Below, piece after piece: positions 1 through 64,000 of a stretch of 64,000 nt of DNA. How positions within the stretch are numbered: the first letter of the stretch is position 1; every line of letters begins with the position of its first letter. A model generated the notes under the pieces. The model saw only the letters and a program-made list of their open reading frames with translations, was not told where the DNA came from and searched no databases. Origin of the DNA: Stakelama sediminis (GTDB lineage: Bacteria > Pseudomonadota > Alphaproteobacteria > Sphingomonadales > Sphingomonadaceae); the NCBI RefSeq assembly GCF_014199335.1, contig NZ_JACIJI010000003.1, positions 1 through 64,000 of the forward strand. Reading direction: 5' to 3'. The translations under genes and the position numbers were made by a program.

Positions 1-205
1 CTGTTTGAACTCTACACTATGCTTGATCATCTCGTCGGTCTCCTGGAACGAACTTTAAACTCTCAGGTGACCGGCGCAAAACCGGTACAAGTCCAGTTCG
101 ACGTTCATCCCCAACGCGGCGGCCATCACCCGAGAACCGGTCCCGAGCAGGCGGGGGCGTCGCGCTACTCCGCCGGGCGCGCCGCCTTCGCGCTGGCAGA
201 TCATC
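1..205. other. left-edge stretch with no supported gene
   Basis: Nothing here can be assigned with confidence. Short frames are open (one on + from 19 to 231), but their translations show no recognisable fold, no good ribosome-binding site and a skewed His/Arg/Pro composition typical of out-of-frame reading. The stretch lies inside the mobile element that ends at the tRNA near 2260, so it is probably decayed or non-coding element DNA. Confidence 0.4.
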
Positions 206-358
206 ATGGCCGAGGCGAAAACGGCGTTTGATGCATATCGGCCGCTCTACCTCAAGAGCCGTCCCAGCATCCTCACGGCGCGAATCATGGCCCGGATGAA
301 CGAGGGTTACTCTGCGTTCGCGTCCGATCCGCAGTTCCGGAAGCTGTTCAAAGGGTGA
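206..358 (+). CDS. possible 50-residue remnant or small protein
   Basis: A frame open without a stop from about 71 ends in TGA at 356-358, and its first ATG is at 206. The last ~50 residues have protein-like composition, with alternating Ala, Arg and aromatic residues and the ending QFRKLFKG. No family is recognised and there is no convincing ribosome-binding site at 206. It may be the 3' remnant of a larger gene broken upstream, a small element-borne gene, or chance. It lies 297 bases before the recombinase within the same mobile element. Confidence 0.3.
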   Translation: MAEAKTAFDAYRPLYLKSRPSILTARIMARMNEGYSAFASDPQFRKLFKG

Positions 359-424
359 ATCCTATGGTTTTCCGTGGCGTTTTGACGGGAACTTCGCTGC
401 GATAATTCGCGGCAGACGAGAGGG

Positions 425-658
425 ATGGACCTCTCTCCACCCGATCCAGATCAGAGCGCACCTGCACCGCAAAACGACGGGTTCGCGAGCGGCGGTGTAG
501 CCAGCAGGAGTAGTAATGCGAAGGCTCGCGGTCGGATGCGGCCGGTTCCGGTCTATAGCTGGCTCCCTTCAGACTTGCCTATTTCCAGTGAAGAGATTCA
601 AATCGTCCTGGCGGTGCTCGGCCCTGACCTCACCAGCCTGTTTTGGGAGAATGGATGA
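425..658 (+). CDS. small hypothetical protein coupled to the serine recombinase
   Basis: This 77-residue ORF starts at ATG 425 directly behind the purine run GAGAGGG. Its stop (656-658) overlaps the recombinase start in an ATGA arrangement, so the two are probably translationally coupled. The N-terminal half is rich in Pro, Ser, Arg and Gly and looks disordered. The C-terminal part (about residues 45-77, with SSEEIQIVLAVLGPDL) has an amphipathic, helix-like pattern. No family is recognised. Position and coupling suggest an accessory of the recombinase, for example a directionality factor or regulator; this is inference only. Confidence 0.55.
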   Translation: MDLSPPDPDQSAPAPQNDGFASGGVASRSSNAKARGRMRPVPVYSWLPSDLPISSEEIQIVLAVLGPDLTSLFWENG

Positions 659-2289
659 TGGCGAACGGCCGTAGATCGAAAGGCAACGCGAAAATACGGG
701 CCTACGTGTATTTGCGGTTAAGCGTGGATAAGGAAGACGGAAAGGCGCAGAGCATCGAGGCTCAACGCACCGCGATCCATGATTATGCGCGCCGAAACAA
801 TATCGACATCATCGGGGAATTCTCCGACGCCGGATTGAGTGGTCAGTCTGCGAAACGGCCCGCCTTCAATCTCATGATCGAGAAGGCGACACAGACGCCT
901 TCTCCAGTTGACGCGGTTCTAATCTACCGGATTGCAAGGCTCGCGCGAAACATGCGCGTCTTCTTCAATTCGCTCGATGGCCTCGCCGATGTCGGCGTCG
1001 AAGTGATCTCGATCACAGAAAATTTCGGCGAAGGGCGGCGCACGAAGCGCTTGGGGCAAACGATCAGCGCCATGGTTGCTGAGCAACAGGCGATCGACGC
1101 TTCAATCTACACCGCGAAGAGCCGCCGCGAGAACGCCCGTCAGGGATTTTATAACGGCGGCCCCGTGGCTTTTGGCTATGAGACCTATGTGGCCAGGAAG
1201 GACGGCGAAAAGGAGCGGATGAAGCTGCGCATCGTCCCATCGGAAGCGGCAGTGGTCGATCAGATTTTCGACTGGGCGGATATGGGGCGGGGCGGACGCT
1301 GGATCGTGGGTGAGCTCAACCGGCGTGACATAACCCTCCGCGGCGCGAAGTTCTCGAATGGCAACATCGCAGGCATCCTCGGCCGCGTCACATATACTGG
1401 AGTATATTACGACAAAACGGTCGACGACGACGGCAATGTGCCGGACCCGGAAGATTGGATCGCAGTTTCCTGCCCGGTGATTATCGACCAGGCCAGGTTT
1501 GACCGTGTGAACGCTCTTCGTGCATCTCGCAATCCGCGCCGCACGCCACCTCACGTTGCCGCTGGCACCACGATGCTGACCGGCATCGCCAAGTGCGGAT
1601 CGCCGGGATGCGCTTGCGCCATGACGATCCGATCCGGCAAGGGCGGCCGATACAATTACTATGTTTGCGCCAATCGCGTGAACAAGGCGCAGGAATGCGA
1701 CACGCCGAACATTCGCCGGGAGGCGCTGGACAATGTGGTGCTCGGAGCGATCGAGAAGCAGTTGCTCGCACCTGAGCGACTGCAATCCCTTCTCGCCGAC
1801 GTGCTGAATCTCTCCGATAAAAAGCGCGCGCAGCGCGAGCAGGAATTGTCCCATGCCCGGTCGGAACAGACCCGCTTGAGGACTGGTATCGAGCGCTTGC
1901 TCATTCTTGTCGAAACCGGCCAGATGGGTCCGCGCGATCCGATTTTCGCAAAGCGCATGGAAGAGAACCGCACCGCGCTTGCCGCAACAACGGCGCGTAT
2001 CGACACGCTCGAGACGCAGCTCGTGAAGGGGACGCGGAAAATCACTTCGGCCACTATCGCCCGGTTCGGCGATCTTTTCTCCGCCCGGCTGCGCGATGAC
2101 GACCCGACGCTTCGGAAGGCTTATCTGCGGATGTTGGTGTCTATTGTCACCGTTTCCAACGAGCAGATTGTTATCTGTGGACCAAAAGCGGTTTTGGAGA
2201 ACGGCGTCTGTAACGGGCCCCCGCGCCTAGAAGGAACGGTGCCCATCTTTGACCGGGAATGGTGCCGCTTACAGGACTCGAACCTGTGA
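655..2289 (+). CDS. large serine site-specific recombinase (integrase of a mobile element)
   Basis: A 544-residue recombinase of the large serine family that cuts and rejoins DNA at att sites through a phosphoserine intermediate. The resolvase domain (about 15-160) opens with the YLRLS motif, whose Ser23 is the expected nucleophile, followed by QRTAI and a RIARLARN segment. The Recombinase domain spans about 170-280. A zinc-ribbon-like region (about 300-365) carries several Cys, and a coiled coil follows (about 375-460). ATG 655 was chosen because SD GGGAG (645-649) precedes it and it overlaps the upstream stop; a TTG at 643 and ATG 658 are alternatives. The last ten codons are read from the 3' end of tRNA-Thr, which marks an integration junction. 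The rest of the element lies to the left, outside the window. Confidence 0.92.
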   Translation: MMANGRRSKGNAKIRAYVYLRLSVDKEDGKAQSIEAQRTAIHDYARRNNIDIIGEFSDAGLSGQSAKRPAFNLMIEKATQTPSPVDAVLIYRIARLARNMRVFFNSLDGLADVGVEVISITENFGEGRRTKRLGQTISAMVAEQQAIDASIYTAKSRRENARQGFYNGGPVAFGYETYVARKDGEKERMKLRIVPSEAAVVDQIFDWADMGRGGRWIVGELNRRDITLRGAKFSNGNIAGILGRVTYTGVYYDKTVDDDGNVPDPEDWIAVSCPVIIDQARFDRVNALRASRNPRRTPPHVAAGTTMLTGIAKCGSPGCACAMTIRSGKGGRYNYYVCANRVNKAQECDTPNIRREALDNVVLGAIEKQLLAPERLQSLLADVLNLSDKKRAQREQELSHARSEQTRLRTGIERLLILVETGQMGPRDPIFAKRMEENRTALAATTARIDTLETQLVKGTRKITSATIARFGDLFSARLRDDDPTLRKAYLRMLVSIVTVSNEQIVICGPKAVLENGVCNGPPRLEGTVPIFDREWCRLQDSNL

Positions 2290-2335
2290 CCCCCGCATTA
2301 CGAATGCGATGCTCTACCAACTGAGCTAAAGCGGC
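2260..2335 (-). tRNA. tRNA-Thr (anticodon CGT)
   Basis: On the minus strand a full cloverleaf can be drawn. The acceptor stem is GCCGCTT paired with AAGCGGC plus discriminator A, the D-arm is GCTC/GAGC with loop AGTTGGTA, the anticodon loop is TTCGTAA (anticodon CGT, reading ACG), and the T-arm is ACAGG-TTCGAGT-CCTGT. CCA is encoded (TGG at 2260-2262 on +). The first 30 bases on the + strand are shared with the end of the recombinase ORF, so the tRNA 3' end is the likely attachment site. The tRNA looks intact. Confidence 0.97.
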
Positions 2336-2366
2336 ACACGGCGCGCACGCGCCTTTAAGGAGGCGG

Positions 2367-2395
2367 CGCTTACCAGCATGTTTCATAGCTGACAA
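2367..2395 (-). promoter_or_regulatory. candidate promoter of tRNA-Thr
   Basis: On the minus strand TTGTCA (2395-2390) is followed after 17 bases by TAAGCG (2372-2367), about 32 bases before the tRNA 5' end. The -35 is good and the -10 is weak. It is the best sigma-70-like pair in this gap. Confidence 0.35.
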
Positions 2396-2544
2396 GCGTT
2401 GCCGAACGCCTAATGCACCGCTTGTCGGGAGGAAACACGTCCGGCGGGATGCGTGCCCCCCTCCCTTTACAGAAGATTTACCACATTGCGGCACAAGGCA
2501 GGGTGAGTAAACGCGGCTAACCGGCCGCACAGGGGATTGAACCT

Positions 2545-3819
2545 ATGGACAGCGCCCGCGGAATCGAAGACCGGATGGACCATGACGATGTCGATGACGG
2601 CAACGACGCGGTTGCCGATTCGCCACTGGAAATCGGTACGGACGAGCGGCGCATGCATGTGCGCGCCTATAATCACTGGGTATCGCTGCTGAAGGGGCGC
2701 ACCTATCCGTCGATCGACGACCTGAATCCGGAAAACATCGCTGATTTCGGTCCGCATAGTGTGCTGCTGGATTTTACGCAGGGGCTGGAAAACCCGGCGA
2801 TTCGCTTTCTCGGCGTGGCCCTGCGCGAAGAATGCGGCGTGGATATCGGGATCGACCATATCGCCGAAGTGCCGAGCCGGTCGCTGCTGTCACGGCTGAC
2901 CGATCACTATCTGCAGATTATCGCCAACCGCGCGCCCATCGGATTCGAAGCCGAATTTATCGGCCAGCGCGGCCACAACACGCTGTATCGCGGCATTTTG
3001 ATGCCGTTTTCGTCGGACGGCGAGGCAATCGACTTCATTTACGGCGTCATCAACTGGAAGGAACTGGTCGACGCCGAAACCCAGGCGAAGCTGAATAGTG
3101 AAATTGAGGAAGCGCGCAAAACGGCGCCGCGCACGCCGCTAAGCACGGCTGTCTGGGCCGATGGCCCCGACATTGCTTCCGATCAGGAAAGAAAAGAGAC
3201 GCAGGACGACGACACCGCATCGGCATCGGACACGACGCCGCTTGCCGACCGGCTGATGCTTGCGCGTGAGACCGCAGCCGCGGTGCGCGCAGCCGATACG
3301 CGATCGCGTGCCGCGCTGTATCGCGCGTTGAGCCGGGCCTATGACTTTTCGCTGGCTGCCGAGGCCGAGCCGGAAAGCTATACCGCCCTGCTCGAACAGG
3401 CGCAGCTGAAGGTTCAGGAACGTGCGCCGATGACCCCGGTCGTCAAACTGGTTTTCGGCAGCGATTACGACAAGGCGCGAATCACCGAATTCGCAGCCGC
3501 ATTGTCGCACGGCAAACGGCTTCAGGTGCCCCAGGGCCGTTTTGGCGATCTGCTCAACGAAACCGATGGCGGGTTGAAGGCGCTGGTCAAGGCGGAGCGT
3601 GCCGCGCGCCGCCCTGCGCCCAGGCCCGACCGCTATGAACGCGCGCTGGCGACGCTCAGGGCGCGTCCGGCGCTGGCGCATGTACCGGTTGGAGCGGGCG
3701 ATTCGGAATTCGTGCTGCTGCTGGCTCGCAAAGGCGATGACGGCGCGGTGGACATCGTCGCACGCGTCGACAAGGCGGATGCACTGATCAAGCAGGCAGT
3801 TCGCCGAGTCGCAGGCTGA
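2545..3819 (+). CDS. PAS-domain (PAS_5-like) protein
   Basis: A 424-residue soluble protein. Residues about 30-175 resemble the PAS_5 family seen in alphaproteobacteria (HVRAYNHWVSLLKGR near 34-48, then DLNPENIADF and later FIYGVINWKEL). This is a sensory or ligand-binding fold of unknown signal. The rest (about 215-424) is a charged, Ala-rich, mostly helical region with no recognised domain. There is no membrane segment, HTH or kinase module. The start ATG 2545 follows a purine-rich AGGGGA. It lies just outside the tRNA and faces the glutamate dehydrogenase gene in the same direction, 61 bases upstream. Signal and partner are unknown. Confidence 0.75.
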   Translation: MDSARGIEDRMDHDDVDDGNDAVADSPLEIGTDERRMHVRAYNHWVSLLKGRTYPSIDDLNPENIADFGPHSVLLDFTQGLENPAIRFLGVALREECGVDIGIDHIAEVPSRSLLSRLTDHYLQIIANRAPIGFEAEFIGQRGHNTLYRGILMPFSSDGEAIDFIYGVINWKELVDAETQAKLNSEIEEARKTAPRTPLSTAVWADGPDIASDQERKETQDDDTASASDTTPLADRLMLARETAAAVRAADTRSRAALYRALSRAYDFSLAAEAEPESYTALLEQAQLKVQERAPMTPVVKLVFGSDYDKARITEFAAALSHGKRLQVPQGRFGDLLNETDGGLKALVKAERAARRPAPRPDRYERALATLRARPALAHVPVGAGDSEFVLLLARKGDDGAVDIVARVDKADALIKQAVRRVAG

Positions 3820-3880
3820 AGAATCCCGCACTCTGTCGACAGGGCTTGAGCAAGCGCGCAAGCAGGCGCATAGGCGCGCC

Positions 3881-6800
3881 ATGACGAAGCAAAGCAGAAA
3901 GTCGCTGTCACAGGCGTTCGCGGCGCGGCTGGTCGAAGACGCGCTACCAGGAGAGCTTGAGGGATTTGAATCGCAGGAGCGTGCCGATGCGGCGCGGTTT
4001 GTCGCCGATACGGCGGCAATACGGCCCGACGGGACACCGGCGATCGCCCTCGATACCTTTACGCAGGGGCGACGGCGACACATGCGTCTGGCCGTCATCA
4101 ATGACGACATGCCGTTTCTGGTCGACTCGATCGCAGCGACCATCGGTGCACATAATATTGCCATCGACCGCATTCTCCATCCGGTGATCAAGGTCAGCCG
4201 CACGAAGGACGGCAAGCTGGAATCGATCGGCGAGGGATCGCCCGAATCGATGGTCTATATCGAAATGGAGCGCGCCGACGCCAAGCCGCGTCGCCTGCTG
4301 ATCGACGAACTCAACGAAAATCTGCTCCATGCACGCCATGCCGTCGAAGACTGGCACGCGATGGAAGCACTGATGATCGAAGATGCGGATCGCATGGAAA
4401 ACAGCGAGGGCGCTGCCCTGTTGCGCTGGTTTCTCGACCGTAATTTCACATTGCTGGGCCATGAAAGCTGGTCGCCGGACGGCAAGTTAACCAACCGGCT
4501 CGGCCTTGCCCGCGACGCGCTGAACATCCCGCTGCTCGCCGATACGTCGCGACAGCGCGCGTTCGACTGGATCCAGAAGGGCGGTGAATGCCCGTTACTG
4601 CTGAAATCGAATTTCATTTCGACCGTGCATCGCCGGGCGCCGCTTGACCTGATCCTTGTCCCTGAACGCGAAGACGGCACATTGACGGGCATCTCCATCC
4701 ATGCCGGTTTGTGGACCAGTGCCGCGATGCATGCCGATCCGGGCGACGTACCGGTTCTACGCTCGCGTCTGGCAACGCTTGAAAAACAGTTCGGCTTCGA
4801 CCCCAAGGGGCATACCGGCAAGGCACTGGCGCACGCGCTGACAGAATTGCCCCATGATTTGACGACAGCCTTCACCGCGGACGATCTGGAAACGCTGGCG
4901 CTGACCTCCATGTCGATCGCGGATCGTCCGCGCTCGCGCCTGATCTTGATCCGTAGCGCGCTGGGGCGGCACCTGTTTGCATTTGTCTGGCTCCCACGCG
5001 ACGAACTGTCGACCGGGCGGCGTCTGGCCATCGGCGAAATGCTGATGGAAACGGCCAATGCCGATCTGCTGAGCTGGTCGATCTCGCTGGAAGACGGGGT
5101 AGTCGCGCTGCTGCGCTATACACTCGACCTGCGTGGCGATGCACGGATGCCCGACGCCGAGGCGCTGAACGACCGGCTGGAACGCATGATGCGCGGCTGG
5201 CAGTCCGCCGTGGAAGCGGAAATCGCGGAAATCGATCCCGCGCGCGCCACCCGTCTGGCGCTGCGTTATGCGCAGGCATTCCCGACCAATTACCGCAATT
5301 CCAACGACCCGGCAGAGGCTGCACGCGACATATTGCGCCTCGCCGATCTTGAATCCGATCAGGACCGGGCGGTGCGGATCATCCGCGGGGACTCCGATAC
5401 CGAAAACGGCCGGTTGCGGATCAAGCTGTATCGGCTGGGCGGTGCACTGGCACTTTCCGATGCGGTTCCGGTATTCGAAAATTTCGGATTACGCGTGCTG
5501 GAAGAAGTCCCCACGCAGATGGGCGATGAGGCCAACGGCTTCATCCACGATTTCGAGGTGGCGCTGGCGGACGGCAATGAACCGGCGCAGCCGCTAGACC
5601 TGCCCGTGATTGAGGGCGCGATTGCCGCAGTGCTGGAAAACCATGCCGAAAACGATGTGTTCAACCGGCTGATCGTCGAGACCGGAATGAAGCCGGATGC
5701 CGTAGTGCTGTTGCGGGCATGGTTCCGTTATCTGCGTCAGACCGGCATGTCCTATGGTTTAAGCACGGTGGTCGACGCGCTGCGTGGCGCCCCCGACGTC
5801 GCCAACGGGCTGATCAAACGGTTCGGCGCGCACCATGACCCGGCATTGCGCAAGGATGCGGAGACGCTGGCCAAAACAGCGGACGAGATCATCGAGAACG
5901 GGCTGGTCGCAGTTTCCGCCATCGATGACGACCGCATCCTGCGCGCCTATCGCGGCGTGGTGCAGGCAACGTTGCGGACCAACGCCTTTGCCCCCGCAGC
6001 CCAGGAAGCGCTGGCGTTCAAGCTCGACAGCGCCAGGATTCCGAACCTGCCGCAACCGCTGCCATGGCGGGAGATTTTCGTCTATTCGCCGCGGGTGGAA
6101 GGCATTCATCTGCGCGCCGGCCCGGTGGCACGCGGCGGGCTACGCTGGTCCGACCGGCGCGACGATTTCCGCACCGAAATCCTCGGCCTGATGAAGGCGC
6201 AGCGCGTGAAGAACGCAGTGATCGTGCCGACAGGGGCCAAGGGCGGCTTCTATCCCAAACAGCTCCCTTCCCCCGCCACCAGCCGCGAAGCGTGGTTCGA
6301 AGAAGGCAAGGAAAGCTATCGCATTTTCATCCGCACGCTGTTGTCGATCACCGACAATATCGTCGACGGCAAGGTGGTCCATCCCGCCGATGTCGTCGTG
6401 CATGACGGCGAAGACCCTTATTTCGTCGTTGCCGCCGATAAAGGCACAGCAACCTTTTCCGACGTCGCCAACCAGATCGCGACCGACCGCGATTTCTGGC
6501 TGGGCGATGCCTTCGCCAGCGGTGGCAGCCACGGCTATGACCACAAGGCGATGGGCATCACCGCGCGCGGCGGCTGGGTATCCGTGCAGCGCCATTTCCT
6601 CGAAATGGGCGTCGATGTGCAGACCGATCCGGTCAGCGTCGTCGGCTGCGGCGACATGTCGGGCGACGTATTCGGCAACGGCATGCTGCTGAGCCGGGCA
6701 ATCCGCTTGCAGGCCGCATTCGATCACCGCCATATCTTCCTCGACCCCGATCCCGACCCCGAAACGAGCTGGGAAGAGCGTAAGCGTCTGTTCGACTTGC

Positions 6801-8509
6801 CGCGATCGAGCTGGGCGGATTATAACAAGAAGCTGATTTCCAGGGGCGGCGGCGTCTTTGCACGCACCGAAAAGACCATCAAGCTGAGCAAGCAGATCCA
6901 GCAGATGCTCGATCTGGATGTCAGCGAGATCGAACCCGGCAAACTGATATCCGCTATTTTGACCGCACCGGTCGACCTGATCTGGTTCGGCGGCATCGGC
7001 ACCTATATCAAGGCGGCGGCGCAGGCGAATATCGAGGTCGGCGATCCCGCCAACGACCGGCTGCGCGTCAATGCCGAGCAATTGCGCGCTAAGGTGATCG
7101 GCGAAGGTGCCAATCTGGGCATCACCCAGGCAGCGCGCATCGCCTTTGCCGAGCGCGGGGGGCGGATCAACACCGACTTTATCGACAATTCGGCAGGCGT
7201 CGATTGTTCGGATAATGAGGTCAATATCAAGATCGCGCTGAACCGCGAGGTTGCCGAGGGCAGCCTGACCTTTGACAAGCGCAACAAGCTGCTGGCGAAG
7301 ATGACCGACGGTGTCGCCGATCTGGTGCTGGAGGATAACCGCCTCCAGACGCTGGCATTGTCCTTCATGGAAAATGACGGCGCGGTGGCGGTGCCAAGCT
7401 ATGTCCGATTGATAGAAATCCTCGAAGACAGCGGCCGGCTTGATCGCGCGGTCGAGGGGCTGGCGACCAATGAGGAACTGCTGCGCCGTTCGCAGGAAGG
7501 CAATGGCCTGACCCGCCCGGAACTGGCGGTACTGCTCGCCACCTCAAAACTGACATTGCAGGATGCGATTGAGCAGCGCGGGCTGGGTCATGAGCCCGAA
7601 CTGCGCGACGATCTGCTCGCCGCATTCCCTGCTGCGATGCGCAAGAGCCATGCCGGTGCGATCGAACACCACCGGCTGCGCGGCGAGATCGTCGCGACCA
7701 AGCTGGCCAACCGCATCATCAACCGGCTGGGGGCGTTGCATCCGTTCGAACTTGCCGAGGAGGAAGGCGCGGCGATGGGCGATATCGCGGCGATGTTCGT
7801 CGTCGCGGAACGCCTGTTCGGACTGCCCGCCCTGTGGCGCGATATCGAACGCACCGACATGTCGGAAGGGGCGCGGATCGCGCTGTTCGACGAGGTAGCA
7901 ATCGCGGTGCGGTCGCAGATCGCCGACCTGTTGCGCGCCTGCAAGCCCGGCGCCTCGCCAGGCGATGTAGTCGAGCGGCTGGAAAAGGGCATTGCCAATC
8001 TCGATCGTCAGGCCAAGACCCTGCTGCTCGAAGAGGTCCGCGCGCAAAGCGGACGGATTGCTGCGCGACTGGAAGAAACCGGCGCGCCCAAACCGCTGGT
8101 CAGGAAAGTCGTGCGGCTGTTCGAACTCGACGGTGCGGTGGGTCTGGCCGAACTCGGTCAGTGCTGCGATATCGACGAAACCGTGCTCACCCGCGCCTTT
8201 ACCCGGCTGGGCCAGCGGCTGGGTCTCGACTGGGTGCAGGCAACCGCCGCGCGCATCACCACCGGCGATCCGTGGGAACGTCTGCTGATCGCCGGGCTGG
8301 CGCGCGATTTCCAGCAATTGCGGCTCGACTTCCTCAGCCGCAATCACGGCACCGATCCTGAAGCCGCGGTCGATACATGGCTGGAGGAGAACCGGCCGCG
8401 TGTCGAACAGTTTGTCGACCTGGTCCAGCGGGCACGGCAGGCATCCGCACCCAATGCCGCGATGCTGGCGCAGATTGCCGGACAGGCACGAGTCCTGCTC
8501 GCCCGTTAA
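3881..8509 (+). CDS. gdhB: NAD-specific glutamate dehydrogenase, large (GDH-180-like) class
   Basis: This 1542-residue protein matches the very large bacterial NAD-GDH class, which deaminates glutamate to 2-oxoglutarate and ammonium. Family length is about 1550-1650, so this copy is nearly full size. The N-terminal ~650 residues would hold the ACT-like regulatory domains. The catalytic core begins near residue 750 with GGLRWSDRRDDFRTEI, followed by the lysine-bearing MKAQRVKNAVIVPTGAKGGF at about 770-790. A dinucleotide-binding segment (VIGEGANLG) is near 1070. The C-terminal ~300 residues are helical, as in the family. The start ATG 3881 has only a weak ribosome-binding site. It stands alone between the PAS gene and an SDR gene. 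Confidence 0.93.
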   Translation: MTKQSRKSLSQAFAARLVEDALPGELEGFESQERADAARFVADTAAIRPDGTPAIALDTFTQGRRRHMRLAVINDDMPFLVDSIAATIGAHNIAIDRILHPVIKVSRTKDGKLESIGEGSPESMVYIEMERADAKPRRLLIDELNENLLHARHAVEDWHAMEALMIEDADRMENSEGAALLRWFLDRNFTLLGHESWSPDGKLTNRLGLARDALNIPLLADTSRQRAFDWIQKGGECPLLLKSNFISTVHRRAPLDLILVPEREDGTLTGISIHAGLWTSAAMHADPGDVPVLRSRLATLEKQFGFDPKGHTGKALAHALTELPHDLTTAFTADDLETLALTSMSIADRPRSRLILIRSALGRHLFAFVWLPRDELSTGRRLAIGEMLMETANADLLSWSISLEDGVVALLRYTLDLRGDARMPDAEALNDRLERMMRGWQSAVEAEIAEIDPARATRLALRYAQAFPTNYRNSNDPAEAARDILRLADLESDQDRAVRIIRGDSDTENGRLRIKLYRLGGALALSDAVPVFENFGLRVLEEVPTQMGDEANGFIHDFEVALADGNEPAQPLDLPVIEGAIAAVLENHAENDVFNRLIVETGMKPDAVVLLRAWFRYLRQTGMSYGLSTVVDALRGAPDVANGLIKRFGAHHDPALRKDAETLAKTADEIIENGLVAVSAIDDDRILRAYRGVVQATLRTNAFAPAAQEALAFKLDSARIPNLPQPLPWREIFVYSPRVEGIHLRAGPVARGGLRWSDRRDDFRTEILGLMKAQRVKNAVIVPTGAKGGFYPKQLPSPATSREAWFEEGKESYRIFIRTLLSITDNIVDGKVVHPADVVVHDGEDPYFVVAADKGTATFSDVANQIATDRDFWLGDAFASGGSHGYDHKAMGITARGGWVSVQRHFLEMGVDVQTDPVSVVGCGDMSGDVFGNGMLLSRAIRLQAAFDHRHIFLDPDPDPETSWEERKRLFDLPRSSWADYNKKLISRGGGVFARTEKTIKLSKQIQQMLDLDVSEIEPGKLISAILTAPVDLIWFGGIGTYIKAAAQANIEVGDPANDRLRVNAEQLRAKVIGEGANLGITQAARIAFAERGGRINTDFIDNSAGVDCSDNEVNIKIALNREVAEGSLTFDKRNKLLAKMTDGVADLVLEDNRLQTLALSFMENDGAVAVPSYVRLIEILEDSGRLDRAVEGLATNEELLRRSQEGNGLTRPELAVLLATSKLTLQDAIEQRGLGHEPELRDDLLAAFPAAMRKSHAGAIEHHRLRGEIVATKLANRIINRLGALHPFELAEEEGAAMGDIAAMFVVAERLFGLPALWRDIERTDMSEGARIALFDEVAIAVRSQIADLLRACKPGASPGDVVERLEKGIANLDRQAKTLLLEEVRAQSGRIAARLEETGAPKPLVRKVVRLFELDGAVGLAELGQCCDIDETVLTRAFTRLGQRLGLDWVQATAARITTGDPWERLLIAGLARDFQQLRLDFLSRNHGTDPEAAVDTWLEENRPRVEQFVDLVQRARQASAPNAAMLAQIAGQARVLLAR

Positions 8510-8542
8510 GCCGAAATAGGGGGCGGGAGCCGGACGCTGCCG

Positions 8543-8562
8543 CCCCTTTTGATCCAAAGGGG
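8543..8562 (+). promoter_or_regulatory. hairpin overlapping the ribosome-binding site of the SDR gene
   Basis: CCCCTTT (8543-8549) pairs with AAAGGGG (8556-8562) around a 6-base loop. The right arm is also the Shine-Dalgarno sequence (AAAGGGG, 8 bases before ATG 8571). The structure could act as a weak terminator for the dehydrogenase gene upstream or mask the ribosome-binding site; the sequence does not decide between these. Confidence 0.4.
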
Positions 8563-8570
8563 ATAGTGCA

Positions 8571-9464
8571 ATGATCCGTTTCGACGACCGGGTTGCGATC
8601 GTCACCGGTGCCGGTGGCGGACTGGGGCGTTCGCACGCACTGGCATTGGCCGGACTAGGCGCCAAAGTGGTCGTCAACGACCTGGGCGGTGCGCGCGACG
8701 GTACCGGTCATTCGGACGCCGCCATGCAGGTCGTCGAGGAAATTACGGCGGCCGGCGGCGAAGCAATGGCCGATGGCGGAAGCGTGACCGAATTCGAACA
8801 GATGCAGGCGATGGTCGCCCGCACGAAAGAGCGCTGGGGTCGGGTCGATATCCTGATCAACAATGCCGGAATCCTGCGTGATAAATCCTTCGTCAAGATG
8901 GACATGACGGATTTCGATAGCGTGCTTCAGGTACATCTGACCGGCTCCGCAAATTGTACCAAGGCGGTATGGGAGACCATGCGCGAGCAGCAATATGGCC
9001 GCATCCTGATGACGTCGTCTGCCAGCGGATTGTTCGGCAATTTCGGACAGGCCAATTATGCGGCCGCCAAACTGGGTATTCTCGGCCTTGCGAAAACGCT
9101 GACGCTGGAAGGCACGAAATACGGCATCCGCGTCAACACGCTGGCGCCGGTCGCGGGAACCCGGATGACCGAAGATATCCTGCCGCCGGAGAGCTTTCAG
9201 GCATTCGCCCCCGAAACCGTGTCCCCGGCAGCACTGTTTCTGGTGTCAGAGGATGCGCCGTCCAACGCAATCGTCAGTGCCGGCGCGGGCGTGTTCCAGA
9301 CCGCACAGGTTACGCTGACGCCCGGCATTCGGCTGACCGGCGATGCACTGTCGCCGGATGGAGTAGCTGAGCACTGGCAGGCAATCAGCAACCGGTCGGG
9401 CGAGATCGTTCCCCAATCGGTAAACGACCAGATCATGCTGATCGCCGGAAAATTACAGGGCTGA
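8571..9464 (+). CDS. short-chain dehydrogenase (MFE-2 / 3-hydroxyacyl-CoA dehydrogenase-like)
   Basis: A 297-residue classical SDR. It has TGAGGGLGRSHA near residues 12-23 (NAD(P) binding), VVNDLGGARDG near 33-43, NNAG near 97, Ser near 147 and the YxxxK pair (NYAAAKLG) near 163-167. The VNDLGG...GTGHSDAA loop is typical of SDRs related to the dehydrogenase part of peroxisomal multifunctional enzyme type 2, so a 3-hydroxyacyl-CoA substrate is likely but not proven. Its C-terminus extends about 40 residues beyond a minimal SDR. A strong AAAGGGG ribosome-binding site sits in a small hairpin. The convergent Crp/Fnr gene ends 7 bases downstream. Confidence 0.85.
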   Translation: MIRFDDRVAIVTGAGGGLGRSHALALAGLGAKVVVNDLGGARDGTGHSDAAMQVVEEITAAGGEAMADGGSVTEFEQMQAMVARTKERWGRVDILINNAGILRDKSFVKMDMTDFDSVLQVHLTGSANCTKAVWETMREQQYGRILMTSSASGLFGNFGQANYAAAKLGILGLAKTLTLEGTKYGIRVNTLAPVAGTRMTEDILPPESFQAFAPETVSPAALFLVSEDAPSNAIVSAGAGVFQTAQVTLTPGIRLTGDALSPDGVAEHWQAISNRSGEIVPQSVNDQIMLIAGKLQG

Positions 9465-9471
9465 ACTTCGT

Positions 9472-10179
9472 TTATTCGAGAAACAGATAGCCGGGATCGA
9501 AATCGGCAACGTGACGCAGTTCGTCAAGATCGTGAATGAAGACATGGCGTTCGCGAAACTCGACCAGTCCCCTGACGCGAAGGCGGCGCAACATGCGGTT
9601 GGTATGCACCGGGGTCAGCCCGGTCGCATCGGCGAGATCGATCTGGGTCAGCGGCAGATCGAAGCCGTTCCGGTCCCCCTGCCCTATCCGCTCCAGCCGC
9701 GCCTGTAATTCGCAGAACAGATGCGCCAGTCGCGCCTCTGCCGAGCGCGCACCGATCGATACCAGCCATTCGCGATTGATCGCAGCATCGATCAGCGTCG
9801 CACGCCAGAGCAGTTCGGTCAGCGCCGTCGAACGCGCGGTCAGTTCGCGTACCGCCGAGTGAGGAAAGATTGCGACCTCTACCTCGGTCGTCGCTGCGAC
9901 CGAATGTTCGAGATGTTTCAGCGGATAGCTGTGCAGATCGACGAAATCACCCGGGATATGAATCGCCAGAATCTGGCGGCGACCGTCTTCGGTATCCTTG
10001 AAACGATGCACGAACCCCTTGAGCAGGAGCGTGCATTGCGACAGTGCTTCGCCCTCACGCACCACCACCTGTCGCGCTGCAAATTTTACGGTTCGCGAAG
10101 CCGCTGCCTCCAGCGCTTCGCGGTCACCTTCGCCAATCACCGGTGTGCGGTGTGTCTCCAAAAACGAACGTATTAGCAT
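9472..10179 (-). CDS. Crp/Fnr-family transcriptional regulator
   Basis: A 235-residue regulator with an N-terminal cyclic-nucleotide-binding-type beta barrel (about 25-130, with VVREGEALSQCTLLLKGFVHR and HIPGDFVDL) and a C-terminal HTH_Crp winged helix (about 160-225, with LTQIDLADATGLTPVHTNR as recognition region). The Fnr-type N-terminal cysteine cluster is missing, so it is not an oxygen-sensing FeS Fnr. The barrel lacks a clear cAMP-binding RxS motif, so the ligand is unknown. Similar proteins are common in sphingomonads and rhizobia. It is convergent with the SDR gene. Confidence 0.9.
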   Translation of the reverse strand: MLIRSFLETHRTPVIGEGDREALEAAASRTVKFAARQVVVREGEALSQCTLLLKGFVHRFKDTEDGRRQILAIHIPGDFVDLHSYPLKHLEHSVAATTEVEVAIFPHSAVRELTARSTALTELLWRATLIDAAINREWLVSIGARSAEARLAHLFCELQARLERIGQGDRNGFDLPLTQIDLADATGLTPVHTNRMLRRLRVRGLVEFRERHVFIHDLDELRHVADFDPGYLFLE

Positions 10180-10279
10180 AGCCCCAGTCCCTTATGCGAT
10201 AAATTCGGGAACAGACCAGCACAAAAAATCGTTTGATCGTTTAGCTTTCATGTATTTTCAGAAGTGATCGAGGGATATC

Positions 10280-10489
10280 ATGGTCACACGCGGGCCGTAT
10301 CACGATGCCTCCAGGGCAACACGCGAAGAGGATGAAGTCATGCTCGACGGCCCGGACGGGCTGGCCGTATCGATGACTCCGGAAGCAGCGCGCAAAACCG
10401 CTCAGGCCATCAGGGCGGCCCTTGCCGATTCCGAACAGGACGAGCCGAAGCCTGATTGTCAGGCACCGCCGGAAGACGAGGATTCCTGA
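10280..10489 (+). CDS. small acidic hypothetical protein
   Basis: A 69-residue ORF with GAGGG six bases before ATG 10280; an alternative in-frame ATG at 10340 is preceded by AAGAGG. Residues about 20-53 (VMLDGPDGLAVSMTPEAARK and following) look like an ordered strand/helix unit. The C-terminal ~20 residues are Glu/Asp/Pro-rich and disordered. It is soluble and no function is recognised. It lies between a divergent Crp/Fnr gene and the endolysin cassette. Confidence 0.6.
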   Translation: MVTRGPYHDASRATREEDEVMLDGPDGLAVSMTPEAARKTAQAIRAALADSEQDEPKPDCQAPPEDEDS

Positions 10490-10535
10490 AAATAGTTCGG
10501 CCGACAACCCGATATATAATTTCACTGTCCTACAA

Positions 10536-10552
10536 ATAACCTATATGGTTAT
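10536..10552. promoter_or_regulatory. palindrome upstream of the endolysin/holin cassette
   Basis: ATAACC-TATAT-GGTTAT is a perfect 6+6 palindrome centred 35 bases before the endolysin start. It lies in the AT-rich stretch where the promoter should be, so it is a candidate operator. No regulator can be named from sequence. Confidence 0.4.
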
Positions 10553-10578
10553 ACATCACCTCTGAACAGGAGGGTATG

Positions 10579-11142
10579 ATGGATATTGACGCGTTGATTG
10601 ATGAGGTCATTGCGCGCGAGGGCGGCTATGTGCACCACCCCGCCGACCGGGGCGGTCCGACACACTGGGGCATCACCGAAGCCGTGGCCCGTAAACAGGG
10701 ATATACGGGACCGGTTCGCGACCTGCCCCGCACCGCCGCAGTCGCGATCTACCGCGATCTTTACTGGACAAGCCCCCATTTCGACCGGGTGGCGGAGCAT
10801 GCCCCAAACATAGCCGCCGAACTTTTCGATACCGGCGTCAATATGGGCCCGACGACAGCGGTCAGCTTTCTGCAACGCGCATTGAACGCGCTGAACCGCG
10901 AGCAGAAAGATTATGCCGACATTGGCGTGGACGGACGGATCGGCGACCGAAGCATGACGGCATTGCGCGCATTTCTGAAGCTGCGCGGCGATAAGGGTGG
11001 GGTCGTATTGCTGAAGGCGATGGAGGCATTGCAGGGCGAACGCTATTTGCGCCTTGCCGAGCAGCGCCCGGCCAATGAAGCGTTCCTGTACGGCTGGCTT
11101 GCGAACCGTATCGGTTCGCTCGATACGGGAGAGGCGGCATGA
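10579..11142 (+). CDS. GH108 N-acetylmuramidase (endolysin)
   Basis: A 187-residue peptidoglycan hydrolase of the glycosyl hydrolase 108 family. The catalytic Glu is in the N-terminal REGGY motif (about residues 13-17), followed by HPADRGGPTHWGITE. A helical peptidoglycan-binding (PG_binding_3-like) part covers about 95-180 (NMGPTTAVSFLQ, VDGRIGDRS). It has no signal peptide, so release needs the holin encoded next. SD AGGAGG (10568-10573) is 5 bases from ATG 10579 and only 2 from ATG 10576, so 10579 is preferred. The stop overlaps the holin ATG. Pairing with a PF11351-type holin is the arrangement of alphaproteobacterial gene-transfer-agent lysis genes. Confidence 0.88.
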   Translation: MDIDALIDEVIAREGGYVHHPADRGGPTHWGITEAVARKQGYTGPVRDLPRTAAVAIYRDLYWTSPHFDRVAEHAPNIAAELFDTGVNMGPTTAVSFLQRALNALNREQKDYADIGVDGRIGDRSMTALRAFLKLRGDKGGVVLLKAMEALQGERYLRLAEQRPANEAFLYGWLANRIGSLDTGEAA

Positions 11143-11552
11143 GCCTGATAGAAGGAATCATCGGGCCGATTGCCGGGTTGATCGACAAGATCATTCCCGA
11201 CCCCAAGGCACGCGACGCAGCGAAACTGAAGCTGCTCGAACTCCAGGGCAGTCAGGAAATGGAAACGACGAAGACGCAGTTGTCGGCGATCATCGCCGAA
11301 GCGCAATCGACCGATCCCTGGACCAGCCGGGCGCGCCCCAGCTTCCTCTATGTCATGTATGCGCTGTTGCTATGGTCCATTCCGATGGGCCTGATCGGCG
11401 CCGTGCGACCGGAACTGGCGCAGGCCATCGCGCAGGCCATGCGCACCTATCTGAACGGCCTGCCCGAACCGCTCTACATGCTCTTCGGCACGGGCTATCT
11501 GGGCTATACGGCGGCGCGGCAATGGGGAAAGGCGAAAGGAAGCGACAAGTAA
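11139..11552 (+). CDS. 3TM holin of gene-transfer-agent type
   Basis: A 137-residue protein matching by eye the 'holin of 3TMs, for gene-transfer release' family. An amphipathic N-terminus (MSLIEGIIGPIAGLIDKIIPD) is followed by a charged linker and two clear hydrophobic helices (about 69-90 around YVMYALLLWSIPMGLIGAV, and about 105-128), and a basic tail. It would permeabilise the inner membrane so that the endolysin reaches the wall. The ATG overlaps the endolysin stop (ATGA), so the two are made together. No other phage or GTA structural genes are in the window, which fits GTA lysis genes placed away from the main GTA cluster. Confidence 0.85.
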   Translation: MSLIEGIIGPIAGLIDKIIPDPKARDAAKLKLLELQGSQEMETTKTQLSAIIAEAQSTDPWTSRARPSFLYVMYALLLWSIPMGLIGAVRPELAQAIAQAMRTYLNGLPEPLYMLFGTGYLGYTAARQWGKAKGSDK

Positions 11553-11559
11553 GGGCCGT

Positions 11560-11590
11560 TGCCGGACGGCCTGTCAAGTACCGTCCGGCA
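11560..11590. terminator. hairpin between convergent genes
   Basis: TGCCGGACGG (11560-11569) and CCGTCCGGCA (11581-11590) form a perfect 10-bp stem with an 11-base loop between the holin gene and the convergent YIP1 gene. There is no long T-run on either side, so it is a terminator-like structure rather than a textbook intrinsic terminator. Confidence 0.6.
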
Positions 11591-11597
11591 TCCCCCG

Positions 11598-12782
11598 TTA
11601 TTGCTTTGCAAGGCTCTCCAGCCCGGCATAATCGATCGAAGTGACTGCATCCTTGAGCGTATCGATATCGGGTGCCGTCCCTTGCGCTTCCACCATGAAG
11701 CGTTCCGCGACCATCACGCCATAGCTGCCGCGCTTCGAAGACCCGCGCCATTTTTCGCTGACCATCCGTCCATCGACCATCTGCGTGCGTTCATAGCCGT
11801 CGGCGGTCGTTTTGCTCGACTTGACGTTGAACGCACCACCCAGCGCCGACAGAGCCCCCACCGCCCCCGTATCGGTTACCGACAAACGGAAATGCTGATC
11901 GCCATTGCCATAGGTGGCGCGGGCATGGCTGCCGCCGAAATTCCCGGCTGAGGTACTGGATGTTTCGACATCGCCTTTCGTAAAGCCGTGAATGGCGGCG
12001 GGAAGCATGGCGGCCAGCCGGTCGGCATCCACCGGCGGGGTGGTCGTGCCGTTGCGGCTCGCCGCTTCCAGACGCTTTGACGCGGCGTCGAGCTTGCCGA
12101 GATCGACCGACCCGGCACCGGGGATCGTCAGCTTGCCCGAAACCGCGCCGTCATGCCCTGCAAACCCGGTCATGGCGCGCGGGACCACCGCTGCGGACAG
12201 CGCGCCCGCGATCAGCCCGGCAACCACATAGACGATCATTGCCGCAATGATGGTGACGATGGCGTAGCCCGCTGCCTTTGCTTCGGGCACCCGCATCAGT
12301 ATCGGCAGACCGACCCAGAACAGATACAGGCTGTACAGACCCAGCAGTCCGAGAAAGGCGAGCAACGGGAAAAGCTGGAAAATCCCTGCAAGATATCCGG
12401 CGGTTGCCGCATAGCCCGCGACCTTCATCGCCTGCACACGGTTGGGCGTACCGTCGAAACTGCTCGCTAGGGCGTTGATGAGAAATGCCAGCACAAACAC
12501 GCCGACAATCGCCATGATATAGCCGAACAGCGCGGTCACGAACGCTCCGGCGAGTGACGGGCGATAGCCGATCCCGAAAAAGGAGAAGCCGAACAGAAAG
12601 CTGCCGATCAACCCCGCCACCGGCCCGATTGCCGCCAAAGGCATCACCCAGCCTCGCAAGATACCGCCGACGGTCATGGGTTCGGCATCGATACGCCGCC
12701 ATTCCGTTTTCGGGGTCAGCAGGATGCGTTTGATCCGGCTGGTCATACCACCGGAATGTTCGTCCGAAACCGAGTCGACCAT
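11598..12782 (-). CDS. YIP1-family membrane protein
   Basis: A 394-residue protein. Residues about 15-215 form a Yip1 domain: a short N-terminal segment ([17 protein letters not shown]) precedes five hydrophobic helices. The C-terminal ~175 residues are soluble and include a beta-rich part with many Gly/Ser (about 215-394). Bacterial YIP1 proteins are inner-membrane proteins of unknown role. The start at 12782 has a GGAGGAC ribosome-binding site 5 bases upstream. It is divergent from hslV, 134 bases away. Confidence 0.82.
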
Positions 12783-12916
12783 GGTCCGTCCTCCACGTTC
12801 AGATCGCTGCGATCACTGCTTTCATTGTGTCACCATGGCGGCGGGAACGATTGGATAAAAGCGTCATCGGCAGGGATCGATTGCAGCCGAGCGCCTGCCA
12901 TCCCATATGGCCGGGC

Positions 12917-13471
12917 ATGAGTGACAAATCGACGACATGGCACGGGACGACCATCGTTTCCGTGCGGCGCAGCGGCAAGGTGGTGATTGCGGGTGACGGA
13001 CAGGTCACCGCCGGCCAGACGATCATGAAACCCAATGCACGGAAGGTCCGCCCGCTGGGCGACGGCAAGGTGATCGCCGGGTTTGCAGGGGCGACGGCGG
13101 ATGCCTTTACCCTGTTCGAGCGGCTGGAGAGCAAGCTGGAACGCCATCAGGGCCAGTTGCTGCGTGCCGCGGTCGAGCTGGCGAAGGACTGGCGCACCGA
13201 CAAATATCTGCGCAATCTGGAGGCGATGCTGATCGTCGCCGACAAGGATGTGACGCTGGTCGTCACAGGCAATGGCGACGTGCTGGAACCCGAAGGCGGC
13301 ATCGCGGCAATCGGATCGGGCGGCAATTACGCCGTCGCCGCCGCCCGCGCACTGGTCGAATATGAAAAGGATGCCGAAACCATCTGCCGCAAGGCGATGA
13401 AGATCGCCGCCGATGTCTGCGTCTACACCAACGACAATCTGACCATCGAGACTCTGGATAGTGATAGCTGA
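12917..13471 (+). CDS. hslV: ATP-dependent protease subunit HslV (ClpQ)
   Basis: The 184-residue proteolytic subunit of the HslUV protease, an N-terminal-nucleophile threonine protease of proteasome-beta fold. ATG 12917 gives the usual short propeptide ending in WHG, so Thr11 (in TTIVSVRR) becomes the catalytic N-terminal residue. KPNARKVR and [14 protein letters not shown] are family signatures. It forms dodecamers capped by HslU. A longer in-frame start at 12827 gives an N-terminus unlike the family and is rejected. The last codons overlap the start of the DAAO-like gene by 11 bases. hslU follows only after that gene. Confidence 0.96.
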
Positions 13472-14597
13472 GGCAGCCGCTCTGCCGTTGCTGAACCGCC
13501 GTGCCATGCTCGCCGGAGCAGGCGGATCGATGCTGCTGGGCGGGTGTACGGCGACAGGCATGGGCCAGCGGCCGGGGCTTTCACCGGCACGCTGCCTTCC
13601 GAAGCCGGACGTGTCGCGTGACCGGCTGATCCGTCAGCTTGTCGGGCTGCGTCCCTGGCGCCCATCGGGCTTTGTCGTGCGTGCCGAAGCGTTCGGCGAC
13701 AAGCGGCTGGTGCATAATTACGGTCATGGCGGATCGGGCATCACGCTGAGCTGGGGCACGTCCAGACTGGCAATCGACCTTGGCCTGCCCGGATATCAGG
13801 GCAGTGTCGCGGTACTGGGTGCGGGCGTGATCGGGCTGACCACCGCGCGGCTGGTGCAGCAGGCGGGGTTTCCGGTCACCCTTTATGCCAAGGCACTGCC
13901 CCCCGATACGACGTCGAACATCGCGGGCGGTCAGTGGTTTCCGTCGCTACTTTACAAACGCTCGCAGCTCACGCCGCAATTCGCCGCGCAGCTCAAGCAG
14001 GCGGCGGCCTATGCCTATCAACGCTATCAGATCATGATCGGGGAGGAATATGGCATCCGCTGGATGACCAACTATTCGCTGTCCGACCAACCATCCGACC
14101 CCAGCCGCAAGGACGAATTGCTGGCGTCCATGCTGCCCGAATCCCGGCCCGTTCCCAGAAGCGAACATGATTTCGGCTATGCCTATGTCGAACAGTTCGA
14201 CGGCATGCTGATCGAACCGCCGCGATTCTTGCGAGCGATGCTGCGCGATATCCGGCTGGCCGGCGGCGAGGTGGTGGTCCGCGATTTCGCCACGCCTGCC
14301 GACGTGTCGGCTCTGTCCGAAGGGTTGGTCTTCAACTGTACCGGGCTGGGCGCACGCGATCTGTTCGGCGATAGCGAGTTGCAGCCGATGCGGGGCCAGC
14401 TTGCCGTACTGCTGCCGCAGCCAGAGGTGCGATATGCGCTCGAAACCTCAGGCGGCGCCTATATGTTTTCGCGCTCAGACGGGCTGCTGCTGGGCGGCAC
14501 TGCCGATATCGGCGACGACTCGCTCACCCCCGATCCGGGAACCACCAGCGCGTTGATCCGCGAGCATCAAAGGATCGCCGTTCGTATGCGCTGTTGA
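13461..14597 (+). CDS. FAD-dependent D-amino-acid-oxidase-like protein with permuted motif order
   Basis: A 378-residue protein with every D-amino-acid oxidase hallmark but in rotated order. GLRPWRPSG (about 62-70) and [15 protein letters not shown] (85-99), which normally lie at the C-terminus, come before the FAD Rossmann motif VLGAGVIGL (118-126), normally at the N-terminus. Then follow [10 protein letters not shown] (about 154-163), FNCTGLGAR and the LGGT strand, and the protein ends where the GLRP segment would normally follow. The GTG start at 13461 overlaps hslV and includes [10 protein letters not shown] (Tat-like) and lipobox LLGGC (Cys29), so it may be a Tat-exported lipoprotein. 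ATG 13506 would lose the RR pair. It sits between hslV and hslU. FAD-dependent amine oxidation is likely; the substrate is unknown. Confidence 0.85.
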
Positions 14598-14664
14598 TCC
14601 CGGCACACGCCATCCCGATATGCCTGTCCGGCAGGCTCCCCTGACCATGATGACCGAGTATGGA

Positions 14665-15963
14665 ATGAACGACACACTGACCCCCAAGGCAATCGTCACT
14701 GCGCTGGATGCGCATATTATCGGCCAGAAGGACGCCAAGCGCGCCGTCGCGGTCGCGCTGCGCAACCGCTGGCGCCGCCAGAAGCTGGCGCCCGAACTGC
14801 GCGATGAGGTGACGCCCAAGAACATCCTGATGATCGGGCCGACGGGCTGCGGCAAGACGGAGATTTCACGTCGTCTGGCAAAGCTGGCCGATGCGCCGTT
14901 CGTGAAGGTGGAAGCAACCAAATTTACCGAGGTCGGCTATGTCGGTCGCGACGTCGAACAGATTGCCCGCGATCTGGTCGAGGAATCGATCCGGCTGGAA
15001 AAGGAACGCCGTCGTGCCGCGGTGAAGGACAAGGCCGAAGAGGCTGCGTTTGACCGCCTGCTCGACGCACTGACCGGCAAGGATGCAAGCCAGGCGACGC
15101 GCGAAAGCTTTCGTCAGCGGATCGCCGACGGCCATATGGACGATACCGAGATCGAGATCGAGCTGGAAGCCGCACCGCAGATGCCGTTCGAAATTCCCGG
15201 CGGCGGCAATGTCGGGATGATCAACCTGTCCGACATGATGGGCAAGGCGTTCGGCGGCGCACAGATGAAACGCCGCAAGCTGACCGTCCATGCCGCGTTC
15301 GAAAAGCTGGTCGAGGAAGAAGCGGACAAGCGCCTCGATCAGGATGAGGTCAGCCGGGTGGCGCTGGCCGATGCGGAAGCCAACGGCATCGTCTTCCTTG
15401 ATGAAATCGACAAGATCGCGGTCAGCGACGTGCGTGGCGGATCGGTGAGCCGGGAGGGCGTGCAGCGCGACCTGTTGCCGCTGATCGAGGGCACGACGGT
15501 TTCCACCAAATACGGGCCGATGAAGACCGACCATATCCTGTTCATCGCGTCGGGTGCCTTTCATGTCGCCAAGCCGAGTGACCTGCTGCCCGAGCTTCAG
15601 GGGCGGCTGCCCATCCGGGTCGAGTTACAGGCGCTGACGGAGAAGGATTTCGTGTCCATCCTATCCGACACGCGTGCGTCGCTGCCTGAACAATATAAGG
15701 CGCTGATCGGCACTGAAGGGGTCACGCTGACCTTTACCGACGACGGTATCGACGCGGTGGCGCGGATCGCGGCGGAAGTGAATGCCGAGGTCGAGAATAT
15801 CGGCGCACGGCGGCTGCAGACGGTGATGGAGAAGTTGCTGGAGGAAATCAGTTTCGACGCCGAAGAGCGCAACGGCGAAACGCTGACGATCGACTCTGCC
15901 TATGTGGAAAAGCAATTGTCCAGCATCGCGCGCAATACAGATCTGAGCCGCTACGTTCTGTAA
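14665..15963 (+). CDS. hslU: ATP-dependent protease ATPase subunit HslU (ClpY)
   Basis: A 432-residue AAA+ unfoldase that feeds substrates to HslV. The N-terminus reads [17 protein letters not shown]. Walker A is GPTGCGKTE (about residues 57-65), the pore loop GYVGRD is near 92, Walker [10 protein letters not shown] is near 245, and sensor/arginine-finger regions follow with [18 protein letters not shown] near 390. The intermediate I-domain (about 110-230) is charged and helical, as in the family. The C-terminal SRYVL tail is the segment that docks into HslV. ATG 14665 best fits the family N-terminus; ATGs at 14647 and 14650 are alternatives. It ends 6 bases before a strong hairpin. Confidence 0.96.
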
Positions 15964-15969
15964 CGACCG

Positions 15970-16001
15970 AGCCGGCGGCGGCACATGAACCGCCGCCGGC
16001 T
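15970..16001. terminator. 12-bp GC-rich hairpin after hslU
   Basis: AGCCGGCGGCGG (15970-15981) and CCGCCGCCGGCT (15990-16001) form a perfect 12-bp stem with an 8-base loop. It lies between the convergent ends of hslU and a lipoprotein gene and so can serve both. Only short T-runs follow. Confidence 0.7.
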
Positions 16002-16007
16002 TGTCCC

Positions 16008-16421
16008 TCACCGCTTCTTCGGCAGTTGATATACGGTGAAGTTGCCGAGCTGGCAGAAGGCGGATGGAATGGACTCGCCCATGTTGCGCACCCGGAACTG
16101 ATCGTGGCGACAAAGCTGCGATCCGAACTGCTTCACGATCAGCGTCGAAGTCTCATCCAGCGAAGGGCATGGTCCAAGCAGGTTATTGCGATAGATTTTC
16201 CGCCCGTTGCGGTAGAGCAGGATGTGGTCGCCGATAATCTGAGGCCCGTCCATGAATTGCGGATCGATACATTCGGTCTGGCCGGTCTGCGTCGCGCCCT
16301 TCAGCGCATCGGCAAGTTCCTGTTTCGTCCGGGCGTGTTCGGCATCCTGCGAGCGGGCGGACGCGCACCCGGCCAGCGCGAGCACCGGCAACAGCGGTGC
16401 CATCAGCGTCAATGCACGCAT
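16008..16421 (-). CDS. putative lipoprotein, paralogue of the adjacent gene (DUF6491-like?)
   Basis: A 137-residue protein with a lipoprotein signal peptide (lipobox ALAGC, Cys19). The mature part shares with the neighbouring 16424-16834 product the order Cys..., G(R/N)(K/R)(I/V)YRN-L--(P/G)CP, then F-G-Q-C and a final C-LG-FT-Y. The four cysteines suggest disulfides in the periplasm. The pattern resembles DUF6491-type sphingomonad proteins, but this is by memory only. The start lies directly after the stop of the upstream paralogue, so they form one transcript. Function unknown. Confidence 0.75.
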   Translation of the reverse strand: MRALTLMAPLLPVLALAGCASARSQDAEHARTKQELADALKGATQTGQTECIDPQFMDGPQIIGDHILLYRNGRKIYRNNLLGPCPSLDETSTLIVKQFGSQLCRHDQFRVRNMGESIPSAFCQLGNFTVYQLPKKR

Positions 16422-16423
16422 CG

Positions 16424-16834
16424 TCAGGCCCCTTTCGATTTTGTATAGGGTGTGAATTCACCCAGCGCGCAGCTACCCGTCAGCATTCCGGTCGAACTAT
16501 CCCGGAAATTGACGATATCGCCTGAACAATATTGCGATCCATGGACCTGGAATACCGGAAATTCTCCGAAGCTGGCCCCCGGACAGCCGCCCGACAGATC
16601 ATTGCGATAGACGCGATTGCGATTGAACTTGAACAGCATGGTATCGGGGTAGGTGTCGATGTTCTGAACCATCGATACCGACACGCACGATGTCGGTTTG
16701 CCCGGTGTCAGCCCGGCCAGCGTCTTTTCCATCTCGGCACGCTGTTTAGCGCTGAATTTCTGCTGGGCGTCATCGTGCGTCGCCATGCTGCATCCGCTTA
16801 ACAGCAGCATCATGGGCAGAACATATCGCAGCAT
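16424..16834 (-). CDS. putative lipoprotein, first of a tandem pair
   Basis: A 136-residue protein with lipobox LLSGC (Cys15) after a short hydrophobic segment. It is then charged (about 20-45) and followed by the shared cysteine/YRN/LGxFTxY pattern found in the next gene. It is probably anchored in the outer or inner membrane facing the periplasm. A tandem duplication is likely because length, motif order and cysteine spacing agree. It lies downstream of gloB on the same strand, 37 bases away, and may be transcribed with it. Function unknown. Confidence 0.75.
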   Translation of the reverse strand: MLRYVLPMMLLLSGCSMATHDDAQQKFSAKQRAEMEKTLAGLTPGKPTSCVSVSMVQNIDTYPDTMLFKFNRNRVYRNDLSGGCPGASFGEFPVFQVHGSQYCSGDIVNFRDSSTGMLTGSCALGEFTPYTKSKGA

Positions 16835-16871
16835 CGTCTTTCTCCTTCACACCAGCGCCACGGGCATGAAG

Positions 16872-17603
16872 TCAGCCGCGAAAATTGTCCTTTTCCGTTC
16901 GTCGCTGCGCCAGTTCGGCGGCGCTGGCGGCGCGCATGAAAGGATTGGTCGCGCGTTCCTCGCCAATGGTCGTCGGGACCGTCGGCTTATCGGAATCCCG
17001 CAAGCGATCGACGACCCGCATCCGTTCAATGATTGCGACGTTATCCGGTTCCGCCGTCAATGCATAGCGGCCATTCGCCTGCGTATATTCATGCGCGCAA
17101 TAGACGGTCGTATCGTCGGGCAGACCGGCGAGCCGCTGCATATTGGCATACATCTGCTCCGCCGTGCCCTCGAACAACCGCCCGCAGCCCATGGCGAACA
17201 GCGTATCGCCGATAAAGATCACCCGATCGTCGGCAAAGTGATAGGCAATGTGCCCGGCGGTATGGGCAGGGACTTCGAGAACGCGCGCGGCGTGATCGCC
17301 CAGCATCACCACATCGCCCTCCCTCACAGCGCGATCGAGCGTGGGAATGCGTTCCGCCTCCGCCGCAGGCGCAATGACGGTCGCGCCCGTCGCTTCCTTG
17401 ATCGCCGCATTGCCACCGGTGTGATCGGGATGCCAGTGGGTGTTCCAGATCGCGTCGATATGCCAGCCACGTTCGCGCGCTGCCTCCAGCACGGGTTCGG
17501 CCTGGGCGGGATCGACCACCATGGTCTTTGCCGATGCCGTGTCGTGAACCAGCCAGATGTAATTGTCGCTGAGCGCGGAGATACGGACGATATCGAGCGG
17601 CAT
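16872..17603 (-). CDS. gloB: hydroxyacylglutathione hydrolase (glyoxalase II)
   Basis: A 243-residue metallo-beta-lactamase-fold thioesterase that hydrolyses S-D-lactoylglutathione to D-lactate and glutathione. The metal motif THWHPDH is at residues 55-61. A later His (PAHTAGH, about 112-118), the bridging Asp in FIGDTLF (about 132) and His in CAHEYT (about 171) complete the di-metal site. The C-terminal HAGH domain ends NPFMR. Its ATG overlaps the stop of the nitronate monooxygenase gene, and that gene overlaps gloA, so both glyoxalase steps are in one operon. Confidence 0.93.
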   Translation of the reverse strand: MPLDIVRISALSDNYIWLVHDTASAKTMVVDPAQAEPVLEAARERGWHIDAIWNTHWHPDHTGGNAAIKEATGATVIAPAAEAERIPTLDRAVREGDVVMLGDHAARVLEVPAHTAGHIAYHFADDRVIFIGDTLFAMGCGRLFEGTAEQMYANMQRLAGLPDDTTVYCAHEYTQANGRYALTAEPDNVAIIERMRVVDRLRDSDKPTVPTTIGEERATNPFMRAASAAELAQRRTEKDNFRG

Positions 17604-18658
17604 CAGGCTTCCTCCATCGCTTTAAGTGCAGCTTCCGCCTCGTGCACCAGCGCACGGGTCAGCGCTTCGGCGGGCATGGTACGCACGCTTGCGGCGCCTG
17701 CCCCTGCCCATAGCGGCGAATAGTCGGCGCGTCCTTCTTTCTCCGCCTTTGCCCGCAGGGGTGCAAGCGCCGCAGAAGCATAAGGAAAGGGCGGGACCGC
17801 CGGAGGTGTGAGGCCCAGTTCACGCATGATATAGTTGCGGATCCCGCGCGCCTGCCGCCCGGAAAACAGCGTGGTGAAAGCGGCATCGTCCGCCTGCGCC
17901 GTGCCCAGCAAAGCGCGATGCGGCGCACCGATCAGGCTTTCGGAGGTCGCGAGATAGGCCGTGCCGATCTGTACCGCATCGGCGCCCGAACGCAGGGCTT
18001 CGACAAGATCACTGCCGTTGGTGATGCCCCCCGCCGCGATGACCGGCAGGGGCACCGCATCAACGATCGCGGGCAGCAGTTCGGCAAGCGGGATCGGGCG
18101 ATGGCGATCCAGAAACCAGCCGGCATGGCCACCGGCTTCCGCCCCTTGCGCAATAATCGCATCGCATCCGCGCTCCGCCAGCCAGCGCGCCTCTTCCACC
18201 GTTGTTGCGTTGCCGACGATACGAATTCCGGCGGCACGCACCCGCGCCAGCAATGCCGGTTCGGGCAGGCCGAAATGAAAGCTGACCAGATCGGGACGCA
18301 GCGCTTCCACCGCCGCACATTTCTCCGCATCGAAGGGACGCCGCAGCGGCGGCGGATCGCCTGCCGTCACCTGTTCCGCTGCATAATAGGGGGCAAGCAC
18401 TGCACGCCATGCGCTGTCGTCGGGCGGATCGCCCAGCGTATGACAAAAGAAGTTGAGGTTGAGCGGCCCGCTGGCCTGTCTGCGCACCGCGCCCACCTGT
18501 TCGCGCATGATATCGGACGACAGCATGGCGGAGGGAAGCGACCCGACCGCCCCGCCACGGATCGCCGCGGCGGCGAGGGCGACACCCCCGGCACCCGCCA
18601 TCGGCGCCTGGATAATGGGCGCCTCCGCGCCGCATTCGGCGAGGAAGCGCGAGCGCAT
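17603..18658 (-). CDS. nitronate monooxygenase (2-nitropropane dioxygenase-like)
   Basis: A 351-residue FMN-dependent TIM-barrel enzyme. IIQAPMAGAGG near the N-terminus, GAEAGGHAG in the middle (about 180), then VIAAGGI and GADAVQIGTAYL are the phosphate/FMN-binding motifs of the NMO family. It oxidises alkyl nitronates; the physiological substrate is unclear. ATG 18658 shares one base with the gloA stop (TAATG), so it is favoured over the GTG at 18664. The gene overlaps gloA and gloB on both sides, suggesting a shared role in electrophile or nitro-compound detoxification. Confidence 0.88.
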   Translation of the reverse strand: MRSRFLAECGAEAPIIQAPMAGAGGVALAAAAIRGGAVGSLPSAMLSSDIMREQVGAVRRQASGPLNLNFFCHTLGDPPDDSAWRAVLAPYYAAEQVTAGDPPPLRRPFDAEKCAAVEALRPDLVSFHFGLPEPALLARVRAAGIRIVGNATTVEEARWLAERGCDAIIAQGAEAGGHAGWFLDRHRPIPLAELLPAIVDAVPLPVIAAGGITNGSDLVEALRSGADAVQIGTAYLATSESLIGAPHRALLGTAQADDAAFTTLFSGRQARGIRNYIMRELGLTPPAVPPFPYASAALAPLRAKAEKEGRADYSPLWAGAGAASVRTMPAEALTRALVHEAEAALKAMEEA

Positions 18659-19113
18659 TACCACTCTCCGCTATTTTGCATCGATGCCCAGGGTTCCTGC
18701 GGCGGCAGCGAATCGCCCGCCTGCAGCAGTTCGATGGAGATATTATCGGGCGTGCGCACAAAGGCCATATGGCCGTCGCGCGGCGGCCGGTTGATCGTGA
18801 CCCCGCCGTCCATCAGCCGTTGACAGCTTTCATAGATATTGTCGACGCGATAGGCGAGATGGCCGAAATTACGGCCACCGGCATAATCCTCCGGCGCGCT
18901 GCCGTCTTCCGCAGGCCAGTTATAGGTCAGTTCGACTTCTGCGCCGGCATGCTTGCCATCGGCCCCGACATCTTCGGGCGCGGCGAGAAAGATCAGCGTG
19001 AAGCGGCCCTTTTCGCTCTCCATGCGGCGCATCTCCTGCAACCCCAGCAGATTGAAGAAACGGATGGTGGCGTCGGGATCGGTGACGCGGATCATGGTGT
19101 GGAGATATTTCAT
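18658..19113 (-). CDS. gloA: lactoylglutathione lyase (glyoxalase I)
   Basis: A 151-residue vicinal-oxygen-chelate protein that converts the methylglyoxal-glutathione hemithioacetal to S-lactoylglutathione. The four metal ligands are in place: His5 (YLHTMIRV), Glu61 (AEVELTYNW), His85 (FGHLAYRV) and Glu128 (SIELLQ), the spacing of the short GloA class. ATG 19113 has GGGAG 6 bases upstream; the longer frame start at 19128 does not. It is the first gene of gloA-nmo-gloB. Confidence 0.93.
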
Positions 19114-19183
19114 GGCTGCTCCCTGCAATGGCTTCGATGTCCTGCGCCAGATAGGAAGCCCGCCACGCGGTCGAAACCCCGGA

Positions 19184-19906
19184 TCAGCCGAGCGTGGTGC
19201 AGATATCGTCGATTTCGCGCAGGATCAGGTCGATATCCTGCGGCCGCGACAGGCGATGATCGCCGCCCTTCACCAGCGTTGTGCGGACGTCATCCGATTG
19301 CAGCAGTTCGGCCAGCCGGGTTGCGCGAATCCACGGCACTTCGCCGTCCTGCATCCCCTGAAGAATGCGCACGGGCCCTGCAAAAGCAATCGGACCGAAC
19401 ATCAGCCGGTTGGCCTCCCCCGACGCCCAGAAGGCACGCGTGGTCACGGTGGGTTCGTCCGAATAGGGCGACTCTTCCTCAAGCCGCCCGGTATTGAGCA
19501 GCACGCCCTTTTGTTCGGCGGTAAAGCCCCAGTCGGTGAAATCCGGCGCGGGGGCGATGCCCACCAGTCCGGCCACCCGGTCGCGCCGGGCAAGTGCGGC
19601 CAGCAACATCAGCCATCCACCCATTGATGAGCCGACCAGCACCACCGGTCCCGATGTCAGATCATCAATGACGCGCAGCACATCGTCGCGCCAGTCGGCA
19701 AGCGTGAATTCCTCGAACGCGCCCGGGCTTTCCCCGCAGCCGCGATAGTCGAAGCGGACAAAGCCACGCCCCTGTTGTTGCGCCCATTGTTCGATCGCCA
19801 CCGCCTTGGTGCCTGCCATGTCGGAAGCATATCCGGGCAGGAAGAGGATCGTCGGGCCTTTGCCGTCGGTGCGATGATGCGCGAGGGGAAGCGGTGTGTC
19901 AGTCAT
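19184..19906 (-). CDS. alpha/beta hydrolase (ABHD10-like)
   Basis: A 240-residue serine hydrolase. The nucleophile elbow is GSSMGG (Ser94), the oxyanion region is [10 protein letters not shown] (about 21-30) and the catalytic His is in GGDHRLSR (about 217), with an acid near 190. Length and the [10 protein letters not shown] motif resemble ABHD10-type thioesterases, so an acyl-thioester or ester substrate is possible. It has no signal peptide and is cytoplasmic. It lies 70 bases upstream of gloA on the same strand. Confidence 0.82.
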
Positions 19907-19960
19907 ACTTACTTCCTAGCGCCCGAACTGCGCGGGAGAAAGGCGGCACGCGATCCCGGA

Positions 19961-20149
19961 TCAATCGGGCAGAACGATATGGGCGCTGGCGCGGAACTTA
20001 CCCATATCGAGTTCGAGATGAGCGCCGGGGCCAACGGTTTGCGGCGCTGCCCCGGCGGGTTCCGCCCGATCGCGATGGTGCGCGAACAGCAGCAGCAGTG
20101 TGACGCACATCGCGATGGACAGGGATTTGCGGTGTTGATTACAAGTCAT
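19961..20149 (-). CDS. small membrane-anchored or exported protein, third gene of the XRE operon
   Basis: A 62-residue protein starting at ATG 20149, 6 bases after the SD AAGGGA; an ATG at 20155 overlaps the XRE stop but sits too close to the SD. One N-terminal hydrophobic helix (about 10-23, MCVTLLLLFAH) is followed by a soluble tail ending in FRASAHIVLPD. Two cysteines are near the start. No family is recognised. Position and coupling link it to the XRE regulator and the four-helix membrane protein upstream. Confidence 0.55.
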   Translation of the reverse strand: MTCNQHRKSLSIAMCVTLLLLFAHHRDRAEPAGAAPQTVGPGAHLELDMGKFRASAHIVLPD

Positions 20150-20151
20150 GA

Positions 20152-20358
20152 TCATTCCCTTTCCAGCCGGGGGTTGGTGAAAATCTGTTCGATCGCAAGG
20201 TCGAACACATCCGCGATCTTGAACGCCAGCGGCAGCGAGGGATCATAGCGGCCCTTTTCGATGGCATTCACGCTCTGCCGCGAGACGTCCAGCCGGTCGG
20301 CCAGATCCTGCTGGCTCCAGTCGCGTTCGGCACGAAGCACCTTGAGGCGGTTCTTCAT
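20152..20358 (-). CDS. XRE-family small HTH regulator
   Basis: A 68-residue protein consisting almost only of an HTH_3/XRE domain (about 4-58: RLKVLRAERDWSQQDLADRL, with VSRQSVNAIEKGRYDPS as recognition helix and loop). The ending (DVFDLAIEQIFTNP) is like the small YgzD/YozG-type regulators that often accompany membrane proteins. It starts in an ATGA overlap with the upstream membrane protein gene. It probably represses its own operon through the palindromes at 20822-20881. Confidence 0.9.
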   Translation of the reverse strand: MKNRLKVLRAERDWSQQDLADRLDVSRQSVNAIEKGRYDPSLPLAFKIADVFDLAIEQIFTNPRLERE

Positions 20359-20798
20359 GCCGCTTCTCCCCGGCGTTCAAGCACCATGTTCACAAATTCG
20401 CCAATGCCCTGAGCGAGATACCAGATCACCGGAATGTACAGAGTCGGAAGATGCGAAGCATGCGCAAGCAATTCCATGGTTCCCCAGATCGATGCGATCG
20501 TCATGGTAACACCCGTGGCAACCAGCGTTTTACGCACTTCAAGCAGGCGCCGATATTCGTCACGCAGTTCGACAATGTATCTGACAATCAGGAAAAATAC
20601 CGCTGCGACGGGAATGCCGGGCAAGGCTGCTGCAATCCACAAGAGCGGCCCCTGCATATCGTCGAGCGGCAACAACCGTTTCACGGCGAACAGAACCACC
20701 AGATAGAGCAGCATGGCGACCGCCAACCGACGAACATAGCGGCCATGCGCCGGATCCCGATAGCATGCGCGCCGCCGTTGCAGGTACGCTTTCCACAT
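20355..20798 (-). CDS. four-helix membrane protein of an XRE-linked operon
   Basis: A 147-residue integral membrane protein with four predicted helices near residues 27-46, 54-80, 96-116 and 122-142, and a basic N-terminus (WKAYLQRRRACYRD). Start ATG 20798 has the ribosome-binding site GGAGG 6 bases upstream. No family is recognised with certainty. Small membrane proteins paired with a 65-70-residue XRE regulator are a common layout of unknown role. It is the first gene of a three-gene overlapping operon. Confidence 0.75.
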   Translation of the reverse strand: MWKAYLQRRRACYRDPAHGRYVRRLAVAMLLYLVVLFAVKRLLPLDDMQGPLLWIAAALPGIPVAAVFFLIVRYIVELRDEYRRLLEVRKTLVATGVTMTIASIWGTMELLAHASHLPTLYIPVIWYLAQGIGEFVNMVLERRGEAA

Positions 20799-20821
20799 GG
20801 TCAACCTCCATTTCCCTTTAG

Positions 20822-20881
20822 GTAAATATCCTTTACATTGCTGCATATGAATTTGTCAAGCCAGCTTTCCTTTATGGAAAG
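20822..20881 (-). promoter_or_regulatory. promoter with two palindromes upstream of the XRE operon
   Basis: On the minus strand a perfect -35 TTGACA (20859-20854) is followed after 17 bases by GTAAAG (20836-20831). The -10 lies inside the palindrome GTAAA-TATCC-TTTAC (20822-20836 on +), and a second palindrome CTTTCC-TTTAT-GGAAAG (20865-20881) lies just upstream of the -35. TAAAGG recurs three times (on + CCTTTA at 20815, 20830 and 20869). This fits autoregulation by the encoded XRE protein. Confidence 0.55.
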
Positions 20882-20950
20882 ACTTTGTGACAATATGGGA
20901 GGAATGCGCGTTTCGAAAAATCAGCCGGTTTTACAGAATCGCAGGCGCGA

Positions 20951-21205
20951 TCAGATCACATAGTCGATGACGGTCTGCTGTATGCGCGCGTCGCGCACCA
21001 CGTCACGCGGGCGGACGAGCTTTTCATGCAGCCCCTTTACCGTGTCGCTGCCCGAGGTTTTGAACGCGAAGGGCAGGACCGCATGCACCATGCAGGCCAG
21101 CCCGCCGACGACCAGCCGCGCGCCGAAGCGCGACGCCACCCCGAAATGCTCGCCATAGCTTTCCCCCACCGATTGCGGATGGTCGAGAAACAGGCGGTGC
21201 AGCAT
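20951..21205 (-). CDS. DUF6356-like small protein
   Basis: An 84-residue protein whose N-terminal half (LFLDHPQSVGESYGEHFGVA, then GARLVVGGLACMVHAVLPFAF) matches the DUF6356 pattern remembered from sphingomonads. One or two hydrophobic helices cover about 28-50. The C-terminus is charged (GLHEKLVRPRDVVRD). It lies 57 bases downstream of the mpl-like gene on the same strand and may be co-transcribed. Function unknown. Confidence 0.72.
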   Translation of the reverse strand: MLHRLFLDHPQSVGESYGEHFGVASRFGARLVVGGLACMVHAVLPFAFKTSGSDTVKGLHEKLVRPRDVVRDARIQQTVIDYVI

Positions 21206-21262
21206 CGGCGGGATCCTTATGCAAGAGGCGCGAATCGACTGTATCGCACCCGCAGCATTTCG

Positions 21263-22666
21263 TCACGATCTGGCGGCGATGGACTCCAGCATATCCTTCG
21301 CAAGCAGGCTGAGCGTATCGTCACGCGCGCCCATGACGAGAATACGGTCGCCGGGCTTCGCGGTCGCGACCAGATGCGCCGCCGCCGCCGCGCGGTCGGG
21401 AATATGACGCGCGTTGCATCCCGTCGCCGCCACGTCCGCGACAATGTCGGCGCTGGTCACGTCGCGCGATACCGTTCCGCCCTGATAGACCGGATCGCAC
21501 AGCACCAGCTCATCCCCCTTTGCCAGTTTCTTTGCGAACATCGCGACGAGGTCGCGGCGCATCACCTTCAGCGGGCCGAAGCCATGCGGCTGAAACAGGA
21601 TCAGCAACCGGCCGGGAAAGGCATGACAGGTATCGAGCGTCGCGGCGATCTTGTCGGGGTTGTGGCCGAAATCGTCGATCACCGCGATGCCGCCGGCTTC
21701 CCCCACCCGTTCGAACCGCCGCTTCAGCCCGGTAAAGCCTTCCAGCGCGTCGAGTGCCCGTCCGGGAGGAATGCTGGTGGACAACGCCACACCCAGTGCC
21801 GCCAGAGCATTGGCGACATTGTGCGCGCCGGGCACCGCCAGCGTCACGCGACGGCGGAAATCGCCCGCAATATAGAGATCGAACGCAATCCCAAACGGAT
21901 CGGGTTTCAAATGGCGGGCGGTCAGGTTCGCCTCACGATCAACGGCAAAGGTCAGGCGCTGTTCGCGATCCACCGTCATCGCGATCGCGGCTGCCTCCGC
22001 ATCGCCGATATTGATGACCGCCGCATCGGCGCGCCGCACGAAATCGCCGAACAGGGCGCGCAGTTCCTCCATCGACTTATGGTCGTGGCTGACATTGTTG
22101 AGCACTGCGATTTTCGGATTGTAGAGCGCAATGGAGCCGTCGCTTTCATCGACTTCGCTGACAAAGGCATCGCCCTTGCCCACCAGCGCGCTGGCGAACG
22201 GCGCATCGTCGGCAACGAAGTTTTTCATCACCGCGCCGTTCATCACCGTGGGATCGCGTCCGACACTGTGGAAAATCCTGGCGATCATCCCGGTAACGGT
22301 CGATTTGCCGCTGGTGCCCGCCACGCCGATGGGAAGCACCGCGTCATTGAACAACCGGCTGAGCAGTTCGGGGCGGGTCATACGCTCGGCACCGACTTCG
22401 CGCGCCTTCACCATATCGGGAACGCTATCCTCCACCGCAGCCGATGCGATCACCACCTGATCGGGCGAGGTGATACCGCTGCCGTCCTGGGGATAGAGGT
22501 CGATGCCGCGGTCCCGCAGCGCATCGAACTTGGCGGGAACGCGGCCCGCATCGAGCGCCCGGTCCGATCCCGCGACCGGAACACCGCGAGCATGGAGGAT
22601 CATCGCGAGCGGCATCATGCCGCTGCCGCCGATGCCGACGAAGAAACAGGGTTTGCGCATGTCCAT
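21263..22666 (-). CDS. mpl: Mur ligase, probably Mpl (murein peptide ligase)
   Basis: A 467-residue three-domain Mur ligase. The N-terminal part has FVGIGGSGMMPLA, the MurC/Mpl-type UDP-binding loop. The ATP loop GVAGTSGKST is near residue 113, a central region has NNVSHDHK, and the C-terminal domain has DDFGHNPDKI. MurC-type ligases add L-Ala to UDP-MurNAc; Mpl adds recycled tripeptide. The Ser in the P-loop (TSGKST), the TGLKRRFE region and the divergent LD-carboxypeptidase gene favour Mpl, and murC would be expected in the dcw cluster. The start is 22666 or 22660; neither has a strong ribosome-binding site. Confidence 0.75.
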   Translation of the reverse strand: MDMRKPCFFVGIGGSGMMPLAMILHARGVPVAGSDRALDAGRVPAKFDALRDRGIDLYPQDGSGITSPDQVVIASAAVEDSVPDMVKAREVGAERMTRPELLSRLFNDAVLPIGVAGTSGKSTVTGMIARIFHSVGRDPTVMNGAVMKNFVADDAPFASALVGKGDAFVSEVDESDGSIALYNPKIAVLNNVSHDHKSMEELRALFGDFVRRADAAVINIGDAEAAAIAMTVDREQRLTFAVDREANLTARHLKPDPFGIAFDLYIAGDFRRRVTLAVPGAHNVANALAALGVALSTSIPPGRALDALEGFTGLKRRFERVGEAGGIAVIDDFGHNPDKIAATLDTCHAFPGRLLILFQPHGFGPLKVMRRDLVAMFAKKLAKGDELVLCDPVYQGGTVSRDVTSADIVADVAATGCNARHIPDRAAAAAHLVATAKPGDRILVMGARDDTLSLLAKDMLESIAARS

Positions 22667-22708
22667 CGTGCGAGGCTATTCCGATTTTCGAAGCTGGGAG
22701 CAAGCAGA

Positions 22709-23533
22709 ATGCGGATAGGCGTGGTCGCACCGGGGCGACCGATCGACGAAAAAGTGGCAAGCCGCGTTCAGGCGCTGACCGCGCTGACCTATCCGCATGT
22801 CGATCTGGTCTTTCATCCGCAATGCTATTGGTCGTCGGGCCATTTCGCCGGGACGGACGCACAACGCGCCGATGCGTTCCTAGAATTCGCCAATGACGCG
22901 GCGTTCGACGCCATCTGGTTCGCACGCGGCGGCTATGGCTCCAACCGCATCCTCGACACCGCCATTCCGCAGCTTGGTCCGGCCGCGCGGCACAAAACCT
23001 ATCTGGGCTATTCCGACATGGGGTTCCTGCTGGGTGCGTTGTATGCCCGGCGGATCGGCAGGCCGGTGCACGGACCGATGCCGATCGAGATCGGCCGACG
23101 CGGCGATCATGGACATGAAGTGGCGCGCGCGCTGGGCTGGCTGGTCGACCAGCGGCGCGCGGTGCTGGAGCCGGGTCTGGACGGAAAACCGGCGGCCGCG
23201 TTCAATCTTGCCATCCTGTCGAGCATGATCGGCACCCCATGGCTGCCCGACCTGACCGACCATGTGCTGATGATCGAGGAAGTGTCAGAACCCATGTACC
23301 GGATCGACCGGATGCTGTTCACGCTGGCCCATGCCACGCAGCTAAAGGGGATTGCCGGCATCCGGCTGGGGCAGATTGTCGATGTGCAGGAAAACGACCC
23401 GCCCTGGGGCGAAAGCGCGACGCAGATGATCGAACGCTGGTGCGCGGAAATGGGCGTACCCTATCTGGGGCGCGCGGAAATCGGCCATTATGCGGGGAAT
23501 ATGGTGGTACCTTTCGGACTGACCAGCATATAG
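22709..23533 (+). CDS. ldcA: LD-carboxypeptidase (S66 family)
   Basis: A 274-residue muramoyltetrapeptide carboxypeptidase that removes the terminal D-Ala from recycled tetrapeptides in the cytoplasm. S66 features are visible: ARGGYGSNRIL (about 73-83), the nucleophile Ser in YLGYSDMGF (about 103), Glu in VLMIEEVSEPMYRIDR (about 190-192) and His near the end in EIGHYAGN (about 260). ATG 22709 has GGGAG 8 bases upstream. The frame stays open far upstream, but only antisense to the mpl gene. It is divergent from mpl with a 42-base gap, so the pair probably shares a control region and acts in peptidoglycan recycling. Confidence 0.9.
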   Translation: MRIGVVAPGRPIDEKVASRVQALTALTYPHVDLVFHPQCYWSSGHFAGTDAQRADAFLEFANDAAFDAIWFARGGYGSNRILDTAIPQLGPAARHKTYLGYSDMGFLLGALYARRIGRPVHGPMPIEIGRRGDHGHEVARALGWLVDQRRAVLEPGLDGKPAAAFNLAILSSMIGTPWLPDLTDHVLMIEEVSEPMYRIDRMLFTLAHATQLKGIAGIRLGQIVDVQENDPPWGESATQMIERWCAEMGVPYLGRAEIGHYAGNMVVPFGLTSI

Positions 23534-23666
23534 CCGGACGCCCGGCGGCGGAGCGTCGCCACCGATATGAAAAAATCTTTTCGTCCTAACAACGATCAAG
23601 GCATTTCGACGTTTAGAGGACTAGAGGTTCGTCCGGGGCGGGCATTGTGATTGAAGAGGTGCCGCC

Positions 23667-23840
23667 TTGTCCGAAGATCCCGTCAGGGAATATTATCTCC
23701 AGCGCGCAGAAACAGAGCGGCAACGTGCCGAGACGGCGCGCAGCCACAGAGCCGCCGCGCGTCACTATGAAATGGCCGAATATTATCTCGACCGGGCGCG
23801 AAACCAGCCTTGGCAGACCAATATCGTTTTGCGCGGCTGA
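23667..23840 (+). CDS. 57-residue charged protein with a TTG start
   Basis: A short ORF starting at TTG 23667 behind GAAGAGG (spacing about 7). The product is Arg/Glu-rich and fully helical in pattern, with an internal repeat: REYYLQRAETERQ early and AEYYLDRARNQ later. There is no signal or membrane segment. Codon use matches neighbouring genes, and the next ORF follows 12 bases downstream with its own GAGGA site. It recalls small unannotated sphingomonad proteins of unknown function. Protein-like composition and the ribosome-binding site support it despite its size. Confidence 0.6.
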   Translation: MSEDPVREYYLQRAETERQRAETARSHRAAARHYEMAEYYLDRARNQPWQTNIVLRG

Positions 23841-23852
23841 GAGGAATTGGCA

Positions 23853-24044
23853 ATGCAGGAAGCGGGTGTGATCGAACGTGCGTTTCAACTGGCTCGCGGC
23901 AATGAATGCTCCAGCCTGAAGGATATTCGCCGAACGCTGGCGCGCGAAGGATATGAAGGGGTGGAAATGCATTTGCTCAGCCCGACATTGCGTAGCCAGC
24001 TAAGGCGGGAGATGACGGCCGCCGCTCGACGCGAATCGGTGTAA
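23853..24044 (+). CDS. 63-residue small basic protein
   Basis: A 63-residue ORF starting at ATG 23853, 7 bases after GAGGA; a TTG at 23847 lies too close to that site. Residues about 8-40 (IERAFQLARGNECSSLKDIRRTLAREGY) look like a compact helical, HTH-like unit, and the C-terminus is basic. Regulation of the neighbouring small gene is possible, but no family is recognised. It forms a two-gene unit with the preceding ORF. Confidence 0.6.
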   Translation: MQEAGVIERAFQLARGNECSSLKDIRRTLAREGYEGVEMHLLSPTLRSQLRREMTAAARRESV

Positions 24045-24152
24045 TTCCGGTAAAAGCGAAAGGTTGAGCAGCGGTCGCGTCGATCAGGCCGTCCAGAATC
24101 GGCATACACCCTTCGCGTGCTTATCGCAGCAATCGCCTCGGCTGGTCGAAAG

Positions 24153-24878
24153 ATGTCTTTGCTTGACCTTGCAGTGCAGCATGTCAAAGGGCATGCAGCA
24201 GCAAATAGCACCGCCTTTTCGCCAGGGACCTCTGACATTTCCAGAAATTTCGGAATTTGGCTGATCGCACTGGGTGGCTGCATTCTGCTGGCTGCGCTCA
24301 GCTTTTCCTATGTCGATGTTCCGCTTGCAGACCATATCGCGCCGCTATCCCGGCATATCCGCAAATCGGGTGTCGGCGTAGGCAGCAATCCGGTGATGCT
24401 GGCGGAGGCCGGCACGGTATTGTTACTGGCGATAATACGCCTTGTGTTTAACCGCATTCCATCGCTGGCACGGACACTTGCGCTTGCCTGTCTTTGTTCG
24501 ATGCTGGCGTACGCTTTCAATTCCTTCGTGTTGAAGACCGCATTCGGCGTCCCCAACCCAAGCCATGTCCTGAAAGGCGCCCAGCACGCCTTTCACTGGT
24601 TCGACGGTACTCGCGATGACAGCTTTCCATCGGGACACATGGCGCTCAGCACAGCCTTTGCAGTGATTTTCATGACGACCTACCCCAGGGCAGTCTGGCT
24701 GATATCGGCAGGACTGCTGGTAATTGCCATACTGCTTCTGCTCGGCAACTGGCATTTCCTGAGCGACCTGATCATCGGGAGTTTTGTCGGCTCGTCGGTC
24801 GGCCTGTATGCGGCGCGGCTGCGCACGGCACGGCATCGGCGGCAGAAGGTGGAAGCATCCTCCCTTCCGCCTTCCTGA
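24153..24878 (+). CDS. PAP2-family phosphatase (membrane)
   Basis: A 241-residue integral membrane acid phosphatase-like protein. The three PAP2 motifs are visible in degenerate form: K-T-A-F-G-V-P-N-P-S (about 130-140), PSGH (about 167-170) and NWHFLSDLIIGSFVG (about 206-220), carrying the catalytic His residues and Asp. About six hydrophobic helices surround them. Such enzymes dephosphorylate lipid phosphates or undecaprenyl pyrophosphate. The start is uncertain: ATG 24153 or GTG 24117, neither with a strong ribosome-binding site. Confidence 0.85.
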   Translation: MSLLDLAVQHVKGHAAANSTAFSPGTSDISRNFGIWLIALGGCILLAALSFSYVDVPLADHIAPLSRHIRKSGVGVGSNPVMLAEAGTVLLLAIIRLVFNRIPSLARTLALACLCSMLAYAFNSFVLKTAFGVPNPSHVLKGAQHAFHWFDGTRDDSFPSGHMALSTAFAVIFMTTYPRAVWLISAGLLVIAILLLLGNWHFLSDLIIGSFVGSSVGLYAARLRTARHRRQKVEASSLPPS

Positions 24879-24980
24879 ACACGCCGGGACTCGACTTCCC
24901 CTTTTGCTTGCCTATGTGGCGGGTGCGGCGGCATAAGCGCGCGCAACAGCAACCCTGAACACGAAAGTCACATCCTTCCC

Positions 24981-26978
24981 ATGTCCGAGATGATCACGAT
25001 CACGCTGCCCGACGGTTCCGTCCGAGAGGTTGCGCCGGGCACTACGCCCGCGGACATCGCCGCCGCGATCGGGCCGGGTCTGGCCAAGGCGGCGCTGGCG
25101 GCAAAGGTCGATGGCGAAGTGCGCGACATCATGCGTCCGCTCGACCATGACGCCGAACTGGCGCTGATCACCGCGAAGGATGAGGCCGACGCGCTGGAAC
25201 TGGTGCGCCATGACTATGCGCATGTGCTGGCCGAAGCGGTGCAGGCGCTGTGGCCGGGGACGCAGATCACCTTCGGTCCCGCGACCGAGGACGGCTTTTA
25301 CTATGACGTGAAGGCACCGGAGGGACGCGATCCCTTCTCGATGGACGACCTGCCCGCCATCGAAGAGAAGATGCGCGACATCATCCGCGCCGACAAGCCG
25401 CTGCGCCGTGAGGTGTGGAGCCGCGAAGACCTGATCGCCAAATGGAAGGCCGATGGCGAGACGTTCAAGGCCGAATGGGCCGCCGAGCTTCCCGAAGGCG
25501 AGGAACTGACGGTATACTGGTCGGGCGGGGACTGGCTCGACATGTGCCGCGGGCCGCATCTGGCCAGCACCGGCAAGCTCGACCCGCAGGCATTCAAGCT
25601 GATGCGCGTCGCAGGCGCCTATTGGCGCGGCGACCAGAAAAATGCGCAACTGACGCGAATCTACGGCACCGGCTGGCTCAACAAGAAACAATTGCAGGCG
25701 CATCTGACGCGGCTGGAGGAAGCGGCCAAGCGCGATCATCGCAAGCTGGGGCAGGAAATGGACCTGTTCCATTTGCAGCAGGAGGCGCATGGCAGCGTCT
25801 TCTGGCACCCGCACGGCTATATCATCTGGCGCGAGCTGGAAGCCTATATGCGCCGCGCGATCGACGCAGCGGGCTATCGCGAAATCAAGACGCCGCAGGT
25901 GATGGACGCGCGCCAGTGGGAGCAGTCGGGCCATTGGGGCAAGTATCGTGAGAATATGTTCGTCATCCCCGACGAAGTGCCCAATACCGAGGATGAAGGA
26001 CCGCTGGTTTCCGACGCCGCCGAATGGATGGCGTTGAAACCGATGAACTGCCCCGCGCATGTGCTGGTGTTCAAACAGGGGATCAAATCCTATCGCGACC
26101 TGCCGCTGCGTCTGTATGAAAACGGCTGCTGTCACCGCAACGAGCCGCATGGCGCGCTCCATGGTCTGATGCGCGTGCGCCAGTTCACACAGGACGATGC
26201 GCACATCTTCTGCCGCGAGGATCAGATTGTGGACGAGGTTCGCAACTTCTGCGAACTGGCCGACCGCATCTATCGCGATTTCGGCTTCAGCTATTCGATC
26301 AAGCTGGCGCTGCGCCCGGAAAAGCGCTTCGGCACCGATGCCGAATGGGATCAGGCCGAAGAAGAATTGCGCAACGCAGTGAAATCAGCCGGATTGGCAA
26401 CCGAGGAATATGGCTGGGAAGAGCTTCCCGGCGAAGGTGCTTTCTACGCACCCAAGCTGGAATGGCACCTGACCGATGCGATCGGGCGGACCTGGCAGGT
26501 CGGCACCATCCAGTCCGACCGCGTGCTGCCCGCGCGACTCGACGCCAGCTATGTGGGGGAGGATGGCGAGCGGCACCGCCCGATCATGCTCCATCGTGCG
26601 ATCTTCGGCAGTTACGAGCGCTTTATCGGCATCCTGATCGAGCATTTCGCGGGCAAGCTGCCGCAATGGCTGGCCCCGGTGCAGGCGGTGGTCGCGACGA
26701 TCGTGTCCGACGCCGACTCGTACGCGAAGGAAGCTGCGGCGAAGCTGAAGGCGGCGGGCATCCGCGTCGAAACCGATCTGCGGAACGAGAAGATCAACTA
26801 TAAGGTGCGCGAACACAGCCTTGCCAAGGTTCCCAACCTGCTGGTCGTCGGCAAGCGCGAGGCGGACGAAGGCACGGTGGCGATTCGCCGGCTGGGCAGT
26901 CAGGGACAGGAAGTGCTGTCCCTCGACGACGCAATCGCCACGCTGAAGGCGGATGCGACACCGCCCGATTTGCGCTGA
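24981..26978 (+). CDS. thrS: threonyl-tRNA synthetase
   Basis: A 665-residue class II synthetase that charges tRNA-Thr (one such tRNA, CGT, is at 2260). The TGS domain is about 1-62, the editing/SAD domains about 65-225 ([23 protein letters not shown]), the catalytic core about 240-540 with class II motifs ([29 protein letters not shown]) and the anticodon-binding domain about 555-660. Zinc ligands are expected in MNCP and the later His residues. No Shine-Dalgarno precedes ATG 24981. infC follows on the same strand, as in many bacteria. Confidence 0.96.
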
Positions 26979-27047
26979 CATGCCCGAAAGCGCAGCATGA
27001 TCACGATCCCATCAGCAGGTTCGGCGACGATATGTGCTGAACCCGGT

Positions 27048-27075
27048 TTGCGCTGCGTTTATTAGCTATTATATT
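27048..27075 (+). promoter_or_regulatory. candidate infC promoter
   Basis: TTGCGC (27048-27053), 16 bases, TATATT (27070-27075). Transcription would start near 27082, about ten bases before the infC ribosome-binding site, so infC would have a short leader independent of thrS. Confidence 0.4.
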
Positions 27076-27105
27076 GGTATCGTACTGAACAAAGGAGAAT
27101 CCGCT

Positions 27106-27645
27106 ATACGACCCCCTATGCGGCGTAACACGCCCCCGCCGATGAACGGCCCTCGCTACAATGAATTCATTCAGTCGCCCAAGGTTCGGGTGATTGACGA
27201 GAATGGCGAGAATCTGGGCGTTATGTTTACGCGAGAAGCGATGGAACAGGCAGCCGATGTCGGGCTGGATCTGGTCGAGGTGTCGCCCAATGCGAACCCG
27301 CCCGTCGCCAAATTCCTCGATGTCGGCAAGTATAAGTACGAGGCCCAGAAAAAGGCCAATGCCGCGCGCAAGACGCAGAAGACGCAGGAGATCAAGGAGA
27401 TCAAAATGCGTCCGAACATCGACGACCATGATTACGACACCAAGATGCGCAACGTGCACAAGTTCATCGGCGAAGGCGACAAGGTGAAGGTCACCCTGCG
27501 CTTCCGCGGTCGCGAACTGAGCCACGGCGAACTCGGCATGGCGCTGCTCCAGCGTGTGGCGGAGGATTGCGCCGAGGACGCGAAGGTCGAATCCTATCCG
27601 CGCATGGAAGGCCGTCAGATGCTGATGGTGCTGTCGCCGAAATAA
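27106..27645 (+). CDS. infC: translation initiation factor IF-3, probable AUA start
   Basis: IF-3 of about 179 residues, which binds the 30S subunit and rejects non-canonical start codons. The N-domain (about 12-80, [21 protein letters not shown]), the linker and the C-domain (about 95-179, [24 protein letters not shown]) are complete. The SD AAAGGAG (27091-27097) is 8 bases from ATA at 27106 but 20 bases from the first ATG (27118), so AUA is the likely start. This agrees with the known habit of infC to use rare starts and thereby autoregulate. An in-frame extension to 27034 crosses the promoter and is not coding. Confidence 0.93.
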
Positions 27646-27654
27646 GATGACCCA

Positions 27655-27687
27655 CCGCCTGCTGCGGCTTTGATGCGCGGCAGGCGG
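27655..27687. terminator. hairpin between convergent infC and ada
   Basis: CCGCCTGCTGCG (27655-27666) pairs with CGCGGCAGGCGG (27676-27687), a 12-bp stem with one G-U pair and a 9-base loop, followed by an AT-rich stretch. It probably ends both infC and ada transcripts. Confidence 0.65.
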
Positions 27688-27726
27688 CTATCGCCCATAT
27701 TTATATCATCAGATTGAGGGCATATC

Positions 27727-28770
27727 TCAGCCCTTGTCCTCCACGCCCTCACGACGGCGCAGGATGCGCTTGCGCTCGACGCCATAGGCATAGCCGCCCA
27801 TGGTGCCGTCACCACGCTGGACGCGGTGGCAGGGAATGACAATCGCCACATTGTTGGCGCCGCACGCCGTGCCTGCCGCGCGCACCGCATTGGGGCGGCC
27901 CACCATCGCGGCAAGTTCGGCATAGCTGCGCGTTTCGCCCGCCGGAATCGCCCGCAACGCCTGCCAGACCGCTTCCTGAAAGGCAGTGCCCTGCACGTCG
28001 AGCGGCAGGTCCGTGTCACGCCCCGGCGTCTCCACTTCCGCCACCACGCGCGCGGCGAGATTCGCCAGCGCTGCGCCGCCTGGAACGATATCGGCATTGG
28101 GAAACCGCGTTTCGAGCGCGGCCGCATCCTCGTCAAAGGATACGCGGCACAGCCCTTTGTCGGTGGCGGCGATCAGCAACGGACCAAGGCTGGTGTCGGC
28201 CAGCGTCCAGCGGATCGTGACACCTGCCCCGCCCCGTTTCCAGGCGCCGGGCGTCATGCCCAGTCGCTTTCCGGCATGGTCGTAGAAGCGGCTGGGCGCG
28301 GAATAGCCCGCAGCATAGACGGCATCGGTCACCCTCTCCTCCTGATGAAGCGCATCGACGGCACGGCGCGCTTTGAGCGAACGCGCATAGGCAGACGGAG
28401 TCACCCCGGTCGCGCGTTTGAACAGCCGATGGAAATGATGCGGCGCATAGCCGACCGTATCGGCGAGCCTGTCGAGCGTGGGCGCATCCTCTGCCTGCTC
28501 GATCAGCGCAATGGCCTGCGCCACCGCAATACGATCGCGCCCTACGGCATCGGGCTTACAGCGCAGACAGGGACGAAAGCCCTCTTCGCGCGCCGCATCG
28601 CTATCTGCGAGAAAACGAATATTTGCACGTTTGGGACGGCGCGCCGGACAGCTTGGCTTGCAATAGATGCCGGTGGTCGTCACCGCGACCACGAACCGCC
28701 CGTCCCACGCCCGGTCGCGCCGTTCGAACGCGGCCCAGGCAGTATCGGGATCGGGCAGGATCGTCACCAT
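27727..28770 (-). CDS. ada: bifunctional Ada regulator / O6-methylguanine-DNA methyltransferase
   Basis: A 347-residue adaptive-response protein. The N-Ada zinc domain carries Cys37, Cys41, Cys68 and Cys71, with GIYCKPSCPAR around the phosphotriester-accepting Cys37. An AraC-type HTH (about 80-175) follows. The C-terminal methyltransferase domain (about 185-340) has PCHRV with acceptor Cys314. It repairs alkylated DNA suicidally and activates repair genes once methylated on the N-terminal Cys. Full length compared with the ~354-residue E. coli protein. It stands alone here, with no alkA or alkB in an adjacent operon. Confidence 0.96.
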   Translation of the reverse strand: MVTILPDPDTAWAAFERRDRAWDGRFVVAVTTTGIYCKPSCPARRPKRANIRFLADSDAAREEGFRPCLRCKPDAVGRDRIAVAQAIALIEQAEDAPTLDRLADTVGYAPHHFHRLFKRATGVTPSAYARSLKARRAVDALHQEERVTDAVYAAGYSAPSRFYDHAGKRLGMTPGAWKRGGAGVTIRWTLADTSLGPLLIAATDKGLCRVSFDEDAAALETRFPNADIVPGGAALANLAARVVAEVETPGRDTDLPLDVQGTAFQEAVWQALRAIPAGETRSYAELAAMVGRPNAVRAAGTACGANNVAIVIPCHRVQRGDGTMGGYAYGVERKRILRRREGVEDKG

Positions 28771-28831
28771 GCATCGGGATATAGCGCCGCAAGGGGCAAG
28801 CGCCCATCCCGATGCTTGCGTTCAAAGCATC

Positions 28832-30334
28832 TCAATAAGAAACATCCTGAACATTCAGGTGCCGTATCCCGCCTGCCTGCGCTGCAGCCGCCCGTACATC
28901 CGCACGCGCTTTCAACTGTTTCAGCACCTTTTGTCCGGGATAGGACGGCAATTGTACCGGCGGATCGGCAAAATCGCTCAATTCGATCAGTGCTCCGGCC
29001 TGCTGCTCCGGATTTTGCAGGCGGCGGATATAGGACGCAGCCGCAGAATCGACATCATCCATGCAGATCAACATATCCGTCAGCGCCGCCGGAGCATCCG
29101 CTTCATGCTGCTGCAAATACTCCAGATCGGAATTTGCTTTATCCGCGTGCCCCAACCGGCTGTTGGCGCATCCACGCACCTCTCGAAACTGCATCTCGCC
29201 GAACGGGCTGGTCGACCTGCTATCATCATCAAATGCTTTTAGGGTCGAGAGTGCCGCTTCAGGGTGCGCAAATTGAAGTTGCGTTGCCGCCAGGTTGATA
29301 ACCTGACTGACATTTGCACCACCATCCTCTTGCTTGGACGTCGCCTGACGAAAGGCGGCAACCGCATCGTCATATTTTCCAAGCATCGTTTCCGCCGACG
29401 CCCACTCGTTCCAGAACCAGATGACTTGATGTTGCGCATCGGAATAATGGTTCGGCACATCAATCTTTGCACGCGCCGCGTTCAGTATCTGCAAAGCCTC
29501 CTGCGGTTTGCCTAGTATCTGCAGATAGACCGAGCGTATCACAACAGGCTCCAGAAGGTCCGGGTGTTCCTGCGCAATCCGCTTCAATGCGGCATTCCTG
29601 CGTTCGACCAGCGCACGAAAATCATAATCCGGCCCGAACAGCGTCCTCAACCCCGGCTCGAAAAGCATGTCGCGAACGATTGCCGGTTCACGAATGCTTT
29701 TGACGACCGCTCGCGCCTCATCTTTCTGCCCCTGCGCGAAAAGAAGCGTTGCGTAGCGCTGCTTGAATGCATCGGGCGGCAACACCGTATCGTCGGGAAT
29801 ATAGCTATCCGCCGACAAGACTTTGAGCAGACGAATGCGCAATGCCGTATTTCCGGCTTTCTTCAATGCCGTATCAAGATCGAACAGAAGGGGACGAGGA
29901 ATAGCGTTCAAAGCCCTTCCCCGGCCGCTGGACATGGCTTCGACGGTGGCGACCGCTGCGGCGTCGTCACCTTTGTGATGTTCCAGCCACAACCGCATGT
30001 ACCAAAGTGCGTCCGGGGCTGCATCGGACCGTGTGGCGATCACCACATGCCGATAGGCGGCATCATAGTCCTGATTTTGTGCCTCGCAGCCCGCCGACAG
30101 GCTGGCCGCCCAATATTGAAAGGCCGACGGCAGTCCCGCGGGCGGACGATCCGCCAACGGCACGGCAAGGGCAATTACCCGTTTACAGTTCCCCTTTTCA
30201 GCCGCCTGCGCTGCGTCTTTCAGCTTAACCAAGGCCTCTTGCTGCTTCTTTTGAGAGACTTGTTGCGCGGCCTTGGACGCGCCGCCACCATTGGCAGCAA
30301 CCAGCGTTACCGCCATCAATATGGTTGAAATCAT
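28832..30334 (-). CDS. secreted TPR-like repeat protein
   Basis: A 500-residue protein with a short hydrophobic N-terminus (ISTILMAVTLVAA), likely a signal peptide, then a Lys/Gln-rich helix and repeated helix-turn-helix units (for example near 265-285, 310-335 and 350-370) of TPR type with Ala/Leu/Tyr positions. It is probably a periplasmic scaffold or sensor; no enzymatic motif is seen. Start ATG 30334 lies behind GGGGGCAAG. It is followed 61 bases later on the same strand by ada, and preceded by another secreted protein. Confidence 0.65.
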   Translation of the reverse strand: MISTILMAVTLVAANGGGASKAAQQVSQKKQQEALVKLKDAAQAAEKGNCKRVIALAVPLADRPPAGLPSAFQYWAASLSAGCEAQNQDYDAAYRHVVIATRSDAAPDALWYMRLWLEHHKGDDAAAVATVEAMSSGRGRALNAIPRPLLFDLDTALKKAGNTALRIRLLKVLSADSYIPDDTVLPPDAFKQRYATLLFAQGQKDEARAVVKSIREPAIVRDMLFEPGLRTLFGPDYDFRALVERRNAALKRIAQEHPDLLEPVVIRSVYLQILGKPQEALQILNAARAKIDVPNHYSDAQHQVIWFWNEWASAETMLGKYDDAVAAFRQATSKQEDGGANVSQVINLAATQLQFAHPEAALSTLKAFDDDSRSTSPFGEMQFREVRGCANSRLGHADKANSDLEYLQQHEADAPAALTDMLICMDDVDSAAASYIRRLQNPEQQAGALIELSDFADPPVQLPSYPGQKVLKQLKARADVRAAAAQAGGIRHLNVQDVSY

Positions 30335-30441
30335 TTCTTGCCCCCAGGCTATTTCAACAATTTTCCATAACCTTAGGCCGATGATATCGGTTTGGCGATA
30401 CTGCTAATACCGTTGCTGACGGTCGAAGATGTGCTGATGGC

Positions 30442-31386
30442 TTACATCGCGCCGTCTTGCGCAAAACGGCGCTGATCCTCGCGTCCGGCGATCAGGCGGT
30501 GGATGCGGGCGACCCCTTCATCGCCTTCATTATTGCTGCCGCCGATCAACTGGCTAGCGCGTTCATATTTCGCCAGTGCGCCCTGATAATCGCCCTTATG
30601 TTCCGCGCACAGACCGAGGTCGAAGGTGATCGAGGCATTGTCGGGAAGCTGTGCATCAAGCGCCTGCCAGGACTGGCAGGCGGCATCGACGTCCCGCTTG
30701 GTCATATGCACCGCTTCCTTGAACTGCTTGCCGATTTCCTTCGGCATATCCTTGCGGCTTTCGCGGAAGCGAATCGCATAGCGCTTGTGCTCGGGCGTAA
30801 TGTCGGCGGCGAACTGCCCGGCGATCTGACCGATCATCCGCATCATTACAGTGTCGATGGATTCCTCGTGCCGGTCGCCGGGGCACCAGCTCAGCGTCGT
30901 CGATTGCGGAATTTGTTGCGAATAGACGATGCGGCTGTCCGCGGTTCGTTCGATTTGCAGACTGGCCCGCACCGTGGCGGTACGACGCAGGCAATCGACC
31001 TTCTTGCGTTCATGCTTGACGCAATCGCCATCCTTGCGCTCGACGCAGGTTTCACGCGTATCGCGAAAGCGACTGCGGTTGACCGACGTCAGAATCGTTC
31101 CGGATAGCAACCCTTGTGCATCGCCATTGCGGAATGCGCGGCGTGTTGCGGTCATCACATCGAAATGGCCGCTGGCCATCAGCGCACGGGTAATAGCATC
31201 CTCAAGCTCCGGCCCCGCCTTGCCGTCGAAACCGTCGATCGCGAGCCGCTGCAGATAGCTGGCCTCCCGGTCGGGCGCAGCGAAGTAACCATCCTGCGTA
31301 GCCGTTTCGGCAAATGCCTGCCCGGCCAGCGTCACTGTCGCAGCGACAGCCCCCGCAATCGCCATGAGTCGAATCCGTCTGCCCAA
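30442..31386 (-). CDS. secreted hypothetical protein with C-terminal TPR-like unit
   Basis: A 314-residue protein with a clear signal peptide (MAIAGAVAATVTLAGQAFA). The middle (about 40-190) is alpha/beta and contains a Cys/Lys-rich loop (ETCVERKDGDCVKHERKK) that may be disulfide-bonded. The C-terminal ~80 residues hold one TPR-like pair (DNASITFDLGLCAEHKGDYQ). The start is TTG 31386 close to a GGAGGGGG site; ATG 31365 is possible. The general layout recalls periplasmic proteins that bind or assemble envelope parts, but no family is named. It is divergent from the atp operon. Confidence 0.65.
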   Translation of the reverse strand: MGRRIRLMAIAGAVAATVTLAGQAFAETATQDGYFAAPDREASYLQRLAIDGFDGKAGPELEDAITRALMASGHFDVMTATRRAFRNGDAQGLLSGTILTSVNRSRFRDTRETCVERKDGDCVKHERKKVDCLRRTATVRASLQIERTADSRIVYSQQIPQSTTLSWCPGDRHEESIDTVMMRMIGQIAGQFAADITPEHKRYAIRFRESRKDMPKEIGKQFKEAVHMTKRDVDAACQSWQALDAQLPDNASITFDLGLCAEHKGDYQGALAKYERASQLIGGSNNEGDEGVARIHRLIAGREDQRRFAQDGAM

Positions 31387-31596
31387 TTCCCCCTCCTATG
31401 CTCAGCGCTAATCACCGACAGAAACACCATTGCGAGTGCGTAACGATATTTCCAGCGCGTTTTAGGCATGATTTACTCTGAAAATCCAGCCTGCGCTAAC
31501 CCTAATGAACCAGCCGCCTGTCACCTCCTGACGGGTGGTATCGCTACCTTCGCGATCCGCCATGCGGTACCGACCAAAGTCGCGGACATCACCGGC
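31387..31596. other. gene-free stretch upstream of the atp promoter
   Basis: The gap from 31387 to 31702 is the only one longer than 300 bases without a gene. Its first 210 bases contain no supported ORF, repeat or clear promoter. Binding sites for regulators of the atp operon may lie here but none is recognisable. Confidence 0.5.
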
Positions 31597-31625
31597 TTGC
31601 CTTGTCCCGCGTGCGATGCTAGCAG
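31597..31625 (+). promoter_or_regulatory. candidate atp operon promoter (Caulobacter sigma73-type)
   Basis: TTGCCTT (31597-31603), 14 bases, GCTAGCAG (31618-31625). This fits the known Caulobacter housekeeping consensus TTGaCgS-N10-14-GCTANAWC in most positions. Transcription would begin just before the nested hairpin at 31632. Confidence 0.45.
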
Positions 31626-31631
31626 CCGCGA

Positions 31632-31675
31632 AACCCATATGAGGGCGCATTTGCTGCCCTTTTTTTGTATGGGTT
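31632..31675 (+). promoter_or_regulatory. nested hairpin at the 5' end of the atp leader
   Basis: The outer stem is AACCCATA (31632-31639) with TATGGGTT (31668-31675). The inner stem is AGGGC (31642-31646) with GCCCT (31656-31660), followed by a run of T (31660-31666). The inner part alone looks like a small intrinsic terminator; the outer stem would compete with or stabilise it. It may be an attenuator or an mRNA-stabilising 5' structure. Confidence 0.5.
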
Positions 31676-31702
31676 CAGTATTCAACAGGGGACGATCGAC
31701 GC

Positions 31703-33792
<2,090 letters not shown>

Positions 33793-33846
33793 GTTGGATA
33801 TCGTCGCCCCGGCCCGGTGCCGGGGTGCCGAACTGAAGGGTTCGTC

Positions 33847-34724
33847 ATGGCCAGCCTGAAGGCTCTCAAAGGTCGCATCGGCTCGGTAAAGTCGACGCAG
33901 AAGATCACCAAGGCGATGCAGATGGTCGCCGCCGCGAAGCTGCGCCGTGCGCAGTCCGCGGCCGAGGCCGGTCGCCCCTATGCTCAGCGGCTGGAAAAGG
34001 TCGTGGCATCGCTGGCGTCGAAGGTGACGATCAGCAGCACCACGCCGAAACTGCTTAGCGGTACCGGCAAGGATCAGGTGCATCTGTTCGTCGTCGCGAC
34101 CAGCGACAAGGGGCTGGCGGGCGCGTTCAACACCAATATCGCGCGGCTTGCCCGGCGTGAGGCGGATGCGCTGATCAAGGCGGGAAAGACTGTCAAATTC
34201 TATTGTATCGGGCGCAAGGGCCGCGCGGTGCTGCGCCGTCTCTATCCCGACCTGATCGTCCATTCCGAAGAACCGGGCGACCTCGGCAAGCTGCATTTCG
34301 ACGACGCGCATCGCTGGGCCGAAGACCTGATCGGGCGGTTCGAGGCGGGCGAGTTCGATATCGCGCACCTGTTCTATTCGGAATTCAAATCGGTGCTGGC
34401 ACAGGTGCCGACAAAGCAACAGATCATCCCGGTCCAGATCCCCGTGGACGCGCCGAAATCCGACGTGTCGGCGGCGATCGATTACGAACCCGATGAGGAA
34501 GGCATTCTGGCCGACCTGCTGCCGCGCAATGTGGCGGTGCAGCTCTTCCGTGCGATGCGCGAGAATGCGGCGTCCGAACAGGGGTCGAAAATGACCGCGA
34601 TGGACAATGCGACGCGCAATGCGGGCGACCTGATCAAGCGGCTGAACATCGAATATAACCGCAAGCGTCAGGCCGCGATCACCACCGAACTGGTCGAAAT
34701 CATTTCGGGTGCAGAGGCGCTGTA

Positions 34725-34725
<1 letters not shown>
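33847..34725 (+). CDS. atpG: ATP synthase F1 subunit gamma
   Basis: The 292-residue rotor shaft. The N-terminal helix has SVKSTQKITKAMQMVAAAKL and the C-terminal helix has ENAASEQGSKMTAMDNATRNA, both family signatures of the coiled coil inside the alpha/beta ring. A SDKGLAGAFN stretch is near residue 87. ATG 33847 was chosen over an upstream frame start because it begins the canonical MASLKALKGRI. Its stop overlaps the next start (TAATG). Confidence 0.97.
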
Positions 34726-36898
<2,173 letters not shown>

Positions 36899-36908
36899 TC
36901 TCTCTTAC

Positions 36909-36932
36909 GCCCCTCCCCGCCGTGGGAGGGGC
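36909..36932 (+). terminator. hairpin between atpD and atpC
   Basis: GCCCCTCCC (36909-36917) and GGGAGGGGC (36924-36932) form a perfect 9-bp stem with a 6-base loop between atpD and atpC. There is no T-run, so it is more likely an attenuator or mRNA-processing/stability hairpin than a full stop. Palindromes of this GGGAGGGG type are often repeated in sphingomonad genomes. Confidence 0.5.
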
Positions 36933-36946
36933 ACAGGAACCGACCC

Positions 36947-37204
36947 ATGCTGCATTTCGAACTCGTCACCCCTGAAAAGCTCGTCCGGTCGGAAGAGGTG
37001 TATATGGTCGTCGTCCCCGGCACCGAGGGCGATCTGGGCATATTGAACCATCACGCACCGATGATGACGACGGTACGCGACGGCACCCTGACCGTCTTTC
37101 GCGAGGAAAAGGGCCAGCCCGAAACCATCCGCATCGTCGGCGGCTTTGCCGAGGTCAACGACAAGGGCCTGACCGTCCTGGCCGAACACGCGGAAGCGGA
37201 ATAA
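36947..37204 (+). CDS. atpC: ATP synthase F1 subunit epsilon (short form)
   Basis: An 85-residue protein representing the N-terminal beta-sandwich of epsilon: [10 protein letters not shown] at the start, [14 protein letters not shown] near 29-42, and [14 protein letters not shown] near the end. The C-terminal two-helix domain found in longer epsilon subunits (~130-140 residues) is absent, as in many sphingomonads, so helix-mediated ATPase inhibition is not expected. It is the last gene of the operon, and the next gene is convergent with a 4-base gap. Confidence 0.95.
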
Positions 37205-37208
37205 GCGC

Positions 37209-38075
37209 TTATCCGCCGACGGTGGGCCGGCTGATCCGCAACAGGTGCCGCCGCTGATCGATCGTCAGCACATAGTGTTTCAGGAAATCCGAACCGATAT
37301 TGATCGTATCGGTGGACGGCTTCACGAACAGCGCCTGCCCGCCATCGAGCGCAACGCCGCTTACCCGCATCGGCATATCGAATTGCACCCGATACAGGGC
37401 CGCACTGCTGTTGGTGCGCGACACCGTGCCGAGCCGGACGGGGGCCCCGGATGCGACTTTTGTGGCGACGCTCTCCGGCAGCACCAGCCCGCGGCTGGAA
37501 CCGGTATCGACCTTGGCCGGAAAACAGGCTTTCGCGAAACACAGCGGGATCGCAAAACCGGGACTATAGCGCACAACGCCGGGCGCATCGGGATTCAGAT
37601 GACCGCGTGAAAAAGTGATCTGCCGCGTTCGATAATCGATGGTCAGCAGCCGGTTTTCAAAAAAGTCACGACCGATAATGCCCATGAAGCGCGTTGCGGC
37701 AGACCTGCCCTTTTGATGATAGTCGCGCGACAATAGCCGGACGCTGCGCCGTTCCAGCGAACCGACCCGCAACCGGTGCACCTTCACAACATCGGCCCGG
37801 CTGACGCGCACGCCGTCCGAATTGGCCGCGCTGTCCACCACCGGCAGAGAAAGCGCATGGGTCAGCGTGACGTCGGCCCGTCCTACGCCGCTGGCCCCGG
37901 TATCGAAGCCGAAGCGATACGGCCCCTGCCCGTTCACATAAGCGTTGACGAAGATATGCCCGCCCCGCAGCTCGAAAGGTACGGCCTCGCGCTTCCCCGC
38001 ATCTGCGGCAGGCGCCGCAAATGCAATCGTTCCGACGGACAGCGCAGCCACAACGGCCGGTATAACAATGCGCAT
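37209..38075 (-). CDS. retropepsin-like aspartyl protease family protein, exported
   Basis: A 288-residue protein with a signal peptide (VVAALSVGTIAFAAPA) and two retropepsin-like halves, each with an Asp-Thr-Gly motif: FDTGASG (about 58-64) and VDTGSSRG (about 189-196), each followed by a beta-rich lobe ending in a DF or LRIS strand. Two DTG motifs in one chain suggest a pseudo-dimer like pepsin. Substrate and cleavage are unknown. Start ATG 38075 follows AAGGGGG, which lies inside the right arm of a long inverted repeat. It is convergent with atpC. Confidence 0.78.
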   Translation of the reverse strand: MRIVIPAVVAALSVGTIAFAAPAADAGKREAVPFELRGGHIFVNAYVNGQGPYRFGFDTGASGVGRADVTLTHALSLPVVDSAANSDGVRVSRADVVKVHRLRVGSLERRSVRLLSRDYHQKGRSAATRFMGIIGRDFFENRLLTIDYRTRQITFSRGHLNPDAPGVVRYSPGFAIPLCFAKACFPAKVDTGSSRGLVLPESVATKVASGAPVRLGTVSRTNSSAALYRVQFDMPMRVSGVALDGGQALFVKPSTDTINIGSDFLKHYVLTIDQRRHLLRISRPTVGG

Positions 38076-38080
38076 CAACG

Positions 38081-38116
38081 CCCCCTTGTGTATTGTTCAC
38101 GTAATACACAAGGGGG
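38081..38116 (-). promoter_or_regulatory. perfect 14-bp inverted repeat over the ribosome-binding site
   Basis: Arms 38081-38094 and 38103-38116 (CCCCCTTGTGTATT and its exact complement) flank an 8-base loop. On the minus strand the downstream arm ends in AAGGGGG, the ribosome-binding site of the aspartyl protease gene (ATG 38075). In RNA it would hide the site; in DNA it is a long operator-like palindrome. The transporter gene upstream ends 18 bases before it. Confidence 0.65.
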
Positions 38117-38133
38117 CTTATGTTGCAAACCCG

Positions 38134-39024
38134 TTAGTCCGGTGCACCGCCCAGGTCGGGTGAACGCTGCGAACGCCACAGATAGATGCCGCTGCCGATG
38201 ATGAGCGCGGCACCGCCCAGCGTCATCAGGTCGGGCGCCTCCGAAAATACCGCCCAGCCGATCCCGATCGCCGCCAGCATCTGCACATAAACCATCGGCG
38301 CGACCACCGGCGCGCTGGCCTTTGTCGTGCCCAGAAAAATCAGCAGATGCGCAGTGGTGCCCGTCACCGCGACCAGTGCGCATCGTGCGAAAATCGTCCA
38401 GTCGGGCGGGGGAATGTGAAAAGCAGGCGCGCCGCTGATATGGCCGACCGCTGCCGCCAGCACCAGCAAGGGGAAGGCGAATGCAGCGATCAGCAACTGC
38501 ATCACCAGCACCGGAGCAGCCCCCGCAGCCTTGCGATTGGCGATGATCAGCAACGCCATGCCGCACGCCGCCAGCAAGGGCCAGCCCGCCGACCAGCCGA
38601 TCCGCGCGACCTCCGGCCGCAGCACCGCCAGCACACCTGCGAAGGCGAATATCGTGGCGATGATGGCTGCGCGTGGCGCGCGTTCCTTCAGCAGCACCGC
38701 CGAAAAAATCGCGGTCAGCATGGGATTGGTGAATTCGATCGCGGTTGCATTGGCAAGCGGCATCGCCTGAACCGCCATGAAGAAGCAGAAGGTGGCAAGC
38801 GCCACCGCACCGCCCCTCGCCGCCTGAAGCCAGGGGCGCGGGCAGACAAACCCCTTGCGTCCATAGGTAAAGGCCACCGCAAGGATCAGCCCCAGCAACC
38901 CGAAGCCATAACGTAATGCCGCCACCGCGCTGCCGGGCCATTCACCGGCCAATGTCTTGGTAACCGAATCCCCCAGCGACAGGCACAGAAACCCGCATAG
39001 CGCCAGCGCAAGACCCGCGCGCAC
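38134..39024 (-). CDS. EamA/DMT-superfamily transporter
   Basis: A 296-residue membrane protein with ten hydrophobic helices in two EamA repeats (first about 1-140 with FTNPMLTAIFSAVLLKE, second about 145-285). Members export or import small metabolites; no substrate can be read from the sequence. GTG 39024 is preferred because GGAGGAG lies 9 bases upstream; a GTG at 39042 would place that site inside the gene. It precedes the aspartyl protease gene on the same strand, separated by the inverted repeat. Confidence 0.85.
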   Translation of the reverse strand: MRAGLALALCGFLCLSLGDSVTKTLAGEWPGSAVAALRYGFGLLGLILAVAFTYGRKGFVCPRPWLQAARGGAVALATFCFFMAVQAMPLANATAIEFTNPMLTAIFSAVLLKERAPRAAIIATIFAFAGVLAVLRPEVARIGWSAGWPLLAACGMALLIIANRKAAGAAPVLVMQLLIAAFAFPLLVLAAAVGHISGAPAFHIPPPDWTIFARCALVAVTGTTAHLLIFLGTTKASAPVVAPMVYVQMLAAIGIGWAVFSEAPDLMTLGGAALIIGSGIYLWRSQRSPDLGGAPD

Positions 39025-39159
39025 CTTTCGATACTCCTCCACAACACCCTTCTTTTATTTTGTCGTGGCGCCCCGATCGCCTTTGGTTAGCAAATTGTCA
39101 AAACTTGATCGTTAGTCCGACAGGCTGATGAGAAAGTTTCAGGCTTTGAGGGATCAGGA

Positions 39160-40692
39160 ATGAGCGCATTCGGCCGACGTGGCGGACCAGGGGGCAGCCC
39201 GGTTGGGGGACGGCCATCCTTTGGCGTAGCCCGGCCCATGCAGGGCGGGGGAAAACCGCAGCCAGAGTCGGAGGGCGGAGAGCAGTTTCCGCCGATCGAA
39301 AGTGCCGACCTGCCGCCGCTCCCCGGCGATTCGGACGATCCGCCGCAACGGTCCGGCAATGACGCCATGTCGCGGCTGGCCGAGCGTCAGGCCGCATCCG
39401 GCGATCCGGGCAACAGCCGTGTCGAAGGTTTCGAAAGCTCGATCCACAGGATCAAGGAACAGGTGCTTCCGCGCCTGCTGGAACGAGTCGACCCCGAAGC
39501 GGCGGCGACGCTGAGCAAGGACGAACTGGCGGAGGAATTCCGGCCGATCATCCATGAAGTGCTCGCCGAGCTGAAACTGACGCTCAACCGGCGCGAGCAG
39601 TTCGCGCTGGAAAAGGTGCTGGTCGACGAACTGCTGGGCCTCGGCCCGCTGGAGGAACTGCTGTCCGATGCCGCAATCAGCGACATCATGGTCAACGGCC
39701 CCGACCAGACCTTCGTCGAACGCAAGGGCAAGCTCGAACTCGCCAATATCCAGTTTCGCGACGAAGAGCATCTGTTCCAGATCGCGCAACGCATCTGTAA
39801 CTCGGTCGGCCGCCGCGTCGACCAGACCACGCCGCTGGCCGACGCCCGGTTGAAGGACGGCAGCCGCGTCAACGTGATCGTGCCGCCGCTCAGCCTGAAG
39901 GGCACGGCGATCTCGATTCGTAAATTCTCCGCCAAGCCGATTACGCTCGACATGATGGCGGGCTTCGGTTCGATGAGCCAGAAGATGGCGACCGCGCTGA
40001 AAATTGCGGGCGCGTGCCGGTTCAACGTCGTGATTTCGGGCGGTACGGGTTCGGGTAAAACGACGATGCTCAACGCATTGTCAAAGATGATCGACCCCGG
40101 CGAACGCGTGCTGACCATCGAGGATGCGGCCGAACTTCGCCTTCAACAGCCGCACTGGCTGCCGCTCGAAACGCGCCCGCCGAACCTGGAAGGCGTCGGC
40201 GAAATCACAATTCGCGACCTTGTGAAGAACGCACTGCGTATGCGTCCGGACCGCATCATCCTGGGCGAAATTCGCGGCAGCGAATGTTTCGACCTGCTCG
40301 CCGCGATGAACACCGGTCACGACGGCTCGATGGCGACGCTGCACTCCAACTCCCCGCGCGAATGCCTCGCGCGTATGGAGAATATGGTGATGATGTCGGA
40401 CATCAAGGTGCCCAAGGAAGCGATTTCGCGCCAGATCGCCGACAGCCTCGACCTGATCATTCAGGTCAAGCGCCTGCGCGACGGTTCGCGCCGCGTCACC
40501 AATATTACCGAGGTGATCGGCATGGAAGGTCCGGTGATCGTGACGCAGGAACTGTTCAAGTTCGAATATATGGACGAAAGCGCGGACGGTAAGATCATCG
40601 GCGAATATCAGTCGATGGGCCTGCGCCCCTATACGCTCGATAAAGCGAAACAGTTCGGGTTCGATCAGGCGCTGCTGGAGGCATGTCTTTGA
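39160..40692 (+). CDS. cpaF: CpaF/TadA-family secretion ATPase
   Basis: A 510-residue type II/IV secretion-like ATPase. The N-terminal ~85 residues are Gly/Pro-rich and disordered. The N-domain (about 90-230) contains [23 protein letters not shown], and the motor domain has Walker [10 protein letters not shown] (about 291-299), the Asp box and Walker B-like ILGEIRG (about 366). CpaF powers Tad/Flp pilus assembly and related secretion, but no other Tad genes are in this window. An alternative is a non-pilus ATPase of the same fold. The start ATG 39160 follows a GATCAGGA site. Confidence 0.9.
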
Positions 40693-40799
40693 ACTTGCGG
40701 TTCCCTGTAATGTGAACCCATGCGCCACCCGCCGATCTGCGGCGGAGCGTGCCATTTACGCCATGGCATCCGGCGCATGCAGCCGCTAGATTGCCGACA

Positions 40800-41966
40800 A
40801 TGGCGCGGCTTTTCCTCCTGTTCGGTCTGTTGCTGGCATGGACGCCTCTGCATGCCGAACCGGCACGACTGAAGCTGGCGGGCGATGCGGCGGAGCAATG
40901 GGTGCCGTTCACGCTGACGCCGGGCAACCAGATCCGCTTTCACCTGAAAATCAACGGCAGGGATGCCGTGGCGATCCTCGACACCGGCGTCAGCGTTTCA
41001 GTGGTATCGAGCAGCTTTGCGCGTTCAGCGGGCATGCGGATCAGCGCACGTGCCGATGCCGATGCGGTGGGCGGCACCGTAGCCATCGGCTGGGCGAGTC
41101 CGCGCTCCATCCATGTCGGTGCGCTGAAACGTACCGGCGGTCGGATCGCGGTGGCGCAACTGACCGCCATGGCGACCGGCAGCAAGGCGCCGGTCGATGC
41201 GCTGATCGGTGCCGACCTGTTGTCCTGCTGCGCGCTCGATATCGAGTATGACCGGCACCGCTTCCGATTGCTGCCCAGCGGCACCATGCCGTTTACCGGG
41301 GCGAGCGCACCGCTGCATCAGGTGGCGGGAAGCAAATTATATCTGACCCGGCTGACGCTGCACGGACAGCGCATTCAGCCCGTACTGGTCGATACCGGCG
41401 ATGGCGGGGCGATCACCATCAGCAAGGCGGCGTGGATGCGCACGGGTATGAACAGCAAGCGGATCACAACCTCCGTCTCCTATGGGCTGGGCGGCCCGAT
41501 CGAAATGCAACTGACGGTAGTGCCGGAACTGCATGTCGCCAATCTGACGGCAAAGCATGTCGAGCTGCGGATCGAGGGGGCGGACAGTTTCTCGGAAAAG
41601 ACGGGGCTTGCCGGTCGCATCGGCACGGCGTTCCTGCAGGGCTATCGCGTGCTGCTCGATCCGCGGGCAGGGCATATGGTGTTTCAACCCGGTGCACTGG
41701 CCGACCAGCAGCCTATCCGCTCCACCAGCGGCCTGCTCGTCGGGCTGGACCGGGACCGGCTGCGCGTGCTGCACGTCATGGCGAACAGCCCGGCGGCGCA
41801 TACGGGCTGGCAGGACGGCGACACGATCTGCCGCGTCGATGGGCAGCCGGTTGCCAGCGGCGACAGCAGCGATACGCGCTGGTCGGCCGGACCGCCGGGC
41901 GAGGTGGTGCATCTGGGCATGTGCGACGGATCGCGCCGCACGCTCAAACTCGCGGATTTTTATTGA
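40800..41966 (+). CDS. exported retropepsin-like protein with a C-terminal PDZ-like domain
   Basis: A 388-residue protein with a signal peptide (FLLFGLLLAWTPLHA) and two lobes, each with an Asp-Thr-Gly motif: LDTGVSVSVV (about 60-69) and VDTGDGG (about 197-203). The last ~85 residues look like a PDZ domain, including SPAAHTGWQDGDTICRVDGQPV. This is the same two-lobe plan as the product at 37209-38075, but with the added PDZ. Start ATG 40800 begins the signal peptide; an upstream frame start at 40749 does not. The convergent small membrane gene ends 15 bases away. Confidence 0.75.
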   Translation: MARLFLLFGLLLAWTPLHAEPARLKLAGDAAEQWVPFTLTPGNQIRFHLKINGRDAVAILDTGVSVSVVSSSFARSAGMRISARADADAVGGTVAIGWASPRSIHVGALKRTGGRIAVAQLTAMATGSKAPVDALIGADLLSCCALDIEYDRHRFRLLPSGTMPFTGASAPLHQVAGSKLYLTRLTLHGQRIQPVLVDTGDGGAITISKAAWMRTGMNSKRITTSVSYGLGGPIEMQLTVVPELHVANLTAKHVELRIEGADSFSEKTGLAGRIGTAFLQGYRVLLDPRAGHMVFQPGALADQQPIRSTSGLLVGLDRDRLRVLHVMANSPAAHTGWQDGDTICRVDGQPVASGDSSDTRWSAGPPGEVVHLGMCDGSRRTLKLADFY

Positions 41967-41981
41967 AGCGCAGCTACGCTG

Positions 41982-42167
41982 TCAGTTTTTCAGCGCCAAT
42001 ATCGTCAGCACCAGCGCCGCGATCAGCGCCAGCATCTGCACACCGGGCCAGGAAATAATGCCGACGCGATCGAGATTGCGCCGGCGCGCGCGGCGGTATT
42101 CGGCCAGTCCCGCCAAAATGGCGAGGAAAAGACATCCGCCGACCGCTATCCACAAACCCTCGTGCAC
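41982..42167 (-). CDS. small membrane protein
   Basis: A 61-residue protein starting at GTG 42167. Two hydrophobic helices (about 5-20, LWIAVGGCLFLAILAG, and about 42-59, GVQMLALIAALVLTILAL) are separated by the basic hinge EYRRARRRNLDR, giving a hairpin with the hinge inside the cell. No family is named. It is divergent from the methyltransferase-like gene, 40 bases apart. Confidence 0.6.
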   Translation of the reverse strand: MHEGLWIAVGGCLFLAILAGLAEYRRARRRNLDRVGIISWPGVQMLALIAALVLTILALKN

Positions 42168-42207
42168 GCGCTACCCTGTCTCTAAAAATGGCTGGAGGAG
42201 AGAATCG

Positions 42208-43029
42208 ATGCGCATGATTTTTGCTGCCACTGCCCTGCCGCTCACCGCGGTTGTCGCGCTTAGCGCTGCCGGGGCAATGTCGCAATCACCGACCACCGCC
42301 GCACTGGAAAAGGCGGTTGCCGCCCCTACGCGCCCGGCAAATGCAGTGGCGCGCGACCAGTATCGCCATCCCGTTCAGACGCTGTCCTTTTTCGGTGTCA
42401 AGCCAACCGATACCGTGGTCGAAATCTGGCCAGGGGGCGGATGGTATACCCAGATTCTGGCGCCATATCTCCACGCCAAAGGCACGCTGTACGAAGTGGC
42501 GCCGATGCCGAACGGGCTGAACGGCATCGAAAAGCTGAAGGCCGCGCATCCCGCCGTCTATGGTTTCATCCACACTGCCGCCTTTCCCGCCGAAGCCGGA
42601 CAAGCCGGTGTTCCCGACGGCAGCGCGGATGTCGTGCTGACCTTCCGTAACGTCCACAACTGGCGCATGGGGTATCAGCAAAAGGGCGTCGATTACGCGC
42701 CGCAAGCCTTTGCGCAGATGTACGCCATGCTGAAACCCGGAGGCATATTGGGCGTGGTCGACCATCGCCTGCCCGAAAACGCCGATACCGCCCGCGAACA
42801 ATCGAGCGGCTATGTCAAGGTGTCGACCGTCCGCAAGCTGGCCGAGGATGCCGGGTTCCAGTTCGTCGGCGCGTCACAGGTCAATGCCAACCCGAAGGAT
42901 GATGCCAACCATCCCAAGGGCGTATGGACCCTGCCACCCACCTATGCGCTGGGCGATACCGACCGCGCCAAATACGCTGCGATCGGTGAAAGCGATCGAA
43001 TGACGCTGAAATTTCGCAAGCCGAAATGA
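42208..43029 (+). CDS. exported class I methyltransferase-like protein
   Basis: A 273-residue protein. A signal peptide (FAATALPLTAVVALSAAGAMS) precedes a class I methyltransferase-like fold: motif I VVEIWPGGGWYTQILAPYL (about 71-89, with W in place of the usual second small residue), motif II YEVAP near 98, and motif IV-like ADVVLTFRNVHNW near 146. This fits the COG4798-type exported 'predicted methyltransferases'. S-adenosylmethionine is not expected in the periplasm, so either the protein stays inside or it has another role. ATG 42208 has GGAGGAG 8 bases upstream. Confidence 0.8.
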   Translation: MRMIFAATALPLTAVVALSAAGAMSQSPTTAALEKAVAAPTRPANAVARDQYRHPVQTLSFFGVKPTDTVVEIWPGGGWYTQILAPYLHAKGTLYEVAPMPNGLNGIEKLKAAHPAVYGFIHTAAFPAEAGQAGVPDGSADVVLTFRNVHNWRMGYQQKGVDYAPQAFAQMYAMLKPGGILGVVDHRLPENADTAREQSSGYVKVSTVRKLAEDAGFQFVGASQVNANPKDDANHPKGVWTLPPTYALGDTDRAKYAAIGESDRMTLKFRKPK

Positions 43030-43044
43030 CACGCGCCGACCAGT

Positions 43045-43596
43045 TTATTTGTTGAGCTTTTCAACCTTGTCCTGAAGCCGCGACAGTTCGGCGCGCAGGG
43101 CGGCGATTTCGTCGTCCTTACTGCCGTTGCCCTTTTCCTCGGCTTTTCCAGCCTCAGGTTTGAATGCGGAGGCTGCCGCTTCGAACATCGCCATGTTGCG
43201 CTTGGTGATTTCCGCAAACGGCGTGTTGGCGAACGCGCCTTCAACCGCCGACTTGAACTGTTGCTGGTTGCGGCGGAAACTGTCCATCGACGCTTCCAGA
43301 TAGCCCGGAACCATCGCCTGCATCGAGTCGCCATACAGCGCGATCAACTGGCGCAGGAAGCTGACGGGCAACATCGTCTGCCCGCGACTTTCCTCCTCCA
43401 TGATGATCTGGGTGAGGACATTATGGGTAATATCCTCTTCGGATTTGGCATCAATCACCTTGAAGTCGCGGCCCTCGCGCGTCATCGCGGCAAGATGGTC
43501 GAGCGTGATGTAGGAAGAAGTTTCGGTGTTATAGAGACGCCTGTTGGCGTATTTCTTGATGATGACGGGGCCGTCCCCCGGCGTTGTTTTCTTCAT
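43045..43596 (-). CDS. phaR: polyhydroxyalkanoate synthesis repressor PhaR
   Basis: A 183-residue PHB-responsive regulator. The N-terminal DNA-binding domain (about 10-70) reads IIKKYANRRLYNTETSSYITL, the family signature. PHB_acc repeats follow (about 80-150), then a Glu/Lys-rich tail with a coiled coil. In the known system PhaR binds PHB granules and represses phasin and its own gene. It is divergent from the PhaC-like gene with a 13-base gap between the starts, so both probably share a promoter region. Confidence 0.92.
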   Translation of the reverse strand: MKKTTPGDGPVIIKKYANRRLYNTETSSYITLDHLAAMTREGRDFKVIDAKSEEDITHNVLTQIIMEEESRGQTMLPVSFLRQLIALYGDSMQAMVPGYLEASMDSFRRNQQQFKSAVEGAFANTPFAEITKRNMAMFEAAASAFKPEAGKAEEKGNGSKDDEIAALRAELSRLQDKVEKLNK

Positions 43597-43609
43597 GAGG
43601 CCCTCGCTA

Positions 43610-44680
43610 ATGTCTGAACCGGCAGTATCACCAAATCATGATGCGCCGCAACACAGTCCGCGTCCACTCCCTTTATTTCTCGACATGTTGCGCAATGAGA
43701 CTGCAACATCGCCGGAACGACGCACCGCAGCATTGCAGGGACTGACCGCCTATCAGAAGGCGCCGCGCCACGAGCGGCCGGTTTTGCGTGCAGCGGCACG
43801 TCAGGACCGCGCATGCCTGCTCGAAATCGGCGGTGACGGGCCGCCGCTGGTGCTGATCCCATCGCTGATCAACCCGCCCTTCGTCCTCGACCTCACACCC
43901 GGCAATTCGCTGGCGCAATGGCTGGCCGAACGCACCGGCAGGCGCGTACTGCTGCTCGACTGGGGGACGCCCTGTGCCGATGATCGCGATCAGGATATCG
44001 GCTGGCATATCCAATCACTGCTGCTGCCGCTGTTGCGCACGCTGGATACACCTCCCTTGCTGGTCGGCTATTGCCTGGGCGGTACGCTGGCGCTTGCGGC
44101 GGCCATGCACCTTCCCATATCCGGGCTGGCGCTGATCGCCGCACCATGGCGTTTCAGCGGGTTCGGGCCGCTGGCGCTCAACGACATCGACGCCCTCTGG
44201 CACAGCGCACAGCCGACCTGCGAAGCGCTGGGGCTGGTGCCGATGGAGGTATTGCAATCGGGGTTCTGGCGGCTCGATCCGGCACGGACCATAGCCAAGT
44301 ATGAACGATTCGCGACGCTCGACCCCGACAGCGATGCCGCACGCGCTTTCATCGTGCTGGAGGACTGGGCCAATAGCGGTGCACCGCTGCCCTATGCCGC
44401 CGGACGCCAGATGTTCGACGATTTCTTTGCCATGGATATGCCCGGTACGGGACGCTGGGCGATCGGCGACAAAATTGTCGATCCGTCAGCCGTCGACGCA
44501 CCGATAGTCGAGTTCATCTCCACCACCGACCGGATCGTCCCCGCCGCCAGCGCCATCGGCCTGCCCGACCAGCGCCGGACCAGTGCGGGCCATGTCGGCA
44601 TGGTCGTCGGCGGGCGGGCACGTACCGTCCTGTGGGAACCACTGGCCGACTGGATATGTGCCGCGGTGCCGACTACATAG
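43610..44680 (+). CDS. PhaC-like alpha/beta hydrolase (short PHA synthase relative)
   Basis: A 356-residue alpha/beta-hydrolase protein with the PHA-synthase nucleophile elbow GYCLGG (catalytic Cys155 instead of Ser), the LLLDWG strand (about 114-119), an acid in STTDRIVP (about 304) and His in SAGHVGM (about 325). Class I synthases are ~570-600 residues; this copy is close to the ~355 of class III PhaC, but no phaE gene is adjacent. It therefore could be a synthase, a PHB-related hydrolase, or an unknown member of the group. ATG 43610 overlaps no gene. phaA follows 78 bases downstream on the same strand. Confidence 0.78.
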   Translation: MSEPAVSPNHDAPQHSPRPLPLFLDMLRNETATSPERRTAALQGLTAYQKAPRHERPVLRAAARQDRACLLEIGGDGPPLVLIPSLINPPFVLDLTPGNSLAQWLAERTGRRVLLLDWGTPCADDRDQDIGWHIQSLLLPLLRTLDTPPLLVGYCLGGTLALAAAMHLPISGLALIAAPWRFSGFGPLALNDIDALWHSAQPTCEALGLVPMEVLQSGFWRLDPARTIAKYERFATLDPDSDAARAFIVLEDWANSGAPLPYAAGRQMFDDFFAMDMPGTGRWAIGDKIVDPSAVDAPIVEFISTTDRIVPAASAIGLPDQRRTSAGHVGMVVGGRARTVLWEPLADWICAAVPTT

Positions 44681-44758
44681 GCTACCGAACCAAAGACCGC
44701 CTATGGAGATGATCGTCCACAGGCTTCCACCCGCACCTCTTGCCGCAGGAGAATCTTC

Positions 44759-45931
44759 ATGACCGATATCGTCATCACCGCCGCCAAGCGCACACCGGTC
44801 GGCAGCTTTCTGGGCGCGTTCGCCAAAACTCCCGCGCATGAACTGGGGCGTGTGGCGATCGAGGCGGCGCTCGCCCAGTCGGGCGTCAGCGGTGAAGAAG
44901 TATCGGAAGTCATTCTGGGTCAGGTGCTGACCGCCGCACAGGGCCAGAATCCGGCGCGGCAGGCATCGATGGCCGCCGGCATTCCCAAAGAAATCCCCGC
45001 CTGGGGTGTCAATCAGGTGTGCGGGTCGGGCCTGCGGGCGGTGGCGCTTGCCTATCAGGCGGTGAAGAACGGCGATGCCAGCATCATGGTTGCGGGCGGG
45101 CAGGAAAGCATGTCGCTTTCCACCCATGCGCAGGCGCTGCGCGCCGGAACGAAGATGGGCGACGTCACCCTGATCGACACGATGATCAAGGATGGCCTGA
45201 CCGACGTGTTCAACGGCTATCATATGGGCATCACCGCCGAAAATCTGGCCGAGCAATATGCGATCAGCCGCACCGAACAGGACGAATTCGCGGTGCATTC
45301 GCAAAATCTGGCGGAAAAGGCGCGTGCCGACGGATTATTCAAGGAAGAAATCGCCCCTGTCACCATCAAGGGCCGCAAGGGCGATACGGTGGTCGAGGAC
45401 GATGAATATATCCGTGCCGGGGCGACGCTGGACGGTGTGTCGGGCCTGCGCCCTGCCTTCAAAAAGGACGGCACGGTGACGGCGGCCAACGCCAGCGGCA
45501 TCAATGACGGTGCGGCGGCACTGGTGGTGATGACGGCCGACGAAGCGGCAAAGCGCGGCGCGCCGGTACTGGCGCGGATCGCAAGCTGGGCCTCTGCCGG
45601 TGTCGATCCGTCGATCATGGGTATCGGTCCCGTGCCCGCCAGCCGTCGCGCGCTGGAAAAAGCGGGCTGGAGCGTCGATGACCTCGACCTGATCGAGGCG
45701 AACGAAGCCTTTGCCGCGCAGGCGCTGGCGGTCGGCAAGGAAATGTGCTGGCCCGCCGACAAGGTGAACGTCCATGGCGGCGCGATCGCACTGGGCCACC
45801 CCATCGGCGCATCGGGCGCGCGCGTGCTGACCACCCTGCTCTATGCGATGAAGCAGCGCGATGCGAAAAAGGGGCTCGCCACCCTGTGCATCGGCGGCGG
45901 CATGGGCATCGCCATGTGCGTCGAACGGTAA
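44759..45931 (+). CDS. phaA: acetyl-CoA acetyltransferase (beta-ketothiolase)
   Basis: A 390-residue thiolase that condenses two acetyl-CoA to acetoacetyl-CoA, the first step of PHB synthesis, and works in reverse in breakdown. The acyl-accepting Cys88 is in NQVCGSG, His347 in [10 protein letters not shown] and the second base Cys377 in CIGGGMG. The start reads [15 protein letters not shown] and has AGGAGA upstream. Its place after the PhaC-like gene and near phaR supports the PhaA role. Confidence 0.95.
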
Positions 45932-45941
45932 ACCGGTCGTG

Positions 45942-45976
45942 CGCCGGTCAGCCTCGACAATTCGGGCCGACCGGCG
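45942..45976. terminator. weak hairpin between convergent phaA and ABC ATPase gene
   Basis: CGCCGGTC (45942-45949) and GACCGGCG (45969-45976) form an 8-bp stem with a long 19-base loop. It is the only terminator-like structure in this convergent gap, and it has no T-run. Confidence 0.35.
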
Positions 45977-45985
45977 GCGGCATCG

Positions 45986-46705
45986 TTACCGGGACCGCAG
46001 CCCCGCGATCATGCGGCGTTCAAATTCCAGCGGCGACCGCGCCGCATCGCGCAGATCGGTAGCGCTGTAACGTTCCTGAACCCGGCCGGCGCGCAGCAAC
46101 GCCGCCGCATCACATGCCGCAGTCAGCGTGGTGAGGTCGTGCAGCGCCGTCACCAGCGTCAGCCCGGTCCGCACCTTTTCCCGCAAGGCCGCCCGAACAT
46201 CATAGGCGGCAACCGGATCGAGCCAGTTGAACGGCTCATCAAGGACGACGATCGGCTGCCCGCCTGCAAAGGCAAGCGCGATGGCGATCCGTTGCCGCAT
46301 TCCGGCCGAGCACTGACCGATCGGACGGTGCCGCAGAGCGTCAAGATCCAGCGCCGCTGCAAGATCGCCGATATTGCCCGATGCCGTCACATGGTCTCCG
46401 CACAGAATCTCAAACAGATCAGTGGCGCTCAACCGTTCCGGCAAGGTTTCGATCGGCGGCATGAAGCCGGTCAGGCGCGCCCGCTCTTCCCGCGATCGGG
46501 ACAGATCGGCACCGTGCAACCGGCAGATACCCCGCGCAATCGGCAATCGCCCGGCAATGCCGCGCAGCAGTGTCGTCTTGCCCGATCCGTTGGCGCCGAT
46601 CAGTCCGAACCATGTCGCCGGTGCAACCGTCATCGACACCGAATCGAGCACCGTCTCGCCATCACGCTCCATGGCCAGCGATTCGAGACCGATCGCTTCG
46701 TTCAT
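45986..46705 (-). CDS. ABC transporter ATP-binding protein
   Basis: A 239-residue nucleotide-binding subunit with Walker A GANGSGKTT (about 38-46), signature CSAGMRQR (about 135-142, with Ala for the usual Gly), Walker B IVVLDEPF (about 154-161) and the H-loop His in ALHDLTTL (about 192). It drives transport by the membrane partner encoded by the gene that overlaps its start (ATGA at 46702-46705). It is the last gene of a four-gene minus-strand unit with a LytS/LytR-type two-component pair. The substrate is unknown; NatA-like export is suggested by context. Confidence 0.9.
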   Translation of the reverse strand: MNEAIGLESLAMERDGETVLDSVSMTVAPATWFGLIGANGSGKTTLLRGIAGRLPIARGICRLHGADLSRSREERARLTGFMPPIETLPERLSATDLFEILCGDHVTASGNIGDLAAALDLDALRHRPIGQCSAGMRQRIAIALAFAGGQPIVVLDEPFNWLDPVAAYDVRAALREKVRTGLTLVTALHDLTTLTAACDAAALLRAGRVQERYSATDLRDAARSPLEFERRMIAGLRSR

Positions 46706-47703
46706 CCCTGCATCCACCGCACCGCCCGTGCCCTGCGCCACAGCAACACCAGCATGACGGGAATGTAAAGCAGCAGTGCCGGCGGCAGGCTGACCGCAAT
46801 CAGGACGCCTGCGATCAGGATTCCGGTGAGCAGAATCTGCGCCATGCGCGGCGCACAGAATTGTTGGACCGATATCCGGGCAATCAGCACCACCGCCATG
46901 GCCAGAAACGTCAGGAAGATGACAATAACGGCGGGCATGCCCACGAATACCAGGCAAAACAGGCCATAGGGGACGGTAAATAACGCCATCCCGCCAAGCG
47001 GGGGCCGCACCATTTGCCGGGTTGCGATCCCGGATTGCGCCATAAAGCGCACCGCCTGCGTATCGACGGCACTTGCCCATAACAGCCAGGGCAAGGCGAT
47101 CGCGGCAACCATCGGCATCGACGGCACCCGGGTCAGCATGGTTGTCGCCAGCCATGCGCAAACCGCAGCGGCGATTGCCGCCGCCGGTGCGCGCCAAAAC
47201 ATCCTGTAAGACGGCGCACCATATCCCATGCGCGGCGCAGGCCGATCCTGCCTGCGCCGTGGGACGGCTAACCGCCGTACCCCACCCCCAAGACTCTCCG
47301 CAAGGACAGCCATGCCATAGCCCGCCAACGCAATCGCCATGGCATGTAGCCCGATGATGCCGCTGATGCCGAAGCACAACAGGATCGCTACGGAGTGCGA
47401 TACGGCACGATAGGTCCGGCACGCGGCCGGGTTGAGCGCATCGACAGCGAGGATCGAATCCGTTGCAAAGCCCTGCAGCCGCCGCCGAACCGTTCCGGCC
47501 ACGGCTCCGCCCAGGGCGGCCCCGATGCCCCCGGCGATCAGCAGGGCACGCAGACGCGATCCGCTCGCCACTTCATGTAAGAACCCGGCTGCCATCAGCA
47601 CTGCAAGCAGCAGCACGACCCGGTCGGACCACCCCGCAAAGGCGTCGCGCAATTCCCGGCGAAGGATCAGCGCGTCATACCGGACCAGCCGGGAACCGGA
47701 CAT
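46702..47703 (-). CDS. ABC-type membrane permease (hypothetical)
   Basis: A 333-residue membrane protein with about eight hydrophobic helices (near 27-45, 52-70, 105-140, 175-190, 195-212, 240-275 and 285-322) and basic loops. It has no recognised substrate motif. Its stop overlaps the ATPase start, so it is the obvious membrane partner. It starts 20 bases after the LytR-type regulator gene. The pattern resembles small-exporter permeases (NatB-like), not binding-protein-dependent importers. Confidence 0.75.
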   Translation of the reverse strand: MSGSRLVRYDALILRRELRDAFAGWSDRVVLLLAVLMAAGFLHEVASGSRLRALLIAGGIGAALGGAVAGTVRRRLQGFATDSILAVDALNPAACRTYRAVSHSVAILLCFGISGIIGLHAMAIALAGYGMAVLAESLGGGVRRLAVPRRRQDRPAPRMGYGAPSYRMFWRAPAAAIAAAVCAWLATTMLTRVPSMPMVAAIALPWLLWASAVDTQAVRFMAQSGIATRQMVRPPLGGMALFTVPYGLFCLVFVGMPAVIVIFLTFLAMAVVLIARISVQQFCAPRMAQILLTGILIAGVLIAVSLPPALLLYIPVMLVLLWRRARAVRWMQG

Positions 47704-47723
47704 TCAGACGCGCATTGCCCGCA

Positions 47724-48524
47724 TCAATGCACGAAGCGGGCGACCACGTCGCGATAGCTGCGGCTGACCTTCACCTGCGCACCCGAATCGAGGATCAGGA
47801 AGCATTCGCCGTTGGTATGCGGCTTGACCTGACGAACCAGGTCGAGATTGACGATGGTCGAACGGTGGATGCGCTGGAACCGGCGCGGGTCGAGCCGCTT
47901 TTCCAGATCCTTCATCGTTTCGCGCAGGATCAGCGTGTTATCGCCGGTATAGATGCACATATAATCGCCCGCCGCGTCGATCCGCTCGATCGTATCGACA
48001 TCGACGCGGAAAATCTGGCCGCGATCCTTGATGTTGATGAGCTTTTCATAGCGGTTGGCGGCAAGCTGGTCGCTGCCGTCGGCAAATTCTTCCGCCGCTT
48101 CGGGCGCGACTTCGGCCAGCACTTCCTTCAGCTTCTCGACCTCGGCCTGACCGCGCTTCTGGGTCAGTCGTTCGCGCACGCGTTCCAGCGTGTCGGCAAG
48201 TCGCGCCTCTTCGACCGGTTTGAGGAGATAATCGACCGCCTGCGCCTCGAACGCGCGGATGGCATGGTCGGAATAGGCGGTGACGAAGACGAACAGCGGC
48301 GGCTCAACCTCCATCAGCCCCTGCACGACGGAAAAGCCGTCAAAACCGGGCATCTGGATATCGAGAAACACCAGATCGGGCTTGTGCGTCTTGATCGCGC
48401 GAATGGCCTCACGGCCGTTCTGGCATTTTTCGACGATTTCGATGTCTTCATGCGCCTTGAGACGCAGTTCAAGACCCTGAATGGCGAGGGGCTCGTCATC
48501 GACTAATATGGTACGGATGGTCAT
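47724..48524 (-). CDS. LytTR-family response regulator
   Basis: A 266-residue regulator. The receiver domain (about 1-120) has the phospho-acceptor Asp55 in VFLDIQMPG, the DDE acidic pocket (Asp9, Asp10) and Lys near 105. The LytTR DNA-binding domain (about 160-262) has QIFRVDVDTIERIDAAGDYM and RIHRSTIVNL. Its ATG overlaps the kinase stop (ATGA). LytTR regulators usually bind two direct repeats near the target promoter. The ABC permease and ATPase genes follow 20 bases downstream and are the most probable targets. Confidence 0.95.
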   Translation of the reverse strand: MTIRTILVDDEPLAIQGLELRLKAHEDIEIVEKCQNGREAIRAIKTHKPDLVFLDIQMPGFDGFSVVQGLMEVEPPLFVFVTAYSDHAIRAFEAQAVDYLLKPVEEARLADTLERVRERLTQKRGQAEVEKLKEVLAEVAPEAAEEFADGSDQLAANRYEKLINIKDRGQIFRVDVDTIERIDAAGDYMCIYTGDNTLILRETMKDLEKRLDPRRFQRIHRSTIVNLDLVRQVKPHTNGECFLILDSGAQVKVSRSYRDVVARFVH

Positions 48525-49618
48525 GCTGCCTTACCTTCGGCTTCCTTACGCTTATACGGTATTTCAATCTCAACGCGGAACCCGCCCCCCGGGTTCGGCC
48601 GCGTTTCGAAACGATGGTCGACGCCAAATGCCTGAGCCAGCCTTTCCCGGATGTTGGTCAGGCCGACGCCGGTAGACTGGTTCGGACGACGGCTTGCCTT
48701 GGTCAATCCCGGACCGCTGTCGGATACGGCGATCCGCACCCTGTCTCCGGCGAGCCGCGCCGACACCGCGATTTCGGCACCCTCTTCCTGCGGCGTTACC
48801 GCATATTTAATCGCATTCTCGACCAGCGGCTGCAAGAGCAGCGATGGCAATTGCGCCTTAGCCACTCTGGGATCGATATCGAATTTGGGCCGCAGCCGCT
48901 CGTCGAACCGCATCTTCTCAATCTCCAGATAGAGTTTCAGCGTCTCCACCTCCTGCGCCAGCGTGACGAGCGCGGTGGGTTCATTGGCAAGCGTGTAGCG
49001 CAGGAAATTGGATAATCGCGCCAGCATCGCATTGGCACGCTCGGTTTCCTTGAGCAGCACCAGGGTCGAGATCGAATTGATCGTGTTGAACAGGAAATGC
49101 GGATTGAGCTGATAGCGCAGCATCGCGAGCTGCGCGGTCGAAGCCTGTGTTTCCAGCAGGCGAAGCTGCATATTCTGATCCTCGACGATCAGATAGAAAT
49201 TAATGCCGAAATACAGCGCAGACCAGCCCGCCAGTACGGTGAAGGCGATGTAGAGCGTGCCGATGACGAGGTTGACCGTCAGCCCGGCAGCATCGTTGCG
49301 GAAGGAAAAGGCATAGGCGTCGATGATCGCATAGATCACCGTCGCGGCGACGAGGGTGAGCAGCGTTACGAGAATGCCCGAAAAGCGCGGCAAACGGCGA
49401 TAATAGGAATAGCACACCGACAAGAGCAGCGTGATGCAATAGCCGACGATCGCCTCGACGATATTGGCGATCACCGTCTTCCACGAAAAGGTGTTGGAAA
49501 TGGAAGACACGGTGCGCAGCAGCAGATAGCCCGTCCAGCCGCCGGCCTGCAGCATCCAGAAGGCGCGGCTCTTATCCTCGAAAAAGGGGCGGGAGAGGAT
49601 GGCGGAAGGTTTGGGCAC
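48521..49618 (-). CDS. sensor histidine kinase of the LytS/YehU type
   Basis: A 365-residue membrane kinase. The N-terminal half has about four hydrophobic helices (near 25-40, 50-70, 83-101 and 115-145). The His_kinase (PF06580) signature is LRYQLNPHFLFNTINSIS with phospho-His174. The C-terminal ATPase domain (about 260-355) has LLLQPLVENAIKYA and SDSGPGL. There is no PAS or periplasmic domain, so the signal is probably sensed within the membrane. The start at GTG 49618 is uncertain. It partners the response regulator encoded next. Confidence 0.93.
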   Translation of the reverse strand: MPKPSAILSRPFFEDKSRAFWMLQAGGWTGYLLLRTVSSISNTFSWKTVIANIVEAIVGYCITLLLSVCYSYYRRLPRFSGILVTLLTLVAATVIYAIIDAYAFSFRNDAAGLTVNLVIGTLYIAFTVLAGWSALYFGINFYLIVEDQNMQLRLLETQASTAQLAMLRYQLNPHFLFNTINSISTLVLLKETERANAMLARLSNFLRYTLANEPTALVTLAQEVETLKLYLEIEKMRFDERLRPKFDIDPRVAKAQLPSLLLQPLVENAIKYAVTPQEEGAEIAVSARLAGDRVRIAVSDSGPGLTKASRRPNQSTGVGLTNIRERLAQAFGVDHRFETRPNPGGGFRVEIEIPYKRKEAEGKAA

Positions 49619-49713
49619 CGGGGGAATAACGGCCTCAAGCGGTTAAGTTTCCCCGTCTAGTATAGCGACGACGCCTGCCCTGCATAGAGCAAGCGCGCTA
49701 ACGCCCCGCCCCC

Positions 49714-49748
49714 AAAAGAAAACCGCCGCCCCCTTTCGGGAGCGGCGG
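49714..49748 (-). terminator. rho-independent terminator of the TonB receptor gene
   Basis: On the minus strand CCGCCGC (49748-49742), one mismatch, CCC and GGG, then GCGGCGG (49729-49723) is followed by TTTTCTTTT (49722-49714). This is a strong GC stem with a T-rich tail, 26 bases after the receptor stop. It separates the receptor from the kinase gene. Confidence 0.85.
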
Positions 49749-49774
49749 CAGTCAGGTTTCAAAGATCGTTGGGA

Positions 49775-52700
49775 TCAGAAGTCGTAGCTGACACCGACCT
49801 TCAGGCGCCACAGCGAGGCCGTGGTGTCGACATTGCGATAGTCATAGCTCGACGTCGACGCATTGCTCATGATGTAGCGCCCCTGAGGGTCGATACCGCT
49901 GATATCGCCTAGCGCGATCGAACCGTAGGAAGTGTTGCGTTCCAGCACGTTCCAGTGGTTGTCGAGCAGATTCAGGAAGTTGTCGACCATGGCATAGACC
50001 TTGATCTTGTCGTTCACGCCGAACAGGTGACCCGGCCCCGGCAGTTCCTGAGAAAATACTAGGTCCATGTCAAAATACCAGGGATTGGTACAACTGTCGC
50101 GCGCGATCGACCGACCCACATAATTCTTGGTGCAGGCGTGGGTCTTGGCAAAGTTCGCATAGCCATCGACATCCGCAGCCGTCAGATTGCCGCCATTGTC
50201 GACATAGGACAGCGGCGAAATGTTCGGATCGCCGGAACCGGTCGGCACATAGATCAGAGCGTTATAGCCATAGTTCGTGATCGCGAACAGGTTGGAGCTC
50301 TTGTAGGTCAGACTGAACGGCGTACCTGACGTTGCGTTGAACGTAATGCCCAGCTTCGTCTTCAGGTCGCCGAAGAACGTCTCGGAGAAGTTCATGTTCA
50401 TCGAGATGTTATTCGTCTGAGAGAACAGGCCACGCGCGGCAGCCGGGTTCTGGATATCGAACGTCGAGGGATATTTGAAGTTCGACGTAGCCTGAGAGCT
50501 GGTCAGGGCACGGCGATCCTGCGCATCGGTATAGGCATAGCCGACCATGAAATCGAACGAGCCGCCGTCCGTGAAGATGCCGTGATTGACATGCTTCGAC
50601 AGGATGAACGAAGCCACTTGGCTGTTATACCCGGCCGAATTGGTCAGGTCGATCGCACCATAGCGGCTCGTATTGAAACAAGCCGCGGTAACGCCGCTAT
50701 AGGTCGGCGTCGGGCTGGAACTTTCCAGCACCGCATTACAACCGGCTGCAAGCGGGTCCATCGAACGATAAATCGGACGACCGTCAATCGTGTAACCGTT
50801 CAGTCCCTGGCTGGGATCGACGACCTGTGTCAGATCGGCAACCGCAAACGGATTGCGATAATGACTGAAGATATAATCGGCCTTTACATGCCAGTTGCTC
50901 AGCAAACCCGACGATGCAAAGTTCAGATCGCTCTCGAAGCCGACATTGGCACGCAGCACGGTCGGCATCTTGATGTTGGGATCGATCGACTGAACCGTGA
51001 ACGCACCTTGTGCTGCGGCTGCAGCACCATCAGCGACGACACAGCTCGGAATGCCCGTAAACGAACCACCGCTCAGCACGTTAACCGGTCCGGAAGGACA
51101 GCCCGCCGCAGTCAGGGTGCCGCGCGCACTGGCGAATCCGTTGTTGGAATAAGCGTTCGAAAACCAAACCAGCGGGTCGCCGCCGGTGAACATGCCGACG
51201 CCCAGACGCAGCTTGTTCTGGGTCAGCGGGCCGAAATCGCCTGCATCATAGGTGAAGGCAACCCGCGGCAGCACCTGAATCGGCAGCTTGCTGAAGCCCA
51301 CCGTATTAGTACGACCGTAACGCTCCGTGAAGGTTGGGTTTGAAAGCGGGTGATCGCCGCTATACCATTGCACGCGAACGCCGGCGACCATGTTGAGCGC
51401 ATCGGTCATCTGCCAGTCGTCCTGGGCAAAGCCAGAGAAGATCGTGCGGGTGAAGCGCGCCGCCGCGTCGTTAACATCACCGGTCGCCGAGAAATTACCG
51501 AATGCGCCCAGGCTGTTGCCGGAAACGACAGTGTCCGGAGACGTATTGGTGCTCGTACCGTTCGACAGGATGCCGTTCTGGAAGTCCGACACATTGTCGA
51601 AAACCAGCGTACCCGTCGCGTTAGAAACGAAGAGGTTGTAGATCTTCGCCTTGTTATACTGCATCCCGAACTTGATCTTATGGCTGCCCATGGTCAGCTT
51701 CGCCAGAGCGGTGCCCTGATCGATCGTGGTGTTCAACTGGTTAGCCGACCGATACTGGCCGGGACCGATCAGGACCGTAGCATTATCACCCGTGCCGTTA
51801 TCGATTCCGACGATCAGACGGGGAATGGGATTACTTGATTGTGCTTCGCCGCCACCGAACGGATCCTGAATGTCATCGACCTGCGCATGCGAATAGCGGA
51901 TTTCGGTCGAGAAATTGTCGGTCCAGTTCGAGAACAGGCGTGCCGAATAATAATCAGATTTGGTGCCCGAATTCTCATAGGTATTTTTCCCGACCAACTG
52001 CACATTACCTGCGTTGGTACCGAAGTCATCAGCGCTGAGCGCAACTTCATCAAGATGCTGATAGGTCGCGGTCAACCGGTGCTTATCGTTGATCTGCCAG
52101 TCAAGTCGACCGAAATACCGGTCATTGGTATAAGGCAGGTTGTTGACCAGCGGACCGGTGTCTTCGCCATACACAGTCTTTGCAATTTGCGAGATCTGAT
52201 TGAACTGCGCTTCGGTCACGCCAGAAAGCGTGTTCGGATAACCAGCGCCTTCCGGACCGTAATCCTGCGCCTTCGCGGTCGAGATGTGCGAATAGGCACC
52301 GTAGAAGAACAGATGGTCCTTGATGATCGGACCGCCGAGCGAGACGCCCCAGCGCTTTTCCGGGTCGATATTGCCGACGGGATTGCCCTGCACCTTCGTC
52401 CCACGCAGGCCATTATCCGAATATTCGAAATAGCCGTTGCCGTGGAACTTGTTGGTCCCCGATTTGGTGACGACGTTCACCTGACAGCCGGTGAAGCCGT
52501 CATATTCCACATCATACGGCGCGAACTGTACCTGAATTTCCTGCATCGCATCATAAGGAAGTGGTGCCGAAGTACGCGAGGCATAGGCAGTGCCGTTCAG
52601 GCCGAACACATCGCCCTGCTGGATACCGTCGACGGTGAAACCGTTCGAACGGTTGTTGCCGCCCAGACACGAATAGGTCGTCTGGCCATCGCTGTTGCTC

Positions 52701-53188
52701 AGCGTGACGCGCGGGTCGTAGCGGATGACGTCCTGAATATCGCGACCATAGGACGGTGCATTCTCAATCGTCTGCTGGCCAAAGGAGACACCGGGACCAA
52801 CCGCAAGCTGCGTGACATTGGCGCGCGAGGAGGTGACGACGATGTCGCCCTGCCCCGAAGCCAGCTTGAAGGTCAGGCTGGTATTGCCCTGCAGCGTGGT
52901 GGTGATGTTGTTGACCGTCTGGCCTTCAAAGCCGTCGGCCGAGGCATAGACGGCATAGGGACCACCCGGCGTCAGGTTGTCGGCGTTGAAACGTCCCTGC
53001 GGACCGGTGGTGATCGAACGGCTGCTGCCCGTACGCGTATCGGTTACGACGACCGTCGCACCCGCAACCGGTGCACCGGCTTCGCTGGTGACGGTGCCCT
53101 GAATCCCGGTGGTGAGCTGCTGTGCGCTGGCTGCGGCAGGAACGATAAGCGCAGCAACAGCCGCACCCATCAGAAACTGATTACGCAT
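49775..53188 (-). CDS. TonB-dependent receptor (Oar-like, carboxypeptidase-regulatory N-domain)
   Basis: A 1137-residue outer-membrane receptor. A signal peptide (MGAAVAALIVPAAASA) leads to a CarboxypepD_reg-like beta domain (about 25-115, with GTVTSEAGAPVAGATVVV), then a plug (about 115-250, with NGFTVDGIQ and GTNKFHGNGYFEYS) and a long 22-strand-type barrel ending in KVGVSYDF with the C-terminal Phe needed for assembly. It is larger than average and resembles Oar-type receptors that take up large substrates such as peptides or glycans; the substrate is unknown. SD AAGGGGAA precedes ATG 53188. A terminator follows the gene. Confidence 0.92.
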   Translation of the reverse strand: MRNQFLMGAAVAALIVPAAASAQQLTTGIQGTVTSEAGAPVAGATVVVTDTRTGSSRSITTGPQGRFNADNLTPGGPYAVYASADGFEGQTVNNITTTLQGNTSLTFKLASGQGDIVVTSSRANVTQLAVGPGVSFGQQTIENAPSYGRDIQDVIRYDPRVTLSNSDGQTTYSCLGGNNRSNGFTVDGIQQGDVFGLNGTAYASRTSAPLPYDAMQEIQVQFAPYDVEYDGFTGCQVNVVTKSGTNKFHGNGYFEYSDNGLRGTKVQGNPVGNIDPEKRWGVSLGGPIIKDHLFFYGAYSHISTAKAQDYGPEGAGYPNTLSGVTEAQFNQISQIAKTVYGEDTGPLVNNLPYTNDRYFGRLDWQINDKHRLTATYQHLDEVALSADDFGTNAGNVQLVGKNTYENSGTKSDYYSARLFSNWTDNFSTEIRYSHAQVDDIQDPFGGGEAQSSNPIPRLIVGIDNGTGDNATVLIGPGQYRSANQLNTTIDQGTALAKLTMGSHKIKFGMQYNKAKIYNLFVSNATGTLVFDNVSDFQNGILSNGTSTNTSPDTVVSGNSLGAFGNFSATGDVNDAAARFTRTIFSGFAQDDWQMTDALNMVAGVRVQWYSGDHPLSNPTFTERYGRTNTVGFSKLPIQVLPRVAFTYDAGDFGPLTQNKLRLGVGMFTGGDPLVWFSNAYSNNGFASARGTLTAAGCPSGPVNVLSGGSFTGIPSCVVADGAAAAAQGAFTVQSIDPNIKMPTVLRANVGFESDLNFASSGLLSNWHVKADYIFSHYRNPFAVADLTQVVDPSQGLNGYTIDGRPIYRSMDPLAAGCNAVLESSSPTPTYSGVTAACFNTSRYGAIDLTNSAGYNSQVASFILSKHVNHGIFTDGGSFDFMVGYAYTDAQDRRALTSSQATSNFKYPSTFDIQNPAAARGLFSQTNNISMNMNFSETFFGDLKTKLGITFNATSGTPFSLTYKSSNLFAITNYGYNALIYVPTGSGDPNISPLSYVDNGGNLTAADVDGYANFAKTHACTKNYVGRSIARDSCTNPWYFDMDLVFSQELPGPGHLFGVNDKIKVYAMVDNFLNLLDNHWNVLERNTSYGSIALGDISGIDPQGRYIMSNASTSSYDYRNVDTTASLWRLKVGVSYDF

Positions 53189-53218
53189 TGAAAATTCCCC
53201 TTAGGAGCTTTGAAGAAA

Positions 53219-53235
53219 GCGGATGCTCTATCCGC
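53219..53235 (-). promoter_or_regulatory. leader hairpin upstream of the TonB receptor
   Basis: GCGGAT-GCTCT-ATCCGC is a perfect 6-bp hairpin 31 bases before the receptor ATG. A second 5-bp pair (CGACG...CGTCG) follows just upstream. They lie in the expected 5' leader and may affect stability or start access. Confidence 0.35.
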
Positions 53236-53349
53236 GCGACGTAGTTCGTCGTCACGGCGCCCAATGCGTTCCTTTTATTTCGTTTGGATGACAGTCAACG
53301 CAGAGGTTCCCTCAGCGCAAAAACAATCGTGCTGCGTTGCAAAAAAGCA

Positions 53350-55497
<2,148 letters not shown>

Positions 55498-55516
55498 TCA
55501 TGCGATCAAGTCGGCA

Positions 55517-57577
55517 TTATCCCGTCTTGCGCAGCGGCCGCGCGGGGCGTTTCGGCGACAGCCATTCAAGGTCGAACGCCTCGTCAAATTCAATGCCGGC
55601 CTTGCCGTCGGCGCTCCAGCGAAGCCTGGCCGGGAACATGCGACTTTCCAGCAGCCCAATCAGCACTTCGCTGCCGATGGCCTCTTCGGGAAATTCGATC
55701 CCGTCGATCATGGCGCCGGTTGTGGAGATGTTGCGGATTCGCACGTCACCGACCTCGCCTCCGACCTGCAATCGCGCCCAGCGCAGCATCTTTACCCGCG
55801 GACTGCGACTCACCCGGAATCCCAGAGGCTGGGCAACCGCCCCTGCTTCCAGCCGACGCCGCGCCTCTGCCGCGCGCATCGGTTTGCCATAGACATAGCC
55901 CTGGATATGACTGCATCCCAGATCGCGGATCAGGTCGATTTCATCCTGAACCTCCAGCCCCTCGGCGGTGGTTTCCATGCCCAGCGTTTCAGCCAGCATC
56001 ACGATTGCGCGAATGATCGCGGCGTTGCGGTTGCCGGGAACCGCAGCACCGCGCACGAAGCTCTGATCGATCTTGATCTTGTCGAACGGCGCGGTTTTCA
56101 GATAGCCGAGCGAGGAATAGCCGGTACCGAAATCGTCCAGCGCCAGCCGCACTCCCAACGCCTTCAGATTGCGGAACATGCGCTCGGCGGCGTCACTATC
56201 CTCGACAAACACGCTTTCGGTGATTTCCAGCTCAAGCCGCTCGGGCGGCAACTCGGCATTGGCGATTGCACTCGCCACCAGTGCGGGAAGGGACGGGTTG
56301 GCGAACTGAATCGGCGACACATTAACCGCAACGCGGACATTTCCCGGCCAGCGCGCCGCTTCGGCGCAGGCGTGGCGCAGCACCCATTCGCCGATCCGTT
56401 CGATCAGCCCGCAATCCTCGGCGATCGGAATAAAGTCCGCCGGAGAGATGGCCCCGCGTGTCGGATGTTCCCAGCGCAGCAGGGCTTCAAAACCGACAAT
56501 ATGGGCGTCCTTCGTACTGACGACCGGCTGATAGGCGAGGTGAAACTGGTCCTCGATCAGCGCTTCGCGCAAATGATCCTCAAGCTGTTTGCGGCTTTGC
56601 GCACCTGCCAGCATTTCCGGCCGATAAAAACGCTGCACCCCTCGCCCGTCGCCTTTTGCGGCATAGAGCGCAAGGTCGGCGTTGCGGGTCAGGGTTTCGG
56701 AATCCGCACCGTCATCCGGGGCGATCGCTGCACCGATCGAACATCCGATCGACACCCGCGATCCGTCGATCAGATAGGGGTGCGACAGGCTGGAAATAAT
56801 CGCGCGGGACAATTCGGAAATTTTATCCTGACTACCCTCATTGGGCAGAATGACCTGAAACTCGTCCCCGCCCAGCCGACCGACCAGCCCCTGATCACCG
56901 ACAATGCGGGACAAACGCTCCGCCACCTGCTTCAGCAGCGCATCGCCGCTTTGATGGCCAAGCGTATCATTGACCGCCTTGAACCGGTCGAGATCGAGCA
57001 GCAGCAGCGTCGTCGTGCGATATGCCTTGTTATCGGCCAGCGTCTGGTCGAGCGACAGGCGCATGCGCTGGCGATTGGCCAGCCCGGTCAGCGCGTCGAA
57101 CAGCGCCAGCCGGGTAATCTCCGCCTCCGACCGGCGTTTCTCGGTCAGATCGCTGCCATTGCCGACAAACCCTTCGAACCGTCCGACCGAATCAAAGACC
57201 GGACGACCGGAAATCGACCACCAGCGGGTTTCATCTCCGTTGACCGCGCAAACCGAATATTCGGCAAAAGAAGTTCGCGAAGTCAGATGAAAACCCAGCG
57301 TCCGTTCGGTATCCGGATTTTCAGCATCAAGCTGAAACACGTCAGTCAACGCCGATCCGATCGCAGCTTGTTCAGCGGTATCCAGTTGATCCGCCACCTT
57401 GCGCGAAAGATAGACCAGGCAGCCGTTGCGGTCCGTCTGCCAGAACCAGCCCGACCCCTGCGCCTCAAATTCGCGAATGAGCAACAGTGCGCGCTGTCCG
57501 TCATCAAGGGCAGCTTCTTCCTGATGCCCACGTAAGGCATTGGAAATACGGGAAAAGGCGGATTGACGCTGCGACAC
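55517..57577 (-). CDS. PAS-GGDEF-EAL-PilZ c-di-GMP protein
   Basis: A 686-residue cytoplasmic protein. A PAS-like domain (about 35-150) is followed by GGDEF (about 155-315, with intact RLGGDEFQV near 245), EAL (about 335-575, with intact FEALLRWEHP, DDFGTGYSSL and KIDQSFV), and a PilZ-type C-terminus (about 585-675, with NISTTGAMI). Both catalytic motifs look intact, so it may make and degrade c-di-GMP, with PilZ sensing the product. It lacks membrane segments. The start is GTG 57577. The divergent fumarase gene lies 126 bases away. Confidence 0.9.
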   Translation of the reverse strand: MSQRQSAFSRISNALRGHQEEAALDDGQRALLLIREFEAQGSGWFWQTDRNGCLVYLSRKVADQLDTAEQAAIGSALTDVFQLDAENPDTERTLGFHLTSRTSFAEYSVCAVNGDETRWWSISGRPVFDSVGRFEGFVGNGSDLTEKRRSEAEITRLALFDALTGLANRQRMRLSLDQTLADNKAYRTTTLLLLDLDRFKAVNDTLGHQSGDALLKQVAERLSRIVGDQGLVGRLGGDEFQVILPNEGSQDKISELSRAIISSLSHPYLIDGSRVSIGCSIGAAIAPDDGADSETLTRNADLALYAAKGDGRGVQRFYRPEMLAGAQSRKQLEDHLREALIEDQFHLAYQPVVSTKDAHIVGFEALLRWEHPTRGAISPADFIPIAEDCGLIERIGEWVLRHACAEAARWPGNVRVAVNVSPIQFANPSLPALVASAIANAELPPERLELEITESVFVEDSDAAERMFRNLKALGVRLALDDFGTGYSSLGYLKTAPFDKIKIDQSFVRGAAVPGNRNAAIIRAIVMLAETLGMETTAEGLEVQDEIDLIRDLGCSHIQGYVYGKPMRAAEARRRLEAGAVAQPLGFRVSRSPRVKMLRWARLQVGGEVGDVRIRNISTTGAMIDGIEFPEEAIGSEVLIGLLESRMFPARLRWSADGKAGIEFDEAFDLEWLSPKRPARPLRKTG

Positions 57578-57703
57578 TTTTATTCAGTAGCCGCCATTCG
57601 GTTTCCCAATGCCTTTGGAACATGCTTAACGACCGATTATCCACACCCCTCTTGGCCGCGCGCGTCCGGCGGCATATGGCTCACCGCCGACAAGGAGACC
57701 CCG

Positions 57704-59227
57704 ATGACGACCATCATTCGCGCTGCCGACCTGATCGAAAGCGTCGCCGACGCGCTGCAATATATCAGCTATTACCACCCGATGGATTATATTCAGGCGC
57801 TGGGCGAAGCCTATGACGCCGAACAGTCCCCGGCGGCGAAGGATGCGATTGCGCAGATCCTGACTAACAGCCGCATGTGCGCGGAAGGGCATCGCCCGAT
57901 CTGTCAGGATACCGGAATCGTCAACGTCTTCGTCAAATGGGGCATGGACTGCCAGCTCGACGACACCTCGCGCAGCCTTCAAGAGGTCGTCGATGAAGGC
58001 GTGCGCAAGGCGTATCTGAATAAGGAGAACAAGCTGCGCGCATCGGTCCTCGCCGATCCCGCCTTCACCCGCCGCAATACCAAGGACAATACGCCCTCGG
58101 TCCTGTCGGTTGAGATGGTGCCCGGTTCGACCGTCAGCATCGATGTCGCGGCGAAGGGCGGCGGCAGCGAGGCGAAATCGAAGTTCAAGATGATGAACCC
58201 AAGCGACAATATCGTCGACTGGGTGCTGGAAATGATCCCGCAAATGGGAGCCGGCTGGTGCCCGCCGGGGATGCTGGGCATCGGCATCGGCGGCACGGCG
58301 GAGCATTGCGTCAAGCTTGCCAAGCAAAGCCTGATGGACCCGATCGATATGGGCCAGTTGAAGGCGCGCGGGGCAAAGACCGACATCGAACAGCTTCGCA
58401 TCGATATTTTCGATGCGGTCAACGCGCTTGGCATCGGCGCGCAGGGGCTGGGCGGGCTTTCGACCATCCTCGATGTGAAGATCCTGGACGCGCCATGCCA
58501 TGCGGCGAACAAGCCGGTTGCGATGATTCCCAACTGCGCCGCGACCCGCCACGCACATTTCACGCTCGACGGTTCGGGCGCCAGCTATCTGCCGACGCCA
58601 GACCTGTCGGCATGGCCCAGGGTCGAATGGACGCCGCCCGCCGAGGCCAAGCGCGTCAATCTCGACACGCTGACGCCGGAGGAAGTCGCAAGCTGGACCC
58701 ATGGCGACCGCATCCTGTTGTCGGGTAAGATGCTGACCGGACGCGATGCCGCGCACAAACGCATCCGGGACATGCTCGATGCGGGTGAGGAACTGCCGGT
58801 CAACTTCAAAAACCGCGTCATCTATTATGTCGGCCCCGTAGATCCGGTGGGTGAGGAAATCGTCGGCCCGGCAGGCCCGACCACCGCGACCCGCATGGAC
58901 AAATTCACCCGCATGATGCTCGAACAGGGGCTGCTCGCGATGGTGGGCAAGGCCGAGCGCGGCGAAATGGCGATTCAGGCGATCGCCGATCACAAAAGCG
59001 CGTATCTGATGGCGGTCGGCGGTGCGGCCTATCTGGTCAGCCGCGCGATCAAGGGGTCGAAGGTCGTCGGGTTCGAGGATCTTGGCATGGAAGCGATCTA
59101 TGAGTTCGAGGTGCAGGACATGCCGGTGACGGTCGCGGTCGACAGCGAAGGGCAAAGCGTCCACCACCTCGCGCCCTTGGTCTGGCGCGAGAAGATCAGG
59201 AAGGAAGGGCTGCTGGAAAAGGTGTAA
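57704..59227 (+). CDS. fumA: class I (iron-sulfur) fumarate hydratase
   Basis: A 507-residue enzyme that hydrates fumarate to L-malate in the citric acid cycle. The N-terminal half (about 15-290) has ICQDTGIVNVF near 66 and the Cys residues that hold the 4Fe-4S cluster. The C-terminal half contains GPTTATRMDKFTRMML near 388 and the late VSRAIKGSKVV segment. It is a single-chain form of the two-subunit anaerobic-type enzymes. ATG 57704 has AAGGAG 10 bases upstream, and longer in-frame starts are not supported. Confidence 0.93.
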   Translation: MTTIIRAADLIESVADALQYISYYHPMDYIQALGEAYDAEQSPAAKDAIAQILTNSRMCAEGHRPICQDTGIVNVFVKWGMDCQLDDTSRSLQEVVDEGVRKAYLNKENKLRASVLADPAFTRRNTKDNTPSVLSVEMVPGSTVSIDVAAKGGGSEAKSKFKMMNPSDNIVDWVLEMIPQMGAGWCPPGMLGIGIGGTAEHCVKLAKQSLMDPIDMGQLKARGAKTDIEQLRIDIFDAVNALGIGAQGLGGLSTILDVKILDAPCHAANKPVAMIPNCAATRHAHFTLDGSGASYLPTPDLSAWPRVEWTPPAEAKRVNLDTLTPEEVASWTHGDRILLSGKMLTGRDAAHKRIRDMLDAGEELPVNFKNRVIYYVGPVDPVGEEIVGPAGPTTATRMDKFTRMMLEQGLLAMVGKAERGEMAIQAIADHKSAYLMAVGGAAYLVSRAIKGSKVVGFEDLGMEAIYEFEVQDMPVTVAVDSEGQSVHHLAPLVWREKIRKEGLLEKV

Positions 59228-59294
59228 GTCAGGCCAGCGATTGGAAATTGGCACCAGCCTTTCCTATCTTCGTTAAGAACAACAACGGGATAGG

Positions 59295-59561
59295 ATGATG
59301 GCAGGCGGCTGGGCGCGCGATGGCGCGGTGCAGGATCAGATCGACGATACGGTCAGCGACGCGGTGCGCGAAGCGCGGGCACGGATGCCGACAGGCGACA
59401 GCGCCCGCTATTGCGTCATGTGCGGTGAGGACATTCCCGAAAAGCGCCGTGCTGCGATTCCGGGCGTCAAAACGTGCATCGAGTGTCAGTCCTCACGCGA
59501 CACGCAGCAGCGCAGTTCAGGGATCAACCGACGCGGAAGCAAGGACAGCCAGTTGCGTTAG
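59295..59561 (+). CDS. small DksA/TraR-type zinc-finger protein
   Basis: An 88-residue protein with a C4 zinc finger (CVMCGEDI and, 20 residues later, CIEC), the fold of YbiI/TraR-like proteins that enter the RNA polymerase secondary channel. The coiled coil is short (about 15-38) and lacks a clear DxxDxA tip, so full DksA activity is unlikely. The C-terminus is polar and disordered. It is convergent with the second zinc-finger gene across a palindromic repeat. Confidence 0.82.
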   Translation: MMAGGWARDGAVQDQIDDTVSDAVREARARMPTGDSARYCVMCGEDIPEKRRAAIPGVKTCIECQSSRDTQQRSSGINRRGSKDSQLR

Positions 59562-59575
59562 GTATCTGCCGCAAC

Positions 59576-59661
59576 CGTCACTGCGAGGAGCGATAACGAC
59601 GCGGCAGTCCGTGTGAATCGGAAAGCTGGATTGCTTCGTCGTCTTGCTCCTCGCAATGACG
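59576..59661. repeat. long imperfect palindrome (extragenic REP-like element)
   Basis: The left arm 59576-59610 (starting CGTCACTGCGAGGAGC) and the right arm 59628-59661 (its complement starts CGTCATTGCGAGGAGC and ends GAAGCAATCC) pair over ~34 bases with several mismatches, around a 17-base loop. The motif TCATTGCGAGGAGC...GAAGCAATCC is known as a dispersed extragenic repeat in several alphaproteobacteria. It sits between the two convergent zinc-finger genes, where it may also act as a terminator. Confidence 0.65.
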
Positions 59662-59689
59662 ATATTCCGGTCGGATCAGTTCCTGAAAC

Positions 59690-60034
59690 TCAACCGCTGC
59701 ATTCCAGGCATTTGGCGACGCTGGGATCGAAATCGAGCCGTTTTGCGGGAATGTCTTCGCCGCATTCGAGGCACCAGCCATAGTCGCCATCTTCGATGCG
59801 TTTGAGCGCCGAGTCGATGCGTGCGATCTCAGACACACGCCTGCGCGCTTCGGCCTCCGCCATCGCCTGTTGCTGCATCGCGTCCATGCGGCTCAACCGT
59901 CCCACCGACTGCTGATCGAGCGTCACCGCCGCCCGTGATTCGCGCGACGCCTCGTCCAGCGCCTTCAACTCGGCACGCCGCGCAATCAGGCGCGTGCGAT
60001 ATTGTTCCAGTTGCTCGTCGGAAAGCCCGGTCAT
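59690..60034 (-). CDS. TraR/DksA-family zinc-finger regulator
   Basis: A 114-residue protein. The N-terminal coiled coil (about 5-78) is followed by a C4 finger (CLECGEDI near 88-95 and CLEC near 109-112). It lacks the canonical DxxDxA coiled-coil tip (here TLDQQSVGRLSRMDAMQ), as in short TraR-like proteins. It probably binds RNA polymerase and adjusts promoter use; targets are unknown. It is convergent with the other zinc-finger gene. Confidence 0.88.
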   Translation of the reverse strand: MTGLSDEQLEQYRTRLIARRAELKALDEASRESRAAVTLDQQSVGRLSRMDAMQQQAMAEAEARRRVSEIARIDSALKRIEDGDYGWCLECGEDIPAKRLDFDPSVAKCLECSG

Positions 60035-60136
60035 GGCTCGCCATTCTGACAGGTCGGGTAACGCATTGGAAGCATGGGCGGAACTCTATTCGCCGCGTCG
60101 CGCTTATATGCCACCAGCAACCACCCGGAGGCCCAG

Positions 60137-60886
60137 ATGGCGCGCTTTACCAATACCAGTATCCTCATCACCGGCGGCACGTCGGGCATCGGCCTCGCCA
60201 CGGCGAAACGGTTGAGTGAGGAGGGTGCGCGCCTGTTGCTGACGGGTGGCAGCCCGGACCATATCGAGGCGACGAAAAAGGCGCTGCCCAGTGCAACCGT
60301 CATTCAGAACGATGCCTCTCTGGTGCATACGGTCGAAGCGCTGGCGCAGGCGGTGCAGGACTTTGCCCCTGACGGGCTGGACGGGGTTTTTCTCAATGCC
60401 GGATATGGCGCATTCAAGACATTGGAAGAGATCGATGCGCCCGATATCGATCGGCATTTCGACCTGAATATCCGCGGGCCGCTGTTGCAGGCGAAAGCGC
60501 TCGCCAAGGCGATCAAGGATGGCGGTGCGATCGTGCTCGTGGGATCGGGCACGGTCGGCGGCGGGCGCACCGATATGCTGGTCTATTCGGCGTCGAAAGC
60601 AGCCGTGCGCCAGGCGGCGCGCAGCCTCGCCACCGAATTCGCCCCGCGCGGCATCCGCGTCAACGTGGTGACGCCGGGCGCGACCGAAACCCATTTCCAC
60701 GCCCGCGGCGGGATGAACCGGGAAGACATCGATGCCTATCGGGAAAAGGTAGCCAATGCGGTCCCGCTGGGACGGCTTGGCAAGCCCGAAGATGTTGCTG
60801 CAGTCACCAGCTTTCTCTTGTCCGAAGACGCTGCATATGTGACGGGTTCGGAATACAGGGTCGATGGCGGGCTGACCATGGCCTGA
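60137..60886 (+). CDS. short-chain dehydrogenase/reductase
   Basis: A 249-residue classical SDR. The NAD(P)-binding TGGTSGIGLA is near 11-20, an NAG is near 89, Ser near 138 (VLVGSGTVGGG) and YxxxK (VYSASKAAV) near 151-155. The C-terminus YVTGSEYRVDGG is the usual cap. ATG 60137 has GGAGG 6 bases upstream; a longer frame start at 60074 is not supported. The substrate is unknown. The metallo-hydrolase gene follows 13 bases downstream and may be co-transcribed. Confidence 0.9.
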   Translation: MARFTNTSILITGGTSGIGLATAKRLSEEGARLLLTGGSPDHIEATKKALPSATVIQNDASLVHTVEALAQAVQDFAPDGLDGVFLNAGYGAFKTLEEIDAPDIDRHFDLNIRGPLLQAKALAKAIKDGGAIVLVGSGTVGGGRTDMLVYSASKAAVRQAARSLATEFAPRGIRVNVVTPGATETHFHARGGMNREDIDAYREKVANAVPLGRLGKPEDVAAVTSFLLSEDAAYVTGSEYRVDGGLTMA

Positions 60887-60899
60887 TAATGAGGGGCGC

Positions 60900-62072
60900 A
60901 TGATCCGGAAAATTGCGACGGTCATCGGCACGATCCTGCTTTTCGCAACCGTTGCCCTGTGTCTGGCGGCGGTGATCGTACCGCGCTACCTTGATCGCAT
61001 CTATTATCACGGGCCGGTCAGCAGTCATTTCGACGGGCAGCGTTTCTTCAACCCCGATGGCAACGACACGCTGCGTCCGCCCGCGGGCAAGAGCCGGGGC
61101 GGCTTCATCACCCGCTATCTGCTGGGCCGTGACGCGCGCCCGAAATGGCCCGATCATGTCGCGGTGACGCAGGGCAAACCGCCCGCACGCGTCACTGACG
61201 GCCGGATGCTGGTCACCTGGGTCGGCCATGCCAGCGTACTGGTGCAGGCGGACGGCCTCAACATCCTTACCGATCCGGTATGGAGCGACCATGCGGGGCC
61301 GTTCGGCCTCGGCCCGAAACGCGTCGCCGAACCGGGCATCGCCTTTGCCGACCTGCCCAAGATCGACCTCGTGCTGGTCAGCCACAATCATTACGACCAT
61401 CTCGACCTAGCGACGCTTAAACGACTGTGGGAGCGCGACCACCCGCTGATCGTCACCAGCCTGGGCAATGACAGCGTCATCGCGCAGTCAGGGGCAAAGG
61501 CGGTGGCGCGCGACTGGGGCGGCACGGTAAACGTCAAACCCGGCGTGGAGGTCGTCGTCACCCGCGCCCATCACTGGTCCAGCCGCTGGTTCACCGACCG
61601 CAATCGCGCGCTGTGGTCGGGCTTCGTCGTCCGCCTGCCGCACGGCAATCTGTTCTTCGCAGGCGATACCGGGTTCGGTGACGGCAAATGGCCCGCCGAG
61701 GCAGCCGCCTATGGCCCGATCCGGCTGGCGCTGATTCCCATCGGCGCGTTCCGCTTTGTGCCGGGACAGATGGGCATCGGCAGCCATATCGGCCCGGTCG
61801 ATGCCGTACGTGTGTTCGACCGGCTGCACGCAGCCCACGCGATCGGCATTCACTGGGGCACGTTCCGCCTGTCCTGGGAAGGCTATGACACGCCGCCGCG
61901 CCTGTTGACGGCAACGGCGAAATGCGACGGGCTGGGCGATGCCTTCACGACGATTCCCATCGGCAGGCCGACCGAAATCCCCGACACCACCACGCCGCCC
62001 GCCAGCCGCGATCTGTCGCGGCCTGCGCTGCTCCAATGTCTCGATACGCCCGCAGTCAGGGCGATGCGATAG
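60900..62072 (+). CDS. metallo-beta-lactamase-fold hydrolase (NAPE-PLD/UlaG-like)
   Basis: A 390-residue protein with an N-terminal hydrophobic helix (TVIGTILLFATVALCLAAVIV), either a signal or an anchor. The metal motif is SHNHYDHLD (about 161-169), preceded by VTWVGHASVLVQ (about 104-115). A later His-rich stretch (VTRAHHWSSRW) and FFAGDTGFG supply the other ligands, and GIHWGTF is near 318. The pattern matches NAPE-PLD/RomA-like phosphodiesterases. Lipid-like or phosphodiester substrates are likely but unproven. Confidence 0.87.
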   Translation: MIRKIATVIGTILLFATVALCLAAVIVPRYLDRIYYHGPVSSHFDGQRFFNPDGNDTLRPPAGKSRGGFITRYLLGRDARPKWPDHVAVTQGKPPARVTDGRMLVTWVGHASVLVQADGLNILTDPVWSDHAGPFGLGPKRVAEPGIAFADLPKIDLVLVSHNHYDHLDLATLKRLWERDHPLIVTSLGNDSVIAQSGAKAVARDWGGTVNVKPGVEVVVTRAHHWSSRWFTDRNRALWSGFVVRLPHGNLFFAGDTGFGDGKWPAEAAAYGPIRLALIPIGAFRFVPGQMGIGSHIGPVDAVRVFDRLHAAHAIGIHWGTFRLSWEGYDTPPRLLTATAKCDGLGDAFTTIPIGRPTEIPDTTTPPASRDLSRPALLQCLDTPAVRAMR

Positions 62073-62125
62073 CGATTGACGATAGCCCCGACCGGGCGCA
62101 GCATCGGGACGGAGGAGTCACGTCG

Positions 62126-62464
62126 ATGATGGCTGCCCTGCTGATTCTCGTGAGTGTCGCAGCGTTCGGCACACCCTATCCGGGGGCGACGTTGGCCACG
62201 CCACCCGAACCGACATCGTGCGGGCTGCGCTATCACTTTACGACACATGATCCCGAAGCGAAGGTCGCGGCCTATTACCGGGCGCAAGCAGCTGCCTCCG
62301 GCGCCAATGCAACCATCGGCAAGGGTGGCCCCGACATTCCCGATTATCTTCCGATGCTGTTCACGCGCGATGCGCACCATTCGATGATGGTGATCCTCGA
62401 CCGCAAGGATGGTCTGACCACCGGAGCCGTCGTGGTGAATGCGCGCGTCGGCGGCGGCTGCTGA
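62126..62464 (+). CDS. small exported hypothetical protein
   Basis: A 112-residue protein with a short hydrophobic N-terminus (MAALLILVSVAAFG), probably a signal peptide, and GGAGG about 10 bases before ATG 62126. The mature part has alpha/beta character (LRYHFTTHDPEAKVAAYYRA, then a HHSMMVILDRKDG strand), with single Cys residues near the start and at the very end that could form a disulfide. No family is recognised. It lies between the metallo-hydrolase and the transporter on the same strand. Confidence 0.6.
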   Translation: MMAALLILVSVAAFGTPYPGATLATPPEPTSCGLRYHFTTHDPEAKVAAYYRAQAAASGANATIGKGGPDIPDYLPMLFTRDAHHSMMVILDRKDGLTTGAVVVNARVGGGC

Positions 62465-62533
62465 CACGCAAGCTGCCATCTTGCCGTCCCCCCGCCGCCT
62501 GCTAGGGTAGCGTCAAAATACAGGGGGGATTGC

Positions 62534-64000
62534 ATGGCGGGCGCACAGGCTGCGGCCGAGCCCAGCGCGAAGGATATGCGGCTGATCATCACCGCATCGT
62601 CGCTGGGCACGGTGTTCGAATGGTATGATTTCTTCATCTACGGCACGCTGGCCGCGTCGGGGATCATCGGGCGCAGCTTCTTTCCCGGCGGGAACGAGGT
62701 CATTCAGACGCTGCTCGCCTGGGCCGGATTCGCCATCGGCTTCGGCTTTCGCCCGCTGGGCGCAATCCTGTTCGGCTATCTGGGTGACCGGCTGGGGCGC
62801 AAATATACGTTTCTCGTCACCATCACCCTGATGGGGCTGGCAACGGCGGGGGTCGGACTGGTGCCCTCGGTCGCGACCATCGGCATGGCGGCACCCGTCA
62901 TCATCATCCTGCTGCGCGTGATGCAGGGGCTGGCGCTGGGCGGTGAATATGGCGGGGCGGCCATCTATGTCGCCGAACATGCACCGCCGGGCAAACGCGG
63001 GTTCCACACCAGCTTCATTCAGGCAAGCGTGGCGGGCGGCTTCGTGCTGAGCCTGACCATCGTGCTGCTGGCGAAGTTCGCTATGCCCGTGACGGTATGG
63101 GATGCCTGGGGCTGGCGCATCCCCTTCGTCTTTTCGCTCGCACTGCTGGCGGTGTCGCTGTGGATGCGCCTCAAACTGTCGGAAAGCCCGGTGTTCAAGG
63201 CGATGAAGGAAGCCGGGGAGACCGCGCGCAACCCGTTCGTCGAAAGCTTCACCTATCCCGGCAACTGGAAACGCATTCTGGTCGCGCTGTTCGGCATCGC
63301 TGCCGGGCTGACCGTGATCTGGTACACCGCGATGTTCTCGGTCCTGTCCTTCCTGACCGGACCGATGCGGGTAGAGGCAACCACCGCACAGATCATCACC
63401 GGCGCGGGCGCGTTGTTCGGACTGTTCTGGTTCGTGCTGTTCGGGAGGCTGTCCGACCGGGTCGGGCGTAAAAAACCCATCGTCATCGGCTATGCACTGA
63501 CACTGGCCCTGTTGTTCCCGCTGTTCTGGCTGATCGGCGGGGCAGCCAATCCGCAGCTATCGCACGCCGCCGAACGCGCACCCGTGGTGGTAAGCGGCCC
63601 CGCCTGCGCCTTCGATCCGTTTGCCGATGAGCAGCCGGACGCCTGCGGCAAGCTGCTCGACCGGTTTTCCAAACGCGGCGTCACCTATACCACTGCGCAA
63701 TCGGACAGTGTCGGCGTGACCATCGGCGGGGTGCGGCTGACCGACACCAGCGCGCAGGACATTGATGCGGCGCTGGCACGCGCGGGCTATTCGATGGAAA
63801 AAGTGCAGCCGTCCGCAGGTAATATCGTGCTGATCCTGATCGGGATCGTCGCGCTGAGCGCGCTGTCGGGCATGACCTATGGCCCGGTCGCGGCCCTGCT
63901 GAGCGAGATGTTTCCGGCCCGCATCCGATATAGTTCGATGTCGATCCCCTATCATATCGGAACCGGTTATTTCGGCGGCTTCCTGCCGTTCATCAGCCAG
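62534..64000 (+). CDS. MHS-family MFS transporter (3' end cut by the window)
   Basis: The first 489 residues of a metabolite:H+ symporter-type MFS protein. ATG 62534 has CAGGGGGG upstream. It has FEWYDFFIYG near 33-42, the MFS signature LGDRLGRKYTF between helices 2 and 3, and GEYGGAAIYVAEH near 136-148. Between two C-terminal-half helices there is an unusual ~90-residue polar insert (about 335-430, with SGPACAFDPFADEQPDACGK) not found in E. coli relatives such as ProP or KgtP. The substrate, probably an organic acid or betaine, is unknown. The open frame runs off the window. Confidence 0.88.
   Translation, partial: MAGAQAAAEPSAKDMRLIITASSLGTVFEWYDFFIYGTLAASGIIGRSFFPGGNEVIQTLLAWAGFAIGFGFRPLGAILFGYLGDRLGRKYTFLVTITLMGLATAGVGLVPSVATIGMAAPVIIILLRVMQGLALGGEYGGAAIYVAEHAPPGKRGFHTSFIQASVAGGFVLSLTIVLLAKFAMPVTVWDAWGWRIPFVFSLALLAVSLWMRLKLSESPVFKAMKEAGETARNPFVESFTYPGNWKRILVALFGIAAGLTVIWYTAMFSVLSFLTGPMRVEATTAQIITGAGALFGLFWFVLFGRLSDRVGRKKPIVIGYALTLALLFPLFWLIGGAANPQLSHAAERAPVVVSGPACAFDPFADEQPDACGKLLDRFSKRGVTYTTAQSDSVGVTIGGVRLTDTSAQDIDAALARAGYSMEKVQPSAGNIVLILIGIVALSALSGMTYGPVAALLSEMFPARIRYSSMSIPYHIGTGYFGGFLPFISQ

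Follow-up and report, generated by a model that had tools for sequence, protein, structure and literature searches.

The 64,000-nucleotide stretch of the Stakelama sediminis genome analysed here (the window) contains an open reading frame (ORF) of 378 amino acids with a GTG start (13461-14597, + strand), of which the translation resembles D-amino-acid oxidase (DAAO), a textbook flavoenzyme that is used industrially. The motifs of that family occur in this protein in a rotated order. The question raised by the locus is whether the protein is a natural circular permutation of a DAAO-type chain, and, if so, where and on what the rearranged chain may act.

Gene and order of its segments

The coding sequence of the permuted DAAO-like flavoprotein was assigned by the ORF call and by the match to the Pfam DAO family (1.5e-33), which consisted of two stretches (the best, residues 116-369). 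With NCBIfam, no family reached its cut-off among the best 25 of 32 matches, and the match to ThiO was weak (53.6 bits; cut-off, 250.8). The genome search found a single copy of the permuted gene in S. sediminis. Purifying selection was indicated by the pairwise comparison with one relative (L082; 72% identity; dN 0.23, dS 0.94, dN/dS ~0.25), in which the 373 codons compared differed at 89 first, 64 second and 170 third positions.

The following features lie on the + strand. The motifs are GLRPWRP (residues 62-68; 13644..13664), the flavin-side motif HNYGHGGSG (residues 85-93; 13713..13739), VLGAGVIGL (residues 118-126), which includes the dinucleotide motif GAGVIG (GxGxxG; residues 120-125; 13818..13835), and LGGT (residues 344-347). 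Each DAAO segment is present once, and the order is rotated: the GxGxxG motif, N-terminal in canonical proteins, comes after the GLRP/HNYGHGG block, in which both GxRPxR (GLRPWR, residues 62-67) and YGHGGxG (YGHGGSG, residues 87-93) are found. The permuted block was assigned to residues 43-111 (13587..13793) with PDB sequence searches and profiles; its residues 50-106 align with about residues 269-328 of human DAAO, i.e., with the canonical C-terminal part. The helix that used to be C-terminal is followed by a short linker (residues 109-115; 13785..13805), which leads into the first Rossmann strand, and the FAD-binding Rossmann and substrate domains (residues 116-375; 13806..14585), assigned by sequence, fold and profiles, correspond to about residues 3-269 of DAAO. 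The first-pass annotation had placed the block before GAGVIGL, with all parts present once, and had read this as a circular permutation; the motif positions bear out the arrangement, and the reading is supported by the sequence searches, the profiles, the fold of the main part and the spread across phyla. The Tat/lipoprotein motif, the wide distribution of the family and the position between hslV and hslU, all described below, go beyond that annotation.

In the phmmer search of PDB chains, human DASPO was matched in two out-of-order stretches (query residues 115-362 on residues 14-260, and 45-103 on 268-329). When residues 45-112 were used alone (68-residue query), 16 distinct PDB chain sequences were matched (E up to 0.1; best E, 2.2e-7), all of which are named DAAO or DASPO and were matched in their C-terminal parts (e.g., residues 271-329 of human DASPO); the resemblance is not due to chance. 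Two profiles, one for the block and one for the main part, were then made from the family alignment A1 (60 rows, from 60 of the 81 loci). With the former, all nine canonical-order proteins (seven bacterial proteins, human DAAO and human DASPO; E about 4e-12 to 3e-17) were matched in their C-terminal part, and 106 ORFs in 105 loci were matched in their N-terminal part. Note that the S. sediminis locus is counted twice among the 106; 105 distinct permuted ORFs are counted in the following, a few loci being near-identical, and L093 was left out of the count because its main part is in a broken frame. None of 115 ORFs had a second copy of the block, i.e., no duplication intermediate with the block at both ends was found. 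No chain of the permuted order was found in PDB with the sequence searches; the fold alignments were sequential and could miss one.

As for the end of the chain, the first-pass annotation had it stop after the LGGT strand, just where GLRP would normally come. This is slightly loose, as the chain ends ~12 residues short of the GLRP position (residue 281 of human DAAO). It continues for 31 residues beyond LGGT, including helix 359-375, over which the alignment with DAAO extends to residue 269. The cut in the canonical chain thus falls at about residue 269, behind the helix next after the LGGT strand; the main part stops at the position of DAAO residue 269, and the N-terminal block resembles the rest of DAAO.

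The full-length model predicted by AlphaFold2 with alignment A1 had a mean pLDDT of 91.4 and a pTM of 0.87 (pLDDT of 97-99 at residues 51-120, 82 at residues 41-50, and 50-63 in the signal region). Helix 90-108 of the model is joined to the first Rossmann strand (116-119) via 7 residues, and residues 112-375 have the DAAO fold in this predicted model: DAAO and DASPO chains occupied ranks 1-33 with Foldseek, and VIA-align placed residues 112-375 on residues 2-264 of human DASPO (Z 24.7, 2.1 A) and residues 114-375 on residues 1-269 of DAAO (Z 23.5-24.0, 1.8-2.1 A). The fold alignment spans model residues 110-376 only, and the block could therefore be a separate small domain that was fused to a truncated DAAO and does not take the canonical C-terminal place, which the first-pass annotation had named as an outcome that would speak against its reading. 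However, the block matches the very DAAO segment that is absent from the C-terminus, its Arg and the HxYGHGG residues are kept in 105/105 permuted proteins, second copies are missing, and the pLDDT of 97-99 seen from residue 51 in context compares with a mean of 66.9 (pTM 0.34) when a 73-residue piece with the block was predicted alone, a poor fold as expected for a non-independent domain. A separate domain is thus disfavoured, and we consider it highly improbable; block 43-111 would then lie in its canonical three-dimensional place. The protein is almost certainly a natural circular permutation of the DAAO/DASPO lineage.

Distribution and origin of the rotated order

A scan of contigs with one genome per species gave at least 582 relatives, of which 80 were kept and examined. 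The rotated order was found in 80/80 of them, which is no measure of the frequency of the order, since they were picked by similarity to the permuted query. The record labels assign 49 of them to Pseudomonadota, 17 to Acidobacteriota, 7 to Gemmatimonadota, 4 to Bacteroidota, and one each to Zixiibacteriota and Vulcanimicrobiota, with one unassigned (six phyla); many are metagenome bins. The search for members of the same order, suggested in the first-pass annotation, thus found them, and the rotated order is now seen in 105 loci. A sequence or assembly artefact was rejected and has a negligible probability, because the order is common to these loci, nearly all of which are from other genomes or records. 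Since the same rearranged form occurs in many other bacteria, the permutation seems to be genuine, natural and old, rather than a peculiarity of the S. sediminis genome.

Among 249 Pseudomonadota genomes, which were searched with 7 or 8 scored candidates each, the permuted form was found in 15 (E up to 1e-20). With a canonical profile of seven rows, these 15 genomes were matched again, together with a sixteenth, of which the protein reads as a glycine oxidase and was not matched by the block profile; thus, no canonical DAAO was seen in the 249 genomes at that threshold. Canonical forms do occur in Pseudomonadota, since a member on a Burkholderia glumae plasmid (L113) has the canonical order. 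The members examined from Tsukamurella, Nocardia, two Streptomyces, Streptantibioticus and Mycobacterium lentiflavum have it as well. A canonical query matched 37 Burkholderia and 10 Vibrio plasmid records, and the order was read in one of them (L113). Searching 99 genomes of Sphingomonadales gave 11 matches at 1e-30. Permuted members were also found on records of the plasmid collection, including those of Rhizobium, Bradyrhizobium, Kozakia, Niveispirillum and Nonomuraea; the member from Mesorhizobium is split.

Two loci showed peculiarities of their own. On the Mesorhizobium onobrychidis plasmid (L093, 1492-2555), the annotation of the permuted gene consists of two short CDSs that overlap, and the frame changes near the Rossmann motif; a pseudogene, a sequencing error and a real split are the candidates. 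L072 has tandem permuted genes (2507-3649 and 3836-4975), both with the Tat motif and the lipobox, and its contig is labelled Thalassovita, yet the protein groups with a Bacteroidota protein in the tree.

For tree reconstruction, the rows (49 of the 105 permuted and nine canonical proteins) were rearranged to the canonical order. Permuted and canonical proteins were on opposite sides of one branch (support, 100/99), for which one change is needed, and the same split was obtained with a 32-row unrooted subset. When five DAO-superfamily outgroups were added, four of which formed very long rows, the support fell to 46/62 for the permuted branch and to 90/91 for the canonical one; a single permutation event would be enough. 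Of the two orders, the canonical one is probably the older by parsimony, being that of other DAO-superfamily structures (judged from the aligned ranges). Duplication and fission-fusion are given as routes to circular permutation in PMC3320104. The exchange of two chain parts in saposin/swaposin, which the same source describes, is an event of the same kind in another protein family; no duplicated intermediate was seen among the 115 ORFs of the present set. Hereafter, the permuted proteins are grouped, under names given here, into I (rhizobial/Nonomuraea), II (with a Bacteroidota type, IIa, and a VCLRP type, IIb) and III (S. sediminis and the rest); L070 and L072 of IIa were placed on the tree, and L071, L078 and L079 were assigned to it by kinship.

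Putative export signal, active site and gene neighbourhood

The N-terminal signal (13461..13547, + strand), assigned by sequence, family rows and motif counts, consists of R13-R14, a hydrophobic stretch and a lipobox (LGGC) ending at C29. R13 is invariant, and R14 and C29 are kept at 90% or more, in the 60 alignment rows, and the motif test found a Tat motif with a lipobox (NRRAML...LLGGC) in the S. sediminis protein. The counts for the family were obtained with simple motifs rather than a signal-peptide predictor, in stop-to-stop frames with unverified starts: in group III, RR was found in 84/84, the simple Tat motif in 82 and Tat with a lipobox in 59; in group IIa, RR in 6/6 and a lipobox in 5; in group IIb, RR in 9/10 (the tenth has no upstream in-frame sequence) and a lipobox in 6. 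The Tat motif was found in 1/5 of group I; since this group is mostly without it, a permuted chain does not always go with export. Tat export fits proteins that bind FAD before they leave the cytoplasm, and these motifs make it quite probable as the route of the S. sediminis protein.

Active-site positions are given by human DAAO numbering, in which R283 binds the substrate carboxylate, Tyr228 is an active-site residue and Tyr224 belongs to the lid; PDB titles name Y228 and R283 variants of DAAO. From the family alignment and residue counts, the R283 equivalent (R64) is kept in 105/105 permuted proteins (84/84 in group III), as are each of the three GxGxxG glycines and the residues H, Y, G, H, G and G of HxYGHGG, including the equivalents of H307, Y309, H311 and G312. 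Tyr is present at the Tyr228 position (Y334 here, by alignment to human DAAO; 14460..14462, + strand) in 88/105, namely in 79/84 of group III, 5/5 of group I, 4/6 of group IIa and 0/10 of group IIb. The lid Tyr224 position is a gap in the S. sediminis protein, and is Tyr in just one of the nine canonical proteins (human DAAO). DAAO holds the substrate carboxylate with an Arg and a Tyr and passes a hydride to the flavin, and its imine product hydrolyses; the residues above fit with this way of working having been kept on the rotated chain. The protein is very probably a DAAO-type flavoenzyme, and a D-amino acid would be its substrate with a chance slightly better than even.

Group IIb (L089-L092, L096, L103-L106 and L108) is distinguished by the motifs VCLRPFR and WSLSWG. 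It keeps the substrate Arg in 10/10, and the first LGGT glycine is lost in 10/10 (nine Gln, one gap). This pattern suggests that its members may act on another substrate; since both Tyr228 and that glycine are missing from the group, a single substrate cannot serve for the whole permuted set.

The start of the gene shares 11 bases with the end of the upstream hslV ORF (12827..13471, + strand), and the hslU ORF (14620..15963, + strand) lies downstream, as seen from the ORF list and the flank scans. This setting is conserved in Sphingomonadales: the order hslV-gene-hslU was found in 20 of the 22 Sphingomonadales loci among the 80 relatives (hslU being cut by the contig end in L002), the exceptions being L014, which has hslV only and in which the contig ends shortly after the gene, and L009, which has neither in its flanks. 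Both genes were also found in six more Sphingomonadales loci (L082 and L084-L088), and several hundred bases separate hslV from the permuted gene in some loci (e.g., L008, L035 and L044). Such neighbours could point to a catalytically dead or structural relative with another role, for example one linked to the HslVU protease. Against this, the FAD and substrate residues are conserved, the dN/dS value is low at ~0.25, neither hslV nor hslU was matched in the flanks examined outside Sphingomonadales, and HslVU is cytoplasmic whereas the S. sediminis protein carries an export motif; we regard a dead relative as very unlikely. The group IIb Sphingomonadales loci (L089-L091) also had neither gene in their flanks. 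Beyond hslU in the window, two adjacent ORFs on the - strand (16008-16421 and 16424-16834; 137 and 136 amino acids) are lipoprotein-like and alike by eye.

Neighbours in general were scanned as 130 of 150 ORFs under a longest-ORF rule (the 20 left out were mostly very long or very short). The commonest neighbour family occurred in 4 of the 130 ORFs, and, among the 25 of 118 families listed, a YjgF/RidA-like family occurred in two and no recurring partner of D-amino-acid metabolism was found outside the hslV-hslU setting. Genes for a TPP-dependent enzyme adjoin the group I genes L094, L095 and L112, and by annotation also L093 (the organisms are Mesorhizobium, Nonomuraea, Rhizobium and Bradyrhizobium), and an FAD-binding oxidoreductase also adjoins the gene in Rhizobium (berberine-bridge type) and Bradyrhizobium; an uncharacterised pathway is suggested by this neighbourhood.

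Open frames with CxxCH were found within 1.5 kb in ten permuted loci; Pfam confirmed cytochrome c in L096 and L062, and the others are motif-only. On the Kozakia baliensis plasmid (L096, 1408-3068), a permuted member with the Tat motif is followed by the cytochrome c gene after 5 bases, and this cytochrome c is a possible electron acceptor. These frames, together with the missing equivalent of Tyr224 and the loss of Tyr228 in group IIb, would fit another function for the same permuted, exported fold, namely that of a periplasmic dehydrogenase of another amine, an N-substituted amino acid or a 2-hydroxy acid, which would pass electrons to cytochrome c without H2O2 formation. In group III, which includes S. 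sediminis, the retention of R283 (84/84) and Y228 (79/84) speaks against it, as does the CxxCH scan, which found nothing beside the Sphingomonadales genes, mostly set between hslV and hslU. Such a dehydrogenase is a less probable alternative to the function proposed below.

We favour, with moderate confidence, a Tat-exported, lipid-anchored periplasmic flavoenzyme of the permuted DAAO lineage that oxidises D-amino acids or similar amines; its export, FAD binding, substrate class and electron acceptor, like the place of the block in three dimensions, are inferred. The old C-terminal block (the GLRP strand, the HNYGHGG turn and the last helix) comes first and is connected through the linker of ~7 residues to the first Rossmann strand, with the twin-arginine signal and lipobox ahead of it. 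Folding and FAD binding would take place in the cytoplasm, before export by the Tat pathway, and a lipid anchor would then hold the protein so that it faces the periplasm. There, D-amino acids or similar amines would be oxidised at the alpha-amino group to the imine, with O2 (which would yield H2O2) or a respiratory carrier as the electron acceptor.

Relation to known enzymes and meaning

The nearest known structures are human DASPO (6rkf) and mammalian DAAO (1kif and 2du8), which share with the S. sediminis protein the fold of residues 112-375 (Z 24.7 and about 24, respectively), GxGxxG, GLRPxRP with the substrate Arg, the HxYGHG turn and the Tyr228 equivalent; the S. sediminis protein differs from them in the rotated order, in the Tat/lipoprotein motif and in sequence (~23-26% identity over the aligned part). 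The lid Tyr224 is missing from it and from DASPO alike. The canonical bacterial DAAO-like proteins sampled (L097-L100, L110, L111 and L113) share GLRP, HxYGHGG and the active-site Arg with the permuted members, but have GxGxxG first and the block last, and are on the other side of the 100/99 branch. Glycine oxidase ThiO and other DAO-superfamily proteins (4ysh and 1ng3; L129-L133) share the DAO fold and, for ThiO, the weak NCBIfam match, whereas they have the canonical order and low similarity, and no HNYGHGG block was recognised in L129.

According to PMC9844085, GxRPxR and YGHGGxG are conserved in bacterial DAAOs and are also found in some glycine oxidases, and the binding Tyr of DAAO is not universal; its main text contains no word beginning with 'permut'. 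Among the papers listed in searches of the open-access literature (subscription papers and preprints were outside its scope), none was on a permuted DAAO, and no enzyme assay of any permuted member was found. We conclude that the permuted DAAO belongs to a known family, of which it is a new and widely distributed form. The rotated form is easily overlooked, since at least one published search, that of PMC9844085, requires GxGxxG at the N-terminus.

The natural cut and join indicate where DAAO may tolerate new termini. As a tentative proposal, which we consider rather unlikely in its full extent, a single ancient permutation may have given rise to a large class of exported bacterial D-amino-acid oxidoreductases, which would have become the commoner form of DAAO in Pseudomonadota and would act in the periplasm, for example on cell-wall D-amino acids, and of which subgroups would have been retuned to other substrates and electron acceptors. 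With the rotated form, DAAO-like enzymes would come to include exported proteins in Pseudomonadota, Acidobacteriota, Gemmatimonadota and Bacteroidota.
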